Positions 1 to 64,000 of a DNA stretch of 64,000 nt are shown here, one piece after another (within the stretch, counting starts at the first letter, position 1; each line of letters begins with the position of its first letter). Origin of the DNA: Halobacteriovorax sp. HLS (GTDB taxonomy: Bacteria > Bdellovibrionota > Bacteriovoracia > Bacteriovoracales > Bacteriovoracaceae); contig NZ_QOCL01000001.1 of assembly GCF_004006665.1 (NCBI RefSeq), positions 62,001-126,000 on the forward strand, read 5' to 3'. A model generated the notes under the pieces. The model worked only from the letters and a program-made list of their open reading frames with translations, ran no database searches and was not told the DNA's origin. A program made the translations under genes and the position numbers.

Positions 1-579
1 AGTAAGCTCCTTGGCGTGACAGAACTCCTCCATATACATGTTAGAAAGCTGTCTCTAGGAGAGAGAATGAAGATGGAGCTCATGGCATCACTACTACATT
101 CTCCAGAAGTCATTTTTTTAGATGAGCCTACTATTGGTCTTGATTTAGTTGCTCAAGAAAATATCAGGGCCTTTATTAAGGATTATCACCGAAAGAACAA
201 CTGCACTATTATTTTAACTTCGCACTATATGACTGATGTTAACGATCTTTGCTCAAGAATTGTTCTCATTCTTGGTGGAAAGAAGGCCTATGACGGTAAA
301 ATTGAAGATTTTGAAAAGATATTAGGTACTGAAAAAAGAGTTTCATTTCAATTCAACGATAGTATTTCAAATGAGCAGAAAGAATTTCTAGCAAAGTATA
401 AGTCCAGTTGGATATCAGATCATAGTGTTGAACTACTGATTGCCGAAGAAGAGCTTAGAGAAGTGAGTGCCAAGATCATATCTCAATATCCAGTCAGTGA
501 ATTCAACACCGATATTTTACCTATTGAAAAAGTAATGAAAAGTCTAATGAACAACCCTGAGATACTTTGCAATGAATAA
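1..579 (+). CDS. ABC-2 type exporter ATP-binding protein (5'-truncated by window edge)
   Basis: Nucleotide-binding subunit that would power the two permeases encoded directly downstream. The reading frame is open from base 1, so the gene starts upstream of the window and the Walker A motif is not visible. The part present has the ABC signature LSLGE, Walker B with catalytic glutamate (VIFLDEPT), the D-loop (GLD) and the switch histidine (LTSHYM). The text around the signature (VRKLSLGERMK) is typical of ATPases partnered with DUF990-type permeases. A GTG at position 16 could be mistaken for a start, but it lies inside the conserved domain. The gene overlaps the next one by 8 bases, which indicates translational coupling. 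The substrate is unknown. Confidence 0.9.
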   Translation, partial: SKLLGVTELLHIHVRKLSLGERMKMELMASLLHSPEVIFLDEPTIGLDLVAQENIRAFIKDYHRKNNCTIILTSHYMTDVNDLCSRIVLILGGKKAYDGKIEDFEKILGTEKRVSFQFNDSISNEQKEFLAKYKSSWISDHSVELLIAEEELREVSAKIISQYPVSEFNTDILPIEKVMKSLMNNPEILCNE

Positions 580-1369
580 TTTCTCAAAGTGGATTCAGAC
601 AATGAAAATAAGCTGGTCACAGTTAACAGCTTATAGACTCAATTTCTTTTTGCAAGTAATTGGACCTTCTATTGTATTCTTCTTCATCAAGTATAATTTA
701 TGGTCGTCCATTTATGCTGGAGATCAAGAACAACTCATTAGTGGATACAACTTCAAACAAATGATTACTTATCACTCATGGAACTTAATTGTTTCATTAA
801 TTGCGGGAGGATATGCCTCTCATAATCTTGCTGAAGATATAAGATTAGGTCGAATATCGAGTTATCTCATCTATCCTTTTAACTTTTGGGAATTTCACAC
901 CGCTTCATTCTTATCATTTCAATTACTGCAAACCTTTATATCATTTGTGACAATTGGTATGATTGCTCTAATAGGGATAATAGAGCTACCTTCATTTAGT
1001 TTCCTATTCCAAGGATATGTATTTTGTTTTATCGTAAGTCTCATGTGGTTTACACTCCAGTACCTAACAGGGATCCTATCCTTTTGGTTAGAAGAAACAT
1101 GGATTTTACGAGTTATTCTTCAAATTACAGCGGCATTTCTTTCTGGAGCAATTCTACCTCTAGAGTTGTACCCTAAGTGGTTCGTTGATATTTTAAACTA
1201 CACACCTTTTCCTTACTTGAGCTACTACCCTATTAAAGTTTTTACAGGGGAATTTTCACTATTTAGTTCGGCTCCATTAGTCATAATAGGCTGGATGGCA
1301 ATCTTTATATTAATAAATAAATTCATCTGGAATCGTGGAATGAAGCTTTATACTGCGGCAGGAATGTAA
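572..1369 (+). CDS. ABC-2 family exporter permease (DUF990-like), first of two
   Basis: Integral membrane subunit of the exporter. The 265-residue protein has about six hydrophobic segments and opens with a short amphipathic stretch followed by YRLNFFLQ, a pattern I associate with the ABC-2 family formerly called DUF990. It overlaps the ATPase gene by 8 bases and the next permease by one base (TAATG), so the three are one operon. Family members work as heteromeric pairs with one ATPase. Few were characterised to my knowledge, so export of a lipid-like or toxic compound is only a guess. Length is normal for the family and no defects are visible. Confidence 0.8.
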   Translation: MNNFSKWIQTMKISWSQLTAYRLNFFLQVIGPSIVFFFIKYNLWSSIYAGDQEQLISGYNFKQMITYHSWNLIVSLIAGGYASHNLAEDIRLGRISSYLIYPFNFWEFHTASFLSFQLLQTFISFVTIGMIALIGIIELPSFSFLFQGYVFCFIVSLMWFTLQYLTGILSFWLEETWILRVILQITAAFLSGAILPLELYPKWFVDILNYTPFPYLSYYPIKVFTGEFSLFSSAPLVIIGWMAIFILINKFIWNRGMKLYTAAGM

Positions 1370-2160
1370 TGAAGACAATTTCTCATTATTTAAAAGTCTA
1401 TAGACTATTTGTTTCCACAAGCTTTTCCATGGCGACAAGCTTTAGACTTAATTTCTTTTTATTAATACTTATGGATTTGTTCTTTTACTTTTCAACATTA
1501 GCGACCGTCTCAATAATATATGACCACGTACAAACTATAGGGCCTTGGTCTAAAGAACAACTCATGTTCTTTACTTCATTCATGCTCTGTGTAGATCATC
1601 TACATATGACTTTATTGAGTGAAAGTTTCTGGGTCTTTTCCAGAGATTTAAAAATAGGTAATATCGATTTTGTCCTACTTAAGCCAATTAGTTCAATTTT
1701 TACTATTTTCTTTAGATACGTACGACCTTCTAGCCTGTGTAATATTTTTGTTATCTGGGCCTGTGTTATTTACTACGGTAGACAAATAGATTTAACGATA
1801 CTTGCCTGGATAGCACTGCCTCTTCTAGTCATACTTTCCTTTATACTTTTAGCTATACTAGAAATTATCATTTCAACTAGTATGTTTTGGATGACAGAAG
1901 GAATGGGGATAAATTTTTTAAGAATGCAAATGCAAAATCTAAGTCGTTGGCCTGACTTTATCTATTCTAAACTCTCTAGAAGAGTGCTTAAGTTTGCTAT
2001 TCCTATACTTATCATAGGCTCGGCTCCAGTTCATTTCTTACTAGATCAAAATATGTGGCACTATCTCATTTATCTTCTCGTTGCAATTGCAGCAAGTTTT
2101 ATAATTATGGTGAAACTATGGAGTTTTGCTCTCAGACAATATGAGTCGGCCTCTAGCTGA
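1369..2160 (+). CDS. ABC-2 family exporter permease (DUF990-like), second of two
   Basis: Partner permease of the preceding gene: 263 residues, again with six or so hydrophobic segments, and with the same internal cue (FRLNFFLL) near residue 25. The MGINFLRMQMQNLSRWP region near residue 180 matches the loop of second permeases in this family, in my recollection. The start codon overlaps the previous stop by one base. Last gene of the exporter operon; no strong terminator follows in the 52 bases before the next gene. Confidence 0.8.
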   Translation: MKTISHYLKVYRLFVSTSFSMATSFRLNFFLLILMDLFFYFSTLATVSIIYDHVQTIGPWSKEQLMFFTSFMLCVDHLHMTLLSESFWVFSRDLKIGNIDFVLLKPISSIFTIFFRYVRPSSLCNIFVIWACVIYYGRQIDLTILAWIALPLLVILSFILLAILEIIISTSMFWMTEGMGINFLRMQMQNLSRWPDFIYSKLSRRVLKFAIPILIIGSAPVHFLLDQNMWHYLIYLLVAIAASFIIMVKLWSFALRQYESASS

Positions 2161-2197
2161 CTTATAGTTATCTTAAGTTAATTCATTAAAATAGTAC

Positions 2198-2206
2198 GTC
2201 GATAAG
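2198..2206 (+). promoter_or_regulatory. Candidate -10 element immediately before a start codon
   Basis: GTCGATAAG lies 6 bases before the ATG at 2213, with no Shine-Dalgarno between. It can be read as a vegetative -10 (GATAAG) or as a sigma-28-like -10 (GTCGATAA, one mismatch to GCCGATAA; an 11-base spacer leads to TAATTCAT). Either reading puts the transcription start at or next to the ATG, giving a leaderless mRNA. Only motif evidence. Confidence 0.3.
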
Positions 2207-2212
2207 CTTTTA

Positions 2213-3700
2213 ATGAAATTAAATCAGAAACAAAAAAGTTTTCTCTATACATACTTACCAAGTAGTCTTTTACTAGTATTTCTCTTTGTAGGGATTTACT
2301 ATTTGAGTGTTTCAGTTTTAAACGTAGAGACTCGCTATCTAAGCAAGTGGCTACCATTTGCCAATCGACTAGTCATAGGTTTCCTAGGTGCACTTCTGAC
2401 TTCAATGGCGCTTATAATCACATTGACTTCTAACCTTTATACTCCTCGCCTAGCAAAACTATTTGTCCACAACCCAATTACCATACTTGGAATGGGATTC
2501 ATTTTAGTTTGTAATCTAACATTAATATTAGTTAATCTATTTCCAGAAACACATCTACTTTACAGAGGTCTTTTAATACTTGGTTATGTACTTACAATCT
2601 GCGCCATAGGTGGAATAATTCCTTACCTCTACTTTATAAGTCTCTTTATCAAGCCAAATTACTTTCTACCTTTACTGCAGAAACAAATTCTTGACGGACT
2701 TATATATGTAAAGACTGTAAGTAATGAAGAAGCTGTTAAAAATGAGGTTTTCTATACATTTGATGTTTTGGCCAATATTGCTTACACGGCCTCTAAAAGA
2801 GATGATAAACAACTCATGTTTCAAGTTTTCGATAGCATTCATGAAATCTTGAGCGAGTTAATGCAAAACTATGACAAGGAATCAACACAGTGGAGAAAGT
2901 CAGACGCTTTCTTTATTCAGGGAATCTCCCAAGAAGGACGTTATCATTTAGAAAAAGAGTACACATGGCCTGAAGCATATATCTTAGGAAGAATAACGAA
3001 GATTCTCTCTCATCTAAAACCTTCTCACAATGAGATCATCCCCTTCGTCTGTGAAAAGCTTTTAGAGACAATTGACGAGGCCATATATCATGATCGAGAA
3101 AATATTGTAGAGATGCACCTGATGATTTTCAATACACTCTTTAGAACAAGTCTTGATAATAAAGACCTAGAGAGGTTTCAGTCTATGTCATACTACTATA
3201 GAATTTCAATTGAGCTTGTCGAAGAAAATCCTAAAATGATGAGCTTTGCTACTCGCAGTTTTATTCACTATGCTGATGTTGCAAGAAAAAAGAATATGCC
3301 AGTTGCTCTTGAAACAGTTTTATTTGATATAGGAAGAATTATTCTTTACTTTGCTTATGAAGATGAAAATGTGGCCATTAACTATATTAATCATTATATC
3401 CTGAAGTACTTCGATAAGGAGTATCTCAAAGAAAGCTCCTATAGCGATGTCTATTACCTTGCGATGGTAAAGACATACTGGGAATCAAAGGGCAAAGGGT
3501 TCACTCAACTTGCAAAGACTATTAATAGCACCTTAATTGCAAACGAAGAGAAACATTTCAATGCTCTTAAATGTCTATTGCTATTTGATAGAACTCTGCA
3601 CTGGGAATTTAATGATCGACTACTAAGCTTTGCATACTTATCAGATAACGCTAGAGAGATAGCTCAAAAATACTACGAAAAAAGACAAAAGGCAGCTTAA
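2213..3700 (+). CDS. DUF2254-like integral membrane protein
   Basis: 495 residues. Four hydrophobic segments occupy roughly residues 10-165; the remaining 330 residues are soluble and helical. The block LGALLTSMALIITLTSNLYT followed by PRL resembles the membrane core of DUF2254 proteins (predicted inner-membrane proteins of unknown function), so I suggest that family with modest confidence. The C-terminal part has regular helical spacing that could be a TPR-like or HEAT-like solenoid. The gene stands alone between the exporter operon and a convergent response regulator whose stop overlaps its own by four bases. No ribosome-binding site is evident. Confidence 0.75.
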   Translation: MKLNQKQKSFLYTYLPSSLLLVFLFVGIYYLSVSVLNVETRYLSKWLPFANRLVIGFLGALLTSMALIITLTSNLYTPRLAKLFVHNPITILGMGFILVCNLTLILVNLFPETHLLYRGLLILGYVLTICAIGGIIPYLYFISLFIKPNYFLPLLQKQILDGLIYVKTVSNEEAVKNEVFYTFDVLANIAYTASKRDDKQLMFQVFDSIHEILSELMQNYDKESTQWRKSDAFFIQGISQEGRYHLEKEYTWPEAYILGRITKILSHLKPSHNEIIPFVCEKLLETIDEAIYHDRENIVEMHLMIFNTLFRTSLDNKDLERFQSMSYYYRISIELVEENPKMMSFATRSFIHYADVARKKNMPVALETVLFDIGRIILYFAYEDENVAINYINHYILKYFDKEYLKESSYSDVYYLAMVKTYWESKGKGFTQLAKTINSTLIANEEKHFNALKCLLLFDRTLHWEFNDRLLSFAYLSDNAREIAQKYYEKRQKAA

Positions 3701-4062
3701 ACAAGAATTTCTTTTAAAATTTTAAAGTCTATTGGTTTTTGTAAAAAACCGTCAGCACCAATTCTCTTGGCCTTAATATTATTCTCTTCACTATTTGTAC
3801 TTGAAATAATAAAGACTTTTTGATTTTCATTGAATCGTTTTATTGAGTCGAGAAGCTCAAGACCATTCATATCAGGCATATTGATATCACTTAATATATA
3901 ATTAAAACTATCATTAGCAGACGATTCTATAAACTCAAGAACATCTCGAGCAGAAGTAAAGAAATTGAATTTGATTTCATTATTACGTATTTCTCTTTTA
4001 AACTTAACATTAAAGAGAGGAAATAAGTCTGTTTCATCATCTACAAGAATTACATTAATCAT
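3697..4062 (-). CDS. Single-domain response regulator (CheY-like)
   Basis: 121-residue receiver domain without output domain. The acidic pocket is D8-D9, the phosphoacceptor is D59 (SDINMPDMNG), the switch serine lies in IISST (87-89) and the conserved lysine is K109 (QKP). It lies 56 bases downstream of a histidine kinase on the same strand and is the obvious partner. Kinases of that HDFNNLL type are often hybrids with a fused receiver; here the receiver is a separate gene. The output is unknown: signalling by protein-protein contact or onward phosphotransfer is likely. Confidence 0.92.
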   Translation of the reverse strand: MINVILVDDETDLFPLFNVKFKREIRNNEIKFNFFTSARDVLEFIESSANDSFNYILSDINMPDMNGLELLDSIKRFNENQKVFIISSTNSEENNIKAKRIGADGFLQKPIDFKILKEILV

Positions 4063-4118
4063 TTAATTATCATGTCATAATTCTAGGAGTTAATTGCTTA
4101 ATTTAAACTAAATTTCAC

Positions 4119-5927
4119 CTAAATGACTGGAACTGAGTAAGTATATTTCTGCTGTATCACTGGAAAGAACATCTCGATACACGTTCCTTCATTAACACTA
4201 CTATGAAGCTCTACCTTTCCTTTGGAATCCTTCATGAAGCCATATATTTGACTAAGACCTAGACCCGTACCTTGACCAATCTCTTTAGTTGTAAAGAACG
4301 GCTCAAACACTTTATCTACGAGATGAGGGGCTATCCCCTTTCCAGTATCTTTAAAGCTTAGAACAATATACTCTCCGCGCTCTATCAACTCATCAGGGTC
4401 CTCAATAAAGACCTTCCGTGTGGAAAGTGAAATCACTCCACCATCAGGCATAGCATCTCTTGAATTTATTGCCATATTAATACAAGCATTCTCAAGCTCT
4501 ATTGGGTCGATAAGCACCTCTGATTTATCAAGAGCAAGTTTAACTTTAAGTTCAATCTTCTCATTTAAACATTTCTCTAACATGTCCTGCATATCACTTA
4601 TAAGAAAATCAATATTCTGTTTGGTCGGAGACAAGACCTCTTTTCTACTATAGATTAACAATTTCTTAGTTAATTTACGTCCTCTATCAACAGCACCTGT
4701 GGCAGATTTAAGGTATTTATTAAAGTCCTTTCCTCTTTCTATGGATTTTGAAATATTTCTAAGACTTCCCTGAATAATCATAAGAAGATTATTAAAGTCA
4801 TGAGTCAATCCTCCAGTAATTTGTCCTAAGGATTCTAGCTTCTGCGACTGTCTCATCTGTTCTTTTTGTTGCTCAAGTCTATCTTGTAACAGCTTACTTT
4901 GAGTAATATCTTCTGAAATAAATCTATAGCCAATATGCCTTCCTTTATCATCAAAGAAAGGTTTAGCTGAAACAGACCAAAAACAAGGTGTTCCCATTAA
5001 GAGAAAGTTCACCTCTAGATCTCTGAAACTTTGTAAAGACTTTAAAATTAGTACCTTTTCTAATAGTGAATCTGAACAAGATGCCCAAGGCTCTAACTCT
5101 AACATATACTTACCTAATGTATTTGTCTTGAGAGAGTCTGAGACATAGGTAACAACGAAGCTTAAATCAGTTTCCCAAACAATTCTCTTTTTGAATTGAG
5201 ACATATCCCTAAATCGCTCTTCACTCTTTTTGATCTCCTGAAAATTACGATCCAAATCAAAGTACATAAGCTTAATAGTATCTGCGACTTCAGCAAACTC
5301 ATCTTTAAAATTAAAGTTATTAGCATCTCCATTTTCAAAGACTGTTCTACTATAAAGACTTAAATTATGAAGAGGTATAGCTATATAACGAGTAACAAGT
5401 AGAACGAGGGCAGCAGCAATGGCGAGAACTATTAGACCATTATAAAAGAATATGGAAATAAACTTTCTTTTAGAAGTTTCAAATAAGTACCTCTTATCAC
5501 TTTGAAGAACTAGTCGCCCGAGTTTCTTACTTTCTTTTCTCTTATTAAAAAAAACATCTATTGAAGTGGATATTTTATTTTTTATATTCTTATCGCCAAA
5601 CTCAACACTAACTCCGTCATTATTTTCAAAGTTTACATAATGAATATAATCACGGTTGTATAAGCTTAAAATGATATTATTAATTTGAATAAGATCTATA
5701 TGCCAAACAGCATCTGTCAGACCTTCCATCAAATTCTTATCAATATTACTAATTTGATTTTCGATAAATTTTTCTTGTGAGATATATTCTTGGTAAGTTT
5801 GAGCTAATGAGAAAATAATTGTGACTAGAGTACTGAAAACAACCAATAAGACAAAAACTTTTGTAGCTATCTTATTGCTATTTTGAATATGTCCTAACCA
5901 TTTAAGATTCAATTTCGTAAACTCCAT
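4119..5927 (-). CDS. Membrane sensor histidine kinase (HAMP-PAS-HisKA-HATPase)
   Basis: 602 residues. TM1 spans about residues 22-42, a periplasmic sensor about 43-155, and TM2 about 157-180. These are followed by a HAMP-like linker, a PAS-type domain (about 243-345, ending in the DITQSK PAC-like motif) and a HisKA domain with phospho-accepting H376 in GGLTHDFNN. The HATPase domain has an N box at N484/N488, G1 DTGKGI at 527-532 and G2 GTGLGLS at 553-559. All catalytic motifs are intact. The periplasmic part has no signature I recognise. It pairs with the receiver encoded downstream. Confidence 0.92.
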   Translation of the reverse strand: MEFTKLNLKWLGHIQNSNKIATKVFVLLVVFSTLVTIIFSLAQTYQEYISQEKFIENQISNIDKNLMEGLTDAVWHIDLIQINNIILSLYNRDYIHYVNFENNDGVSVEFGDKNIKNKISTSIDVFFNKRKESKKLGRLVLQSDKRYLFETSKRKFISIFFYNGLIVLAIAAALVLLVTRYIAIPLHNLSLYSRTVFENGDANNFNFKDEFAEVADTIKLMYFDLDRNFQEIKKSEERFRDMSQFKKRIVWETDLSFVVTYVSDSLKTNTLGKYMLELEPWASCSDSLLEKVLILKSLQSFRDLEVNFLLMGTPCFWSVSAKPFFDDKGRHIGYRFISEDITQSKLLQDRLEQQKEQMRQSQKLESLGQITGGLTHDFNNLLMIIQGSLRNISKSIERGKDFNKYLKSATGAVDRGRKLTKKLLIYSRKEVLSPTKQNIDFLISDMQDMLEKCLNEKIELKVKLALDKSEVLIDPIELENACINMAINSRDAMPDGGVISLSTRKVFIEDPDELIERGEYIVLSFKDTGKGIAPHLVDKVFEPFFTTKEIGQGTGLGLSQIYGFMKDSKGKVELHSSVNEGTCIEMFFPVIQQKYTYSVPVI

Positions 5928-6053
5928 TTACTAAAGAAGAAGTCTTAGTAAACAAATTTTATCAACGATTTTGATAACAAGGCCAGACATATTACGCACA
6001 AAGTCTAACAAGTTCTATCTTTTCTAAAGACAATCTAAATTTGGAGGAGCTTT

Positions 6054-6089
6054 ATGAATCCCGGCATACCTCAATGCGCTGCTAAATAA
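6054..6089 (+). CDS. Possible 11-codon peptide with a strong Shine-Dalgarno
   Basis: GGAGGAG at 6043-6049 is followed 4 bases later by ATG and an 11-codon frame reading MNPGIPQCAAK, then TAA. The ribosome-binding site is close to ideal, unlike those of many genes here. The frame lies inside a hairpin, with codons 2-6 forming the left arm. It could be a leader peptide, a small toxin-like peptide or chance. No downstream plus-strand gene exists to be attenuated; the neighbours are on the minus strand. Low confidence. Confidence 0.25.
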   Translation: MNPGIPQCAAK

Positions 6090-6100
6090 GTATACCGGGA
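6059..6100. repeat. GC-rich imperfect inverted repeat (11-base arms)
   Basis: Arms TCCCGGCATAC (6059-6069) and GTATACCGGGA (6090-6100) are complementary except at one position, which is a C/A mismatch in plus-strand RNA but a G-U wobble in minus-strand RNA. The minus-strand transcript therefore folds better. The loop is 20 bases. The element stands out from flanking AT-rich DNA. It follows the RND operon on the minus strand but lacks a following T run, so it is not a classic terminator. Confidence 0.6.
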
Positions 6101-6225
6101 CCGCAGAGATTTCTCCCCACTATTGATTTTAAACAAAATACATTTTATTTTTACTAATTTATTAAACTAAGACAAGTCTTAATTACAAAAGAAACTGAAA
6201 AAAATCATAAATTACTGATATTACA

Positions 6226-6254
6226 TCTATATAGGTCATTAAGACCTATATAGA
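6226..6254. terminator. Perfect 12-base palindrome downstream of the RND operon
   Basis: TCTATATAGGTC at 6226-6237 and its exact reverse complement at 6243-6254 enclose a 5-base loop. It begins 8 bases after the stop codon of the RND gene on the minus strand, so it probably stabilises or ends that transcript. The stem is AT-rich and no immediate T run follows on the minus strand, so strength is doubtful. Confidence 0.45.
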
Positions 6255-6261
6255 ATATACT

Positions 6262-9200
6262 TTAAACTCTTTGAGTATCTATTTTAAATAGAAAACTATA
6301 GAGAACTGGAACAAATATTAATGTCAAAATAGTTGAAACTAATAATCCAAAAATAATTGAAACGGCCATATCAGTCCACAGGACTCCTCCAAAAAACCAA
6401 AGAGGTAGAAGACCCACAATCGTTGAAACTGTAGTCATTAGGATTGGTCTAAGCCTTCTCATTCCAGCTTCGATAACAGCATCGTAAGGCTCTCTACCAA
6501 AACGATCTCTCTCAATATCAATACGATCTATGAGTACAATAGCATTATTAATAACAATACCCGCTAATGAAATAAGACCAAGCAGCGACATAAAACCAAA
6601 GCTTCCACGTGTGATGAAAAGTCCAATAACGACGCCGATAAAACCAAGAGGTATAGTCAACATGATAATCGAAACCTTCTTATAAGAATTGAACTGAAGA
6701 ATTAAAAGTAGAATGATGATTATACCTGCAAGAGGAAGTTGACTTGCAATAGCTTCAGTTGCTTGTGAGCTAGATTCTTTTTCTCCACCAAACTCATAAG
6801 AATAACCGTAACCCCATTTTGGTGAGTTCTCGTCAAGCCAAGGTTGTACCTTCTCTTTTATAACTTTCGCAAGGTTTGCCCCACCAGACGCAGCATATAA
6901 CGTTAAAGTTCGAAGTCTATTTCTTCTATAAATAACACCATCTTCCCAAACAAGCTTTATCTCTGCCACTTGCTTAAGTGGGATCGAAGCGCCTGTTCTT
7001 TGACTAAAGATATCCATCGTCTCAAGCTTAGACAGATCATTTCTATTAGCATTACTAGAGCGTAGTAGCATTGTAATGGAGAACTTTCCCTCTCTATATT
7101 CCGAAACAGGAGTTCCATCAAAAACAGACTGCAATGAAGTCGCAATATCTTGATTAGTCACTCCGGCCCTAAAGGCCCTTGCTTTATCAATATCAATAAT
7201 GACTTTTCTCTTCATGATTCCCCAGTCATCACCCGAAGATCGAAGGCCTGGAGTTGTTTCAAGAATACTCTTTAACTCTTTAGAATTTTCTTTAAGACGA
7301 TCAGAATCAGTTCCTATAAATCTCACTTCTAGTGGATTCTTGCTTCCTCCACCACTCTTTAGTCCTTCAACTTTGGCAGTAACTTCAGGATAATTCTTTA
7401 CGATAAAGTCATACGTTTCAGTTCTAATTTTTTCGTAAAAGTCCCAATCAAGATGAGAAAGCTTGGCAAGTAACACACCTGAGTATGGCTCAGCTTGCAC
7501 AGGATTATGAGTTAGAGAAAAGCGAGGATCTCCCCCTCCAACAACTCCTACCCAATTAAGTGCACCCATTTCTCTTTTCTCATTTACTAGCCACGATTCA
7601 TTTAAATAGCCTTCAATACCTTCAATGATCTCGGCAGTTCTTTTTATTGGGGTATTCTTAGGTGTTTCAATTTTTATTATCAAAATAGGCCGATCATTTT
7701 CTGGCATAAAGTTCTTTGGAATGAACCCTAAAAGAAAGAGACTAAATGCAAACGAAGCAACCAAAATTGCAACGACCGTTTTTCTATACTCCAGCGCCTT
7801 TTTTAATAATGACACATACTTAGTATAAAATGGACCTGCATAAACATTTTCATCCTCAGCACTAGCTTCAACTTTCAAAAACTTATAAGAAAACAAAGGA
7901 ATCATTGTTAAAGATAGAATCCAAGAACAAAGAAGAGTAATAGTAACAACAACTGCCATAGGTGCAAGGTACTCACCAGTTTGGTTCTTCGCTGTGGAAA
8001 TAGGAAGAAAGGCCGCACTCGTTGTTAGAGACGAAGTCAAAAGAGACACCTTCAATTCGTTGGCCGAGTCTATACAAGCATTGAGAAGCTTCTTTCCCTC
8101 CTGGACTTGAACGGTAATAGACTCAACCATTACAATTGCATTATCCACCAACATCCCTAAGGCTATAATTAGTGAAGCAAGTGTAATCTGATCAAGTGTA
8201 TACTCAAGAAAGTCCATCCAAAATAAAGAGAACAAGATCGCCGCTGGAATAAGAGAAGCAACAATGGCCCCTGTTCTCGCCCCAAGAAAAACAAGCATGG
8301 AAAGAAAAACTATCACAATTGACTGGTATAGATTACTAAGAAAGTCACTTACCTTTTTATCAACAACCTCAGGCTGATACACAGGCATCTCTAGTTCAAT
8401 ACCTAAAGGTAAAATATTTCTCATTCTCTCAAGTAATAGAGTCAGCTCCTCTCCTTGAGCAACAATATTTCCTCCCTCTCGAAGCGAAACACCTAGAGCA
8501 AGCGCAACCGCACCATTTGCTCGAACCATTTGCTTTGGAGGGTCAATATAACCACGCCTAATATTTAAAATGTCTTTTAAATAAACAAGTCGTTTACTAT
8601 TTGGTAGTTGAATTATGGTGTCTTTGATCTCTTGAACATTTAAGAAGTTTCCAGTCGGCTCAATCGTAATGCTATCACTATTTGTGTAGATAGTTCCTCC
8701 TGATTGGAGAATATTTTGTTCTTGAAGTAAAGAACCCAGCTGAACAGGAGAAAGTTCTAGCTCCGAAAGTTTTGCTTGATTATACTCAAGATAGATTTTC
8801 TCATCTTGAAATCCATACTTTTCAACACGACCAGTGTGCTTTAGCTTTAAAATCTCGTCTTTTAAATCATCTGCAAAGTCTCTTAGCTCTCTATAACTAT
8901 AACCATTTCCAGTTATCGTTATAACAGATCCGAAAACATCTCCAAAGTCATCATTCACATATGGAGCAAGCGCTCCTTCAGGAAGGTCTTTAGTAGCATC
9001 ATCAACTTTTCGACGAAGCTTATCCCAAATAGGTCTCATCTCTTTGTATTGATCTTTAATTGTAATAGTAACAACAGAGATACCTGTCTTAGATTGAGAT
9101 TCGATATGCTTAAGCTCAGGCATTTCCTGAATTTTTTCTTCAATTGTATTAGTTACGAGTTGCTCAACTCTTTCAGGAGAAGCCCCAGGAAATGATGTCA

Positions 9201-9348
9201 TAACAAGTGCTGTACGCACGACAAATCCAGGATCCTCTGCCTGAGGAATATTTCTCAGAGACATTATTCCCGTCAAGAAAACTATTGCAACAAAAGTAAG
9301 CGTGATTGTTTGCTTCTTGAGTGCAAATTCTGTTAATCCACCTTTCAT
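6262..9348 (-). CDS. RND multidrug-efflux-type inner membrane transporter
   Basis: 1028-residue resistance-nodulation-division pump of the HAE1-like group, normal length. It has an N-terminal transmembrane helix, a large periplasmic porter region, a six-helix bundle with LVDNAIVMVE (TM4), a second porter region, and TM10-type segment AGIVINNAIVLID. The TM4 aspartate aligns with AcrB D407, while the positions of AcrB D408 and K940 read asparagine; I have seen similar motifs in other RND subfamilies. Third gene of an operon with a TolC-like protein and an adaptor (12-base gap), so all three parts of a tripartite pump are present. Substrate unknown. Confidence 0.95.
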   Translation of the reverse strand: MKGGLTEFALKKQTITLTFVAIVFLTGIMSLRNIPQAEDPGFVVRTALVMTSFPGASPERVEQLVTNTIEEKIQEMPELKHIESQSKTGISVVTITIKDQYKEMRPIWDKLRRKVDDATKDLPEGALAPYVNDDFGDVFGSVITITGNGYSYRELRDFADDLKDEILKLKHTGRVEKYGFQDEKIYLEYNQAKLSELELSPVQLGSLLQEQNILQSGGTIYTNSDSITIEPTGNFLNVQEIKDTIIQLPNSKRLVYLKDILNIRRGYIDPPKQMVRANGAVALALGVSLREGGNIVAQGEELTLLLERMRNILPLGIELEMPVYQPEVVDKKVSDFLSNLYQSIVIVFLSMLVFLGARTGAIVASLIPAAILFSLFWMDFLEYTLDQITLASLIIALGMLVDNAIVMVESITVQVQEGKKLLNACIDSANELKVSLLTSSLTTSAAFLPISTAKNQTGEYLAPMAVVVTITLLCSWILSLTMIPLFSYKFLKVEASAEDENVYAGPFYTKYVSLLKKALEYRKTVVAILVASFAFSLFLLGFIPKNFMPENDRPILIIKIETPKNTPIKRTAEIIEGIEGYLNESWLVNEKREMGALNWVGVVGGGDPRFSLTHNPVQAEPYSGVLLAKLSHLDWDFYEKIRTETYDFIVKNYPEVTAKVEGLKSGGGSKNPLEVRFIGTDSDRLKENSKELKSILETTPGLRSSGDDWGIMKRKVIIDIDKARAFRAGVTNQDIATSLQSVFDGTPVSEYREGKFSITMLLRSSNANRNDLSKLETMDIFSQRTGASIPLKQVAEIKLVWEDGVIYRRNRLRTLTLYAASGGANLAKVIKEKVQPWLDENSPKWGYGYSYEFGGEKESSSQATEAIASQLPLAGIIIILLLILQFNSYKKVSIIMLTIPLGFIGVVIGLFITRGSFGFMSLLGLISLAGIVINNAIVLIDRIDIERDRFGREPYDAVIEAGMRRLRPILMTTVSTIVGLLPLWFFGGVLWTDMAVSIIFGLLVSTILTLIFVPVLYSFLFKIDTQRV

Positions 9349-9360
9349 GACTTTCTCTCT

Positions 9361-10443
9361 TTATTTTTTCTTATTAAATTTTTTCACTTTCATTGCATCT
9401 TTAGCTTTATCAACACCGGCAGTTAAAACTTCCTGTCCATCAACGACACCACTTAAGATCTCAATTCCCTCTTTTAGCAAAGCTCCTACTTCAACAGGAG
9501 TTTTCTTCAGAATTCCAAAGCCATCTTTTCCATACTCTACAAGAAAGACATAAGTACCTGTTTCATCTTTTAAAACAACATGAGACGGAACAACAATCAA
9601 GTTCTCCTTCCCCTTATCTAGAGCAAAATTAAGCTTCACACTAGCTGCCATACTTGCCTTAATAAGACCTTGTTCATTTGGAACTTTAACAGAGACTGGG
9701 TAAACAGCTGCACCGGCAGTTGACACACCTACCTCAAACACAACCCCTTCAAACTCCATATCTGAAAGCGAGTCGATTTGAACAATAACTTTATCTCCTT
9801 GAGAAATTTTAGAAATAATTTGTTCAGGAACACCGATTACAACTTTAAGATCTGTCTCACTTAACATCGAGACGATCGTTTGACCTTCACTAACATTTTC
9901 ATTAACTTCAACTGCACGACTAGCAATCTTTCCGTTATTTGGAGCTCTAAGAATAGTGTAGCCAAGCTTTCTTTCGGCCAATTGAATCTTATATTTGTAA
10001 CCCTGTATAGATGCTTTCAAAGCATCTACATTTGCTCTAGCCTCATCTAACTCAGATCTCGAAGCGTTACTATTGGAGTAAAGAGCAGTGATTCTGTTAT
10101 ACTCCTCGCTTGCTCTTTTATATCTCGACTGCTCTGAGCGATAACTTGACTTCAATTGATTGAGCTCTAGAACGAAATCTTTTTGAAGGATTTGGGCCAA
10201 AACATCACCCTTTTTAACAATTGATCCCACTTTCACATTTAGCTTTTCAATAGAGCCGGAGACTTTGAAACTCATATTGGCCTGTAGATCAGACTCTACA
10301 ATACCTGAAAATGTTCTCTGTCTGTCACCACCTAAGTTAAATACAACTTCAGACTTAACATACATAAAGTCTTGCGTGACTACTTTCTTCTCTTTACATG
10401 AAACAACAAGTAATAGAAAAAGTACCGTTATTAATCTTTTCAT
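9361..10443 (-). CDS. RND periplasmic adaptor (membrane fusion) lipoprotein
   Basis: 360 residues. The signal ends in the lipobox VVSC with lipidated C16, as in AcrA-type adaptors. Order: first half of the lipoyl/beta-barrel region with MSFKVSGSIEKLNVKVGSIV, a coiled-coil hairpin around residues 85-165, then RAPNNGKIASRAVEVNENV closing the lipoyl fold, and a C-terminal beta-barrel and membrane-proximal domain. It bridges the inner-membrane pump and the outer-membrane channel. It sits between the TolC-like gene (8-base gap) and the pump gene (12-base gap). The start has a good ribosome-binding site (AGGGGAA). Confidence 0.93.
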   Translation of the reverse strand: MKRLITVLFLLLVVSCKEKKVVTQDFMYVKSEVVFNLGGDRQRTFSGIVESDLQANMSFKVSGSIEKLNVKVGSIVKKGDVLAQILQKDFVLELNQLKSSYRSEQSRYKRASEEYNRITALYSNSNASRSELDEARANVDALKASIQGYKYKIQLAERKLGYTILRAPNNGKIASRAVEVNENVSEGQTIVSMLSETDLKVVIGVPEQIISKISQGDKVIVQIDSLSDMEFEGVVFEVGVSTAGAAVYPVSVKVPNEQGLIKASMAASVKLNFALDKGKENLIVVPSHVVLKDETGTYVFLVEYGKDGFGILKKTPVEVGALLKEGIEILSGVVDGQEVLTAGVDKAKDAMKVKKFNKKK

Positions 10444-10451
10444 ATATTCCC

Positions 10452-12770
10452 CTATTTATTATAAAAGCTTTTTAATCTATTTAACATTGACTCTTGTTCA
10501 GTAGAATCTAATAAGAAATCATACTGACCAATAAGATTTCCAAGCTCAATATAACTTGAGAGAAAATCATAAATTGAGTCAACTTCATTTTGTGAAGCAG
10601 TTAAAAAATTATTCTGAGCATCAACTACATTAATAATATTTACTTTACCATTCTTATAAAGGTCTTTAATTGCACTAAAGTTATCTTCAGAGAACTTAAC
10701 GTTTAACTTGTTCAACTCAATCGCAGACAACTGAGAGAATAAATCATCGATCTGATTACTAACAAAAGTATCAAGTTCAAATTCTAATGATCTTCGTTTA
10801 GACGTTGCACTTACAAGCTTATTTACAGCTTCTTTTCTATTAGAGAATTTTTCTCCACCAGCAAGAAGTGGAAGCGTTACATTTAAGCTGGCACCCCATG
10901 AATTTTCATTAATAGTAGTACCGACAGGAGCTGTTGATCCAATACCAGAACGGCTAAACGATTTGTTATAATTAAAGTTAACACCAACTTCTGGCATGAA
11001 GAAGGATCTGTTAGCAAGACCTACTGTCTTTTTAACAAGATCTTCATTCTCTATGGCCGCTAAATAAATAGGAGATTTCATTTTAGCTTCAGAAATAACA
11101 AACTTTCTTAAAGCTTCTAGAGCGAGAGGATTATTTGGTACTTTCTGCACATGTCTAAATAAGTAGAACATTGGGTGCAGATGATCTATATCCTCTAACT
11201 TGTATCTACTCTCTGCTGGTCGGTTTAGAATTCTATTCAATTCTGCATAATACTTCTTAAATCCTACTCTAGCATTTATCATTTGAATTTTAGAGGTTGC
11301 TAGCTCTGACTCCCATCTATAAACATCAGTTCTTCTACTAGCACCTGCACTATTTTTCGCCTTAGCAAGTCCAAGGTTTAGCTGAGTCTGCCTAAAATTT
11401 CGTGCTTGAATATCTGCAATCAACTTTGCACGTAGAACATTCAAGTACGCTATCGCGACATCCTTAATTAATGAGTTCTTAAACGCTACATTCTCTTGTT
11501 CTGAAACTCTTAAGCTACTTGCAGAAATAGAGATATTAGTAATTGCAGCATCTGAAAGTATTAATTGATCAACACTTACTGTCCCAACAGTTTGTTTCTC
11601 TGGATTAACGCCTAAAGAACTTGTAGCTTTAGCGGAGTCTTTATCAATAACTTGATGAGATGCTCCAAGATTTACTTGTGGTAGATACTTATTAATAGAC
11701 TTCATTCTCACGGCTTCGCTTGCTAGATAATCAGCATTAGCACCTTTAAGATCAACGTTATCCTTCAATGCCGCAAGTACTGCTTCTTTCAGTTGAAGTT
11801 CTTCAGAAACAACATCCTTTCTAATAATTACCGCATTCATAATGGCATCCCAACTAGGTGTAAAACCAATTAATTGTGCAGTATCTAGATTTAAAACTAT
11901 TTTCTTTGAGCGAAGTACTTTCGTCGTAAGTTCGCTGGCCTTATCTCCTAGGAACATTCTTTGAAGATTTAGTCCCGCTAGGCGAGTTAAATGTACATAG
12001 TCTAGATCATCACCAAAAACAGAGCCTAACATTCCCTCTTCAACGTGCTTCTTAGAAGACAGTGAAAAAGTTTTCAGCTTTCTCTTATTCATCTGTTTAA
12101 TAAATTCAGAAAAATTTTCACTAGAAAAACCTAATAGCTCAGAAACAAAAACAGTTTCTCCCTCAGCTATTGTAGGAATTTTTTCCATATAGTTAGAACT
12201 ATTTATCCTAAGAACATTATAAGTCATTTTCTTTTTAGAAAACTCTGCATCTAAATAAGACTTGATACGACCTTTGGTTAAGGCCTGACCTTGAGAGCTT
12301 ATAATTGTTACTTTTTTTGTACCCGTAATTTTTTTTACTGCATCTAAATTTGAACTAACAATTGAAGAACTCTCGATAAAGTTAAAGTTAGATTTGATTC
12401 TAAAACCTTGGGCCTTAGCACTTAAAACATTTACTGCGACCGTTGGTTTGGCAAATTTCTTCATGGAAACAACACTAGAGCTTCCAATAAAGTCCATTAA
12501 TAAGATTCCGTGAATATTCTTATTTTTATAAAGTTTCTGTAATATATCGAGCGTATTTTTTTGAGAACTATTATTGTAATAAACATGTTCTTTTGGCTGT
12601 CTTAATTTAATGTCATAAGTGGATAACTTAGAAATTTCTTTTCTTAGTTCAGGAAGGTAAGAAGTATTCTTTTCATTTTTGAAATCAAATACTAAGGCAA
12701 CATTTCGAATTTGAGCAGCATAAGTGTTAAAGGTACTAACTACCAAAAATAATAGCAGGAAAGACTTCAT
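10452..12770 (-). CDS. TolC-like outer membrane channel with N-terminal substrate-binding-protein-like domain
   Basis: 772 residues, about 300 longer than a usual TolC homologue. A signal peptide (cleavage near residue 18) is followed by a domain at about 20-318 that reads like a periplasmic binding protein of the ABC_sub_bind/TrpX type. It starts with NVALVFDF, has alternating beta/alpha segments, and closes with IVLNLDTAQLIGFTP, matching the NLKTAKALG-type end of that family. Residues 320-772 carry the outer membrane efflux protein domain, with repeated long helices and the GGEKFSNRKEAVNKL turn. First gene of the tripartite efflux operon. The fusion is continuous in frame with no sign of error. 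The N-domain may capture ligand in the periplasm or act as a structural collar. Confidence 0.85.
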   Translation of the reverse strand: MKSFLLLFLVVSTFNTYAAQIRNVALVFDFKNEKNTSYLPELRKEISKLSTYDIKLRQPKEHVYYNNSSQKNTLDILQKLYKNKNIHGILLMDFIGSSSVVSMKKFAKPTVAVNVLSAKAQGFRIKSNFNFIESSSIVSSNLDAVKKITGTKKVTIISSQGQALTKGRIKSYLDAEFSKKKMTYNVLRINSSNYMEKIPTIAEGETVFVSELLGFSSENFSEFIKQMNKRKLKTFSLSSKKHVEEGMLGSVFGDDLDYVHLTRLAGLNLQRMFLGDKASELTTKVLRSKKIVLNLDTAQLIGFTPSWDAIMNAVIIRKDVVSEELQLKEAVLAALKDNVDLKGANADYLASEAVRMKSINKYLPQVNLGASHQVIDKDSAKATSSLGVNPEKQTVGTVSVDQLILSDAAITNISISASSLRVSEQENVAFKNSLIKDVAIAYLNVLRAKLIADIQARNFRQTQLNLGLAKAKNSAGASRRTDVYRWESELATSKIQMINARVGFKKYYAELNRILNRPAESRYKLEDIDHLHPMFYLFRHVQKVPNNPLALEALRKFVISEAKMKSPIYLAAIENEDLVKKTVGLANRSFFMPEVGVNFNYNKSFSRSGIGSTAPVGTTINENSWGASLNVTLPLLAGGEKFSNRKEAVNKLVSATSKRRSLEFELDTFVSNQIDDLFSQLSAIELNKLNVKFSEDNFSAIKDLYKNGKVNIINVVDAQNNFLTASQNEVDSIYDFLSSYIELGNLIGQYDFLLDSTEQESMLNRLKSFYNK

Positions 12771-12881
12771 TTAGATCTCGATTTTGATATTTAAATTTTG
12801 AGCAATCCTATACTTTTTTAGTCAATAAATCTAGATGAACTCTTATTATGCTCACAAAGAAATGGATATATGTAAGAAATA

Positions 12882-13478
12882 TTACTTTTCAAATTTTATC
12901 CCCATAATGGCAAAAGATAGACCTGCAATAAAGGTTGAAAAGAGAATTTGAAACCCTACCCAACTTCTGGCCTCTTCACTACGTGGCAAAATATCTCCAT
13001 AGCCAGTGGTAGTCGCAGTCACGATAGAGAAATACCAAAAATCTCTATCCCAAATATATATATTTGGGCTGTCCTTTATTCGGTTTGTTATCCATGAATT
13101 CTCTATAATCTCAGAGAATTGGTCCTTACTAATCGTTTCGGAAAGATATTTATGATAGTAGCTAATCATGGCCTTATAGAGTTCATTATAGCTGATAACC
13201 TCTACACTATCGCAACCTGAGTTATTCTCCACTCCATTAAGTAGTGGCTTAATGGCATGATCTAAAAAGTGCTGCTTATCAAAGTGCGGATTAGTACTTG
13301 GTGAACCAAAGAGAACTTTCGCTCTATATTGCTGAATATTACATGAGATATAGAAGCTAAGCGGGTCCTTATGATAAATATTAATATAAACAGATTTAAA
13401 AAAGACTAAGCTAAGTAAGTACGAGAAGAAAATCGTTATCAGTATATAGAATTTCTTATTTCTAAACCTATTTTTCAT
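12882..13478 (-). CDS. Two-TM potassium channel with a long extracytoplasmic insert
   Basis: 198 residues: TM1 at about 9-28, pore helix and selectivity filter TTTGYGD at 156-162, TM2 at about 173-193. The filter sequence is diagnostic of K+ channels (Ion_trans_2 type). Between TM1 and the pore there are about 118 residues, far more than the short turret of KcsA-like channels, including two cysteines (C46, C89) that could form a disulfide. No cytoplasmic RCK or cyclic-nucleotide domain follows; the protein ends 5 residues after TM2. It is transcribed away from the YbaK-type gene; no operon partners. Confidence 0.88.
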   Translation of the reverse strand: MKNRFRNKKFYILITIFFSYLLSLVFFKSVYINIYHKDPLSFYISCNIQQYRAKVLFGSPSTNPHFDKQHFLDHAIKPLLNGVENNSGCDSVEVISYNELYKAMISYYHKYLSETISKDQFSEIIENSWITNRIKDSPNIYIWDRDFWYFSIVTATTTGYGDILPRSEEARSWVGFQILFSTFIAGLSFAIMGIKFEK

Positions 13479-13578
13479 GTTTTAGAGGCCCTAAGTTTTT
13501 GAATTTTTATTAGAGTCTATTTATTCATATTTTTTAGACATTTAGAAGCTAAAATAAAAAGAAAAATGGGAGGAAATA

Positions 13579-14082
13579 ATGAGTATTCCGTCAAATATTT
13601 CTGCTTATTTAGACAAGAACTCCGTTGAGTATTCCCATATACTTCATCCCAAAACTTATAGCGCTGAAGAAACTGCTCATAAAGTCCATTGTCAAAAGCA
13701 TGAAATGGCAAAAATTCTAGCTGTTCATCTAGACCGAGGGGACTTTCTTATTATAATTCCTGCAAATGAACGTCTCGACATGAAACTAGTGAGAAAATCT
13801 CTTCACACAAAGAAAGTAAAGCTCTTTAGCGAGAAAGAAATGCTAAGGATATTTGCTGATTGTGAAGTTGGTGCAATGCCTGCCTTTGGGAACTTATATA
13901 ACCTTCCAGTTGTTGCAGCGCACTCACTGCTAGAAGATGGCCATGTCTACTTTAACGCGGGTACACATACAGATGCCATAAAGTGCTCGATAAGTGAGTT
14001 TATAAAACATTCTCATCCCCTATTTGCAACAGTTTCAAAACTTAACAAAGATAACTTTGTATGCAGAGAGTTAAGTTACTGA
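13579..14082 (+). CDS. YbaK/EbsC-type aminoacyl-tRNA deacylase
   Basis: 167 residues of the YbaK/ProX/INS superfamily, which removes mischarged amino acids from tRNA in trans. The N-terminal substrate-recognition region (HILHPKTYSAEETAHKVH) leads to KILAVHLDRGDFLIIIPA. K45 (HEMAKILAV) is a candidate for the conserved active-site lysine, and GAMPAFGNLYNLPVV matches the GxxxPfG loop near the C-terminus of the family. The start has a strong GGGAGG. Which tRNA it edits (Pro, Ala or other) cannot be told. No operon partner. Confidence 0.85.
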   Translation: MSIPSNISAYLDKNSVEYSHILHPKTYSAEETAHKVHCQKHEMAKILAVHLDRGDFLIIIPANERLDMKLVRKSLHTKKVKLFSEKEMLRIFADCEVGAMPAFGNLYNLPVVAAHSLLEDGHVYFNAGTHTDAIKCSISEFIKHSHPLFATVSKLNKDNFVCRELSY

Positions 14083-14139
14083 AGATGCTAGTGACAGATC
14101 ATTCATTTTTTATAATAATACTCCTAAAGGGAGTATTAA

Positions 14140-14511
14140 ATGTCAGAAGAGTTGAATAATTTTAAAGAGCAAGTTTTAAAGAACCTTACAAATCATGGTT
14201 ACCCTCAAAAGAAAATTTCACTTCCACTAGAGAAGATGTATGAAGTTGCTGATAATAAGGGGCTAAGCTTTAATAAAGTATTAGAATTACTCAAAGAAGA
14301 AGGTCATGAAAGCGAAATTACTACTGATAAAGTAATCTTCTACCCTGCTGAGCAAGAAGAAGATATGTCAGCAATGTTTTCACAGGCACAAGATATGATG
14401 GCAAATATGTCTCCTGAACAACTTCAATCAATTCAAGAAATGATACTTTCCATGAGTCAAGAAGATCGCGAAGAGCTACTCAAGAAAGGAAAAGATATGG
14501 GCCTAGTCTAA
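14140..14511 (+). CDS. Hypothetical small acidic protein upstream of truA
   Basis: 123 residues, no signal peptide or membrane segment. The N-terminal 60 residues look like a small helical fold (NHGYPQKKISLPLEKMYEVA); the C-terminal half is a methionine- and glutamine-rich helix (MSPEQLQSIQEMILSMSQED). I do not recognise a family. It has a clear ribosome-binding site (AAAGGGA) and lies 16 bases before truA, so it is probably co-transcribed with tRNA-modification genes. Cytoplasmic; function unknown. Confidence 0.75.
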   Translation: MSEELNNFKEQVLKNLTNHGYPQKKISLPLEKMYEVADNKGLSFNKVLELLKEEGHESEITTDKVIFYPAEQEEDMSAMFSQAQDMMANMSPEQLQSIQEMILSMSQEDREELLKKGKDMGLV

Positions 14512-14527
14512 GGTCCAAACTCTTACA

Positions 14528-15325
14528 ATGAAACGCTACTATAACTTAGAACTATCATACGATGGTCAAAATTACTTTGGCTGGCAAAAGCAAAAAGACT
14601 TTGAAACTGTTCAAGGGACTTTGGAAGCTACAATTAAAGAAATGATAGGTTCAAACTTTATTAAGTCAATTGGTTCTAGTAGAACCGATACAGGAGTACA
14701 CGCATTAGCAAATATTTGCTTCTTACAGCTACCAACAGAATACACTCCTCAAGCATTAATGGATAACTTAAATAATAATCTTCCAAAAGATATTAGAGTG
14801 ACAAGGTGTGAGAGAACTTACAAGCAATTTAAAGTGATTTACTTTGCCAAGAAGAAGTCTTACTTCTACTTATTTAAGAATCTGCCTCAAGAAATTGATT
14901 CTGACTATTTTACAAATATAACTACTCCACTTGATATTAATAAAATGAAAGAAGCGGCCAAATCTTTTGAAGGTCTACACAATTTTTCAAATTTTTGTTA
15001 TAAAGCTTCTCCAAACTCAGAAAAAAATAAAGAGATCTTCACCTGTAAAATTATTGAGAATCAAGACATACTCACAGGACATAACCGGGAAGGTTCGTAT
15101 GCCCTAATTGTCGAAGGAAGCGGTTTTTTAAAACAAATGATTCGAATTATTATGGGTACTCTATTTAATATAGGTATGGGAAAAGTAGAAATTAAAGATA
15201 TTGAAGAGGCATTTAGTACGACAGATTTTAGGAAAACAGGCTTCATAACTCCTGGAGGAGGTCTCTACCTAAAAGAAATCGAATTTATCAGAGACCCTTT
15301 CAAAGGTCATAGCGTAAATTCGTGA
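14528..15325 (+). CDS. truA: tRNA pseudouridine(38-40) synthase TruA
   Basis: 265 residues. Converts uridines 38-40 of the tRNA anticodon arm to pseudouridine. Key block SSRTDTGVHAL contains catalytic D54; the N-terminal SYDGQNYFGWQ and the later GSGFLKQMIRIIMGTL segments are also standard for TruA. Length is normal. The stop codon overlaps the GTG start of the methyltransferase gene (GTGA), so the two are translationally coupled. Housekeeping function, cytoplasmic. Confidence 0.96.
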   Translation: MKRYYNLELSYDGQNYFGWQKQKDFETVQGTLEATIKEMIGSNFIKSIGSSRTDTGVHALANICFLQLPTEYTPQALMDNLNNNLPKDIRVTRCERTYKQFKVIYFAKKKSYFYLFKNLPQEIDSDYFTNITTPLDINKMKEAAKSFEGLHNFSNFCYKASPNSEKNKEIFTCKIIENQDILTGHNREGSYALIVEGSGFLKQMIRIIMGTLFNIGMGKVEIKDIEEAFSTTDFRKTGFITPGGGLYLKEIEFIRDPFKGHSVNS

Positions 15326-16068
15326 AATTTCTAAAATCATATTTCAATCGAAAATTCTTCAAACAAAAAGCTCCACAGGCCTTTGAAAAAACTTATAAGT
15401 CGATTCAATCGTCTAAGACGTATTTGAAGTACTGTCAAAGTATTCATGGAATAAGTATTAAAATGTTGAATACCTTATCTCCTATTCAACTAAATTCTCT
15501 AAACGATATTGTAAAAAAATCTCAAGCTAAGAAGGTGCTAGATCTTGGCTCAGGCAATGGAGAACTCTTAGTCCATATTTGTAATGAGAATTCAATAAAA
15601 GGTATAGGAATTGACTTCTCATACCTACCTCCATCTAATAAATTTTGTAGTTTTATAAAGTCTGATCATGAAGACTTTAATTTAAATGATAAATTTGATC
15701 TCATATTATCAATTGATTCATCTTATATGATTGGAGATTTCAAAAGATATTTAAAGAATATCATTGATCATCTACATCCAAATGCTAGCGCACTTTTTTT
15801 CATGACTTTTACAGATACAAGCCTCGAGAGTTCCCCTTTTATTAAGGCCTGTAAGAAGTTAAAGATTAACCCCGAAATTATAGACTTCACAAATAATGAC
15901 TACGAGTTTTGGCAAAATAGTAAAAAAGAACTAGATGCTTTAAATCAAGAATTCGTTGATGAAGAACACTTTAACTTGTGGAATATTAAGTATAAAGAAG
16001 TCCTTAAGAACCTAGAGCTACATCAAGAAAATAGAACCAAACGCTATCAAATACTTATTAGAAAATAA
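15322..16068 (+). CDS. Class I SAM-dependent methyltransferase-like protein
   Basis: 248 residues. Motif I VLDLGSGNGE at 73-82 and the acidic end of strand 2 (GIGIDFS, D98) form the SAM pocket; FDLILSIDSSYMIGDF matches motif IV/V spacing of class I methyltransferases. The N-terminal 65 residues are basic. Substrate unknown; a small molecule or RNA is possible. It starts with GTG overlapping truA by 4 bases. A short stem-loop with a T run follows at 16078. Confidence 0.8.
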   Translation: MKFLKSYFNRKFFKQKAPQAFEKTYKSIQSSKTYLKYCQSIHGISIKMLNTLSPIQLNSLNDIVKKSQAKKVLDLGSGNGELLVHICNENSIKGIGIDFSYLPPSNKFCSFIKSDHEDFNLNDKFDLILSIDSSYMIGDFKRYLKNIIDHLHPNASALFFMTFTDTSLESSPFIKACKKLKINPEIIDFTNNDYEFWQNSKKELDALNQEFVDEEHFNLWNIKYKEVLKNLELHQENRTKRYQILIRK

Positions 16069-16077
16069 ATTCTTTCT

Positions 16078-16095
16078 AAAGATCGGTCTTTTTTT
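16078..16095 (+). terminator. Short stem-loop with T run after the truA operon
   Basis: AAAGA / TCTTT arms around the tetraloop TCGG, followed by a run of T (16089-16095). The stem is only 5 pairs, so it is weak, but the position 10 bases after the methyltransferase stop and the T tract fit an intrinsic terminator. Confidence 0.5.
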
Positions 16096-16150
16096 CACTC
16101 TCAAATAATAGTCTTTTTATAGATATAATATTGCTACCAGTGGAGGAATA

Positions 16151-16714
16151 ATGGCGATATCCGTAGATGATAATTATAAACACTCTCAAGAAATACAAAA
16201 GCTAGAAACGAGAAGAAGACACCAGTTCGACGAAATGAGAGCGGGACACGATAAAGAAATTGAGGCCAAAGAAACAACATTTGAAAATCGAATTGATAAC
16301 CTTAAAGAGGGTTTTAAAAACGATAGAAAGGGAACAATTGAGTCTTACAATGTTCAACTAGATAGCTCTAAGAAAGATATTAAAGAAAAGTTTGATCGTT
16401 TAAATGAACAGAATCAAAAAGAAATATCACAACTGAATAAAGACTTTAGTAGAGAGAGACTTGAAAATAGAGAAAAGTTTCAAAATGAATTAAAAAGACT
16501 ATCAAATAAATATAATTCTATTATTGAAGGAAAAGATAGAGATCTTGTTAACACAAAGAAAAATTACGAAAGTAAAATCGCAAAAATTAATAAGAGAAAC
16601 GAAAAAGATATCTCTGAAATTCATGAAAACTATGAAACGAGAATCGATGAATTGAAAGATAAGCAAAGAAGAGAAATAAGAAGAACTGTTGAAAAATATC
16701 GAGGAGAGGGTTAG
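16151..16714 (+). CDS. Highly charged coiled-coil protein with 22-residue repeats
   Basis: 187 residues, no signal or membrane segment, almost entirely charged helix. Reading the sequence shows a 22-residue period: aromatic residues fall at F44, Y66 and F110, then in a second register at Y139, Y161 and Y183 (for example NYESKI and NYETRI). The two registers differ by 29 residues (22 plus one heptad). A 22-residue period is two hendecads, so the rod is probably weakly right-handed or straight. Strong ribosome-binding site (GGAGGAA). Convergent with, and overlapping by four bases, the DUF4105 gene. No homologue recognised; a structural filament or scaffold is a guess. Confidence 0.75.
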   Translation: MAISVDDNYKHSQEIQKLETRRRHQFDEMRAGHDKEIEAKETTFENRIDNLKEGFKNDRKGTIESYNVQLDSSKKDIKEKFDRLNEQNQKEISQLNKDFSRERLENREKFQNELKRLSNKYNSIIEGKDRDLVNTKKNYESKIAKINKRNEKDISEIHENYETRIDELKDKQRREIRRTVEKYRGEG

Positions 16715-18579
16715 TAATAAATACTAACCCCAGCAGAATAGGAATCAAAAGAATCTTTAAAAGTCCCAAGCCTTCCATTACTAGTAGATTTTAACTCAAA
16801 AACTCCTTGAGTTGAAACAGGGATAGAAAGACCTAAACTATAGTCATAATAATATCTCTTTGAGAGCTCTCCCTTCCCTACTAAAGAATGAAAGTAATTA
16901 ACATTTGCTAGTAACTTAGACTTACCAATAAGAAATCCAGAGACTAATTTTAAGTGAGGACCTACTCTAAAGAAGTTTTCATAGAACTCGTGGGCCTCAA
17001 CCTTAGCGCCTATCAATGTAGAAAATAAGAATCTTGAATTTTGTTTTGATACACCTAGTTTCATTGAAAAGGAAGTTTTTAGAGAGCTCTCTTTGTAGTC
17101 CTCTATCATAGGGTTTACTTGAAGACTTAAATCCCACGAGATATTCTTATCAAGAAAAGAAAAATTAGGAAGACTTTGAACATCAACAATAGTCAGATTT
17201 TCAATACCTACGTTATTCTGATCATGATTAAAGTTAAAATCTAACTTTAAAACCTCTATAGCAGACCATGGCTCATGTCCTTTATCTGTATCATTAAGGC
17301 CATGATATAAAGGACGAATTTGAAAACTATTTACAGTATCTTTATTTCTCTTTCCAAGTAGTAATCCTACTTTAGCCGGAAGGTGACCTTGATCTGGTGA
17401 AATGGGAGTGTCGATAGCAATTTCTGAGCTTCTCCCTGCTTTTGCCGCCTTAGAAAGAATCTCTTTTTGATATTTAGCAAAGTTTTCATCAATTGCATTT
17501 TCATGATCGTGTCTCATGTAATCGTAATAATGAATGACTGCTTGATAGACTTGTGCATTGGTATCAACAACCTCTTTTTTTACAAGTTTATGAAAATCTT
17601 CTTTATCTGAGTCAGATAACTTATTATAGTGGGCCCAAAAAATTTTCCTTAAAGAAGGGTGATATCTTACGCTACCAACTTTCGATGAATCACTAAGAGT
17701 TCTGACCAATTCTGTCGGAAGCGAATAGCCCCTCATATTTTCAACATAACTAATATCAACAGAAACAAGATCTAAAATACGGGCAAGAACAGAGGTACAA
17801 TTTTCATCAAAGAAGTAATAATCAAAGTTAGTATTAGCGAATATCTCCCATAAATGATTAAGAATAGAGTCTATTTCATCTTTATCTAAATTTAATTCAT
17901 ACTCCCATAGGTCGCGAGACTCTACTTTAGAATACTCTTTCATTGTTTGATAGAAAGGCTTTACATTGATAACTCCCTTATAGCCTCCAAAGAGGCCTTT
18001 TAAAGCGTAGAGAAAGCCCGGACTTGAATCTGAGTGCGCAGAAAAAGCAACGACGTAGTTGAACATATCTTCACTAAGCTTCTCAACATTTCGTTGATTA
18101 AACTTTAAAAAAGTATGTCCAAACATAGAAGATGGATTATTTACGTATGCAGAGGCAAAAACGAGAGAGACGCTTTCACCAACCACGGCCTTTTTCCATT
18201 TCTGAAAATCAGGACACTTTGCTTCTTTAAATTTAATTTCTGAAAAAGAGTTCTTAATAAAGTTAAAGCGTTCAGGAAAAGCACATTGGGCCGGCATTTT
18301 CTCTGGAGTGTATAAGCTTTCAATTTTCTTAAAGGCTTCAATATTTGCTTCAAGCTCTTCTAGAAGATTATCCCTACCATTTTTCGAGAGAAAGAATGTA
18401 TCTGAGTCTGCTAGAGAAGAACTTGAGAAGAAGCCTTCCTCATAGTGAAGTAATTTTTTCCAATAACTAGAATTTGATACTTCAATTAATTTATTTTGAT
18501 AATTTTGTGAAAAAACCTTCGTCTCAAATGAAACGAAGGTAATTATGATTAAGACTATATTTTTTAGATGATATGACAA
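16711..18579 (-). CDS. DUF4105 (Lnb N-terminal) periplasmic/outer membrane protein
   Basis: 622 residues. A signal peptide (about 1-24) precedes a DUF4105-type domain, recognisable by NNPSSMFGHTFLKF around residue 150 and DYYFFDENCTSVLARILD around residue 255. These carry His, Asn and Cys residues that resemble a cysteine-peptidase-like active site (H of GHTF, C of ENCTS). The C-terminal 220 residues are amphipathic beta strands ending in an aromatic residue (VSIYY), as in an outer-membrane barrel. It overlaps the upstream DUF3015 gene by 16 bases, so the two are one unit. The enzymatic role is unproven for the family. Confidence 0.82.
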   Translation of the reverse strand: MSYHLKNIVLIIITFVSFETKVFSQNYQNKLIEVSNSSYWKKLLHYEEGFFSSSSLADSDTFFLSKNGRDNLLEELEANIEAFKKIESLYTPEKMPAQCAFPERFNFIKNSFSEIKFKEAKCPDFQKWKKAVVGESVSLVFASAYVNNPSSMFGHTFLKFNQRNVEKLSEDMFNYVVAFSAHSDSSPGFLYALKGLFGGYKGVINVKPFYQTMKEYSKVESRDLWEYELNLDKDEIDSILNHLWEIFANTNFDYYFFDENCTSVLARILDLVSVDISYVENMRGYSLPTELVRTLSDSSKVGSVRYHPSLRKIFWAHYNKLSDSDKEDFHKLVKKEVVDTNAQVYQAVIHYYDYMRHDHENAIDENFAKYQKEILSKAAKAGRSSEIAIDTPISPDQGHLPAKVGLLLGKRNKDTVNSFQIRPLYHGLNDTDKGHEPWSAIEVLKLDFNFNHDQNNVGIENLTIVDVQSLPNFSFLDKNISWDLSLQVNPMIEDYKESSLKTSFSMKLGVSKQNSRFLFSTLIGAKVEAHEFYENFFRVGPHLKLVSGFLIGKSKLLANVNYFHSLVGKGELSKRYYYDYSLGLSIPVSTQGVFELKSTSNGRLGTFKDSFDSYSAGVSIYY

Positions 18580-19034
18580 TTTGCAGATAACTCCTGATCT
18601 TCTTGAACACTTTTCAAGATATTCTTCAATGCTACATTTGGTGTAGTATTTACATCAGTGTAAATCTTATCAAACTTTTTCTGGATACGTGAATTAAAAT
18701 TTTGAGTATCTTCACATCCAATTAGTCCCGAAAATGCCGTAACATATGGTCCGTTACCAAGAGCAATCTCTTTTTGTAATTGATAGAAATTTGCTTCAGA
18801 AAAATGAATGATTTTACTCTCATTCTTAACAATACTATGCTGAGCACAACCACTAGTTCCAAGTGTCATTCCAATAGTACTTGAAAAAGTGGCGTTGATA
18901 AATGTTCTAGTAAATGATGAAACGAGTGAATTCTTAGATAGTACGGCCCAACCTAACCCACAACCAGATGATGAATCTGCAGCCATTGTATAACTAGTGA
19001 ATAAGAATGCACAAATAACTAATAATTTTTTCAT
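18564..19034 (-). CDS. DUF3015-family exported protein
   Basis: 156 residues with a clear signal peptide (cleaved near TMA-ADSS). The mature part starts SGCGLGWAVL and contains MTLGTSGCAQH, the two glycine/cysteine signatures I associate with DUF3015. Periplasmic; function unknown. It overlaps the start of the DUF4105 gene by 16 bases and has an excellent ribosome-binding site (AGGGAGGA) that lies partly inside an inverted repeat. Co-occurrence of DUF3015 with DUF4105 suggests a shared envelope function, by context only. Confidence 0.82.
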   Translation of the reverse strand: MKKLLVICAFLFTSYTMAADSSSGCGLGWAVLSKNSLVSSFTRTFINATFSSTIGMTLGTSGCAQHSIVKNESKIIHFSEANFYQLQKEIALGNGPYVTAFSGLIGCEDTQNFNSRIQKKFDKIYTDVNTTPNVALKNILKSVQEDQELSANCHII

Positions 19035-19040
19035 ATTTCC

Positions 19041-19089
19041 TCCCTGAAATGTTTTTCTTAATTATAGTCAAGATTTAGCATTTCAGGGA
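19041..19089. repeat. 11-base inverted repeat flanking a -10 box and overlapping a ribosome-binding site
   Basis: TCCCTGAAATG (19041-19051) and its exact complement (19079-19089) are separated by 27 bases. On the minus strand TATAAT (19066-19061) lies in the spacer, and the downstream arm ends in the GGGA of the Shine-Dalgarno of the DUF3015 gene. It could be an operator spanning the promoter, or, in read-through RNA from the peroxiredoxin gene, a hairpin hiding the ribosome-binding site. Confidence 0.5.
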
Positions 19090-19095
19090 ATAATA

Positions 19096-19719
19096 TTACT
19101 TTAATTCTTTTGCGGCTTCTAAAATGATAGACTCTTTTAGTCTAACTTTATAGTTTGGGTTCACGTAGTTAAATAACACGCTACCGTCCTCACCAATTAG
19201 GTAAACAGCAGGAACAGGTAAAGCTCTATGTTTTTGACCCGAAGCTTCTTCTAGGTTTATTCCATAACCTAGAAGCTTAGTATTAGTCTTGTCATCAACT
19301 TTATAGGCCAATCCAAAACCTTTTGCAGCATTGACCAAACTATCAGAGTAGAGCTTGTAACCCAGGTTATGCTTGTTAATACTTTGAGAAATCGAAGATA
19401 CAGAGTCAGGACTTATACCTACAATTTGCCATCCAAGTTTCTTAAGCTTCTTTTCTATTTTTCTAAGTCCTTGAAGCTGAACGTTACAGTAAGGACACCA
19501 TCCTCCTCGATAGAAGACGACAACACTCTTTTTTCCCTTTAGTTCAGTGCTCAAATCCACAACTTTTCCTTTATGATTTGAAACCATCATTGAAGGTAGC
19601 TTTGCTCCATTTATTAATGGTGATATTTCCATCGCAGATGAAGGTAACTTCGATCCAGTACTAGAACTAGCGCAACTTATAAGAGAGACGAGAAAAAACA
19701 AACTTACTAAAAATTTCAT
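19096..19719 (-). CDS. Peroxiredoxin-like (AhpC/TSA) lipoprotein
   Basis: 207 residues from the ATG at 19719. This start is chosen because it has an AAGGAAT ribosome-binding site and begins a lipoprotein signal (VSLISC, C16); an in-frame ATG at 19749 lies inside the upstream gene. The mature protein has FYRGGWCPYC with C75 and C78, a CxxC active site of thioredoxin-fold peroxiredoxin-like reductases, followed by WQIVGISPDS. Likely a periplasmic membrane-anchored thiol peroxidase or reductase. It follows the CobW gene by 17 bases on the same strand. Confidence 0.85.
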   Translation of the reverse strand: MKFLVSLFFLVSLISCASSSTGSKLPSSAMEISPLINGAKLPSMMVSNHKGKVVDLSTELKGKKSVVVFYRGGWCPYCNVQLQGLRKIEKKLKKLGWQIVGISPDSVSSISQSINKHNLGYKLYSDSLVNAAKGFGLAYKVDDKTNTKLLGYGINLEEASGQKHRALPVPAVYLIGEDGSVLFNYVNPNYKVRLKESIILEAAKELK

Positions 19720-19736
19720 ACTATATTCCTTTTTTA

Positions 19737-21080
19737 TTAAACTAAACAATTCTTGATACCTGCTTCTAATGATGGTCCGACTAATCCTTTTCCAATGAAG
19801 ACTAACTTATTATATGACCTCTCATCGCCCCACTCTTTACCATGATCAAACTTTAATGATGAGTAGACACCTTGAAAAATAACTCTATTAGGATTACCAC
19901 TAAAGTTTAAAATTCCTTTAGACCTATAGATTTCATTCTTATATTGCGTAAATAAAACATTTAGAAACATTTCAAATGAATGAGGGTTTATTTCTCCTTC
20001 AAATTCAAATGAAACAGAAGAAATTTGTTGCCCATGATTATGCTTAACCTTCTTAAAGTTCTTATCATTCTTAAAGGTTAACTTCTCTTGGGATTTATTA
20101 AAAATACTCATTTGTAGATGACTAGGAGAATCTGTTAAAAAGAATGCATACTTTCCAGAAAATTCTATATCTAAAATAAAGTGATTGCCCTGATCAAAGC
20201 TTAATTCCATATGTTCATCAGGAGCTAGGTTTTCACCACTTTTATGCTTTCTTAGAGGTGAATAAAATAGTGAGGATGCATAGCTAATCATCTTATCATT
20301 TAAAGTATCTTCATCGACTTTGAAAAAGATCATTCTTTCGCTGTGATGAGTATGATCAAAGGTTAATTTTAAAAAGGCTGCATCTAGCTCTACTACACCT
20401 GCCCAACTAAATGGGTACTCAACATTACTTTCTTTTGGAAGTGAATCTTCAACTTTATTCAGATCGAACGATTTTATTCCCATGACTTTATCAAGATCAA
20501 TATCAGCATTTACCGTTTGATAGATCTTAGCATTTGGGTTTCTTTCACTCAGTTCATTTTCAATTTTTACGATATTCGATTGATCGAGTAAGTCCGTCTT
20601 ATTTAAAAGAATTGACTCACTAAAAGTGATTTGATCATAGAATGCAATCTCCTCATCTTTTTCAAACTTCAACACATTTAAATCAAAATGCTTTCCATCT
20701 ACAAGACCTATAACGGAGTCTAAATAGAAGTGTTCTTCAAGAGACGGTGAAGAAAAGAATGTCTCAATAATGGGTCCAGGGTTTGCCATACCTGTAGCCT
20801 CAATCAAAATGTGCTCAAAACTTTTCTTACTTTCAAGAAGTTTTTCTAACGAGCTAACAAGATCACCTTTCATATTACAACAAATACAACCATTGTTCAT
20901 CTCGACAAAGAGATCATCATCATTTTTCAATAGCTCATCATCAATTCCAACTTCCCCAAACTCATTCTCTATAATAGCGATCTTCTTACCGTGATCACCA
21001 TGCAATATATTGTTGATAAAAGTCGTCTTGCCCGAGCCTAAAAAACCTACGACAAGTGTTACTGGTATTGATCGATTCAT
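19737..21080 (-). CDS. CobW/COG0523-type metal-chaperone GTPase
   Basis: 447 residues. The N-terminal G domain has Walker A GFLGSGKTT at 12-20, the metal-binding GCICC at 64-68 (CxCC), and switch and base motifs including LNKTDL. The C-terminal part (about 225-447) is the CobW C-terminal region, duplicated or extended relative to short members, with histidines at HTHHSE. Such GTPases deliver metal, often zinc, to client proteins. The gene is divergent from a Fur-family regulator and near a MerC-like gene, which argues for zinc-limitation control. Confidence 0.9.
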   Translation of the reverse strand: MNRSIPVTLVVGFLGSGKTTFINNILHGDHGKKIAIIENEFGEVGIDDELLKNDDDLFVEMNNGCICCNMKGDLVSSLEKLLESKKSFEHILIEATGMANPGPIIETFFSSPSLEEHFYLDSVIGLVDGKHFDLNVLKFEKDEEIAFYDQITFSESILLNKTDLLDQSNIVKIENELSERNPNAKIYQTVNADIDLDKVMGIKSFDLNKVEDSLPKESNVEYPFSWAGVVELDAAFLKLTFDHTHHSERMIFFKVDEDTLNDKMISYASSLFYSPLRKHKSGENLAPDEHMELSFDQGNHFILDIEFSGKYAFFLTDSPSHLQMSIFNKSQEKLTFKNDKNFKKVKHNHGQQISSVSFEFEGEINPHSFEMFLNVLFTQYKNEIYRSKGILNFSGNPNRVIFQGVYSSLKFDHGKEWGDERSYNKLVFIGKGLVGPSLEAGIKNCLV

Positions 21081-21097
21081 AAACTATCCTTTGTAAA

Positions 21098-21115
21098 ATT
21101 ATTCTACCAAATAAT
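21098..21115. promoter_or_regulatory. Candidate Fur/Zur operator between divergent genes
   Basis: ATTATT-N6-AATAAT is an 18-base dyad in the 77-base gap between the cobW-type gene and the fur-type gene. AT-rich dyads of this size are typical of Fur-family boxes, and the position lets one site control both genes. The match to any consensus is loose, so this is inference from location and symmetry. Confidence 0.4.
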
Positions 21116-21157
21116 CCTATAGTGGCTAGTTCTAGTATTATTATGTTAAGCTTAATT

Positions 21158-21574
21158 ATGAAAAAAAATGAAATTAAAGACATAATTAAGAGTTCAGGAC
21201 TTAGTGTAACTAAACCTAGAGAAGCGATCCTTAAGCTACTTACCCGTGAGCATGGACCTTTTTCGGCAGATGAAATTTTTGATAAGCTTCCAGAGGGAAT
21301 ATGCGACAAAGCGACTCTTTTTAGATCTCTAAAGCAGTTTAAAGAAAAGGAAATCTTAAATAGCGTTAGTTTCGATGAGGGGTTTTCACGTTATGAGTTT
21401 AATCATCCTGGCCACCACCATCATCATATTATCTGCAAAGAATGCAAGAAAGTTAAAGTTCTAGATCACTGCTTTGTAAAAGAAATTGATAAGAAAATTG
21501 AATTAATGGGATACTCTCAAGTCGAACACAAGCTAGAATTCTTTGCGGTTTGTCCCAATTGTTCAGTGCCTTAG
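21158..21574 (+). CDS. Fur-family metalloregulator (Zur-like candidate)
   Basis: 138 residues from the ATG at 21158. Two other in-frame starts (GTG 21122, ATG 21143) add residues not expected in the family, and none has a good ribosome-binding site. Winged-helix N-domain with TKPREAILKLL and DKATLFRSLKQF; metal sites in the dimer domain are HHHHHIICKEC and the terminal CPNC, a CxxC pair for structural zinc. Context with CobW and MerC-like genes favours zinc sensing over iron, but the sequence alone does not decide. It converges with the MerC-like gene with a 4-base overlap. Confidence 0.88.
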   Translation: MKKNEIKDIIKSSGLSVTKPREAILKLLTREHGPFSADEIFDKLPEGICDKATLFRSLKQFKEKEILNSVSFDEGFSRYEFNHPGHHHHHIICKECKKVKVLDHCFVKEIDKKIELMGYSQVEHKLEFFAVCPNCSVP

Positions 21575-21978
21575 CACTTCTTGCACTCTCTCTCTCTAAA
21601 GTTAATGAGGTGTGCATAAATCATGATTAGACCTGAAATAATATTTACCCCAATTTCTACGTCATGGAAGATCTCGTTATGATTTCCGCCTTCCATAAGA
21701 GTGTGAATGAGTAACCCAGACAAGAGTCCAAAAAGGCCTATAACTCCAAATACGAGTGGTTTCTTATGTCCATTTTTTCGGTAAGTGCTAATAAAACTAT
21801 AGAGAGCGATTGGAACAACGAGAACAAACAGACCAATGTGAATAAATTCATTTTGAAAAATCTCTCCAAGAGCTGGAGCCATCATCAAAAGAACAGGCGT
21901 TAAAAGACAGTGAATACAGCATGAAAGGGAGAGAAAAATCCCTATTTTATCAATATTTTCACTCTCAGTCTTATCCAC
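21571..21978 (-). CDS. MerC-domain membrane protein
   Basis: 135 residues with four hydrophobic segments. The N-terminal helix carries SCCIHCLLTPVLL, the paired-cysteine motif of the MerC family (in mercury operons, an inner-membrane mercury transporter), and the C-terminus ends in CKKC. Outside mer operons such proteins are found near metal-homeostasis genes, and none of the other mer genes is present here. A role in zinc or copper handling is inferred from the adjacent Fur-family and CobW genes. Confidence 0.8.
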   Translation of the reverse strand: MDKTESENIDKIGIFLSLSCCIHCLLTPVLLMMAPALGEIFQNEFIHIGLFVLVVPIALYSFISTYRKNGHKKPLVFGVIGLFGLLSGLLIHTLMEGGNHNEIFHDVEIGVNIISGLIMIYAHLINFRERECKKC

Positions 21979-22049
21979 AAATTACCCCTTAACTGAGGCT
22001 ATTTATACTCATGAATCAATATTTTTGCAAACCAATTGCAATTTTTGTC

Positions 22050-22637
22050 CTATTTATCCCAAACTTTCTTAAGAAATTGGTCCCGTCCTGAGTTATATCT
22101 ATAAAACTTGTATCGAACAGGGCTTTTTTGATAGAAGTCTTGATGATACTCCTCCGCAGGAAAGAACTTATCTAATTTGGTTACTTCGACAACTATTTTT
22201 GAACTGAACCTACCGCTCTTTTCAAGGTCGCTCTTACTTTTAAGAGCAGCTTCTTTTTGGGTCTCGTCATGGAAGAAAATAGCAGGTCGGTACTGGCTGC
22301 CCTTATCAACAAATTGCCCATGAGCATCTGTTGGATCAATATTCTTCCAAAATGTGTCTAATAAAGTCTCATAACTTACTAAATTCTCGTCATAAGTAAT
22401 TTGAATAACTTCAGTGTGTCCTGTTTTACCCGCACTAACCTCTTCGTAGGTCGGGTTTAAATCATGACCTCCAGCGTAACCAGAAATAGTGGACTTAACC
22501 CCTTTAAGCTTATCAAAAGGAGGCTCCATACACCAAAAGCAGCCTCCAGCAAATGTAGCCTGTTTAATATTTTCCTTGGCCATGACCACTCCTCCAAATA
22601 AAATAAAAAGAATTGTACAATATAGAGCTTTTTTCAT
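22050..22637 (-). CDS. msrA: Exported peptide methionine-S-sulfoxide reductase MsrA
   Basis: 195 residues: a signal peptide (about 1-20) followed by a complete MsrA domain. Catalytic motif GGCFWCMEP has C33 as nucleophile; GYAGG, GHTEVIQI and the YHQDFYQK segment are all standard. It repairs oxidised methionines, here probably in the periplasm. No MsrB domain is fused and none is adjacent. It lies near the lipoprotein peroxiredoxin, so the region has two envelope oxidant-defence enzymes. Confidence 0.93.
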   Translation of the reverse strand: MKKALYCTILFILFGGVVMAKENIKQATFAGGCFWCMEPPFDKLKGVKSTISGYAGGHDLNPTYEEVSAGKTGHTEVIQITYDENLVSYETLLDTFWKNIDPTDAHGQFVDKGSQYRPAIFFHDETQKEAALKSKSDLEKSGRFSSKIVVEVTKLDKFFPAEEYHQDFYQKSPVRYKFYRYNSGRDQFLKKVWDK

Positions 22638-22754
22638 AAATTCACCATTAATTAACTATTATTTAGTATCATAGAGATTGGCCTATATGGCCATAACACT
22701 TAGTGAGACAGAATATGGAATTGTTACAAAATATATTATTGCTTTGAGAGTTTA

Positions 22755-23792
22755 ATGAAAGTCATTATTACAATAGTATTTCTAATTTTTAGTTTAAGTT
22801 CATTCGCTCAGAAGTACCCTAGAGTAGTTTTTGTCTCTCCAGATCCTAAGAACTCTGAAAATGAATTCTGGCCAACGACCTACTCTCATTTAATCAAATC
22901 AGCTTCAGATCTTGGTGTTGAACTTGAAATAATTTACACGAACTCTCACCATTCATTTTATATGGAAGCTATTAGACAATTAGTTCAGCGACCAATTGCA
23001 ACCCGACCTCAATATTTCATAGGTCTACCTTACAAATACTTTGAGTTAGATATTCTTAGTCTATTACAAAAAGCAGATATTAAGGCCTTCTTTGTAAATA
23101 TGGATATTGATCCATCAGGTAGAAAGAAGATAGCAAAGCCTAGAGAAATTTTTAAAAACTGGATTGGACACTTTTATCCTGATGATTACGATGCAGGAGA
23201 ATTAATAACGAGAGAAGTTGCGAAGGCCTGCTCTATAAATAAAAATATTATTGCAATTACCGGAAATCATCTATCATACGCCTCTCTACAGAGGGAGCAG
23301 GCTTTTAAAGATATCTCTAAAGAATATCATTTAAAATTACAGCAAGTTTTCTCTGCCTCTTGGAAGAAGGCGAATGTAGAGAAAATGATCCCTCATATAG
23401 AATTGCGATATCCAACAACCTGTGGCTTTGTTGTCGCAAGTGACTCAATGGCAGAGGGAGTAATTGAAAACTCAAAGAGAAGTTATCATATCTGTGGAAT
23501 AGACTGGACCTCTAACGGTTTTAAATTAATTGAAAAGGGTAAGCTTCTATGTTCTGCTGGAGGACATTTCTTAGAGCCAGCATTCGCTCTAGTTGCACTT
23601 TTTGATTATCACAACGGCATAGATTTTAAAAATGACTTAGGAGTGACTTATAAAACCCCTTTTGCCATCGCAACGAAGAAAAATGTTCGCAGTATCTTGC
23701 AGACATTTTATGGAAATAAGAAAAAGTTAAACTTTAAGAAGTTTTCAAAATTCTATTCTAAACATAAGAAATATAATTTTAAGCTGAACTGA
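22755..23792 (+). CDS. Periplasmic sugar-binding-like (type 1 PBP) protein
   Basis: 345 residues: signal peptide ending SSFA, then a periplasmic binding protein fold of the LacI/RbsB type (RVVFVSPDPKNSENEFW at the start of domain 1, IIAITGN and CGFVVASDSMAEGV in domain 2). No permease or ATPase gene is adjacent, so it may feed a sensor, as LuxP-like proteins do, rather than a transporter. It is divergent from msrA and convergent with leuS. Ligand unknown. Confidence 0.8.
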   Translation: MKVIITIVFLIFSLSSFAQKYPRVVFVSPDPKNSENEFWPTTYSHLIKSASDLGVELEIIYTNSHHSFYMEAIRQLVQRPIATRPQYFIGLPYKYFELDILSLLQKADIKAFFVNMDIDPSGRKKIAKPREIFKNWIGHFYPDDYDAGELITREVAKACSINKNIIAITGNHLSYASLQREQAFKDISKEYHLKLQQVFSASWKKANVEKMIPHIELRYPTTCGFVVASDSMAEGVIENSKRSYHICGIDWTSNGFKLIEKGKLLCSAGGHFLEPAFALVALFDYHNGIDFKNDLGVTYKTPFAIATKKNVRSILQTFYGNKKKLNFKKFSKFYSKHKKYNFKLN

Positions 23793-23819
23793 CCACCCTT
23801 TATAAGAGTGGCCAATAGT

Positions 23820-26594
23820 CTAACCTACAACTATATTTACTATCTTATTTGGAACAACAATGACTTTCTTAATTGTCTTTCCTTCTATCCATTTTTGAGC
23901 AACTTCACTTTCAAGAACTATTTTTTGAATTTCGTCTTTTGAAGCATCAATAGAAATATCCATCAAGAATCTCATCTTACCATTAAATGAAACAGGATAT
24001 TTAAAAGTACTTTCTACAAGATAGGACTCATTAAGCTCTGGCATTGATGCAAAAGTAATACTTTCAGTATTTCCTAATTTCTCCCAGATTTCTTCACACA
24101 AATGAGGAGCAAATGGAGAAAGTATTTTGATAAGGTCAGTTAATACTTCTCTATTATTACACTTAAGCTTTGCAAGATCGTTTACACAGATCATAAATGC
24201 CGAAACAGAGGTGTTGAAAGAGAATGTATCAAGATCTTCTAAGACCTTTTTCAAACAAGTATGGAAAGTCTTCAATTCTTCTTTACTTGGTTGTTCATCA
24301 CTTACACTGAATTGTTCATCGTTATGAAAGAGGGCCCAAACTTTCTTTAGGAATCTATGAACCCCTTCAATACCGTTGGTATTCCAAGGCTTTGATTGTT
24401 CTAAAGGTCCTAGAAACATTTCATAAAGCCTTAAAGTATCTGCTCCATAATTTTCAACAATTGTATCAGGGCTTACAACATTGAACATTGACTTACTCAT
24501 TTTCTCAACAGCATAACCGCAATTATAGACTTCTTTTCCATCAATTGTTTCCGTTTCAAACTCTGCATCTTTAAACTCTGGTCTCCACTGTCTAAAAGCA
24601 GCAAGATCAAGCTGATCATTTTTCACAATATTAACATCAACATGGATTTCCTGAGTATCGTACTTATCCTTTAAACCAAGTGAGACGAACTTATTTGTCC
24701 CTTTAACTCTATAAACAAAGTTCGATCTACCTTGAATCATTCCTTGGTTGATAAGTCTTTTAAATGGCTCTTCTTTACAAACATGCCCAATATCAAAGAG
24801 AAATTTATTCCAGTATCTCGAGTAGATAAGGTGTCCGGTAGCGTGCTCAGCTCCTCCAATATAAAGGTCAACGTCTTGCCAATACTCATTTGCATCTTTA
24901 GAAACTAAAGCTTCTCCATTATGAGGGTCCATATACCTAAGGTAATATGCAGATGAACCTGCAAAGCCTGGCATCGTTGACATTTCTAAAGGATGGCCAT
25001 CTTTGGTTTTCCAGTTCTTTGCTCTTCCAAGTGGGGGTTGACCATCTTCGGTTGGAAGAAATTTATCGACCTCAGGAAGTTCTAATGGAAGATCTTCCAT
25101 TGATAGCGGATGTGCTATTCCATCTTTAAAGTAAATTGGAAATGGTTCTCCCCAATATCTTTGACGAGAGAAAATAGCATCTCTTAACCTAAAGTTAGTT
25201 TGCTTTTTTCCAAGACCTTTGGCGTCTACCGCCTCAATCATCTTTGCGATTGCTTCTTTAACTTCAAGACCATTTAGGAAATCTGAGTTCATCATCTTTC
25301 CACTTTTGGCATCGTATGACTCTTGTGAAATATCTCCACCTGAAACAACTTGTATAATTTCAATATCAAAATGTTTTGCAAACGCATAGTCTCTAGAGTC
25401 GTGAGCAGGTACTGCCATAATGGCCCCTGTACCATATCCACCTAAGACGTAATCACCAATCCAAATTGGAATGTCTTTTCCTGTGAAAGGGTGCACACAG
25501 TAAGCGCCAGTAAAAACACCAGAAACTCTTTTAACGTCTGCAAGTCTATCTCTTTCTGTTCTCTTTTTCGTCTCTAATAAATAGTCTTCTACTGCTGTTT
25601 TTTGAGCGCTCGTAGTTACCTGATCAACCAGTTCACTCTCCGGAGCAAGAACAACAAAAGTCGCACCAAAGATTGTATCGGCCCTAGTAGTGAAGACTTC
25701 AAACTGAACATCACTATCTTTAACCTTAAACTCTATTTGTGCACCAACTGATTTTCCAATCCAATTTTTTTGCATTTCTTTTAGTGAATCAGACCAGTCT
25801 AATTCATCCAAATTCTCAAGTAGTCTTGTCGCGTACGCTGAAACTCTTAAACACCACTGTTGCATTTTCTTTTGCTCTACTGGATGAGATCCACGAACAG
25901 ATAGACCATCTTTTACTTCATCATTGGCCAAGACCGTTCCAAGAGCAGGACACCAATTAACAGCAGTCTGAGCAAGGTAAGCAAGTCTAAACTCTTGGAG
26001 AACTAGCTCTTTTTGCTTTTCATCGAATCCATTCCACTGCAAGGCAGAGAAGTGCTCAAATTCACCACAGTGTGCATTTACTGCTTCACTACCGTTTGAG
26101 CTGAATTTTGAAATAAGCTCAGAGATAGGTTTTGCTTTATTTTCATCTAAATCATAGTAGTGTTCAAACATTTGGATAAATGCCCACTGAGTCCACTTAT
26201 AGTAATTTGGATCACATGTTTGAACTTCTCTAGACCAATCATAAGAAAACCCAATATTGTCCATCTGCGCTCTATAGCGAATAATATTTTCTTTAGTTGT
26301 ATTGGCAGGGTGTTGCCCTGTTTGAATAGCATATTGTTCAGCAGGTAGCCCAAACGCATCATATCCCATTGGGTGGAGAACATTAAAACCAGACAACCTT
26401 TTAAATCTTGTATAAATATCGGAAGCTATATAACCAAGTGGATGACCTACATGTAATCCTGCTCCTGATGGATATGGAAACATATCTAAAATATAAAATT
26501 TTGGCCTTGTCTTATCTTCACTTACTTTAAAAGTTTGATTGTCACTCCAAAATTTTTGCCATTTATTTTCTATATCTACAAAATTATAGCTCAT
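23820..26594 (-). CDS. leuS: Leucyl-tRNA synthetase
   Basis: 924 residues, class I synthetase. The HIGH motif is HVGH at 48-51 within [18 protein letters not shown]; the editing (CP1) domain contains the threonine-rich [14 protein letters not shown]; the KMSKS loop is KMSKS at 698-702; the anticodon-binding and C-terminal domains follow. All landmarks of bacterial LeuRS are intact. It attaches leucine to tRNA-Leu in the cytoplasm. Single-gene unit preceded by 126 bases that also contain the terminator of the upstream protease gene. Confidence 0.98.
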
Positions 26595-26695
26595 TGCAAC
26601 ATTCCTTTGAGGATGAATAATTTTAAAAGGTAATTTTTAAAAAAGTTTTGCTACATTGTACAGAAAAAGCCTGAGTTTTGTATGGAAAAGAGAGT

Positions 26696-26718
26696 ATTGG
26701 CCCATTGTTTGGGCCAAT
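26696..26718 (-). terminator. Stem-loop terminator after the trypsin-like protease gene
   Basis: ATTGGCCCA and its exact complement (9 pairs, 26696-26704 and 26710-26718) around a 5-base loop, two bases after the stop codon of the protease gene on the minus strand and followed on that strand by a pyrimidine-rich stretch. It separates the protease gene from leuS. Confidence 0.7.
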
Positions 26719-26720
26719 TT

Positions 26721-27713
26721 CTAGTAGATATATTGACCGATTTTCAAGACACCTTCATATCCTGAATCATTTGTAGAGAAAGTCGTCTGTTCCATGCAAT
26801 CATTTGCATAATTGTAGTTATAGTCATCTTGTCCAGAAACGAGAACTCCAACAACTTTACCGGTGTTCTTATTCACAACTGGAGAACCTGAGTTTCCACC
26901 AAATGAACTGATATGGGCCCCAAAATTCTCATCATCATCTTCATTGATAACAACTCTTCCTTCAGTAAATTTTAACATAAGTCCAAATGGATGACCCATC
27001 ATTTGAAGTGGTTCATTTACTGATGGTCTTGCACTTGTATCAACCTGAAGTGGAGTAGCATTTTGAACAGCTCTATCTAAAGTTATTATCGTAAAATCTT
27101 GATTCTCAATTGTTGTATTAGCAATATTAAAAACTTGATCTTCAGAAATAAAAATTTCCGAAGAATATTGTGGATTATTTGAAACTATTTTTGTTCCAGC
27201 GTTATTAATAGAAAAAATAACTCTAACGTCTTCTTTGTCAGTATCCCAAAAACAATGACCTGCACTTAGAACACTCCTCTTGTCAGTATTTACAGCGTTA
27301 TAAAGAAAGCCAGAGCAAAAACCTGGAGACTTCTCGTCCTTAAAAGAAACATTAGAACACGCAGGAGCTCCAAAGCTCTCCTCTAAAGTTTCAGAAATTA
27401 GTTGGTAAATCACCTTTCCATTTAATCTGCCAATCGCCTTAAGATTCTTTGCTTCAATTAACATGGCCGTGCTCTTCGCCATTTCATATTCACGCTTTCC
27501 AATTCTAGAAGAACAAATATCGACCCGATCATCAGTACCATAAATGGCCTTAAGCTTAACTTTGCTATCGCACTGAGAAACTGAAGAGAAATTATACTTT
27601 TGAACCGTAAGATCTGTTACACCCGACTGATCTGGTGATGAGTCATTTCCACTTCCACAAGAAGTTAGAATAGATAGAGTTAATGTAAATAATAATGAAT
27701 ATGAATGCTTCAT
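26721..27713 (-). CDS. Secreted trypsin-like serine protease lipoprotein
   Basis: 330 residues: lipoprotein signal with lipobox LTSC (C19), a linker, and a chymotrypsin-fold protease. The triad is H153 (SAGHC), D206 (NQDF) and S275 (GGNSGSPV). Cysteines C119 and C133 flank the start of the protease domain. It resembles V8/glutamyl-endopeptidase-like secreted proteases more than classical trypsin. A paralogue lies at 54806. In a predator such enzymes could act on prey envelope, but that is inference from the presumed lifestyle. Ribosome-binding site GAGGT. Confidence 0.9.
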   Translation of the reverse strand: MKHSYSLLFTLTLSILTSCGSGNDSSPDQSGVTDLTVQKYNFSSVSQCDSKVKLKAIYGTDDRVDICSSRIGKREYEMAKSTAMLIEAKNLKAIGRLNGKVIYQLISETLEESFGAPACSNVSFKDEKSPGFCSGFLYNAVNTDKRSVLSAGHCFWDTDKEDVRVIFSINNAGTKIVSNNPQYSSEIFISEDQVFNIANTTIENQDFTIITLDRAVQNATPLQVDTSARPSVNEPLQMMGHPFGLMLKFTEGRVVINEDDDENFGAHISSFGGNSGSPVVNKNTGKVVGVLVSGQDDYNYNYANDCMEQTTFSTNDSGYEGVLKIGQYIY

Positions 27714-27838
27714 ATGACCTCAAATTTGTTTTAATTTCGGCCATACTCTTACAAATGACGCGCAAAGTCTACAGATTTGTATAAACTCAATACTATTTAC
27801 AGAATTTAAAAATAAATCTACCTAAGGCACTGAAATTA

Positions 27839-28948
27839 CTAAACCAAAGTTTCGAATGACTCTGGATCAAGCACTAGCTCCCCTGCTCTTTCTTTTTCCC
27901 TCATAAACTTTACAATCTCGTCTTGGGCCTTATTAATTGCAGAGGGCGCTTTGGCAATATCTAACTTATAAAGAAATTCCTCTCTCATCGTATCTGTTAC
28001 TTCACTCATGAGCTCATAAACCAGCTCTTTAGAACTCATTCTCAGTGCCGCTGCAAGAAGGTCTAGATTAACCTCAAGAAGAAATTTTTGTTTCATCTGT
28101 GTCGTTAAGTACCTCAAGCGATCAATAACTTCAATTTGCTCCCTAATATTATTTGAGAGAACATGATTATCTTCTGAAATCTTACGTAATAGCTTTTCTT
28201 GTTCACTCTCCGTAAGTCCATTAAATGTATCAACACTTAAGCCCTTTAGCTTTGTTTGCTTTTTATCTACGATTGAATGAATAGACTTATAAGTGACAGC
28301 TTCCATTGACTCAGTAAATGCCACTCCAATTTTAAATAACTGAGAATCAGACTCCACTCCGACTGTGTAAGGAGCAATATACTTTATCTCACCAAGATGA
28401 CCCGAATCCATTTTCTGATCAGTTATAGCAGTAATATAAACGCTATCTCCTTCACTAAGGCCCTTGATCTCTGATTCATGAATAACAAGACTAAGCCCTT
28501 CAGTAGAAAGGTCTTTTAAAATAGAAGACAAGGTCCTTACATTAGAATTGTCTCCATTAGAAGAAGTCTTAAAAGTTACATTTTTAAAATCTTGATACTT
28601 AAATGAGAAGCGTTCTATTTTTCTTCTCTCTTTCATCATAAGTTCAACAGGAGTTTTGAAATTTATCTCAAGCTCTTTAGTCATGAAAGTTTCTTTTTTA
28701 AAAAGAGCATCTCCGGCCGCATAGTGAACGAAGAGAGTTTCGTCTTTAGTAAGAGGATACTCTGATTTTTTATAGGACGGATCTAACTCTATGATAGTGT
28801 TTGAGTCATTAACTTCAGTGATAACTCCAGAGAACTTTATCTTTTCACCGTTTCTATTTTGCCAAAGAGTTACAACCTCTGAATTCTCACAGATTTTGCG
28901 TAGCTTAGAAATAATTATATCTTTTCGATACGTTGACCACATCTTCAT
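27839..28948 (-). CDS. PilZ-domain protein with C-terminal FliG-C-like domain
   Basis: 369 residues, no signal peptide. Residues 1-100 look like a YcgR-N-type beta domain. A PilZ domain follows with both c-di-GMP-binding motifs, RKIER at 109-113 (RxxxR) and DLSTEG at 146-151 (DxSxxG). Residues 225-290 are helical. Residues 292-360 (LDLLAAALRMSSKELVYELM then AQDEIVKFMREKERAGELVL) read like the C-terminal domain of the flagellar switch protein FliG. YcgR normally binds FliG as a separate protein to slow the motor; here a brake-like sensor appears fused to a FliG-like module. Cytoplasmic, standalone gene. Confidence 0.8.
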   Translation of the reverse strand: MKMWSTYRKDIIISKLRKICENSEVVTLWQNRNGEKIKFSGVITEVNDSNTIIELDPSYKKSEYPLTKDETLFVHYAAGDALFKKETFMTKELEINFKTPVELMMKERRKIERFSFKYQDFKNVTFKTSSNGDNSNVRTLSSILKDLSTEGLSLVIHESEIKGLSEGDSVYITAITDQKMDSGHLGEIKYIAPYTVGVESDSQLFKIGVAFTESMEAVTYKSIHSIVDKKQTKLKGLSVDTFNGLTESEQEKLLRKISEDNHVLSNNIREQIEVIDRLRYLTTQMKQKFLLEVNLDLLAAALRMSSKELVYELMSEVTDTMREEFLYKLDIAKAPSAINKAQDEIVKFMREKERAGELVLDPESFETLV

Positions 28949-29017
28949 AAAAATATCTTTCCTTGAAGAGGTTATTATCTCAAATTTTTCAATTATTTAC
29001 AGCTATTTTTTAAAAAA

Positions 29018-30952
29018 CTACAATAGATTCTCCATAAAGAAATTTAATGTATGACCTGTTTGTAGAGTTCTGTTCTTACGCTTTTTAACTCCGTGTCCTT
29101 CATCTCGAAAGAGAACTAAAGTTGACTTAATTCCTTTACTATCTAACATTTTTTTAAACTGAATAGACTCACCTGCAGGAACTCGCGGGTCGTTGACTCC
29201 TTGAATAATCATGAGAGGATTTTTTAATCTATCAATATAGTTAATTGGAGATAGCTTCTCTAAAACGTCTCGGTCTTTCTCTAGTGATCCATACTCTGTT
29301 TCTCGAACATATCTTCTATGTGGCGCTGTATTTTCTAAGAAAGTTACTAAACTGCTCATACCTACCCTCGCAACACCAGCGTCAAAGTAATCAGCGAAAA
29401 CAGTCATAGCGTATAGAGTAGAATACCCTCCATAAGAGCCCCCTGTGACACCAATCTTAGGAACAACACCATCAAAACTCCAATGTTTTTGTACATGGAC
29501 GGCACAATCTCGAATGTCAGTTATAACGTCCAATCTCTTGGCCCCATTATCCGCATTAAGCCACTTTTTTCCATAACCTCTACTTCCTCTAACATTAGGC
29601 TTAACGTAAACAAAGCCTCTACTGGCGTACATTTCTGAAACAGTGCTAAAGCTTGGAATAGATTGTCCTTCCGGACCTCCGTGAAAAGAAATTATGACAG
29701 GACAACTCTTTTTAATACATTGCTTAGGTCGCTTTACAATCATTGGTATCTTTGTTCCATCTTCTGCAAGATAGTATTCATTAGTCCACTGCGTGAAGTG
29801 ATCTGTTTTAACTTCAGGAGTACTAGGCAATGTCCATTCAACTAAAGTCCCTCTACTCCAATCATAAACAAAGCTGCTTCGAGGTTTATTGTAGAAGCTC
29901 TGTCCAAAAATTGTGTAGCGCCCATTCGAAGTTGAGTCTCCAAAGTAAGTATGTAAAGCCGAACTCATTTTTGGAAGTCTGATTTGTTTATAGTTTCTGG
30001 CGCTAATACCTTCTATTTCATAACGTCCATTATTATTATAAAGAATTAAAATTCGTTCATCATTCCTAGACTTTGAAAAGCTCGAAACATCCATTGACTC
30101 TCTAGTTGATATTGCTTTAAATTTCTTTGTGTCATAAAGATAGAGCTTATGAAAATCAGAGAACTTATTTGTTTGTACGAGATAATGACCTTTTTGAGCG
30201 GAATATTTTACGTAGTAAGACTCCGACTCATTTTGACCTAGTAATGGTGATAATTTTTTAGTCTTTTCATTAAAAGTGTAGATCTCATTTGTGACATTTC
30301 CAGTCGCATGTGAAAGTAGCATTTCCCCATCTTCACCCAGATCAGTTATGCTCCAATAACCTTCCCCTTTAAACAACAACTCTTTATCCATTGTAGCTAG
30401 ATTCATCTTATAAATCCCCCATACTGTTGGGGAGATATTATTGGCCCTAAAATAAATATATTTTCCATCTCTGGATTGTCGCATATAAGTGGTCTTAATC
30501 TTATCTTGCCCAAAAATAAGCTCTAAAGGCCCACCAGATGGAGACTGTTTATAAAGTGACGGATACTCATTTCCACCATCATCTCTGCTATGAATAAGCC
30601 ATTTCCCATCTTCTGTTATATCCTGTAGATATGTTGGATTATCTCCCCCTGTTAACTGAATTGGAAACCTCATAGGACCATCTATCTTCCAGACCTGACT
30701 CGTCCCAGTTACAGACCATGAAAAGAATAGATTTTTACCATTTGGTGAGAGTTGGCCAAGACCAGTTGTCCTGATCTCTTGCTGAGATTCAATTTCATTA
30801 ACAAGTTCTTTAGCCAGCGCCTTAGGTGCGTAGAGGTTTAAGTCCTCACTAGATACACTCTCTGCCCCATGGCCAGAATAAGTTTTTTTTGACGAAGATA
30901 TATGAGAACAAGATAGAAGTACTAACGTACTTAGAAATAGTAGTAATTTCAA
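29018..30952 (-). CDS. S9 prolyl-oligopeptidase-family lipoprotein
   Basis: 644 residues: lipobox LLSC (C15), a WD-like beta-propeller N-domain (about 50-390) and an alpha/beta-hydrolase C-domain. The catalytic serine is S506 in GGSYGG; the aspartate is in VNDPRVP and the histidine in EGHGVKK. The FHGGPEGQS oxyanion loop is intact. It cleaves short peptides, here anchored in the envelope. It is transcribed toward the PilZ gene, 69 bases away, with no clear terminator between. A possible nutrient-recovery enzyme. Confidence 0.92.
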   Translation of the reverse strand: MKLLLFLSTLVLLSCSHISSSKKTYSGHGAESVSSEDLNLYAPKALAKELVNEIESQQEIRTTGLGQLSPNGKNLFFSWSVTGTSQVWKIDGPMRFPIQLTGGDNPTYLQDITEDGKWLIHSRDDGGNEYPSLYKQSPSGGPLELIFGQDKIKTTYMRQSRDGKYIYFRANNISPTVWGIYKMNLATMDKELLFKGEGYWSITDLGEDGEMLLSHATGNVTNEIYTFNEKTKKLSPLLGQNESESYYVKYSAQKGHYLVQTNKFSDFHKLYLYDTKKFKAISTRESMDVSSFSKSRNDERILILYNNNGRYEIEGISARNYKQIRLPKMSSALHTYFGDSTSNGRYTIFGQSFYNKPRSSFVYDWSRGTLVEWTLPSTPEVKTDHFTQWTNEYYLAEDGTKIPMIVKRPKQCIKKSCPVIISFHGGPEGQSIPSFSTVSEMYASRGFVYVKPNVRGSRGYGKKWLNADNGAKRLDVITDIRDCAVHVQKHWSFDGVVPKIGVTGGSYGGYSTLYAMTVFADYFDAGVARVGMSSLVTFLENTAPHRRYVRETEYGSLEKDRDVLEKLSPINYIDRLKNPLMIIQGVNDPRVPAGESIQFKKMLDSKGIKSTLVLFRDEGHGVKKRKNRTLQTGHTLNFFMENLL

Positions 30953-31008
30953 AATTTCTCCTAGATTTATTTATAATAAATCTAGAACTTATGAAGAAAA
31001 TTGTCTAC

Positions 31009-31440
31009 TTATTCAATATCACAGGATTTCTTTTGAACACTGAAAAACTCTTTTCGATTAAGAAGTTCTGCACGAGATTTTTCGACATTTAGAAGTCGAT
31101 TTATTTTGGCCAATTCTTCAGTATTGTAAATTGCTTCACAAATTTGATCGCTCAACTCCACATACTTTATAAGAAATTTAACCGTTTTCTTTTTGCCAGA
31201 TTCATTCTCACTAGCAGAGGCCATATAGCTAACATCTTTAACAGCTTTCATATACTCGCTAATCTCTTTAAGACCTAGAGTTGCCGCCGTTCCATAAATA
31301 CGATCAACCAGCTGGCCAAAAGTCTCAAAACCGGAGTTATTTTCCATTTTAGACTCGATCAAGCTGCTTATTGCCATAGTCATATTCTTTCTAATTTCTT
31401 TGATCTCATCAACAAAGAAAGTTTTCATTTCATTATCCAT
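31009..31440 (-). CDS. Hpt-like helical protein lacking the phospho-accepting histidine
   Basis: 143 residues, all helical, no signal. The segment QLVDRIYGTAATLGLKEISE (43-62) has the shape of the histidine phosphotransfer motif (HxLKGxAxxLG), but the histidine position is D46 and the lysine position is Y49. If homologous, it cannot carry phosphate in the usual way and may act as a decoy or scaffold for response regulators; several CheY-like proteins are encoded in the window. The similarity is by eye and modest. Good ribosome-binding site (AGAGGA). Confidence 0.65.
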   Translation of the reverse strand: MDNEMKTFFVDEIKEIRKNMTMAISSLIESKMENNSGFETFGQLVDRIYGTAATLGLKEISEYMKAVKDVSYMASASENESGKKKTVKFLIKYVELSDQICEAIYNTEELAKINRLLNVEKSRAELLNRKEFFSVQKKSCDIE

Positions 31441-31596
31441 AATGTCCTCTTGCTATATTTAACGGCACAAATTTGAATAAAATTTAATTTCAATACGAAT
31501 CTTTTGCTATTTTAACAATAAATTAATATTTAGGGACAACATCTCAAGATTTCTTCATAAACTGATGTATTTATTACAGTTTACCAGCAAGACTCA

Positions 31597-31626
31597 TTGC
31601 GCAAAACCTAGTGTAAATGCTATATA
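31597..31626 (+). promoter_or_regulatory. Candidate promoter giving a leaderless mRNA
   Basis: TTGCGC (31597-31602), an 18-base spacer and the extended -10 TGCTATATA (31618-31626). The -10 ends 6 bases before the ATG at 31633, so transcription would begin at or next to the start codon. No Shine-Dalgarno precedes that gene. Confidence 0.4.
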
Positions 31627-31632
31627 GCTCCT

Positions 31633-32616
31633 ATGAATAAACTCAATAACAATCTCCTAAAGGTACCTCTTTGCAGTCTTAATTTAGACTTCTCAGACTC
31701 AGTCGTAGAGAAGGCCATTGAGATAGTGCGTAGTGAGCTCGACTTAAAGGGAATCAAGATAGAACTTCATTTTTGGATATCTGACGAATGGTTCTGTCCT
31801 GACGGTATCACAGGGATTGCTATTCCCTTCTATCTACTCAGCAAAGAGTTAATCGAACTAGAGAAACAATATATAGGATACGCAGAAGGAGAAGATCTTA
31901 ATTGGTGTTTGAAGCTTATTAGGCACGAGGTAGCACATGCCCTAGATAATGCCTACGGCCTTAGAGAGCTTACAAAAAGAGCAGAATTATTTGGCCGTGT
32001 CCAAACCCCATACCCCAAAGAATATACCCGAAGGCCATACTCAAAAAGGTATGTAATCAATCTAGAGGAAAACTACGCTCAATCTCACCCGGAAGAAGAT
32101 TGGGCTGAAACATTTGCTGTTTGGCTTGATCCGAACTCTAATTGGAAAAAGAAATACGCGAAGTGGCCGGCCATAATGAAACTAGAATATGTAGATAGTG
32201 TAATGAGAAAACTCAATCCTAGAGAGTTAATTACCTGTGAAGATACTCTAGATGAAATTTCAACTCTCTCAATTACAGTGGAGAAATACTTAGAAAGAAA
32301 ACTAAAGTCAAAGAATAAGTATAAGAAGCAATTATTTGGAAGAAACTTAAATCGTATATTTAAACCTGGTAGTCATAATAATGCCTCTAGCTTTCTTTCC
32401 AAAAGAGAAAAAGAGATTTGCTCTAAAGTTGCAAAAACTACAAATCAATACCATTATATAGTTAAGGATGTTTTTAAAGAACTTAAGCAGGAGTGCAAAG
32501 CAAAAAGCTTAACACTTAAAAAACCGAGTTCTCAAACCAAGAAAGAAATTGAAGCTCTCTTGTATAGAAAAACAATTTCATATATCAAGCAAGGACAACA
32601 TAAGGTTATTATGTGA
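31633..32616 (+). CDS. Putative zinc metallopeptidase (HEVAH) paired with an ATP-grasp enzyme
   Basis: 327 residues, no signal peptide. The zinc motif is H98-E-V-A-H102 (RHEVAHALDNAYGL); E159 in DWAETFAVW is a candidate third ligand, as in putative zinc-binding metallopeptidases. The C-terminal 120 residues are lysine-rich. It overlaps the ATP-grasp gene by 4 bases, so the two proteins are made together. The pair suggests building and cutting of a peptide or peptide-like bond on a shared substrate. Substrate unknown. Confidence 0.8.
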   Translation: MNKLNNNLLKVPLCSLNLDFSDSVVEKAIEIVRSELDLKGIKIELHFWISDEWFCPDGITGIAIPFYLLSKELIELEKQYIGYAEGEDLNWCLKLIRHEVAHALDNAYGLRELTKRAELFGRVQTPYPKEYTRRPYSKRYVINLEENYAQSHPEEDWAETFAVWLDPNSNWKKKYAKWPAIMKLEYVDSVMRKLNPRELITCEDTLDEISTLSITVEKYLERKLKSKNKYKKQLFGRNLNRIFKPGSHNNASSFLSKREKEICSKVAKTTNQYHYIVKDVFKELKQECKAKSLTLKKPSSQTKKEIEALLYRKTISYIKQGQHKVIM

Positions 32617-33623
32617 AAATTTTGGTTCTCATGCACAAGGATCTAGTGCCACCACTTAGCAAAACAGAAGATGAATTCGACAGAGATGAAGTTCCTTGGA
32701 TAACCGAGTGGGATGTCATGAGAGGTCTTGAGGCCCTTGGTCACACTGCAATCGCAGTTGGAGTGATATCAGATCTAAAAGTAATCAAAGATGCTATCGA
32801 TGAATATAGTCCTCACTTAATCTTTAACTTACTTGAAGAATTTGATGGAGAGGTTCTATTCGATCAAAATGTTGTTAGTTATTTAGAACTCCTTAGAGTT
32901 CCCTATACGGGATGTAATCCACGTGGGCTTATGCTTGCTAGGGATAAGGCCCTGGCCAAGAAAATATTACTTTATCACCGACTAAAGACGCCTCGTTTTC
33001 AGGTTTTTCCAAAGAATAAAAAAACTAAGAAAAATAAGTCCCTGTCTTTTCCACTCATTGTAAAATGTCTTACCGAGGAAGCTTCCCTCGCCATATCTAA
33101 AGCTTCAGTTGTTCATAGTGAAGAAAAGCTCTATGAGAGAGTCCAATATATAAATCACAAAATTGGAGTTGACGCTATTGTTGAGGAGTTTATTGAAGGC
33201 AGAGAGTTTTATGTAGGTATTCTTGGTAATTACAAATTAAAGCCCTTACCTATTTGGGAATTAAAGTTTGAAAAGGTAGAACATCCTGAAAAAGAATTCT
33301 ACTCCAGAAGCGCTAAGTGGAATACTAAGTACAGAAATAGAAAAGGAATCACGACAACTTTTGCAACTGTTAGCAAAGAGGAAGAAGAAATAATAAACAA
33401 AGTTTGTAAGCGTGCCTACAAGCATTTAAATCTAAATGGATATGCTCGTATAGATCTTAGAATGACTAACACTGGTGAAGTCTATATTATTGAAGTGAAT
33501 CCAAATCCAAATATTTCTAAAGACGATGACTTTGCAACTAGCGCTAATCATTTAGGAATGACGTATCCAATGGTTCTCAAAGATATTTTAAAACTGGCAA
33601 AGGGCTGGGCCAAGAAAGTCTAA
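32613..33623 (+). CDS. ATP-grasp ligase (D-Ala-D-Ala ligase-like)
   Basis: 336 residues from a GTG start. N-domain MKILVLMHKDLVPP; central ATP-grasp with FPLIVKC (ATP lysine), DAIVEEFIEGREFYVGI, and the metal-binding C-terminal IIEVNPNPN. It belongs to the D-alanine-D-alanine ligase-like group, but the N-domain differs from Ddl (DLVPPLSKTEDEFDRDEVPW), so I do not call it ddl. It forms an acid-amine bond using ATP. It overlaps the metallopeptidase gene by four bases and a convergent CheY gene by four. Confidence 0.85.
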   Translation: MKILVLMHKDLVPPLSKTEDEFDRDEVPWITEWDVMRGLEALGHTAIAVGVISDLKVIKDAIDEYSPHLIFNLLEEFDGEVLFDQNVVSYLELLRVPYTGCNPRGLMLARDKALAKKILLYHRLKTPRFQVFPKNKKTKKNKSLSFPLIVKCLTEEASLAISKASVVHSEEKLYERVQYINHKIGVDAIVEEFIEGREFYVGILGNYKLKPLPIWELKFEKVEHPEKEFYSRSAKWNTKYRNRKGITTTFATVSKEEEEIINKVCKRAYKHLNLNGYARIDLRMTNTGEVYIIEVNPNPNISKDDDFATSANHLGMTYPMVLKDILKLAKGWAKKV

Positions 33624-34024
33624 GGTGCATTTTTTACGACTTGAACAATTTTTTGATTCAATTTGTCTGGAGTTATAGGTTTTATCAAGTAACCAGATAC
33701 TCCCGAATTAATCGCCTCAACGACATGTGCCCTATCGCTATCAGCAGTAATCATAAGAAAAGGAACTTCTTTAAAGTCATTGCTTTGTTTTAATTTATTT
33801 AAAAAACTGATTCCATCAAGCCGAGGCATATTCCAGTCAGCTAAGATTAATTGAATAGGCTTGTCTTCCATATAAGAAACTTTCATAACTTTGAGAGCAT
33901 CCTCTCCATCGACCGCAGAAGATAGGTTTTTGAATCCTGTCTTTCTTAAAATGACTTTAATTAAGTTTCTCGTATCTACATCATCTTCAACAACAAGAAT
34001 TCTTAGAGTATTTGTTAATTTCAT
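33620..34024 (-). CDS. CheY-like response regulator
   Basis: 134-residue receiver. Acidic pair D14-D15, phosphoacceptor D63 (ADWNMPRLDG), switch T93 (MITAD) and K115 (IKP). ADWNMP and the GYLIKP end are very like CheY of chemotaxis, so it may act on the flagellar motor, but no chemotaxis genes are adjacent. It lies 56 bases downstream of the START-protein gene on the same strand and has its own likely ribosome-binding region. Confidence 0.92.
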   Translation of the reverse strand: MKLTNTLRILVVEDDVDTRNLIKVILRKTGFKNLSSAVDGEDALKVMKVSYMEDKPIQLILADWNMPRLDGISFLNKLKQSNDFKEVPFLMITADSDRAHVVEAINSGVSGYLIKPITPDKLNQKIVQVVKNAP

Positions 34025-34080
34025 GAATTAATTATAACGCTAGATTAAATAAGTAAATCATAAGATTTCTTTAAAAGATG

Positions 34081-34758
34081 CTAGAGGGAATCAAGCTCAG
34101 CAAGAAGCTTCTTTACTCCCGGAAGGTTCTCAGGCTTCTTTAATTGGGCCTCTTTTTCTAGAGCTTTTAAGAACTGAAGAGGAAGCATTTTTTGAAGCAT
34201 ATTTACTAGCCAAATAGGAATAGAACCTTTTGGATCAACTAAAATGGTCATCCTAACCCAAGCTTTTTTATCTTTTCTTCTAAATTCGAGTGTTCCGTAC
34301 GGCATATCTGCTCGAACTATGTCATCAAAGTGAGGATACTTTTCGTGTGTGACAGAATGGGTATCAACGACTAAGACTTTATTTTTACGATCTAGTCTTA
34401 ATTCATTAATTAAAACCATATCTCTATCCGTAGCAGGCCAAGGTAGATCATTATTATTATAAGTAACGGCCTTCACATCTGAAATATCTTCTATCGTTTT
34501 TTTCTCGACCATATTTGGGGCCCAACGTGACGTGCCCTCAACATCTCTGAGTACTTGTAATACATTTTCAAGAGATGCATCTAAGACCGACTCGGCCTTA
34601 AACCCTACTATTTGTGAATCCTTTGCTTTTTGAGAGTGAACCAGTACTCCATCTTTACTATAAACTTTTTCCCAGGCATCAGCTCGAAAGTGCTTTTCAA
34701 GTTCATTCCCAAAGACACTTGAACAAAAAAGTAGGATTATAAAAGTAAATTTTTTCAA
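34081..34758 (-). CDS. Exported START-domain lipid-binding-like protein
   Basis: 225 residues with a signal peptide (cleavage near VFG-NELE). The mature protein reads as a START/SRPBCC domain: WEKVYSKDGVLVHSQ, SRWAPNMVEKK, WPATDRDMVLI and SIPIWLVNMLQ are the strands and C-terminal helix of the fold that encloses a hydrophobic ligand. Periplasmic START proteins are known in several Gram-negative bacteria, with ligands mostly undefined. It is followed by a CheY-like gene. Confidence 0.85.
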   Translation of the reverse strand: MKKFTFIILLFCSSVFGNELEKHFRADAWEKVYSKDGVLVHSQKAKDSQIVGFKAESVLDASLENVLQVLRDVEGTSRWAPNMVEKKTIEDISDVKAVTYNNNDLPWPATDRDMVLINELRLDRKNKVLVVDTHSVTHEKYPHFDDIVRADMPYGTLEFRRKDKKAWVRMTILVDPKGSIPIWLVNMLQKMLPLQFLKALEKEAQLKKPENLPGVKKLLAELDSL

Positions 34759-34948
34759 AGAGTTGGCCTTATATTTGTGATTTTTTATATGCTAACATAC
34801 TATGGTTTTTTTCAAATGGGAAAAATTTTTCAAGTAATAAGATCAAATCAAATTCAATAAAGTACTCCTCAATACCCTAACCATAAGCTCAACTATGTAA
34901 TAGATCAAAAATAGTAAATAAAATTTTGTCTAAAGATACTTATTTTTA

Positions 34949-34975
34949 TGAAGTATAAAAACCACTCCCCGATAA
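34949..34975 (+). promoter_or_regulatory. Sigma-28 (FliA)-like promoter
   Basis: TGAAGTAT (34949-34956), an 11-base spacer and CCCGATAA (34968-34975). Against TAAAGTTT-N11-GCCGATAA this is 6 of 8 and 7 of 8 with exact spacing. It lies 25 bases before the ATG at 35001, leaving room for the AAGGAG ribosome-binding site. The best promoter match in the window, and it suggests co-expression with late flagellar/chemotaxis genes. Confidence 0.6.
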
Positions 34976-35000
34976 ATAGAAATACTAAAAAGGAGAATTA

Positions 35001-35558
35001 ATGAAGACACTAATAATAATTTGCTTAGCACTTTCTATGGTCCCTACTCTCGCTGACAACATAAAGGATCGAGCAAAATCTAAAGCGAGTAAATATATTT
35101 CTGGTGCCTTTACAGGTACGGAGATAATTACTCAATTAAAGAAATCAAACGCACCAAAAGCAAGAGAATCAAAAAATGCTCCTGCCGACATTGATGCAAA
35201 AGATAAACAATGGAGAGCATGGAAAAAAGGTGCTGCTCAACCACAATTTGTGAAAGATGTTTTAGACGCTCAGTGCTCACAATTACTAGCAGGCTTTAAT
35301 TCTCGCTATAGATTTGCAACAGAAGCTTTTGTAATGAACAATCGAGGAGAAACAATTTGCGCCTCACCACCAACTTCTGACTATGACCAAGGAGATGAAG
35401 AGAAGTGGTTCAATGTTTTTGTTAATGGTGAAGACCCTCATATAAGTGAGCCAGAAAAAGATGAGAGTTCAGGGGAATTCCAATTACAAGTCTCATATCC
35501 AATAAAGGAAGGAACTTCAAAATTGGGTGTTATTACCATCGGCGTAAAAACGAAGTAA
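35001..35558 (+). CDS. Exported Cache/PDC-like sensor-domain protein
   Basis: 185 residues: signal peptide (about 1-18) and one soluble domain. AFVMNNRGETICASPPTSDY followed by DQGDEEKWFNVFV is the signature strand-loop of Cache (PDC) ligand-binding domains, usually the extracellular part of chemoreceptors and kinases. Here it has no membrane anchor or signalling domain, so it would be a free periplasmic protein that might bind a ligand or associate with a receptor. The sigma-28-like promoter supports a link to motility. Confidence 0.8.
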   Translation: MKTLIIICLALSMVPTLADNIKDRAKSKASKYISGAFTGTEIITQLKKSNAPKARESKNAPADIDAKDKQWRAWKKGAAQPQFVKDVLDAQCSQLLAGFNSRYRFATEAFVMNNRGETICASPPTSDYDQGDEEKWFNVFVNGEDPHISEPEKDESSGEFQLQVSYPIKEGTSKLGVITIGVKTK

Positions 35559-35656
35559 ACCCTGATTTTAATCACTTTTATAGGTGCGATTAGTAGCAGA
35601 TTAACCTAGAGAAACTTCTTAAACTATTTGCATACTACTTCTATAAGGAGATTAAG

Positions 35657-36115
35657 ATGCAAGTAGAATCAACTAGAGAATCCTCTCTTGTTTCCATTAA
35701 AGTTAAAGATATAATGACAACTGAGCTATTCGTGCTCTCTCCAGATCATAATCTAAAAGACTTAGACACTATAATGAACTGGAAATCAGTAAGGCATATA
35801 CCTGTTGTCGAAAATAATAAAATGGTAGGACTCATTACCCATAGAGACTTACTTAAAGTACTTGTCGAGATGTACTCATCACTTTCCACCAATGCAGACC
35901 TAAGAGAGTCAATACTTGTTGGAGAAGTAATGAACAAAGAGATCTTTGTTGTGTACCCTGAAACTCCTCTACAAGAAGCTGCTTCAATTATAAAAGAAAA
36001 GAAACTTGGTTGTTTGCCTGTTGTAGATGAGCAAACAAATTCCCTAATCGGTATTATTACTGAAGCTGACTTTGTGAAGTTCTTCGTTGATCAAGATATA
36101 TTAACAATGAGCTAA
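35657..36115 (+). CDS. CBS-domain pair protein
   Basis: 152 residues, essentially two CBS motifs and nothing else: MTTELFVLSPDHNLKDLDTI to GLITHRDLL, and MNKEIFVVYPETPLQEAASI to IGIITEADFV. CBS pairs bind adenosine nucleotides (AMP, ATP, SAM) and regulate partner proteins. Cytoplasmic. Strong ribosome-binding site (AAGGAG) and a strong terminator after it, so a single-gene unit. Partner unknown. Confidence 0.92.
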   Translation: MQVESTRESSLVSIKVKDIMTTELFVLSPDHNLKDLDTIMNWKSVRHIPVVENNKMVGLITHRDLLKVLVEMYSSLSTNADLRESILVGEVMNKEIFVVYPETPLQEAASIIKEKKLGCLPVVDEQTNSLIGIITEADFVKFFVDQDILTMS

Positions 36116-36124
36116 CTATTTAAA

Positions 36125-36157
36125 AAGGCGATGATCCTTCATCGCCTTGGCTTTTTT
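36125..36157 (+). terminator. Strong intrinsic terminator after the CBS gene
   Basis: A perfect 10-pair stem (AAGGCGATGA / TCATCGCCTT) around a TCCT loop, then GGC and six T residues. Located 9 bases after the CBS stop. The clearest rho-independent terminator in the window. Its tail overlaps the candidate -35 of the next gene. Confidence 0.92.
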
Positions 36158-36175
36158 GTTATTTTCTACTAATAT
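36147..36175 (+). promoter_or_regulatory. Candidate promoter overlapping a terminator tail
   Basis: TTGGCT (36147-36152), a 17-base spacer and TAATAT (36170-36175). The -10 ends 6 bases before the ATG at 36182 and no ribosome-binding site lies between, so the mRNA would be leaderless. The match to consensus is moderate (4 of 6 in each box). Confidence 0.35.
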
Positions 36176-36181
36176 CCATTC

Positions 36182-36814
36182 ATGATTCTACAACTAATAA
36201 CAATTCTAGTCCTTAATCTATTTGCTAATCCATTTAGTGTTGAAATTGAAACAATTAGACCAACTCAATTTAGTATTGGAAAAAAAGAGGCCTTAAAGAA
36301 AATTAAGAAAATTGAAAAACTTTACGCCAAGGGTAAACTTTCAAAATATCTAGAAAAGAAAACTGCTCCTGCTATTAAAGGACCCGAGAATCACTTATGG
36401 ATAATTGACAGACATCACACTAGCTACGCCATTTTAAATTCTGACATTCCATCAGCATATAAGAGAATACAAGTAAGAGTTATTCATGATTGGAGTAATC
36501 TAGAGCGTAAAGAGTTTCAAGCTAAGATGATCAAGAATAACTTTGTCTACCTTAAAGACACCGACTTTAGGCCAATTGCATTCAATAAACTTCCAAGACA
36601 TATAGCAGACCTAGTAGACAATCCCTTGAGAAGTATTGCCTCCAGAGCATTAGATGAAAAATGTTACAAAAAAACAGATACTCCCTATCAGCAATTCTAC
36701 TGGGCCGAACACTTCTACAATATGGGTACTCCAAATAAACTAGTAGAATTGAGTGAGGTTCTTCCTCTGTGCCACATTAGAGAAGCACGAGAACTGCCTG
36801 GATTTATTAAATAG
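36182..36814 (+). CDS. Exported ParB/sulfiredoxin-fold protein
   Basis: 210 residues with a hydrophobic N-terminus that reads as a signal peptide (MILQLITILVLNLFA). The domain has PTQFSIGKKEALKKI, then LWIIDRHHTSYAIL (D76, H78, H79), the motif of the ParBc_2 'putative ParB-like nuclease' family. The C-terminal half contains WAEHFYNMGTP. A ParB-fold enzyme outside the cytoplasm is unexpected; it might bind nucleotides or act as a nuclease on prey or environmental DNA. Function unproven. Confidence 0.75.
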   Translation: MILQLITILVLNLFANPFSVEIETIRPTQFSIGKKEALKKIKKIEKLYAKGKLSKYLEKKTAPAIKGPENHLWIIDRHHTSYAILNSDIPSAYKRIQVRVIHDWSNLERKEFQAKMIKNNFVYLKDTDFRPIAFNKLPRHIADLVDNPLRSIASRALDEKCYKKTDTPYQQFYWAEHFYNMGTPNKLVELSEVLPLCHIREARELPGFIK

Positions 36815-36904
36815 AATCAATAAGTTACAAATATCTAAACGAATTAGTTTGCCTTTTCTACAAAAGTTTTATATATCAAACAGTAAATTTACTAAAGGAT
36901 AAAT

Positions 36905-37891
36905 ATGAAAACTATAATCTTCTTACTACTAGTATCTGCCCTATCTATTCAGGCCAGTGAACTTACGATTTATACTTCAAGAAAAGAGCATTTAATAAAG
37001 CCAATTCTAGACCTTTACACTAAAGAAACTGGCGTAAAATTTAAATATACAACTAACAAAGATGGTGCCTTAATTGAGAGATTAAAAGCAGAAGGAAGCT
37101 CAACTCCAGCTGACCTACTCTTTACAGTTGATGGTGGAAACTTATGGTTTGCATCTACTCAGAACCTACTAGAGCCTATTAGCAGCAAAACACTAGAAGA
37201 AAATATCCCTAGCAATTTTAAAGATCCAAAAAATCAATGGTTCGGTTTATCTCTTAGGGCCAGAACAATAGTATATAGTACTAAAAGAGTTAAAGAGTCA
37301 GAGCTTTCTACTTACCAAGATCTAGCAGATAAGAAATGGAAAGGAAGGCTTTGCCTAAGAACTTCGAAGAAAGTTTACAATCAATCACTAGTCGCTGAAC
37401 TCATCGATACTCTTGGAAAAGAAGAAGCTAAGAGAGTTGTTGCAGGATGGGTTGCCAATAATGTTGAGATCTTCTCTAATGATACTGCGGCAATAAAAGC
37501 TATTATTGCTGGTCAATGTGACGTCACAATTGTGAATACTTATTACTTTGGAAGACTACTAAAAGAAAATAAAGATCTTCCTGTAAAAATATTCTGGCCA
37601 AATCAGAAAACAAAGCTTGGAGTACATATAAATGTTTCAGGAGCAGGTGTTCTAAAATATTCTAAGCATAAGAAAGAAGCTACAAAGTTTTTAGAATGGC
37701 TATCTAGTGGAAAGGCACAAGAGCTATTTGCTTCTGTAAATATGGAATATCCAGCAAATCCAAATGTTAACTTAGACCCATTAGTAAAAAGCTGGGGAAG
37801 TTTCAAATCTGACAAAGAGTTTAATTTATCCAAAGCTGGAATGCTACAAAAGGATGCTATCAAGCTAATGCATGAAGTTCATTACAAATAG
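36905..37891 (+). CDS. Iron(III) ABC transporter substrate-binding protein
   Basis: 328 residues: signal peptide (ending IQA-SE) and a class II periplasmic binding fold. LTIYTSRKEHLIKPILDLYTKETGV opens the protein as in FutA/FbpA; tyrosines in NTYYFGRLL are the tandem Tyr that coordinate ferric iron in this family. Captures Fe3+ in the periplasm for the permease encoded next, which its gene overlaps by 20 bases. Good ribosome-binding site (AAAGGA). Confidence 0.9.
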   Translation: MKTIIFLLLVSALSIQASELTIYTSRKEHLIKPILDLYTKETGVKFKYTTNKDGALIERLKAEGSSTPADLLFTVDGGNLWFASTQNLLEPISSKTLEENIPSNFKDPKNQWFGLSLRARTIVYSTKRVKESELSTYQDLADKKWKGRLCLRTSKKVYNQSLVAELIDTLGKEEAKRVVAGWVANNVEIFSNDTAAIKAIIAGQCDVTIVNTYYFGRLLKENKDLPVKIFWPNQKTKLGVHINVSGAGVLKYSKHKKEATKFLEWLSSGKAQELFASVNMEYPANPNVNLDPLVKSWGSFKSDKEFNLSKAGMLQKDAIKLMHEVHYK

Positions 37892-39509
37892 TTTTGGAGG
37901 CTTAAACAACAAGCATTCCACTCAAAAAGTATTCATTCTAGCAATATGTACTCTAATCATGTTGCCCTTTATGGCCTTAATTTATAAGGCCATTTTTGGT
38001 TTTGAAGCTGACCCTACAGTATGGGATCATGCTCTAAAGAATGTAGTGCCATCTGTTATTTATAATACATTCATGCTCGCCGTTTTGACTTTATTATTTT
38101 CACTGACACTAGGGCTTATCGCGGCATGGCTTTGCTCATTTACAAACTTTAAATACAAAAAGTTATTACACTTCCTCTCAATAGTTCCACTAATCTTTCC
38201 ACTATATGTTCTAGCGTTTATTTATGTTGGATTATTTGAGTACTCTTCTGGATTCATGGAGTTTTTTCGTGAGTCTTTGGATATTAATCTTCATAGCTAT
38301 TTTAAGATAAAGTCTATTCTAGGAAGTTCATTGATTTTTTCTTTTGGATTATTTCCTTATGTATATTTAATGTTAAAACAATCTTTTGATAATCAAGGGC
38401 CACAACTATTCCAAGTCTCGAGGTCACTGGGTCTAAGCAAAATACAAACATTTTTTAAAATCTCAATTCCTATGGCAAGGCCGTGGATTCTTGCCGCCAC
38501 CACAATTATTTTAATGGAAACTCTCGCCGACTTTGGAGCCGTGTCAGTTTTCAATGTAGATACATTCACAACTGCAATTTACCAATCATGGACAGGTATG
38601 TACTCTCTTTCAACAGCAACGAAGCTAAGTACTTTCCTAATAGTAGTGGCAATTTTTATACTTTTAATAGAAGTGAAATATACTGAAAAACAAAAATACA
38701 CTTCTAAAAAGAGTAACAAGAGTAATAATATCTTTATCCTTTCAAAATCGCAGCAACTTATTGCTTCAGTATGGCTACTAATTACAGCTTTACTAACTTT
38801 TATAATCCCGATAACTCAACTACTCTTGTGGGTAAGAAACCTTATTACAATAGAGCAAATTGAAAAGAATATTCCTTATCTTTTAAATTCAATTAAGATT
38901 GCTCTTACCACCGCTATCATAACTACTATAGTTGCATTACTTGTGTGCGCGGGAGCAAAACTTATAAACAGTAAGTTTTGGACAAGAGTGAATAAGGCAT
39001 CAACTCTTGGCTATGCCATTCCAGGAAGCATAATAGCGGTAGCTGTTTTCAGTTTATTTACACAAATAAAATCAATTCTTGGCCCGTCCATAGATCAAAA
39101 CACATTTCTCTATATTATTTTAATTGTTGGATTAATGACAAGATTTCTTTCTCTTGCCTTTAAAAGTATAGAATCTGCTTTAAAGAAAATTTCCAATAAT
39201 ACTGATAAAGCGGCTAGATCAATGGGAGCACGTCCCATTGAGATTCTTCATAAAATATATATCCCTATTATAAAGGGCGGTATATCGAGCGCTTTTATAA
39301 TGATTTTCATTGAAGTTATGAAGGAGATGCCAATGACCCTAATGTTAAGACCATTTGGTCATGACACATTGTCAGTTAAAGTATATGAATTTACTTCTGA
39401 GGGCGAGTGGGAAAAGGCCTCCATTGCAGGTCTAATGATTGTGCTAACAGGAATGATCTCAGTTGCCCTATTAATTTTCTCATCTCGCCAAAAAAGGGAA
39501 AGAATATGA
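37872..39509 (+). CDS. Iron(III) ABC transporter permease (FbpB-like)
   Basis: 545 residues with about 12 transmembrane segments in two homologous halves, each with a binding-protein-dependent transport loop (SRSLGLSKIQTFFKISIPMA near 185-205 and ARSMGARPIEILHKIYIPII near 450-470). This double-permease build is typical of FbpB/FutB. The chosen ATG overlaps the previous gene by 20 bases; a GGAGG at 37895-37899 lies inside the start region with no start codon at the right distance, so the true start is not certain. The stop overlaps the ATPase start (ATGA). Confidence 0.9.
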   Translation: MKFITNSFGGLNNKHSTQKVFILAICTLIMLPFMALIYKAIFGFEADPTVWDHALKNVVPSVIYNTFMLAVLTLLFSLTLGLIAAWLCSFTNFKYKKLLHFLSIVPLIFPLYVLAFIYVGLFEYSSGFMEFFRESLDINLHSYFKIKSILGSSLIFSFGLFPYVYLMLKQSFDNQGPQLFQVSRSLGLSKIQTFFKISIPMARPWILAATTIILMETLADFGAVSVFNVDTFTTAIYQSWTGMYSLSTATKLSTFLIVVAIFILLIEVKYTEKQKYTSKKSNKSNNIFILSKSQQLIASVWLLITALLTFIIPITQLLLWVRNLITIEQIEKNIPYLLNSIKIALTTAIITTIVALLVCAGAKLINSKFWTRVNKASTLGYAIPGSIIAVAVFSLFTQIKSILGPSIDQNTFLYIILIVGLMTRFLSLAFKSIESALKKISNNTDKAARSMGARPIEILHKIYIPIIKGGISSAFIMIFIEVMKEMPMTLMLRPFGHDTLSVKVYEFTSEGEWEKASIAGLMIVLTGMISVALLIFSSRQKRERI

Positions 39510-40549
39510 GTATCCTTACAGTAGAGTCTATTAATTTCAGCTATCCAGATAATAAAGTAATAAACAACCTTAGTTTCGATTTAGAAGAAGGCGAAATTCT
39601 TTGTGTTCTTGGAGAAAGTGGTTGTGGAAAGTCGACACTCTTTCATTGTATATCTGGGTTTGAAGATATTTCAAGCGGCTCGATAAGCTACAACGGTGAG
39701 ATTATCTCTTCTAATAATTTTACGAAATCACCTGAGACAAGAAATATTTCTCTGGTTTTCCAAGATTATGCTCTTTTTCCACATTTAAATATCGAACAAA
39801 ACATCCGTTTTGCAATACGAAAATCAAGTAAGAAGGATCAAGATAAAATCTTAAATGACGTTCTCTGTCTTGTTAATCTAGAGAAAGAAAATAAGAAATA
39901 CCCTCACGAGTTATCTGGAGGCCAGCAACAAAGAGTTGCCATTGCAAGATCAATTGCAAGTGGTAGCAAGCTAATTCTCTTTGATGAGCCATTTAGTAAC
40001 TTGGACCCTACTCTTAGAAAATCGTTACGATTAGAGCTTAGAGAAATTTTAAAAAAGGCAAAAATTAGTGCTATCTTTATAACTCATGATCAAAATGAGG
40101 CGTATGATATAGCAGACAGAATAGCTATTTTAGATAATGGCCAAATAATTCAAGAAGCTACCCCAAGAGAAATATATCAAGGACCTAAGAATTTATTTGT
40201 AGCGAACTTCTTAGGTAGTAAAAATACTATCCCAGCAAAATATAATAACGATAAAAATACATTCTACTGCCCTCTATTCGAAATGCAGGCCACTTGTAAA
40301 CACGACTCTAATAGGAGCTATTTCTTCTACATTCCTTCGGATGCTATAAGCACAGAGCTATGTGACAAGAATAAATATATGTTCAAAGTTATCTCTAGCC
40401 AATTTAGAGGAGATCACTTCCACTTAGCTCTAGAGTGTAATGATATTCAACTACAACTCTCCCGATCGAGTAGTGACATGGAAGGTTTTTGTGACGATGA
40501 ACTTTGCCTTTACTTCGACTTTGATAAGATTAGAATTATTACAAACTAA
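39506..40549 (+). CDS. Iron(III) ABC transporter ATP-binding protein (FbpC-like)
   Basis: 347 residues from the ATG at 39506. This start has GGGAAAG before it and overlaps the permease stop as ATGA; the frame is open further upstream but that part lies inside the permease gene. Walker A GESGCGKST, Q-loop FQDYALFPH, signature LSGGQQQR, Walker B LILFDEPFSN and H-loop FITHDQ are all intact. The C-terminal 110 residues form a TOBE-like regulatory region. Energises ferric iron uptake with the two upstream genes. Confidence 0.93.
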   Translation: MSILTVESINFSYPDNKVINNLSFDLEEGEILCVLGESGCGKSTLFHCISGFEDISSGSISYNGEIISSNNFTKSPETRNISLVFQDYALFPHLNIEQNIRFAIRKSSKKDQDKILNDVLCLVNLEKENKKYPHELSGGQQQRVAIARSIASGSKLILFDEPFSNLDPTLRKSLRLELREILKKAKISAIFITHDQNEAYDIADRIAILDNGQIIQEATPREIYQGPKNLFVANFLGSKNTIPAKYNNDKNTFYCPLFEMQATCKHDSNRSYFFYIPSDAISTELCDKNKYMFKVISSQFRGDHFHLALECNDIQLQLSRSSSDMEGFCDDELCLYFDFDKIRIITN

Positions 40550-42468
40550 TCAATTTGAGGAAAAGGAACTGAGAGGATCAGACATACCATTTTCAAATAC
40601 ATCAGCTCTATAGGAGTAACAACATTATCACTAAGAATTCCTCTGACTAATGACTTAATTAACTTTTCAGTCTCCTCGTCTTTCAGAAACTTTAACGACT
40701 CTAACGATTGTTTTACGCACTTATAATTTAACTGAGACTTGTCTCTTAACGTGATACTTACCCCTAGCTCCTTGATCGCCTGAGAAAAAGAACTCGTATC
40801 ATTTTTAGAATTATTTGATGTCAAATTCCAAAAGCTTAGAACTACACTCACTTCCTCCAAGTTATCAGTGAGAAGACTTCCTTTCTTATACCTAGTATCC
40901 AACTTATTTTCATTAATTAAGCTCTCTAAAACACTTAGTAAAAGAAATTCGCGAACATTAGTTTTTGAGTCACTAAAGATTAGAACATTAATAACTTCGA
41001 ACATCTTATCTCTGTCTTTTGACTTCAACCTCTTTAATGCGGGCATTGCTAATTCGATCAAAGAAAAGCGAGCTTTTTGTGGCATTGAAATCATGTTATC
41101 AACGATTTGAATTAGACTTTGTAAAGATGATTCATCTAATCGCTCCCTTAATAAATCAATTTGATCTTGTCTTTTTTTAAAATTATTGTGATCAACAAAT
41201 AAGGAATAGATAACAAGAACACAGTCTTGCTTCTTATACAGAAAGTTTCTAACTTCAAGAGGTATAAGTGTATTTAAAATATTTTGACTATTAACAAGAG
41301 ATGCGTCATCAACACTGCCAATGCGATTTATAATTCCTACTTGATTTTCTTCATCGTTAATTAACCCTTTCTTAATCAAGTGCTGCGTAGCCTTTTTCTT
41401 TTCTTGGGCCTTCCATTTTTCGTCAAAGACTTCTTTTTCAAAGTCATGTCTCTCATTTTTTAAAAAGTTCTCTCTATCAAACTTTGGATCAACATGTTCA
41501 ATACGGCTAAGAATTGTTGGATGAGTGGCCATCATACTATTTAAGCTCAATCCCTGTGAAAAGAACATATGCGCAATTTGCTTAGAGCTTGTACTGCTAA
41601 TCCATTTCGTTTGTTGTAGATATATTTTTTTAAATAATCTAATCAGTGATTGAGGATTTCGAGTGTACTGAACAGAACAACTATCTGCGAGATATTCTCT
41701 TTCTCTAGATATTCTCGCCTGAATTAGAGACGCAAAAAAGTGACCAATATAACCTACTACAAAGATAGCAAGTCCTACAATAACAATAGAACCAGAGGAG
41801 TCTTTACTATTAGATCTTCTCACAGTTCTTCTAGAAGATCGCGCTCTCATCAACACCCTACCGATTTCACCAATAACAAGTATTCCAAATAGGACTGCTA
41901 TCAGTCTCATATTTAGTAGCATATCTCCATTAAAAATATGTCCGTATTCGTGAGCAACAACGGCCTGCAATTCATCACGGTCTAGGTAGTCTAATGTTCC
42001 TTGTGTTACACATATGGCGCAATCATTAATATCATGACCTGCTGCGAATGCATTGATACTCGACTCTCTGTCTAAAACAAAGATGGCCGGTATCGCTACT
42101 CCACTAGCAATACTAATCTCCTCAACCACATTTCTATAAATGAGTTCTTTTTCTGTGAGCTCACCTTTAAGTTCTCTGGCACCTAGCATTTTTGCAACAC
42201 TTCTTCCTCCACTTGAGAGTTGAAGTTTTTTAAGGAAATAGGCTCCAGAGATGATAAGGATTGTTCCACAGGTCGTAATAGCAATACACTTAAGTATCGC
42301 AGCACTAAAAAATCCAGTCGCAGAAGTATTGTGACCTACGAACGAAATATAAGTGTAGATTCCAACAATATTGACGGCAATAATTATTCCTACTACAGAG
42401 AGTAGGAATAAATAAATATATGATCTTGTCTTTGAACGAGATTGACGTTGTTTTTCCCAAAAATTCAT
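40546..42468 (-). CDS. M48 (HtpX-like) membrane metallopeptidase with long C-terminal extension
   Basis: 640 residues. TM helices lie at about 17-42, 58-80 and two more after the active site. The zinc motif is H173-E-Y-G-H177; the downstream SREREYLADSCSVQ provides the third ligand (E) region of M48 peptidases. Residues about 335-640 form a helical cytoplasmic extension not found in HtpX and not recognised. It is coupled to lemA (2-base gap). LemA-M48 pairs are common and are thought to act in membrane protein quality control, though the mechanism is unclear. Confidence 0.9.
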   Translation of the reverse strand: MNFWEKQRQSRSKTRSYIYLFLLSVVGIIIAVNIVGIYTYISFVGHNTSATGFFSAAILKCIAITTCGTILIISGAYFLKKLQLSSGGRSVAKMLGARELKGELTEKELIYRNVVEEISIASGVAIPAIFVLDRESSINAFAAGHDINDCAICVTQGTLDYLDRDELQAVVAHEYGHIFNGDMLLNMRLIAVLFGILVIGEIGRVLMRARSSRRTVRRSNSKDSSGSIVIVGLAIFVVGYIGHFFASLIQARISREREYLADSCSVQYTRNPQSLIRLFKKIYLQQTKWISSTSSKQIAHMFFSQGLSLNSMMATHPTILSRIEHVDPKFDRENFLKNERHDFEKEVFDEKWKAQEKKKATQHLIKKGLINDEENQVGIINRIGSVDDASLVNSQNILNTLIPLEVRNFLYKKQDCVLVIYSLFVDHNNFKKRQDQIDLLRERLDESSLQSLIQIVDNMISMPQKARFSLIELAMPALKRLKSKDRDKMFEVINVLIFSDSKTNVREFLLLSVLESLINENKLDTRYKKGSLLTDNLEEVSVVLSFWNLTSNNSKNDTSSFSQAIKELGVSITLRDKSQLNYKCVKQSLESLKFLKDEETEKLIKSLVRGILSDNVVTPIELMYLKMVCLILSVPFPQID

Positions 42469-42470
42469 TT

Positions 42471-43070
42471 TTAGAATTCTACTTTAACTGCTTCTCTTTC
42501 AACATTATTAGTAATTTCCCAAAGAGTTGCCGCAATGAAATTAAACATTCCTGCAATAATATTAGAAGGAAAAACTTCTCTTGTATTATTATAATCTGTC
42601 ACAGAATCATTATAGTGTTGTCTTGCGAATGAAATTTTATTTTCAGTACTCTTAAGTTCTTCCATAAGATCACTCATAGTAGAATCTGATTTAATTTCAG
42701 GGTAGCTCTCACTTACTGCAAATAACTTACCTAAAGTTTGAGAAAGCATTCCTTCCATTTGCATAGAGTTTTTCATTCCTTCTATATTTCCAGCATTACC
42801 ACCTAAGGCCTTCATCGCTCCAGCCGCTTGATTTCTTGCCATAATTACTGCTTCAAGAGTTTCACGCTCGTGAGACATAAACTTCTTAGCTGTTTCTACA
42901 AGATTAGGAATTAGGTCATACCTTCTTTTAAGTTGAACATCAATTTGCTTAAAAGAATTCTGATACTCATTTCTCTTTCTAACTAAGGAGTTATATATAC
43001 CTATAAAATAGAATATTAAGAACAAACCAATTAGAGCGAATACCGCCATGCCGATGAAAATAATTTCCAT
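42471..43070 (-). CDS. lemA: LemA family protein
   Basis: 199 residues: one N-terminal membrane helix (about 4-24), then a long helical bundle. KRNEYQNSFKQIDVQLKRRYDLIPNLVE (split here as YQNSFKQIDVQLKRRYDLI and PNLVE) is the LemA hallmark, with AKKFMSHERETLEAV and NREVFPSNIIAGMF further on. Found next to an M48 peptidase as in many bacteria. Strong ribosome-binding site (TAGGAG). The function of LemA is undefined beyond this association. Confidence 0.94.
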   Translation of the reverse strand: MEIIFIGMAVFALIGLFLIFYFIGIYNSLVRKRNEYQNSFKQIDVQLKRRYDLIPNLVETAKKFMSHERETLEAVIMARNQAAGAMKALGGNAGNIEGMKNSMQMEGMLSQTLGKLFAVSESYPEIKSDSTMSDLMEELKSTENKISFARQHYNDSVTDYNNTREVFPSNIIAGMFNFIAATLWEITNNVEREAVKVEF

Positions 43071-43134
43071 TATTACTCCTAAATTATCTTTATAATTTTA
43101 TTATTAAGTATACTTTATTACATTAAAATAATTC

Positions 43135-44232
43135 TTACTGAAATTCAACTTGCCACCAAGCTTGAATCTCCGAACAGGGAGAATTATTCTTATTACCGCA
43201 AATATTCCCACCAGGATGTCCTTTACCATTATGGCTTCCTGCAGGCATATTTATCATCTCATTATTAGTCGCACTCCCTCCGGCACCTGGAGAAGGACTA
43301 AGAAGAGAATTAAAATGCTGGTCATAATTAACTGCGTGACAACTTGAGCATCTACTGTCTAGTAGAGGTTTTACATTATTTTGATAGAAGTCATACCCTT
43401 CGATACTTGGAGCATATGTATAAATATTTTGAGGAGAATTAGCTAGAGCGATCTCTTGCTGATTTGAATCAATAGCATAACCGTATAACTGGTGAGCGCT
43501 TCCATCTCTATATTGAGAAGGAATGAAGAATATGAAACCATGATTTCCTGTTACACTACCTCCAGGAAGATTCGCACTCACACTTCCTAGAAATGTTCCA
43601 CTTCCCTTTGGTCCATCGAGATAGAATTCAACTTGAAGTGTACTATTGACATTAAAACTATCTCCTGCCCAACCATTAATCTTTCCCAAAGAGCTTATAA
43701 CATCAACACTTCCCATGACACCGCTTCCACTATTAGTTGGAGGATTATCTACAACAGGAGGATTAAGTTGAGAAAACTCTAGGGCATACCAATTCGCAAA
43801 TTTTTCACAAATACCTTCTGTAGAATTAGCACATTTGACTCCACCAGCGTGGGCCATACTTCCAATCATTTTCATATTAAGAGTTGAGCCTTGATAATTT
43901 GTAGAATTCATCATGAGCGCCTTAAGCTGATCATATTCTCCTACACTGATCGGTGCTCCGCCATTACTAGAGTGACAAAGAAGACAGTTTTGAGCTTGAA
44001 GTGCAGGACTAACAACTTCTTCATAGTAGCTATAGGCATTTGCATAATCAGTTGAAGGTGTACTAATTTCAGAAGGTGCAGTGCTTGAAGTATCATAAGA
44101 AGTTGAAGAACTGTTTTTATTCTTATAGTTAACTTTTGCATTTTGAGGAGTGATCATTAAGTCGCAGTGAGTATATGTTACTAACAAAACGACAACGAGA
44201 ACAATACTTGACCATTTAAATTTATTTTCCAT
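43135..44232 (-). CDS. Envelope protein with YTHC signal and two c-type heme motifs
   Basis: 365 residues. The hydrophobic signal ends in VTYTHC (C23), a variant lipobox with histidine before the cysteine. Two heme-attachment motifs are visible: C83-L-L-C86-H87 and C295-S-S-C298-H299. Between them, about 170-285, is a beta-rich stretch (LQVEFYLDGPKGSGTFLGSV) like an adhesion or carbohydrate-binding domain. Additional cysteines (CANSTEGICEKF; ICGNKNNSPC) may form disulfides. Divergent from the YceI/cytochrome pair. Probably an outer-membrane or periplasmic diheme protein; electron partner unknown. Confidence 0.8.
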   Translation of the reverse strand: MENKFKWSSIVLVVVLLVTYTHCDLMITPQNAKVNYKNKNSSSTSYDTSSTAPSEISTPSTDYANAYSYYEEVVSPALQAQNCLLCHSSNGGAPISVGEYDQLKALMMNSTNYQGSTLNMKMIGSMAHAGGVKCANSTEGICEKFANWYALEFSQLNPPVVDNPPTNSGSGVMGSVDVISSLGKINGWAGDSFNVNSTLQVEFYLDGPKGSGTFLGSVSANLPGGSVTGNHGFIFFIPSQYRDGSAHQLYGYAIDSNQQEIALANSPQNIYTYAPSIEGYDFYQNNVKPLLDSRCSSCHAVNYDQHFNSLLSPSPGAGGSATNNEMINMPAGSHNGKGHPGGNICGNKNNSPCSEIQAWWQVEFQ

Positions 44233-44353
44233 TTTTTCACCTTCTAAAGAAATACTATTTTCTATTCGGATGTTTGAGTAAAATATTAAGGTCGAAAATT
44301 CCCATTTTATGCTCTTGAGATATCAGGTAAACTAATACCATTGTGAGGTTTAA

Positions 44354-44845
44354 ATGAAACAAAGTTTTTTAGTCAAGATTGTCTTATTTTTAGTTTTTTC
44401 TTTTTCTTCAATGGCCGCGAGTAAAGGCGTCATAGTTGATGTTAACCTCTCTCCAGCAGGCAGTTTTCAAATCAAAGGTAAGCTCAAGGGTTCAGTTACT
44501 CAAAAAGGCGACAAGTTAATTTCCAATTCACTTTATGCTTCTGTTCAAAAGTTTAAAACAGGAATGGATCTTAGAGATGACCACACAAAAAAGAAACTTG
44601 AGTATAAGAAGTATCCAAAAGTTGAAATATTGAAGGCCGCAGGAAAAGACGGGAAAGGTCAGGCCATTATCCAAATTAGATCTATAAAGAAGAAGGTCTC
44701 CTTTACATATAAGAAATTAAACTCAAAGTATATTCAAGCAGTTTTTAATTTAAGTCTTAAAGACTTTAACTTTGAGGGTATAAACTATATGGGTGTAGGT
44801 GTAAAAGATATTGTTAAAGTAACTGCTACTGTACCGGTTAAGTAA
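44354..44845 (+). CDS. YceI-like periplasmic lipid-binding-fold protein
   Basis: 163 residues: signal peptide (ending SMA-AS) and a YceI-type lipocalin-like domain with the pattern VSVQKFKTGMDLRDDHTKKK (LYASVQKFKTGMDLRDDHTK in the protein), matching the conserved 'tgnelRDkHl' region of YceI. The family binds isoprenoids such as polyprenyl or quinone chains. The stop overlaps the ATG of the following cytochrome gene by one base, suggesting a quinone-linked redox pair. Confidence 0.82.
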   Translation: MKQSFLVKIVLFLVFSFSSMAASKGVIVDVNLSPAGSFQIKGKLKGSVTQKGDKLISNSLYASVQKFKTGMDLRDDHTKKKLEYKKYPKVEILKAAGKDGKGQAIIQIRSIKKKVSFTYKKLNSKYIQAVFNLSLKDFNFEGINYMGVGVKDIVKVTATVPVK

Positions 44846-45213
44846 TGATTAAGAAGACTTTACAATTACTCCTTTTAATAACTAGCACTTCTTGTGGACA
44901 GTCTTGGAATACAAACTCTAAAGACTTTCTTCTTAGTGGAAACGGAATTGACCCCTCAAATACAAATTTGGTTACGGCATTTGCAGTTATAAATGATGAA
45001 TGTATTTCTTGTCACACGGGCTATCACAACTCTTGGTCAACTCTAAATACTGACCAATTGTGGATTGCCAATGGGTCTATTGTTGCAGGTAGTGCACTAT
45101 CGAGCCCTCTAATTACAAGGCTAAAAAATAGAGGTGGAGATATGCCACTTTTAAGCCCTACTCTCACAGAGACTCAGTATAATGCTCTTATTAATTGGAT
45201 TGATGCTCTCTAG
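44845..45213 (+). CDS. Small mono-heme c-type cytochrome lipoprotein
   Basis: 122 residues: lipobox STSC (C17) and a single heme motif C53-I-S-C56-H57. A distal methionine in GGDMPLLSPTLTETQYNALINWI matches the axial Met and C-terminal helix of small c-type cytochromes of the kind seen beside planctomycete-type cytochromes. Translationally coupled to YceI. It likely transfers electrons in the periplasm while anchored to a membrane. It converges with the TPR/barrel gene with an 8-base gap. Confidence 0.85.
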   Translation: MIKKTLQLLLLITSTSCGQSWNTNSKDFLLSGNGIDPSNTNLVTAFAVINDECISCHTGYHNSWSTLNTDQLWIANGSIVAGSALSSPLITRLKNRGGDMPLLSPTLTETQYNALINWIDAL

Positions 45214-45221
45214 TTTAGAGA

Positions 45222-46280
45222 TTAGAAAATATAATTTACTCCAAAAGACATAGTCGTTGAAGAGAAACCAAATATTCGTCCAAGCTTTAGGTCTACTCCA
45301 AAACTCTTATACATCCATCCAGATTCAACCATTAGCCCAAGGCCCATCTGGGATTTTCCTTCAATTGTGAATCCATCTGGTTCAGTAAAGTCTCCTACTC
45401 TATAAACAAATGGTACCGACATCCCAAAAGAGACGCTTCCTGCTTTAGGTTTCCATCTAACACCAGGAAATAAAAAGAGCGCCCTTTCTGTAACATTGGA
45501 CTGAAAGTAATCTATCTCTTTTGTGTCTTCTCCAACAGTAGCACTGGCAAATGCAATACAGGCATCCATTTTATAATTAATATAAGCATTAGCATATTCA
45601 AAGCCACCGCCTAAACATGTACCTTCTGCGGACGACCCAATATCTTGTTTAGTTCCGGAAGGAGAAACTAGAGTCAGCTTATCTTGCCAAGTAATATAAC
45701 TAACCAGTAAGTTCTTACTCTGCTTATAAACCAAGCGTTGGTACTCATTCTTTCTCTCGCCTACAGCTTCAAATAATTCTTCAGCTTCATCTTCATGATG
45801 CTCAGCCGCGATACAAATTGCTGTATACATTTGAGCCGCTTTGTAAAAGAGTTCATTATTAGATTCGTCATATAGGGCCTTAGTATTATAGGCCTTTTTA
45901 TAATAGTAAAAAGATAGTTTTTCATCAATGCCTTCGATATCTTCAGCATTACCATCTGCTCTATAAGAGCTAATAATCTCTTGGTTCTTCTGTGGGTATT
46001 TCTTTTTAATTAATACTGTATATATAACTAATGCATCTTTGTGATAGCCTAGCTTTTCATTTGCAAGAGCTGCCAATTCAAGTGCGCCAGAAGGAGTAGA
46101 CATTCTTCTAAAATTATATCTCGAACGAAGTATATTCAAGCTAGTATCATATAGACCTTTCTTATAGGCTATCTTAGCATTTTTAAAGGCCTCTCTCTCC
46201 TCTACAGAGGCCTTCCTGGCCAGAGAGCTTCCTGCAAAACATAAAATTGAAAAAAGTAAAAGTAGATGTCTTATAGCCAT
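45222..46280 (-). CDS. TPR-like N-domain plus outer-membrane barrel protein
   Basis: 352 residues from the ATG at 46280. A GTG-like longer frame begins at 46307 but the 46280 start directly begins a signal peptide (MAIRHLLLLFSILCFAGSSLA). The N-terminal half is helical repeats (FKNAKIAYKKGLYDTSLNIL; HKDALVIYTVLI), TPR-like. The C-terminal 150 residues alternate as beta strands and end in phenylalanine (FGVNYIF), the outer-membrane barrel signal. It overlaps the heme-barrel gene by 10 bases. Last gene of the 45-53 kb operon. Confidence 0.78.
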   Translation of the reverse strand: MAIRHLLLLFSILCFAGSSLARKASVEEREAFKNAKIAYKKGLYDTSLNILRSRYNFRRMSTPSGALELAALANEKLGYHKDALVIYTVLIKKKYPQKNQEIISSYRADGNAEDIEGIDEKLSFYYYKKAYNTKALYDESNNELFYKAAQMYTAICIAAEHHEDEAEELFEAVGERKNEYQRLVYKQSKNLLVSYITWQDKLTLVSPSGTKQDIGSSAEGTCLGGGFEYANAYINYKMDACIAFASATVGEDTKEIDYFQSNVTERALFLFPGVRWKPKAGSVSFGMSVPFVYRVGDFTEPDGFTIEGKSQMGLGLMVESGWMYKSFGVDLKLGRIFGFSSTTMSFGVNYIF

Positions 46281-47416
46281 AAATGTAGTTGTCCAGCAAA
46301 AGACCATGTGTCTTTTGAATAGTTTGAATCGCTAAAAACTCGAGAATTATATAGATCAAATCTAAGTTCTAGACCTTGAAAAGGAAGATATTGAAAACCC
46401 GGACCAATTCGAAGAACCTTATCCGTTTTCTCTATATTGGCCCATAGGAACTCTACAGAAGTTAAATAGAATGTTCCTCTTCTTAACAGAACATGATTTT
46501 GGAAAAATGCATATCGACTTGTCAAATCTTGTGCAGTTACAACAGGCGTCTTAGTGACCTGTCCAACTTCGGCCATAATTGAAGAGCCTTTATCAAATCC
46601 CCACCTTCCATGTAGAGCATACATTGAGTTTTTCAAGTATTCACTCTCAGACATTAACAGAGAAGCTCCTACTCTCGATTTAGGACCTAAAGTATATTCA
46701 AATTGAGATGTAAATCCACTTTGTCTCACTTCTTGATCTTGAGTAGGGTTTCCAACAAAATATTGAGCTCCTACTTCAAACTCTGCTCTAGTATAATGAA
46801 CAACCACTCCTTGAGATTGATCATTCATAGTAAGGCCTGTAATCGCTCTTGAGAATGCTATATGATCAGGAACTCTAATGCCGAAAACCTTGTCCATTAA
46901 TCCTGCATAGAGACCCCAGTTTTCATTTACTCTCATTCCAATGTAGGCTTCACGAGATCTATAGGTTGGCTCATCATTTGATTTATCACCGCGTGGTTTT
47001 GGAGCATATCCAAAAGTACCAGAAGCGTAGTATTTATCATTTTTACCAAATTTAGCGACCACATTAACATTGGCCATCATATGAATAACTTCGGTTTCTG
47101 AGTTCTTTTCTCCCAAATTAGTTCTAAGTGCCAAACCTCTATAATTAACAGATGGCCTAAGCCAACTAGTAAATGCCTTTTGATACATAAAGCCTGATCG
47201 CTCACCAATTTCATCTTCACTAACATCACTATTCCAAATGGAACGATCTGCAATAACAGTGGCGGATACAGCTCTTCCATAATCAGTAAGAGGGCCATTT
47301 CCATGAGGATTATAGTGGCAAGTTAGACATGAGGTATAGCCGTATCCAATATAATTAGGGTAGGCCTTCAGGCTAAATGAGATAAGAAAGAAAAATAGTA
47401 TCTTAAGTGTTTTCAA
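46271..47416 (-). CDS. Outer-membrane barrel protein with N-terminal c-type heme motif (TTG start)
   Basis: 381 residues beginning with TTG; no in-frame ATG precedes it. After a signal peptide (about 1-18) comes YPNYIGYGYTSCLTCHYNPH with heme motif C30-L-T-C33-H34, then GNGPLTDYGRA, then about 320 residues of amphipathic beta strands ending in LHLWL. A heme bound at the periplasmic mouth of an outer-membrane barrel suggests electron or heme passage across the outer membrane. It follows the LspA-like gene by 86 bases and overlaps the TPR/barrel gene by 10. Confidence 0.8.
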   Translation of the reverse strand: MKTLKILFFFLISFSLKAYPNYIGYGYTSCLTCHYNPHGNGPLTDYGRAVSATVIADRSIWNSDVSEDEIGERSGFMYQKAFTSWLRPSVNYRGLALRTNLGEKNSETEVIHMMANVNVVAKFGKNDKYYASGTFGYAPKPRGDKSNDEPTYRSREAYIGMRVNENWGLYAGLMDKVFGIRVPDHIAFSRAITGLTMNDQSQGVVVHYTRAEFEVGAQYFVGNPTQDQEVRQSGFTSQFEYTLGPKSRVGASLLMSESEYLKNSMYALHGRWGFDKGSSIMAEVGQVTKTPVVTAQDLTSRYAFFQNHVLLRRGTFYLTSVEFLWANIEKTDKVLRIGPGFQYLPFQGLELRFDLYNSRVFSDSNYSKDTWSFAGQLHLWL

Positions 47417-47502
47417 TAATCATCAACTGTTAAAATAAATATCTTTAGAGATACTAAATATTGTAACAGTGAAAATTGGCAAGTGCATACGCAGCGCAGT
47501 AA

Positions 47503-48345
47503 TTATTTTGAATTTAAGTGAGTTTTTATCTTAGTAGCAACCTTTTCTAAGCGACGAAAGTTATCACCTTCTCTCAAAGAAAACTCTCCCCTCTCTACGC
47601 CTTCAATTAAGTCATCAATAAAGGACTCAAAAGCAAAAATTGGACCAACAGTTCTATGAGAAAGAACAATTCCACTAATAAAAACCACAAGAGCAAAACT
47701 GAGAGACAAGAAAATATAAGCCACAAGATATGTGATAAAGTATTTTTGATTCAAAAGACCAACTTCTACTAATAGAGTTCTAAAGTAAGTAAATGAAAAG
47801 ATACCGAAGATCAAAGAGCAGCTAACTACAATCGCCGTTAATTTTGAAGCAAACTTTACTTGCTCATCAGAATATAGAAGAAGTTTTCCTCTTTGATTTT
47901 CAGGATGCCAGATAATTTTCTCTTTGCTAATTATTTTATAAAGAATTAGTCCCGCACCGACCCATTGGAAAACGTCTGCAATATTAAATGTAATCTCAAT
48001 TCCAGGAATAATATTAAATGGAATGAAGTCAATACTTTTACCGATAAGAGTTCTATCTATCACATTACCAAAGATTCCACCTATAAATAATGATATCCCA
48101 TATTTAAGAATAGCAAGTCGAGGTGAAAGCATATAAATCAAAACGGTATAAATGAAGAAAATAAAACCTGAGATACTTGTTAAAGCGATAATTCTAAGGG
48201 CACTAGGTATATCAGAATAGAGGCCAAAGATGACCCCTTCATTATAGTGTAACGTTGGCAAACCTCTTCCTAGATATTTAGAGATTTGATCAATAATTAT
48301 GACAAGGGTAAAGATCCCAAGACATTTAAAAAATGTTTTTCCCAT
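47503..48345 (-). CDS. LspA-type signal peptidase II fused to a membrane HAMP-like domain
   Basis: 280 residues; ordinary LspA is about 160. Residues 1-142 are LspA: four TM helices, LHYNEGVIFGL, and the catalytic aspartates D97 (GNVIDR) and D124 (FNIAD). Two further TM helices follow (about 166-188 and 204-228) and then 229-278, RTVGPIFAFESFIDDLIEGV and on to LREGDNFRRLEKVATKI, which reads as a HAMP-like linker. There is no kinase or receptor output. Cuts signal peptides before lipid-modified cysteines. It begins one base after an exported YNHC protein gene, so it is probably dedicated to this operon's products. Confidence 0.87.
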   Translation of the reverse strand: MGKTFFKCLGIFTLVIIIDQISKYLGRGLPTLHYNEGVIFGLYSDIPSALRIIALTSISGFIFFIYTVLIYMLSPRLAILKYGISLFIGGIFGNVIDRTLIGKSIDFIPFNIIPGIEITFNIADVFQWVGAGLILYKIISKEKIIWHPENQRGKLLLYSDEQVKFASKLTAIVVSCSLIFGIFSFTYFRTLLVEVGLLNQKYFITYLVAYIFLSLSFALVVFISGIVLSHRTVGPIFAFESFIDDLIEGVERGEFSLREGDNFRRLEKVATKIKTHLNSK

Positions 48346-48346
48346 A

Positions 48347-49669
48347 CTATTGTAATTCTAACACTTCAAACGAGAATGAGAAACGATCGGCAGTATTTCC
48401 ATTCTCTTTAATTGCTAAAAGAGAAGATGATGATACTGAAGAGTCGGCGGGACCAACAACTTTATCTACAAAATTATATGTTGCGTGCTGAGGATTATAA
48501 TTTCCATTAATGAGAAGCTTCATTCCCTTCACTCTAATATTTCGATTAGAAATAATCTTAGGGTTAAAGAACTGATAAGTATATTCGTCAAATTCTCTAC
48601 ATTCGACTTCAAGTCTAACTGACCCAGAGTTTAAACCAACCATTGCAGAAATATCATAACTAAAAGTAACACTTGTACCTAGGTCGAAAGTTGTTGGAGA
48701 TTGATTGAAGTCATCAGTTAGTATGACGGTACTTATCTTTGTACCATCTTCTCTTTGTCTAATTTCTAATCTATTAGAATCCCCTTGAGGCATAAAGAAA
48801 TTCATAGGGTTTCTATTTGTAGTAGTCGTAACTTCTCTCCACTCAAAACCATTCGTGGCAGGAATATGCCATTGCGCATAGTTACCATTATTTAATCTAA
48901 TAAAGAAAGAATCATCACTATTTGCTTTCGCATCAACATAGGCCCACATTTTGTATGTGGCAGTTTTCATGCTTGAGAAATTAATAAAGGCCATCCCAGC
49001 AGTTGGGTCGTTTACATTCTTATTAACACCAGTTCCACCAACATAGAGATATTCAATATCTCCACTTTGCCCTCTCGTCATTGGGGCCTGTAACATCGCG
49101 GCTCCAGGCTGAAGCTTTATAAGACCAGTATTTCCTCCAGCATTTAAACTTTGATCTAGAGTTAAAGACTCATTTGTCGTCATACTAGAATTAGAAGATG
49201 CTTCATCATCAATAGGAGTGACATTAGCTGAATCTCTCATAGCGATCCACTGTTCTATCTCAGAAAGAATTTCATTGCTATTATCTGCACAATTAGACCA
49301 ACAATTATGATTTTCGTCTTTTAATTTAAGAACCATTCTTGAATTTTCAGGATTTGTAAAATTGACTTTATAACTATTGATAATAGCATCATATGCAGTA
49401 TTAACATCACTTGAAGCATGTAGAGGTTGTTGCAAGGAACCATGACAACTAGCACATCTATTCTTTGTAATCTGCCAAACTGTATTGGAGAAGAATTCAA
49501 CATCATCACCAGTTGCTGTAGATACTATTCCACTATTACTGACACTAATATCATCAGGGTGTGAAAAAGTTAAATCACTTTTTTTCTTAGAAGCTGCTGG
49601 CATTCCACAATGATTATACGTCACCAACAAAAGTCCTAATACAACAACACTTGAAATCTTTTTCCACAT
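48347..49669 (-). CDS. Envelope protein with YNHC signal, c-type heme motif and beta-sandwich
   Basis: 440 residues. The signal ends VTYNHC (C21). A heme motif C72-A-S-C75-H76 lies in a cytochrome-like region that ends with HNCWSNCADNSNEILSEIEQ, a cysteine pair typical of large envelope cytochromes of this type. The C-terminal 260 residues are beta-rich (TATYKMWAYVDAKANSDDSF; NGNYAQWHIP; GFEWREVT), like a carbohydrate-binding or concanavalin-like sandwich. Encoded between the DUF1501-type gene (11-base gap) and the LspA-like gene (one-base gap). Confidence 0.8.
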   Translation of the reverse strand: MWKKISSVVVLGLLLVTYNHCGMPAASKKKSDLTFSHPDDISVSNSGIVSTATGDDVEFFSNTVWQITKNRCASCHGSLQQPLHASSDVNTAYDAIINSYKVNFTNPENSRMVLKLKDENHNCWSNCADNSNEILSEIEQWIAMRDSANVTPIDDEASSNSSMTTNESLTLDQSLNAGGNTGLIKLQPGAAMLQAPMTRGQSGDIEYLYVGGTGVNKNVNDPTAGMAFINFSSMKTATYKMWAYVDAKANSDDSFFIRLNNGNYAQWHIPATNGFEWREVTTTTNRNPMNFFMPQGDSNRLEIRQREDGTKISTVILTDDFNQSPTTFDLGTSVTFSYDISAMVGLNSGSVRLEVECREFDEYTYQFFNPKIISNRNIRVKGMKLLINGNYNPQHATYNFVDKVVGPADSSVSSSSLLAIKENGNTADRFSFSFEVLELQ

Positions 49670-49680
49670 ACTTTTAAACC

Positions 49681-51135
49681 TTAAAGTTTATTAAAAATTA
49701 AATATTTATCCAAATCCTGTCCAAATGGATTATCTCCTACAATCGCGTCTAATCTTCCTTCTTCTCCACTAAGAGCGAGGTAATTTGCAACGATGGCCTT
49801 GGATAAATTCACAGAACTATTACTTGTGGCCATTGCACTATTTTCCACTGATCCACTTTCTTTAAACCAACCTACTTGCCTCTTTCCAGTTCTTAGAGTT
49901 GCTCTACCCGCATTTCTATAAACCATCATAAAAGCACTTGATCTTTGACCGCTATCTCCAGACCAGACGTACTTACCTCTCCCATTTGCCGAGTCATCTA
50001 TTTCAGCTCTTGCAGTAACTCCACCATCTGTATAAACAAGAATCATAAGATCTTTTTGTTTTCTGGCCGCTAGTTCTAAGACTTTTCCTATTAATACACC
50101 GGCCGACTCATCTCTTTGTTCACCAGTTGCTCTTGTTCTATTATGATAATCATAGCCACCTTTCTCAATTGTCGCAGCTCCGATATAACCTTCTAGAACA
50201 AGCTTTGCTAATGTCGCCGTCTTTCTATCGTCACCATTATTTAGATTTCCAAAGACTGCCTGTACATCAGCATCACTTGATGCATTAATTGCTTCTTCTG
50301 AGAACTTATTTAAAACATCTTGTGACTGAATATAACCACAAGAAACCAAGGCCTTAATTTGTTCAGGAAGAGACTTAGAAGAGAAGTTATTAATTCTCTG
50401 TTCACTCATTCTTTGAGTGGCCTTTAAAATCCTCTGAGCTTGATTTCTAGAAAAGACAGTATTAAGTCTACCGATATTAACTAATGCTAATGCATCTTCT
50501 GGTCTATTTATTGTTACAGGTTGCGCAGCTGGGTTTATAGACATTGCAGGAGATCTAGATCTCCCTCCAGACTCACTATTTCTTGTACCCGCTAAATTTG
50601 TTAAAGACCCTTGAGCTCCAGCAGCATTGAGCCAGTACATTGGATTGAGTGGATTATTTTGAGTATCATCACTTGATGAACTGGCAAATACACCTCCATC
50701 AACCTTTGCTCTAGTCGCAGCAGAGGTATTGTCTTGAATTCCTCGCAAGATCCCACTATCTCCATGAAACGCCAACCCTAAGTCAGTATTTAATTGTCCT
50801 TGATTTTTTGGATGCATATCAGGCGGCAGCCCTAGAGTTGTATAAGATTGCAAGAAGTCCATTTGTCCTCCTGCTCCTCCTACCATAACATTAGAACCTG
50901 GAAGATTAGCTCCTCCGGCCAAATCAAAAATAAGTATTGGAGTTTTTCCTACAATGGCCTGAGCGACTTCACAGTCAACAGCAGCATATGCTTGATTTGA
51001 GAGAACTCCTAATAGAGATGGTACTGCCGTAAGGGCGCCCATAGAAATAAGTCCATGAGAGAGAAAATCTCTTCTTGTCTTTAGAGTATGACCTTCAGGA
51101 ATAATTATCTTTTCTTCTTTTTTCTTAGTCATCAT
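49681..51135 (-). CDS. Tat-exported DUF1501-type protein
   Basis: 484 residues. A twin-arginine signal TRRDFLSHG (R21, R22) leads to a cleavage site near AYA-AVDC, so it is exported folded, perhaps with a cofactor. The body (ILIFDLAGGANLPGSNVMVG; GGYDYHNRTRATGEQRDE; LMILVYTDGG) resembles DUF1501/sulfatase-like proteins that accompany envelope cytochromes with DUF1549/DUF1588-type domains in planctomycetes, myxobacteria and others. Function undefined. Ribosome-binding site AGGAG favours either of two adjacent ATGs. Six bases separate it from the gene upstream. Confidence 0.82.
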   Translation of the reverse strand: MMTKKKEEKIIIPEGHTLKTRRDFLSHGLISMGALTAVPSLLGVLSNQAYAAVDCEVAQAIVGKTPILIFDLAGGANLPGSNVMVGGAGGQMDFLQSYTTLGLPPDMHPKNQGQLNTDLGLAFHGDSGILRGIQDNTSAATRAKVDGGVFASSSSDDTQNNPLNPMYWLNAAGAQGSLTNLAGTRNSESGGRSRSPAMSINPAAQPVTINRPEDALALVNIGRLNTVFSRNQAQRILKATQRMSEQRINNFSSKSLPEQIKALVSCGYIQSQDVLNKFSEEAINASSDADVQAVFGNLNNGDDRKTATLAKLVLEGYIGAATIEKGGYDYHNRTRATGEQRDESAGVLIGKVLELAARKQKDLMILVYTDGGVTARAEIDDSANGRGKYVWSGDSGQRSSAFMMVYRNAGRATLRTGKRQVGWFKESGSVENSAMATSNSSVNLSKAIVANYLALSGEEGRLDAIVGDNPFGQDLDKYLIFNKL

Positions 51136-51141
51136 AATCTC

Positions 51142-51858
51142 CTAAAGCATAATTGCATGAATAGAACCTAGGGTTGATATACAAACGCCTTTGGCTATTT
51201 CTCTGGTCACTGCTGAAGAACCTTGATTCTCCCCTACCAGCAAATCATTAATTAAAGAATTTAATTCACTTTGAGCTGCAATTTTTGTTGAAAACTCCTG
51301 ATCACTTAGCATCCAAAAGTGATCAATTGCACTATCTATTAGATAAGCTCTTCCTTCATTATCTAATTCAGAACTTGGCGCTCGACCAAAGTCTAAATCT
51401 GGCCAAATATTCGCCCTTAAACTTGCTGACTCAACCAGCTCATTACAAAATTCTGCCGCTAGCTTTACAATGGCAACTTGATTAGCAGACTGAAAGGACT
51501 TTATGCTATTTGTTGTTGGTAATTGGTCTTTTACTGCTGCATACGTATTTCTAATCTCTCTATCTTCGATGCTAACTCCAGTGAGTTGGGCCATAGTCAT
51601 CAAAATCTGTTCATAATTTTTAACTCCAACTTCTACAGTCTGTGTAACCACTGGATTTGGATTAGGAATATTTTGATCTTCAATCGTCTCAGGAATACTC
51701 GAGTCTGACTGAGTATTATTAACCACTGTTTCATTTGTGCTCGTCTTAGTGCTCTTATTCTTTCCGGTCTTTTGACTGACAACACAGTGATTATAACTTA
51801 GTAGCAATAGAACTACAGTCGTTACTGAACCTAGTATTTTCATAGATCTTTTCTTCAT
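51142..51858 (-). CDS. YNHC-signal envelope protein of unknown function
   Basis: 238 residues. The signal ends LSYNHC (C25), matching two other proteins in this block. A low-complexity Ser/Thr/Asn linker (about 30-70) precedes a helical domain with no motif I recognise (VKNYEQILMTMAQLTGVSIE; SAVTREIAKGVCISTLGS). No heme motif. The ribosome-binding site AGGAGG sits just inside the end of the previous gene (1-base overlap). It may be an assembly or tethering partner for the heme proteins. Confidence 0.8.
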   Translation of the reverse strand: MKKRSMKILGSVTTVVLLLLSYNHCVVSQKTGKNKSTKTSTNETVVNNTQSDSSIPETIEDQNIPNPNPVVTQTVEVGVKNYEQILMTMAQLTGVSIEDREIRNTYAAVKDQLPTTNSIKSFQSANQVAIVKLAAEFCNELVESASLRANIWPDLDFGRAPSSELDNEGRAYLIDSAIDHFWMLSDQEFSTKIAAQSELNSLINDLLVGENQGSSAVTREIAKGVCISTLGSIHAIML

Positions 51859-52991
51859 TAATTACCTCCTTTAAAACAAATAGAGGCCATCTTAGAGAAT
51901 AGATCTTTCATTCTAAATCCCATAGTCGACTCGAACATCGTTGCATAATTATCAATTTGAGTTTCACCTAAAGTTTCTTTTGCATCATTTAGACAAATAA
52001 GTTTGTAGCTTTTTTGCACCATACATCTAGAAAATGCTTTTGAACTGGATAACATTCTCCCCAGAGATTTGGCACCTGCTCCATTTTGACTTCCTCGCCA
52101 TCCAAGAGATGCATTTTGTCCATTTGCCCAAAGGTTTAACCAAGAGTCATTCGTTGTAACATAACCTGCAGGAAAGAGATTATTGCGATTAATTTTTTCT
52201 ACTACAGTTCCTGGAGTATGCTTAACTTCACCATCAACATAATCAAAGTAAGCAAATGCTCCACCGAGAGCATCTTGGCCAGCGTGACAACCAACACATT
52301 TATTCTTGAAAGTTCTTGAATCATTACCTGGTTTTCTATCAACGTCTTGCCTAACCCTAAAGTCAGGAAGATTCACATCATGTAAATCCTCAAAGTCCTT
52401 ACAAAGAAAATTCATAAAAGTATATCTAGTCATGGCACGATTTGTTCCATCAGAAAAAAAAGCTTCACCAGCTGCTCTAGTTGTAATAATACCTGCAGTA
52501 TCACTAATCCCATTCATCTGGGACTGAGTTGCTAGAGAGAGCGCTTCTTTTAAATCAATATTCTTCTCTTCCGCTTCTTTATAGTGATCATTAGAATCAG
52601 AAGAGTAAGGAGCAATATCTCCGCTATCTACAGTATATAGAATGTCATCATGAAGAACGCTTGAAAATGGTCTATCATCTCGAATGACACCAATAATTGT
52701 TGCAACGTAATCATTAAAAGGAATTCTATTGGTTTCATCTTCATTGGTCCAAGGCTTGGCCCAATTTTTAAGAACAACATTATAAAAATTCTTATTATTC
52801 ATCGCTTCTTTAGCTGCTTGTTCAACTTGGTTAGAAGCAACAAGAATAGACATTCTTTGTAATACATCTTTAGAAGGAGGAACACCTGTTATACGATTAT
52901 GAAGCTGATGAGCTGTTTTCCAAGAGTCACCAAAGCTACTCATGCTTACTAAGAGCATTAAGCCTATTTTTAATTTCGTTTTAGAATTCAT
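51858..52991 (-). CDS. Envelope cytochrome of DUF1549/DUF1588-like type
   Basis: 377 residues from the ATG at 52991, chosen because AGGAAGGGA precedes it; the frame is open to 53027. Signal peptide about 1-21. HNRITGVPPSKDVLQRM and IGVIRDDRPFSSVLHDDIL resemble DUF1549, and GTNRAMTRYTFMNFLC with PDFRVRQDVDRKPG resembles DUF1588-type cytochrome regions. The heme motif is C232-V-G-C235-H236 followed by AGQDALGGAFAYFD. First gene of an operon through 45222. Substrate and redox partner unknown. Confidence 0.82.
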   Translation of the reverse strand: MNSKTKLKIGLMLLVSMSSFGDSWKTAHQLHNRITGVPPSKDVLQRMSILVASNQVEQAAKEAMNNKNFYNVVLKNWAKPWTNEDETNRIPFNDYVATIIGVIRDDRPFSSVLHDDILYTVDSGDIAPYSSDSNDHYKEAEEKNIDLKEALSLATQSQMNGISDTAGIITTRAAGEAFFSDGTNRAMTRYTFMNFLCKDFEDLHDVNLPDFRVRQDVDRKPGNDSRTFKNKCVGCHAGQDALGGAFAYFDYVDGEVKHTPGTVVEKINRNNLFPAGYVTTNDSWLNLWANGQNASLGWRGSQNGAGAKSLGRMLSSSKAFSRCMVQKSYKLICLNDAKETLGETQIDNYATMFESTMGFRMKDLFSKMASICFKGGN

Positions 52992-53110
52992 TCCCTTCCT
53001 CATCATATAGATATAGTTAGTACACAACTTATATTATGATGAAAAATTATTGAGTAAAAGCTTTGGAACATTATACCGATTAGATCAGCTTCTAAGTTTT
53101 TGAAAACTCG

Positions 53111-53773
53111 TTATGTGCTTTTTAATCTATCAAAATTAGCAAGTATCTGAGTGATTAGCTCACCTTCTTCAAGTTTCTTAATCGATGCTAACTTTTCGTA
53201 AGCATCAAAGATTGAAAATCTTCTATGATCATCTGTTTCTAAGAATAACCTCTCAATAGGAATTGAGTTAAGAGAACGATATCCTTTAGAATTTGGAAAG
53301 AAGAGCATATTTCCATATGAGAAGTAACATCCCCTTTTGATTAAATCTTTTGTTGTATTTTCATCACCGTTGTAATCATGAAAAACAAGCTTGCCTTTAA
53401 ACTTAGACTTTTTATAACACTCGATAATTTCATTGTAGGCTTTCACACAGTGAATAATAACAAAAGAGTCTCCTCTTTTAGCAGCAACATTTAATTGAAA
53501 AAGAAATACTTTTTTTTGAAGCTCAATAGAAATATCTTTACTAGTTCTATCAATTCCCATCTCCCCTAAGCATAATACATCTGCTTCAAGCATTATATAT
53601 TCGAAGGAACTAAGCTTCTCTAAGTACTCCTCAGTTAAGTCCCAAGGATGGATACCTAAGCATTGGTATTTACCTTTTAAAAACTCTGCAGGTCCTTTTT
53701 TTAGGTCGATACTATAGAAATCAATTACTTCATCATGATTACTTAGAATATGGGTGTGAAAATTTAGATGCAT
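53111..53773 (-). CDS. TatD-family metal-dependent hydrolase-like protein
   Basis: 220 residues, slightly short for TatD. Metal-binding NFHTH (H6, H8) at the start, GIHPWDL, EADVLCLGEMGID (metal glutamate), FVIIHCVKAYNE, and LFLETDDHR near the end follow the TatD order. TatD proteins are metal-dependent nucleases/phosphoesterases. The sequence is divergent, so substrate is open. It lies 47 bases downstream of the tcdA gene on the same strand. Confidence 0.82.
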   Translation of the reverse strand: MHLNFHTHILSNHDEVIDFYSIDLKKGPAEFLKGKYQCLGIHPWDLTEEYLEKLSSFEYIMLEADVLCLGEMGIDRTSKDISIELQKKVFLFQLNVAAKRGDSFVIIHCVKAYNEIIECYKKSKFKGKLVFHDYNGDENTTKDLIKRGCYFSYGNMLFFPNSKGYRSLNSIPIERLFLETDDHRRFSIFDAYEKLASIKKLEEGELITQILANFDRLKST

Positions 53774-53820
53774 AACCTAATTATAAACATATATAGAAAT
53801 AAAAATAGGTAATTTTTCTT

Positions 53821-54612
53821 TTATTTAGAAATAAGATCTTTTATAACTTCATTAGCTGCAACAAAACCTAAAGTAGCAGTAACAGGAGTGATACTTCCAT
53901 AACCAGAATAGCAATCTAGTTTATGCCCCTTTAGTTGTGCATTCGTAATCTGACAAACACTACCATCATCTTGATAAAGATACGGTAACTCATGAGAGAA
54001 GATACTCTTTACTCCAAACTTAACTTTCTCTCTTGGAAAGTCAAAGTGTCCCCTGAGATGTTTTCTAAGTTTTTGTAATAATCGATCATTCCAAGAATCA
54101 CATAAGTCTTCAACCAAAACCTTTGTCGGGTCTTGTTTTCCACCGGCGCCACCTACTGTCACGACTTTAAGGTTTCTTTTTACACATTCATTAATAAGAA
54201 TAGCTTTATTAACAAGTGAATCTATTGCATCAATAACATAGTCAAAATTATGAGATAGGATATCTTCAGCTGTATTTTCAGTGAAAAAGTCTTGAATACT
54301 ATCGATTTGAATTTCAGGATTAATAACTAGTGCTCGAGATTTCATAACCTCAACTTTAGGACGACCGATTTGCCCATCAATTGCATGAATCTGTCTATTC
54401 ACATTCGTAATACAGATATCGTCGAGATCAACAATCGTTATCTTGCCAACGCCAGAACGCGCCAGGGCCTCGACACTCCAAGAGCCGACTCCACCAATAC
54501 CGATCACACAAACGTGAGAGCTTTTTAACTTATCTAAAGCTAAATTACCGTATAACCTTTTTATTGCGCCAAAACGCATATCATAATCTGTCATTATTTT
54601 TGGATTTATCAC
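53821..54612 (-). CDS. tcdA: tRNA threonylcarbamoyladenosine dehydratase (TcdA/CsdL)
   Basis: 263 residues, ThiF/E1-like. The nucleotide loop VIGIGGVGSW, IVDLDDICITNVNRQIHA (the NRQ motif) and the catalytic cysteine region near GSVCQITNAQLKGHKLDCYS are typical of TcdA, which cyclises t6A to ct6A in tRNA. Start is GTG at 54612; an ATG at 54594 (MTDYDMRFG) is a possible alternative. Neither has a clear ribosome-binding site. Confidence 0.92.
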   Translation of the reverse strand: MINPKIMTDYDMRFGAIKRLYGNLALDKLKSSHVCVIGIGGVGSWSVEALARSGVGKITIVDLDDICITNVNRQIHAIDGQIGRPKVEVMKSRALVINPEIQIDSIQDFFTENTAEDILSHNFDYVIDAIDSLVNKAILINECVKRNLKVVTVGGAGGKQDPTKVLVEDLCDSWNDRLLQKLRKHLRGHFDFPREKVKFGVKSIFSHELPYLYQDDGSVCQITNAQLKGHKLDCYSGYGSITPVTATLGFVAANEVIKDLISK

Positions 54613-54805
54613 AGTTTTTATAATAATTAAAAGAAGAAATTAGGTGGTTTCAAATTGTCCCAAATAGAGTAAGTCTTACATACTTTGCCTATCTTCTTCT
54701 TACATTTTTACAACTCGGCCAAGGAAGACTTCTTATTTCTTGCACTTAAACATCAGAAATGATGAAATGCGATGAGTATCTAACAGTAATCTTTGGGGAG
54801 AGAGA

Positions 54806-56155
54806 ATGTTTTTTAAACCTAATAAGCTATCAATAATACTAATTGCTTTATCTATGACACTATTAACTTCATGTAATGAAGAAGATAAGTGTACCGAAAC
54901 CTTCATTAAAGACAAGCAATCACTAGAGTCAAAGTTTAAAGATTTATATTCTTCAAAGACATCTTCTGAAGAATTTGAAGAATTCAAAGAACAGATCTCT
55001 ACTTTTATTAAAACCTATCCTACAAAGTGTGAACATGACGGAAAAGTTCAAGACATCAACTCTGAACTTACTCAGTTTTTAAAAACAGTTAATTCTAAAT
55101 CTCTAGCAACACCAAAAGTCATTTATGGAAATGACGATAGACAAGATATTGATCAAGCTACTGATGAGAGATATAAGTTATGGGCCCAATCAGTTGCAGT
55201 CCAAATTAATACTAGTGATATTAGTTCAGATGGAACTCTACCTAGCACGACGATTGGCGATAATATGTCACTTTGCTCTAGCGAAAGATTTGTAGATCAA
55301 ATAAATCCTGGAAGGTGCTCGGGGTTTCTTTTAGGTGAAGATATTCTCGTGACTGCTGGTCATTGTGTTCAAAATCAATCTGAATGTGAAAACTATAGCT
55401 GGGCCTTTGGATTTACAAATGGAGTGAGTAAAATAGAAGCGAAGAATCTATACAAATGTAGCTCGATCATTTCTAGAAAACTTGATAATGATACAGAAGC
55501 AGACTATGCAGTTTTAAAACTAGATAGAGTTGTGCAAGATAGAAAGCCGCTGAAATTTAGAGCTTCTGGAAAAATCGCTAATAATACTTCTATTGTTGTT
55601 ATTGGGCACCCATCAGGGTTACCTATGAAAGTTGCCTCTGGTGCAAAAGTTAGAACCAATAGTGATAGCTGGTTCTTCGTTGGAAACTTAGATACCTTTG
55701 GTGGAAACTCTGGTTCGCCAGTCTTTAACAATAACACTGCTGAAGTTGAAGGTATTTTAGTTCGTGGTGAAAATGACTACAACTGGGTTACAGATGACTC
55801 AGGCAAGTACTGCAAAGTTTCTAATCAGTGTAAAGATAGTGAGTGTCGCGGTGAAGATGTTACTAGAATAACTAAAGTAGACTCACTACCTGAACAACTT
55901 ACTGCCCAGTCAGTATTCTCTTCTCTCTACGAACTGAAAACAACGACTCTTGCAAACAAAGGAACTAGCTTTCCCGTATACTTTAGAGAAGATTCTACCC
56001 ATTTTATTGCAGGACTTAAGTTTCTCTCAACTTGTGGTATTCACTTCGCGGATCAGTCTAGCACCAACGAGTGGATAAATTCTAAAGTAGTTGAATGTAC
56101 AAGTGAAAAATCACAACTTCTTGAAATAATAGATCAGTATCTAGATCAAATTTAA
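54806..56155 (+). CDS. Secreted trypsin-like serine protease lipoprotein with C-terminal extension
   Basis: 449 residues: lipobox LTSC (C23), a helical linker (about 30-100), then a protease domain related to the protein at 26721. Triad H186 (TAGHC), D233 (EADYAVLKLD) and S302 (GGNSGSPV). Shared features include YGNDDRQDI before the domain (YGTDDRVDI in the other). The C-terminal 110 residues extend beyond the paralogue and contain further cysteines (NQCKDSECRG; TCGIHF). Clear ribosome-binding site GGGGAGAGAG. Anchored extracytoplasmic protease. Confidence 0.9.
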   Translation: MFFKPNKLSIILIALSMTLLTSCNEEDKCTETFIKDKQSLESKFKDLYSSKTSSEEFEEFKEQISTFIKTYPTKCEHDGKVQDINSELTQFLKTVNSKSLATPKVIYGNDDRQDIDQATDERYKLWAQSVAVQINTSDISSDGTLPSTTIGDNMSLCSSERFVDQINPGRCSGFLLGEDILVTAGHCVQNQSECENYSWAFGFTNGVSKIEAKNLYKCSSIISRKLDNDTEADYAVLKLDRVVQDRKPLKFRASGKIANNTSIVVIGHPSGLPMKVASGAKVRTNSDSWFFVGNLDTFGGNSGSPVFNNNTAEVEGILVRGENDYNWVTDDSGKYCKVSNQCKDSECRGEDVTRITKVDSLPEQLTAQSVFSSLYELKTTTLANKGTSFPVYFREDSTHFIAGLKFLSTCGIHFADQSSTNEWINSKVVECTSEKSQLLEIIDQYLDQI

Positions 56156-56171
56156 CTTTCTTTTTAATAAA

Positions 56172-56206
56172 ATCTTCACACTTTCATTCTAGAATTGTGT
56201 GAAGAT
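56172..56206 (+). terminator. Inverted repeat with nested palindrome after a protease gene
   Basis: ATCTTCACAC (56172-56181) and its exact complement (56197-56206), 10 pairs, enclose 15 bases that themselves contain the dyad ATTCTAGAAT (56186-56195). It lies 17 bases after the protease stop. Only a short AT stretch follows rather than a T run, so it may be a terminator or a protein-binding site for the next gene. Confidence 0.5.
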
Positions 56207-56225
56207 ATTTACAAAGAGGTTTTAG

Positions 56226-56621
56226 ATGATTACTCCCCTACTAAGTCCAATTAAAGATGCTTCCCCAGAAGAGATTGAACTTTACTACAAGGTTGAAGAG
56301 TCAATGGTAAGCTCAGGAGAGCTGAGAATTTCTCAAAAAGAGATGTACGAAGATATCGATAATCACGAAAGTATTTATCATCTAAAAAATCATGATCACT
56401 TTCATTACTTTTGCATACTAAGTGCCCTAGCAATCGGAGCACTTGCCTACTACAACTACCTTGAGGCCGGAAGTATTAATATTCACACTCTTGGACTTTT
56501 CTTTGCAACATTGGCCATGCTTCTTTTGACCTGGATTATTTGGCACCCTAAGCTCAAATATGAACGACAGTCACGAGAGTTCTTTAGAACACACAGACGA
56601 CTTTTTCTATTTAAAGACTGA
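56226..56621 (+). CDS. Small two-TM hypothetical membrane protein
   Basis: 131 residues. A soluble acidic N-terminus (1-55) with several histidines (HESIYHLKNHDHFHYF) precedes two TM helices (about 60-78 and 87-106) and a short basic tail. No family recognised. Ribosome-binding site AGAGG. It lies between a protease gene and flagellin and is probably a single-gene unit. Confidence 0.7.
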   Translation: MITPLLSPIKDASPEEIELYYKVEESMVSSGELRISQKEMYEDIDNHESIYHLKNHDHFHYFCILSALAIGALAYYNYLEAGSINIHTLGLFFATLAMLLLTWIIWHPKLKYERQSREFFRTHRRLFLFKD

Positions 56622-56674
56622 TCAAGTTCATCAACCTTTGATAATTTTATTGGAATTCGGAATAATTTTCCTAA

Positions 56675-56699
56675 TAAAATTGGAAAAAATTGCCGACAT
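56675..56699 (+). promoter_or_regulatory. Sigma-28-like promoter of the flagellin gene
   Basis: GCCGACAT (56692-56699) matches the GCCGATAA -10 of sigma-28 at 6 of 8; TAAAATTG (56675-56682) matches TAAAGTTT at 6 of 8, but the spacer is 9 rather than 11 bases. The gene downstream is flagellin, a standard sigma-28 target, which supports the call despite the short spacing. The leader to the ATG at 56782 is long (about 75 bases). Confidence 0.5.
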
Positions 56700-56781
56700 T
56701 AAGTAAACCTCAAGGAAAACTCATGAGGATATTTAGAAAAAGGTATTTCTAAATTTTAAAGGATTAAAACGGTCAAGGATT

Positions 56782-57612
56782 ATGACTCTATCGTTACTTA
56801 CCAATGTCGGTTCGCAGGCATCTTTGCATCAAATGGCAAAGAATACTTCTAGAACTGAAAAGACGATGAAACAGCTCTCTACAGGTTCGAGAGTGTTTGA
56901 GGCGGCAGTAGACCCATCTGGGTTGGCAATAACTGAAGTCATGCGTGCAAAAGATAGATCCCTTGGACAAACAATAAGAAATATTTCGGAAGGTATCTCC
57001 TTATTCCATACGGCAGAAGGTAGCCTTGGAGAAATAAGTAATCTTGCAATTCGTATGCGTGAGCTGGCCATGCAATCTGCCAACGATACTTTTGATACCA
57101 CTGCCAGAACACTGATAAATAAAGAGTTTCAAGACTTAAGAAAAGAGGTTGATCGTATTAGCTCTACTTCTCAATACAATGGAAGACAACTTCTAGACGG
57201 AAGCGGAATAAACTACGAGTTTCAAGTCGGCTTTCGTGGAACGGATCAGAATAGAATTACTTTTGACTCTTCAAAACTGAAAACAACAACAAGTAGTTTA
57301 GGCGTGGCCAGCGCAACTATAGATTCCAAAGCAGGAGCTCAAGGTGCCCTTTCTAAGATTGATGGGATGATTGAAAAGCTAAGTCACAAAAGAGCTTTAC
57401 TTGGATCAATGGGAACACGATTAGAAACTTCTAATGCTAATGCTCACACCGATAAAATTAATAACTCTGATGCTAAGTCCAGAATAAAAGACACTGACTT
57501 TGCAAAAGCGACAGCTGAGAAAGCTAAGCTCGATATCATTAGCAATGCTAATATTGCGACTCAAGGTTTACATAATAATAATCCTAGAAAAATAGCAAGG
57601 CTTCTAGCTTAG
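56782..57612 (+). CDS. Flagellin
   Basis: 276 residues, a short flagellin with D0/D1 only. The N-terminal part (MAKNTSRTEKTMKQLSTGSR; AIRMRELAMQSANDT; INKEFQDLRKEVDRIS; TSQYNGRQLLDG) and the C-terminal part (IDGMIEKLSHKRALLGSMGT; DTDFAKATAEKAKLDIISNA; IATQGLHNN) are the conserved coiled-coil ends; the central surface domains are absent. It builds the filament exported by the flagellar secretion system. Convergent with a zinc-ribbon gene (9-base overlap). Preceded by a sigma-28-like promoter. Confidence 0.97.
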   Translation: MTLSLLTNVGSQASLHQMAKNTSRTEKTMKQLSTGSRVFEAAVDPSGLAITEVMRAKDRSLGQTIRNISEGISLFHTAEGSLGEISNLAIRMRELAMQSANDTFDTTARTLINKEFQDLRKEVDRISSTSQYNGRQLLDGSGINYEFQVGFRGTDQNRITFDSSKLKTTTSSLGVASATIDSKAGAQGALSKIDGMIEKLSHKRALLGSMGTRLETSNANAHTDKINNSDAKSRIKDTDFAKATAEKAKLDIISNANIATQGLHNNNPRKIARLLA

Positions 57613-58236
57613 CATACTCCAAGATTGTCCATCATATTTAAAGTGTTGAAGCTTCAAAGTGTTCTGCTGACAGCTTTCACAAGGCCTAAAGTATGGGTCA
57701 CTTTTAACAATAAACCAATCTTTATCAATAGTTTTAGAAAGTTGATCTAATAAAGTCACACTCTCTTTTCTAGCAAGTGAGAACCTCTCCCAAAGCATCT
57801 TCATAGGAGTAGAATGAATTTCTTCTAGAATTAGGGTGTTAATTTTGTTCGGTATCTCTGTCAAAATAAGATCTCTTTGCGTGACAAACCTTGCCCCACA
57901 ACTAGAACAACAATGTACCTTTAAATCTTCTGGCCTAGAGTTTTCAAACTCACCTAGCTGGGTCGTAACTTCTTTATTCATTTCAGCACATTGAAAATAG
58001 ATTGTTAGAATAGACCTTAGACGCCAAAATAAAGTGAGACTCCAAGGATCACTAAAATGAATATCATTTAATGTTCCAGCTCCACCATATGCTTGGGTGT
58101 AGCGATCATAGGCCGATGGTAAATCAGAGTCTAATAGATCCGAAACATTATTCATCCAATGCGACCAAACAGAGTGATTCTCATAATCCATTAGGCTTGA
58201 GAATGCCGATAAAAAAGATTTAAGCTTTGTTTCCAT
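57604..58236 (-). CDS. Hypothetical zinc-ribbon protein (DUF6966-like N-domain)
   Basis: 210 residues, cytoplasmic. The N-terminal 100 residues are helical with YGGAGTLNDIHF, which I tentatively liken to DUF6966. Two CxxC pairs, CSSCGARFVT near residue 112 and CESCQ near residue 190, would bind one zinc. FlhC, a flagellar regulator, also has a CxxCG-F-T segment, and the gene abuts flagellin, but the rest of the sequence does not match FlhC. Function unknown. Confidence 0.65.
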   Translation of the reverse strand: METKLKSFLSAFSSLMDYENHSVWSHWMNNVSDLLDSDLPSAYDRYTQAYGGAGTLNDIHFSDPWSLTLFWRLRSILTIYFQCAEMNKEVTTQLGEFENSRPEDLKVHCCSSCGARFVTQRDLILTEIPNKINTLILEEIHSTPMKMLWERFSLARKESVTLLDQLSKTIDKDWFIVKSDPYFRPCESCQQNTLKLQHFKYDGQSWSMLS

Positions 58237-58316
58237 AGCTTTTTATAGCAAATTCAAGCCCCTATGTCGTGGAATTCTTTACACATTGATTGTTCTATCG
58301 ACATTAATTTGCTAAT

Positions 58317-58322
58317 TACAAT
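58317..58322 (+). promoter_or_regulatory. Candidate -10 box directly before a start codon
   Basis: TACAAT (5 of 6 to TATAAT) ends 5 bases before the ATG at 58328; there is no ribosome-binding site between. The -35 region is poor. Suggests a leaderless mRNA, on motif evidence only. Confidence 0.3.
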
Positions 58323-58327
58323 CACTT

Positions 58328-60802
58328 ATGAATAAAACACCTGAACTACTCTTACCTGCCGGAAATATGGAAATGTGCTTAGCGGCCATCCACAACGGGG
58401 CCAATGCTATTTATGTAGGCATGCCTGAATTTAATGCGCGAGGTAGAAGTAGTGACCATAGTTTTGAACAGCTAAAAGAAATTATTGATACTTGCCACCT
58501 ATACAATGTAAAAGTTCATATCGCATTTAATGTTCTAATTTTTGAAGAAGAATTAACAAAGGCCAAAGAACTAATTACAAAACTCATCCCACTCAATCCG
58601 GATGCAATTATTGTTCAAGACCTAGGCCTTGTAAGGTTAATAAAGTCCATGGCGCCTAACCAAGTTATTCACGCTTCAACGCAAATGACTGTTACTAATG
58701 AACTCGCAATTGAACTGACCAAAGATTTAGATATTGAACGCTATGTCCTTGGCCGAGAGAATTCGCTTAGTGAAATTAAGAAGATGAAAGACCATACTGA
58801 TAAGGAACTAGAAGTATTTGTTCATGGAGCACTATGTGTTGCCTACTCAGGTCAGTGCTTTACCAGTGAGTCTATCGGGGGCAGAAGTGCAAACAGAGGT
58901 CAGTGCGCTCAGAGCTGCCGATTTGAGTATGATTTAATTGTCGATGGACAAAAACAAAATCTAGTCGACAGAAACTATCTAGTCTCTCCTAAAGACCTTT
59001 GCGGAATTAATGAGATTGACTCCCTTGCACAACTTGGTGTTGACTCTCTCAAAGTAGAAGGACGTCTTAAAAGTCCTCAATTTGTAGCCTCCGTAGCGAG
59101 AAGTTATAGAAAAGCACTCGATGATTCGAAAGCACCAAAACAAGATCTAATAAATGAAATGGCCATTACCTACTCTCGTGGATTCTTTCCAGGTTGGCTT
59201 CACGGTGTAGATCATCAACAGTTAGTTGATGGACATTATGGAAGTAATAGAGGGTTAAAGGTTGGTCAAGTTCTGGAGCTACGAAAAAACTCTATAACGA
59301 TTGGCTCAGACATTAAGATACATAAAGGAGACGGTGTTTTATTTAATTCTACCACCGATCGCAATCTAAAAGAAATTGGAACTAAAGTTTATGAAGTTTT
59401 TCCATTCAGAAATAATCGATATGAGTTGAGATTTTCTAAAGACTTCAAGATAGACAAAGTTGCAATTGGTAGTGATATATACATCAACTCTTCACCGGGC
59501 CTTACTAAAGAACTTACTAAAAGTTATAGTGATAAGAACTATCTTAAAAAATTAGAAATTGAGGTAAAACTCTTTGCAGTTGTTGGACAAGAACTCATTC
59601 TTGAATATAGGTATAATGATAAGATTGTCTCCTCTAAGTCTGAAGATAAATTAGAGCTTGCTCAAAAAACATTAGATATAGATAAAGTTAAAAAAGAAGT
59701 TTCCTCACTTGGAGCAACTATATTTAATGCTTCAAAGATTACAATTGAAACAGAATCGAGTTCCCCCTTTATTCCAAATAAAGTTCTAAAAGGACTCAGA
59801 CAACAAAACTCCCAAAAACTACTTGAGCTACTTTCACAAAAGCGAGAACAAGAAGTTAGAGACTTTGACCTTAATCCTATCCAGGTAGTCTCATCTGTCA
59901 AAACGAGCAAGTTTAGAATTCTTCTAAGAGATATCGAGCAAGTTAGAAGCTTCACAGAAAAGTTAATGGAACAGCTTGAACTTAAAACTTACCTAGACTC
60001 AATTATTTTAGATTTCGAATACGGAAAAGATTATCAAGAATCTGTAGATATTTTAAAAGCAGCGGGCATAGAAAGTGCAATTGCTACAAATAGAATTTTG
60101 AAACCTGGTGAATATCATCACCTTAAAAGTATAATAAGAATAGCTCCTGACTATATTTTAGCGAGAAATTTAGGAAGTATGCAATTTATAAAAGAGAATT
60201 CTTCTAAAACGAGAGTCGCGGGAGACTTTAGTTTGAATATCTCCAACTCTCTTACTAGCGATTATCTCTTTAACAAAGGATTTGAGACATTAACACCAAG
60301 TTATGACCTAAATGAGCAACAACTTCTCTCTTTGATAGAACATAGCTCAAATAAGAACTTCGAAGTGACTATACATCAGTATATGCCAAGTTTTCACATG
60401 GAGCATTGTGTATATGCGGCCTTTCTTTCTAAAGGCAGCTCCTTTAAAGACTGCGGTAAACCTTGTGAGAAACACAAGGTAGAGTTACATGATCAATTCG
60501 GAAATAAGCACTTCATTAAGGCCGATCAGGAATGTCGCAACACTATGTATAATGCGACTTCTATCGGAGCTGCGAGTTTGATAACTAAGTCTAATCTACT
60601 TGGTGTCTCTTTATTTAGAATCGAGGCCCTTCATGAAGAAGGTTCAGTTATATTCGAAAAATTTAAACTCTATATTGAGCATATACTTGGAAATATTTCA
60701 ATTGAAGATCTCAACAACTCTCTTGGCCAGCAAGAAAGTTATGGACTCTCATCTGGTCAACTTTTCAAAAGTGATGATTATCAAGATCGAAAGAAGAATT
60801 AA
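58328..60802 (+). CDS. U32 family peptidase-like 23S rRNA hydroxylation protein (RlhA-like)
   Basis: 824 residues. The N-terminal half is the U32 domain: ELLLPAGNMEMCLAAIHNGA, AIYVGMPEFNARG, and cysteines C170, C177, C193, C197 (GALCVAYSGQC to GQCAQSC), which in RlhA/TrhP proteins hold an iron-sulfur cluster. The C-terminal half is the collagenase-like DUF3656 extension of RlhA, ending with a further cysteine group (CGKPCEKH). RlhA introduces 5-hydroxycytidine into 23S rRNA; tRNA hydroxylation (TrhP) is the alternative. Length favours RlhA. Confidence 0.88.
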   Translation: MNKTPELLLPAGNMEMCLAAIHNGANAIYVGMPEFNARGRSSDHSFEQLKEIIDTCHLYNVKVHIAFNVLIFEEELTKAKELITKLIPLNPDAIIVQDLGLVRLIKSMAPNQVIHASTQMTVTNELAIELTKDLDIERYVLGRENSLSEIKKMKDHTDKELEVFVHGALCVAYSGQCFTSESIGGRSANRGQCAQSCRFEYDLIVDGQKQNLVDRNYLVSPKDLCGINEIDSLAQLGVDSLKVEGRLKSPQFVASVARSYRKALDDSKAPKQDLINEMAITYSRGFFPGWLHGVDHQQLVDGHYGSNRGLKVGQVLELRKNSITIGSDIKIHKGDGVLFNSTTDRNLKEIGTKVYEVFPFRNNRYELRFSKDFKIDKVAIGSDIYINSSPGLTKELTKSYSDKNYLKKLEIEVKLFAVVGQELILEYRYNDKIVSSKSEDKLELAQKTLDIDKVKKEVSSLGATIFNASKITIETESSSPFIPNKVLKGLRQQNSQKLLELLSQKREQEVRDFDLNPIQVVSSVKTSKFRILLRDIEQVRSFTEKLMEQLELKTYLDSIILDFEYGKDYQESVDILKAAGIESAIATNRILKPGEYHHLKSIIRIAPDYILARNLGSMQFIKENSSKTRVAGDFSLNISNSLTSDYLFNKGFETLTPSYDLNEQQLLSLIEHSSNKNFEVTIHQYMPSFHMEHCVYAAFLSKGSSFKDCGKPCEKHKVELHDQFGNKHFIKADQECRNTMYNATSIGAASLITKSNLLGVSLFRIEALHEEGSVIFEKFKLYIEHILGNISIEDLNNSLGQQESYGLSSGQLFKSDDYQDRKKN

Positions 60803-62739
60803 AGGGTGGTCTCGTCCATTTTTTCTACAGAGACTTTGAGCCTATGCTTTCCAGTATCTAAGAGCCTAAATACTCCTGAATTTGGATTGTCCAAATAGTA
60901 CTCACTTCTATCTGCCATAAAAATATCTAAATAATCCACAACATTAGTATTAAAGAAGACAAATAGTGATTCTCCAGCTTTTAAGTCAAAGAGAACAGGT
61001 GGCAACGTTAAGCTTAATTTCGTCGGGCTTCCAACTTTAGAGTCAATGATAAATGAACTTCTAGTAGAATTTGATAACATCCAATGAACTCTCTCAAATT
61101 GCTGGTTCTTTAATTTAAAAACACTTACAGTTACATTGGATTTAAACATATCCCAAATCCCCTCTACTTCTAATTCCATCTTTCCATTAATTAAAAGATC
61201 TTCATTCGCTGTAAAGTGTAAATGGGTCTCCTTTCTATCCAAGGTATCATATCGATCATTTATTATTGTGTCTTGTGCCTCATTCGTGTAATGAGATAAA
61301 ACGAGATCTCTATTTTCGAATCTCTTTGGAGTGACCTCTTCTATTTTTTGAGATGCCGACACTCTTCTATATTCACTAGCATAATTGCTGAATTTCCCAT
61401 CAAGAAAATCACCTGCCAACTCTTGGATAAAGTCTCCACAACCATGCCCTTCGTGATGTATATATAAGTGATGAAGACTTGGATTAAGAGCATTTTTCTT
61501 TAAATGATCAAAGGCCAAAATAGTATCTCTTCCATCTTGGTCGTCATCAGTTCCAGCAACATGAAAAATAGGTATAGTAGATTTCTCGATGGCCTCTAAA
61601 ATAGTTCGCTCTTTCCAATAAGTTGATAAGTCACCACTATTTCTCGCATCCATTAAATCTTGCCAATCAGCAATATCTCTAGAGTATAAGCGATTGTCGA
61701 TATCTTCTAGCTTTGTATTTTGTTCTATTAAATAGTTTACCTTTTCATAAAATAAATTAATCTCATCAGGATTTTCTCTATTGGCAATATAGTTTAATAA
61801 CCAAGCTTCAATTGTCTTACCAGCAGTAAACGAATCAGTCTGCGCGTTTGATGGTGCACTACAAGCAATAACAGACTCTAGGCCTTTAGGGGAATTTACA
61901 CTAGAGGCTAAAGCATTAAAACCATCGTAGGAAACACCATAGCTAATGACTTTACCATTTGAAAAGTCTTGCTCTGTAATCCAATTAATAGCATCTTCTG
62001 AATCGTTTGCATTTAACTCATGTAGCCACTTAAATACACCTCCAGAAGCATGTGATCCCCTATTTGACTGGATAACGACATTATAACCTTTATTCGTCCA
62101 TTCCATTGCTTTATACATGTAATAAGAATTGCTATCAGTATGAAAGTATGGAGTTTTAATAAAGATTGTTTTTGCTTTCTTATCTTCTAACTCAAAAGAT
62201 AAAGTAGAGATTGTAGTCTTATCTCTCATTGCAACATCATGGTATCTAATATTAAAAGATGATTTAAAAAAGGGATACATACTCTTAACGAGTAGTGAAT
62301 TATCAACCCTAAATGAAACATATAAGTTATCACTCTTTTCAAGTTCATACTCCACCAAGAGAAGAGGATATTTATCGAAGATTATTTTCTTACCAAGGCA
62401 CTTATCATTTATAGAAGAAAGATCTTTTATAGAACTTAAATAATTATTAAATTGAACAGAAGAAGAGAAATTTTTCTCAAACTCAAATGGACTTTCAAAA
62501 TTATCTTTTGAAATCATTTCGCAAAATCCATTTACAACTGGAGATATTCTATCTTCAATCTCGTCTCCATCATTATTTAACTCATAGGCTGTACTAGGTT
62601 CTTGTGAACTCATTAAAAGCTGCTGTTGCCTTAGAACTTCAAACCTTTCATCCACAGTAGTGTAGACAAATTCTTTTTCTTTTTTAGCACAGCTAAAGAG
62701 GAAACAAAGTCCGGCAATTAGTAATAGAAGCTTCTTCAT
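60799..62739 (-). CDS. S15/CocE-type X-Pro dipeptidyl-peptidase lipoprotein
   Basis: 646 residues from the ATG at 62739, which begins a lipoprotein signal with lipobox LFSC (C17); the frame is open to 62778. The alpha/beta-hydrolase domain has the nucleophile S270 in GVSYDG, an acid in DDDQDGRDT and the histidine in HHEGHGCGDF. A C-terminal jelly-roll (about 470-646) is the XPP C-domain. Cleaves X-Pro dipeptides or esters; here envelope-anchored. Convergent with the U32 gene with a 4-base overlap. Confidence 0.88.
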   Translation of the reverse strand: MKKLLLLIAGLCFLFSCAKKEKEFVYTTVDERFEVLRQQQLLMSSQEPSTAYELNNDGDEIEDRISPVVNGFCEMISKDNFESPFEFEKNFSSSVQFNNYLSSIKDLSSINDKCLGKKIIFDKYPLLLVEYELEKSDNLYVSFRVDNSLLVKSMYPFFKSSFNIRYHDVAMRDKTTISTLSFELEDKKAKTIFIKTPYFHTDSNSYYMYKAMEWTNKGYNVVIQSNRGSHASGGVFKWLHELNANDSEDAINWITEQDFSNGKVISYGVSYDGFNALASSVNSPKGLESVIACSAPSNAQTDSFTAGKTIEAWLLNYIANRENPDEINLFYEKVNYLIEQNTKLEDIDNRLYSRDIADWQDLMDARNSGDLSTYWKERTILEAIEKSTIPIFHVAGTDDDQDGRDTILAFDHLKKNALNPSLHHLYIHHEGHGCGDFIQELAGDFLDGKFSNYASEYRRVSASQKIEEVTPKRFENRDLVLSHYTNEAQDTIINDRYDTLDRKETHLHFTANEDLLINGKMELEVEGIWDMFKSNVTVSVFKLKNQQFERVHWMLSNSTRSSFIIDSKVGSPTKLSLTLPPVLFDLKAGESLFVFFNTNVVDYLDIFMADRSEYYLDNPNSGVFRLLDTGKHRLKVSVEKMDETTL

Positions 62740-62867
62740 AAGGTTCCAAGGTAAAGTGATTGCCCTATTACGAAGCAAAAACTATGCCATAGAACCTATT
62801 GGATAACTTACTAAATGTACTTCAAGTGAGTGTTACAAAAAAATGATAGTGTATAGTATTTAAACAC

Positions 62868-63296
62868 TTACAAGTTCTCTCTAGCATACTTTGATGCCAC
62901 ATAGAGAGTAAGTTGTTTAATCGTTGTAGGATTATAAGGCTTATGCACATAGAGAATTCTATCCGTTGCTCCAAATTTCTTAAAAAGTGTATCGAAGTCA
63001 TATTTTTGAAAAGAAGTGCAAACTAGAAACTCTGTTAAAGGATAGTCTTTTTGAATCATTTGAATTGTTTCTATACCGTCGATTCCAGGGGGCATTCTAA
63101 CATCCATTAAAACAAGAGAGTAAGGGTTTTGAAGCTTATGCGCTTCTCGAACCCTAAGCACTGCAACTTCACCCTGATAGCAATGATCAAGACTAAAAGT
63201 CATGCCAAGCTCAGACTCATTCATTTTTTTTATCAATTTCTTGTAGAGCTCATGAATCTCTTGAGAGTCATCAACAATTAGTATTCTATGTTCCAT
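62868..63296 (-). CDS. Orphan CheY-like response regulator
   Basis: 142 residues. Acidic pair D9-D10, phosphoacceptor D65 (LMDVRMPPGIDG), switch residue in LVCTS, conserved lysine in VHKPYNP. The insertion REAHKLQNPYS before the phosphorylation site and the MPPGIDG loop are typical of receivers whose kinase is encoded nearby, but none is within the window. It lies 129 bases downstream of nothing on its strand and has its own start. Confidence 0.9.
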   Translation of the reverse strand: MEHRILIVDDSQEIHELYKKLIKKMNESELGMTFSLDHCYQGEVAVLRVREAHKLQNPYSLVLMDVRMPPGIDGIETIQMIQKDYPLTEFLVCTSFQKYDFDTLFKKFGATDRILYVHKPYNPTTIKQLTLYVASKYARENL

Positions 63297-63623
63297 AGCT
63301 TATTATCGACATAAATAACCCGAATTTGATCATAATTTATCTTAAAACTTTAAATTATCAAGAATTACCCAAGTTACTAAAATTACGACTTTCTTAAAAA
63401 GAAACACTCAAATTATTGTCAATATCATAGAAATACAAAAAAACTGATTTAGGCCAAGGCAAAATAGTTCAAATAGCTCATCAAAAAAAGTTCCGTAATA
63501 ACAAATAGATAAGAGGTTATCATCAAGATCTAATAATGCCTTAAGCAAATGTTACGATTCCCTTAATGATAGAACCAGATTGACGATAAGATATTAAAAT
63601 AACAAATCTATTAAGGAATTGAT
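63297..63623. other. 327-base intergenic region
   Basis: AT-rich gap between divergent genes: the orphan response regulator (minus) and the exported surface protein (plus). GACGATAA at 63582-63589 is one mismatch from the sigma-28 -10 GCCGATAA, but the -35 match is weak (TTAATGAT at 11-base spacing). AAGGAA at 63613-63618 is the ribosome-binding site of the next gene. I see no RNA gene or repeat. Confidence 0.5.
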
Positions 63624-64000
63624 TTGATAAATAAGTATCTACTTTTCATATTCATCACTATTTTTATGGCGACTAGTACTAGTGTAAGTGCTGCATGTGG
63701 TGCGAATTCAAGAGTTTGGGCCGGCTCAACTATATCTTGGAATGATGCCTCCAACTGGAGTGGGTCAGATGTACCAGACACTGCTTTAGAAAATGCAATA
63801 ATTGTTAACACTGGTGTCAATGCAAGAATGGATACAAACCTAACTGTTGGTTGTGTTGATGTTCAATCAGGTTTCTTCGAAGCAACACAGAATAGAACTT
63901 TAACAATTGTCGGAGATTACTTTCAAGCGCCATTTGCAAATACTCTAAATATTACAAGTAATAGATTTAATATTGATATGGCGGGAACTGCTCCTCAAAC
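63624..64000 (+). CDS. Exported surface/autotransporter-like protein (3'-truncated by window edge)
   Basis: The first 125 codons of a gene that runs off the window. It starts with TTG, supported by AAGGAA 5 bases upstream and an in-frame TAA at 63612-63614 that rules out an earlier ATG. A signal peptide (INKYLLFIFITIFMATSTSV, cleavage near VSA-ACG) is followed by VWAGSTISWNDASNWSGSD, a pattern common at the start of beta-helical autotransporter or surface proteins, then Thr/Asn-rich repeats of beta strands. No ATG start would yield the full signal; the internal ATG at 63666 falls inside it. Probable large adhesin or surface protein. Confidence 0.75.
   Translation, partial: MINKYLLFIFITIFMATSTSVSAACGANSRVWAGSTISWNDASNWSGSDVPDTALENAIIVNTGVNARMDTNLTVGCVDVQSGFFEATQNRTLTIVGDYFQAPFANTLNITSNRFNIDMAGTAPQ

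Follow-up and report, generated by a model that had tools for sequence, protein, structure and literature searches.

We describe a seven-gene operon of Bdellovibrionota in which one gene, E, likely encodes a dedicated signal peptidase II that has a lipobox code of its own and works beside the housekeeping LspA. Two lipoproteins of the operon carry a non-canonical lipobox, and across the phylum this box covaries with the presence of E. The catalytic residues of E are conserved and positions of its pocket are changed. We infer that E cleaves these clients, that it does so exclusively and that its HAMP-like part gates the reaction. The operon was found in a stretch of 64,000 nucleotides (the window) from a genome (G000) of 3.84 Mb which is essentially complete.

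Organization and conservation of the operon

According to the ORF list of the window, genes A to G are seven same-strand ORFs located between positions 53027 and 45222 on the minus strand (Table 1). Genes A and B overlap by 1 base, the gaps B-C, C-D, D-E and E-F comprise 6, 11, 1 and 86 bases, and F and G overlap by 10 bases if the internal ATG at 46280 is taken as the start of G. Judging from comparison with homologues, the start of gene A is probably an internal ATG near 52991. The tight spacing described in the sequence-only reading (-10 to +11 bases plus one gap of 86) is thereby confirmed, and the motifs noted there are present: YNHC in B and D, CxxCH in A, D and F, and a Tat-type RR motif in C.

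Table 1. Coordinates of the operon and related features (positions in the window, unless a contig or locus precedes the colon)
Feature	Coordinates	Strand
Gene A: exported monoheme (CVGCH) protein, remote DUF1549/DUF1585/DUF1588 relative; start as probably assigned	51858..52991	-
Gene B: lipoprotein, odd lipobox YNHC	51142..51858	-
Odd lipobox YNHC of gene B	51784..51795	-
Gene C: Tat-type (RRDFL) exported protein, predicted alkaline-phosphatase-superfamily fold (DUF1501-like)	49681..51135	-
Gene D: monoheme (CASCH) lipoprotein, odd lipobox YNHC	48347..49669	-
Odd lipobox YNHC of gene D	49607..49618	-
Gene E: LspA (signal peptidase II) paralogue with two further helices and HAMP-like tail; Asp106/Asp124; Gln127-Trp128	47503..48345	-
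Gene F: predicted outer-membrane barrel, N-terminal single heme motif SCLTCHYNP	46271..47416	-
Gene G: predicted repeat/barrel exported protein, after F	45222..46280	-
Third odd-box lipoprotein: YTHC at 44164-44175, two CxxCH	43135..44232	-
Short monoheme lipoprotein, canonical lipobox, recurrent operon neighbour (internal control)	44845..45213	+
Partner gene of the short cytochrome lipoprotein, recurrent, 163 aa	44354..44845	+
Lgt genes of G000	C4:93142; C1:236474	
E-F fused frames	L043:9632-11593; L275:9364-11340; L276:9463-11418	

The domain families proposed earlier for A and C are less firm than stated. A had been called DUF1549/DUF1588-like, and it appears to be so only weakly and remotely: some of its 16 homologues gave weak Pfam E-values for DUF1549/1585/1588 (best 4e-4), with the protein of the window remaining below the cut-off. 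For C, described as a DUF1501-type protein, none of 13 members matched DUF1501 in Pfam at E-values up to 0.1, and the assignment survives at the level of the fold. The model of C aligned with NPP, sulfatase and phosphatase chains with Z up to 12.5 (VIA-align), which points to an alkaline-phosphatase-superfamily fold; DUF1501 is a member of this superfamily. Several homologues of D show cytochrome c-like matches, and in F an invariant CxTCHYN heme motif precedes the predicted barrel. Taken by their predicted features, A, C, D and F would be compatible with a redox or substrate-processing assembly of the envelope, such as the trans-envelope assembly of the sequence-only reading that would pass electrons or a substrate.

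Many Bacteriovoracia-type genomes share the order A-B-C-D-E, often followed by F and G, and the gene order of the operon is shared by several genera of Bdellovibrionota. Since the order recurs in many other genomes, the neighbourhood is not peculiar to this one and chance can be excluded as the source of the seven-gene arrangement. The two-gene unit of the 163-aa protein and the short cytochrome lipoprotein also recurs adjoining the operon; the former appears YceI-like by eye only and showed no Pfam match. Approximately 20 of 59 relatives possess a homologue of E in which LspA and tail are both complete, and at a threshold of E ≤ 1e-11 homologues were detected in 198 of 369 genomes of the phylum. 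We further scanned contigs with the smaller alignment of E as profile, the larger alignment A1 being too diverse: the full-length matches are nearly all titled Bdellovibrionota, the remainder bearing generic titles only. In Bdellovibrionia E is unlinked.

The odd lipobox and its covariation with gene E

The signal peptides of B, D and the third lipoprotein, which the sequence-only reading had left out, end in YNHC, YNHC and YTHC, respectively. B and D thus miss the canonical lipobox [LVI][ASTVI][GAS]C and carry [YF][NT]HC instead (referred to as odd box), and they have the other features of a lipoprotein, i.e. a charged n-region, a hydrophobic h-region and the Cys. Cys21 of D is invariant in 16 homologues. 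When all 10 matches to [YF][NT][HQ]C in the G000 genome were read in context, the only signal peptides among them were the three near E. Three genomes of the same genus without E (G001, G003, G004) yielded no odd-box signal peptide in 31 matches read. In three Bdellovibrio-like genomes 14 of 31 matches were signal peptides ending in [YF]QNC, located at scattered loci, and no such signal peptide was among the 7 matches read in G060, G013, G002, G003 and G004, in which E was not detected at 1e-11. Raw counts of [YF]xNC in genomes with and without E were left unused and only matches read in context were counted, since the AT-rich background swamps the former. One of the 14 Bdellovibrio-like lipoproteins (L362, box SFQNC) contains a MIDAS-like DNSQT (DxSxT) motif and a weak VWA match. 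It is possibly related to the Bdellovibrio adhesin Bd0875, a MIDAS lipobox protein with the Cys at residue 22 (PMC11003981).

Odd boxes are also found outside the operon. The third odd-box lipoprotein has an FTHC homologue in G010 which is unlinked to E, and next to E paralogues in other contexts there are unrelated lipoproteins whose boxes read TYQNC (L038), GYQNC (L047, L051) and VLQNC (L046). A location of LspA-HAMP genes mostly away from YNHC genes, which according to the sequence-only reading would speak against a system, is seen in Bdellovibrionia only, and there [YF][NQTS]NC boxes are still present in the same genomes. Some Bdellovibrionia boxes have a small -1 residue (YNSC, FNAC, GNAC).

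The phylum was searched with a profile of C, 60 further stretches were added and 93 loci were parsed. In genomes with E the box of the orthologous D was odd in 55 of 62 cases and canonical in 7. Where E was absent, or represented by a weak, distant E-like match only, the D box was canonical in 18 of 20 cases and odd in 2 (nominal Fisher 1e-10, a value inflated by relatedness). The two odd-box exceptions without a detected E (G148, G257) come from assemblies that are 82% and 84% complete, and in one of the two D runs off the contig. At 72 loci the boxes of B and D could be compared: 51 were odd in both, 19 canonical in both and 2 discordant. In genomes without E (G051, G057, G044, G016, G035, G058) the boxes of the A-B-C-D operons are canonical as far as B or D can be called, for instance LTGC, LMSC and FVSC. 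Four E-bearing genomes (G071, G081, G083, G085) contain an odd-box operon together with a paralogous canonical-box operon, the latter belonging to a subfamily with a D of 1170-1380 aa. Three others (G027, G129 and G268, locus L312) possess E and have canonical A-D loci only, among the loci read. In E-bearing Bacteriovoracia-type loci the neighbouring short cytochrome lipoprotein has a canonical box; regional or compositional effects therefore do not account for the odd box. About 4 clades on the tree of C carry the odd box, and independent pairs differing in both traits number 2 to 0, too few for significance. The covariation is strong in number and thin in independence. The earlier claim that the operon has its own signal peptidase is strongly supported, and beyond that claim the peptidase and the odd lipobox covary throughout the phylum.

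We considered it unlikely that canonical LspA also processes the odd boxes and that E is a hitchhiking gene or a general-purpose second LspA. Operon linkage alone would give co-inheritance in Bacteriovoracia; in Bdellovibrionia, however, E is unlinked and the boxes are odd nonetheless. Leptospira does process boxes whose -1 residue is bulky, and apparently a single modified Lsp and Lgt suffice for this (PMC4758666). Here, canonical LspA is present everywhere checked and leaves the switch of the box unexplained: the same orthologues are canonical where E is absent, and unrelated lipoproteins beside other copies of E share the odd box. A second Lgt was rejected as the specificity factor, because nearly all Bdellovibrionota checked have two Lgt genes per genome independent of E.

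Gene E as a signal peptidase II paralogue

Gene E matches Peptidase_A8 (PF01252) in Pfam with 58.3 bits against a cut-off of 25 (E 1.3e-15), and this match is found in all 23 members of the E alignment A1. Of the 14 LspA residues that PMC6952399 lists as highly conserved, the E protein of the window keeps 13 and is therefore probably active. In the AF2 model (pLDDT 90) its first 145 residues adopt the LspA fold, with 5dir, 6ryo and 6ryp as top Foldseek matches. Canonical LspA was found alongside E in 30 of 30 genomes checked; G000 contains exactly two LspA-family genes.

For comparison of the pocket 46 E proteins were aligned with 16 canonical LspA proteins. All catalytic positions are kept in E. 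At position 127 the canonical Ile is replaced by Gln in 43 of the 46 E proteins, at position 128 Thr/Cys/Ser is replaced by Trp in 38, and at position 39 the second Ala of NxGAA is changed to Met/Ile. The E protein of L051 is without the Gln-Trp signature, though its neighbouring lipoprotein carries YQNC. In the structure of S. aureus LspA the equivalent loop covers the pocket for the substrate, with the signal peptide presumed to sit between H2, H3 and H4 (PMC6952399). The altered positions would be sensible sites for a change in specificity.

In the modelled tail TM5 is followed by TM6, which extends into a long helix (200-247); a connecting loop then leads to a short helix (265-279). The alignment shows conserved SHR.AGP and R..D motifs. 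This tail appears to resemble HAMP in layout only (TM helix into AS1, connector, AS2). Pfam HAMP matched none of the 23 E members at E-values up to 0.01, and HAMP structures were not among the Foldseek matches returned for the model, an outcome that is neutral with regard to HAMP. Of the LspA-HAMP fusion proposed earlier, the LspA part stands with its Peptidase_A8 match, and the HAMP part is reduced to a predicted topology and a motif. Stand-alone relatives of the TM5-TM6-HAMP-like tail with a length of 170-190 aa are common in the phylum (L237:1495-2064, L238:1782-2291), and E may represent a fusion of LspA with one of this kind.

Further variants of E were noticed. In genus g4 (G007, G142, G144) E and F form a single open frame in which the HAMP-like tail continues into the signal peptide of F; the barrel may therefore be released by cleavage from an inner-membrane E-F fusion. 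One E homologue (L046:8924-10378) has a C-terminal AhpC/TSA-redoxin domain and adjoins a DUF4331 lipoprotein, the one with the VLQNC box. Two others are distant (L055:9631-10491, L056:5808-6719), and L055 has Thr at the conserved Asp97 position of other LspA proteins, so that an inactive form is possible.

The two added helices and the HAMP-like tail without an output domain would also suit a protein that binds odd-box signal peptides mainly for retention or signalling. The HAMP-like module would then transmit lipoprotein status, cleavage would be secondary or absent, and the clients would be uncleaved lipid-plus-helix anchors. A few distant homologues such as L055 have lost a conserved active-site residue; in the 46 full-length E proteins, however, Asp106 and Asp124 as well as nearly all active-site residues are invariant, and we regard such a role as improbable. 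That the odd box is a lineage habit, i.e. a drift of signal peptides coincident with E, would agree with the small number of independent switches seen in the tree of C but seems very remote, given that paralogous operons in the same genome and the conserved neighbouring lipoprotein stay canonical and that same-genus genomes without E are, in the matches read, also without the odd box.

Proposed maturation route and relation to known systems

We favour E as a dedicated signal peptidase II. The odd-box prolipoproteins would be exported by Sec, and Lgt (two copies, with or without E) would attach diacylglycerol to the lipobox Cys. Canonical LspA would process the odd box poorly because of its bulky polar residues at -1, -2 and -3. 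E would cleave the [YF][NTQ][HNQ]C box by means of a remodelled loop and helix near Asp106/Asp124 (Met/Ile39, Gln127, Trp128), and the TM5-TM6-HAMP-like module would probably dimerise E or let a signal gate cleavage. In the window the clients would be B and D, whose later work in the envelope would be shared with A, C, F and G. On a wider scale, we see about equal weight for and against a second, orthogonal channel of lipoprotein maturation in much of Bdellovibrionota, with a HAMP-tailed LspA paralogue reading this box as a private signal and possibly gated through its HAMP-like part. As its clients would include heme lipoproteins and, in Bdellovibrio-like genomes, the VWA/MIDAS-like surface protein L362, the functions served by this channel in the envelope may be linked to predation.

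Textbook lipoprotein processing follows a single Lgt-LspA route with a single lipobox. To our knowledge no pair of a dedicated LspA and a matching non-canonical box has been known before, and our literature search retrieved no description of a dedicated LspA, of LspA plus HAMP, or of DUF1501 plus DUF1588/1549. If the proposal is true, lipoproteins overlooked by predictors would come to light and LspA specificity would become directly testable with natural enzyme-substrate pairs. It could also open a route to regulated surface display in predatory bacteria.

E agrees with LspA (MEROPS A8, PF01252; 5dir, 6ryo) in its Asp dyad, in 13 of 14 highly conserved residues and in the fold that its first 145 residues adopt. 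It differs in the added TM5-TM6 and HAMP-like tail and in having Gln127/Trp128 and Met/Ile39 where LspA has Ile, Thr/Cys/Ser and Ala; in addition, it occurs together with a canonical LspA, and its presence covaries with that of a non-canonical lipobox. The relaxed lipobox of Leptospira accepts bulky -1 residues (Asn, Gln and others), for which altered Lsp/Lgt are thought to be needed (PMC4758666). There the housekeeping enzymes are altered and the whole lipoproteome is affected, whereas here a second enzyme goes together with one defined box that part of the lipoproteins carry. Sortases, exosortase/PEP-CTERM and SipW are dedicated processing systems with private sorting signals. They resemble the present case in that a paralogous processing enzyme is paired with a recognition motif of its own and with clients from neighbouring genes; here, in contrast, the enzyme belongs to the signal peptidase II family and an N-terminal lipobox serves as the signal. 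DUF1549/1588 (PSCyt) and DUF1501 genes of the planctomycete type occur as pairs. A is remotely related to the former and C has the expected alkaline-phosphatase fold in its model; unlike in these pairs, A stays below the Pfam cut-offs, C is without a Pfam match, and B, D, E, F and G are added.
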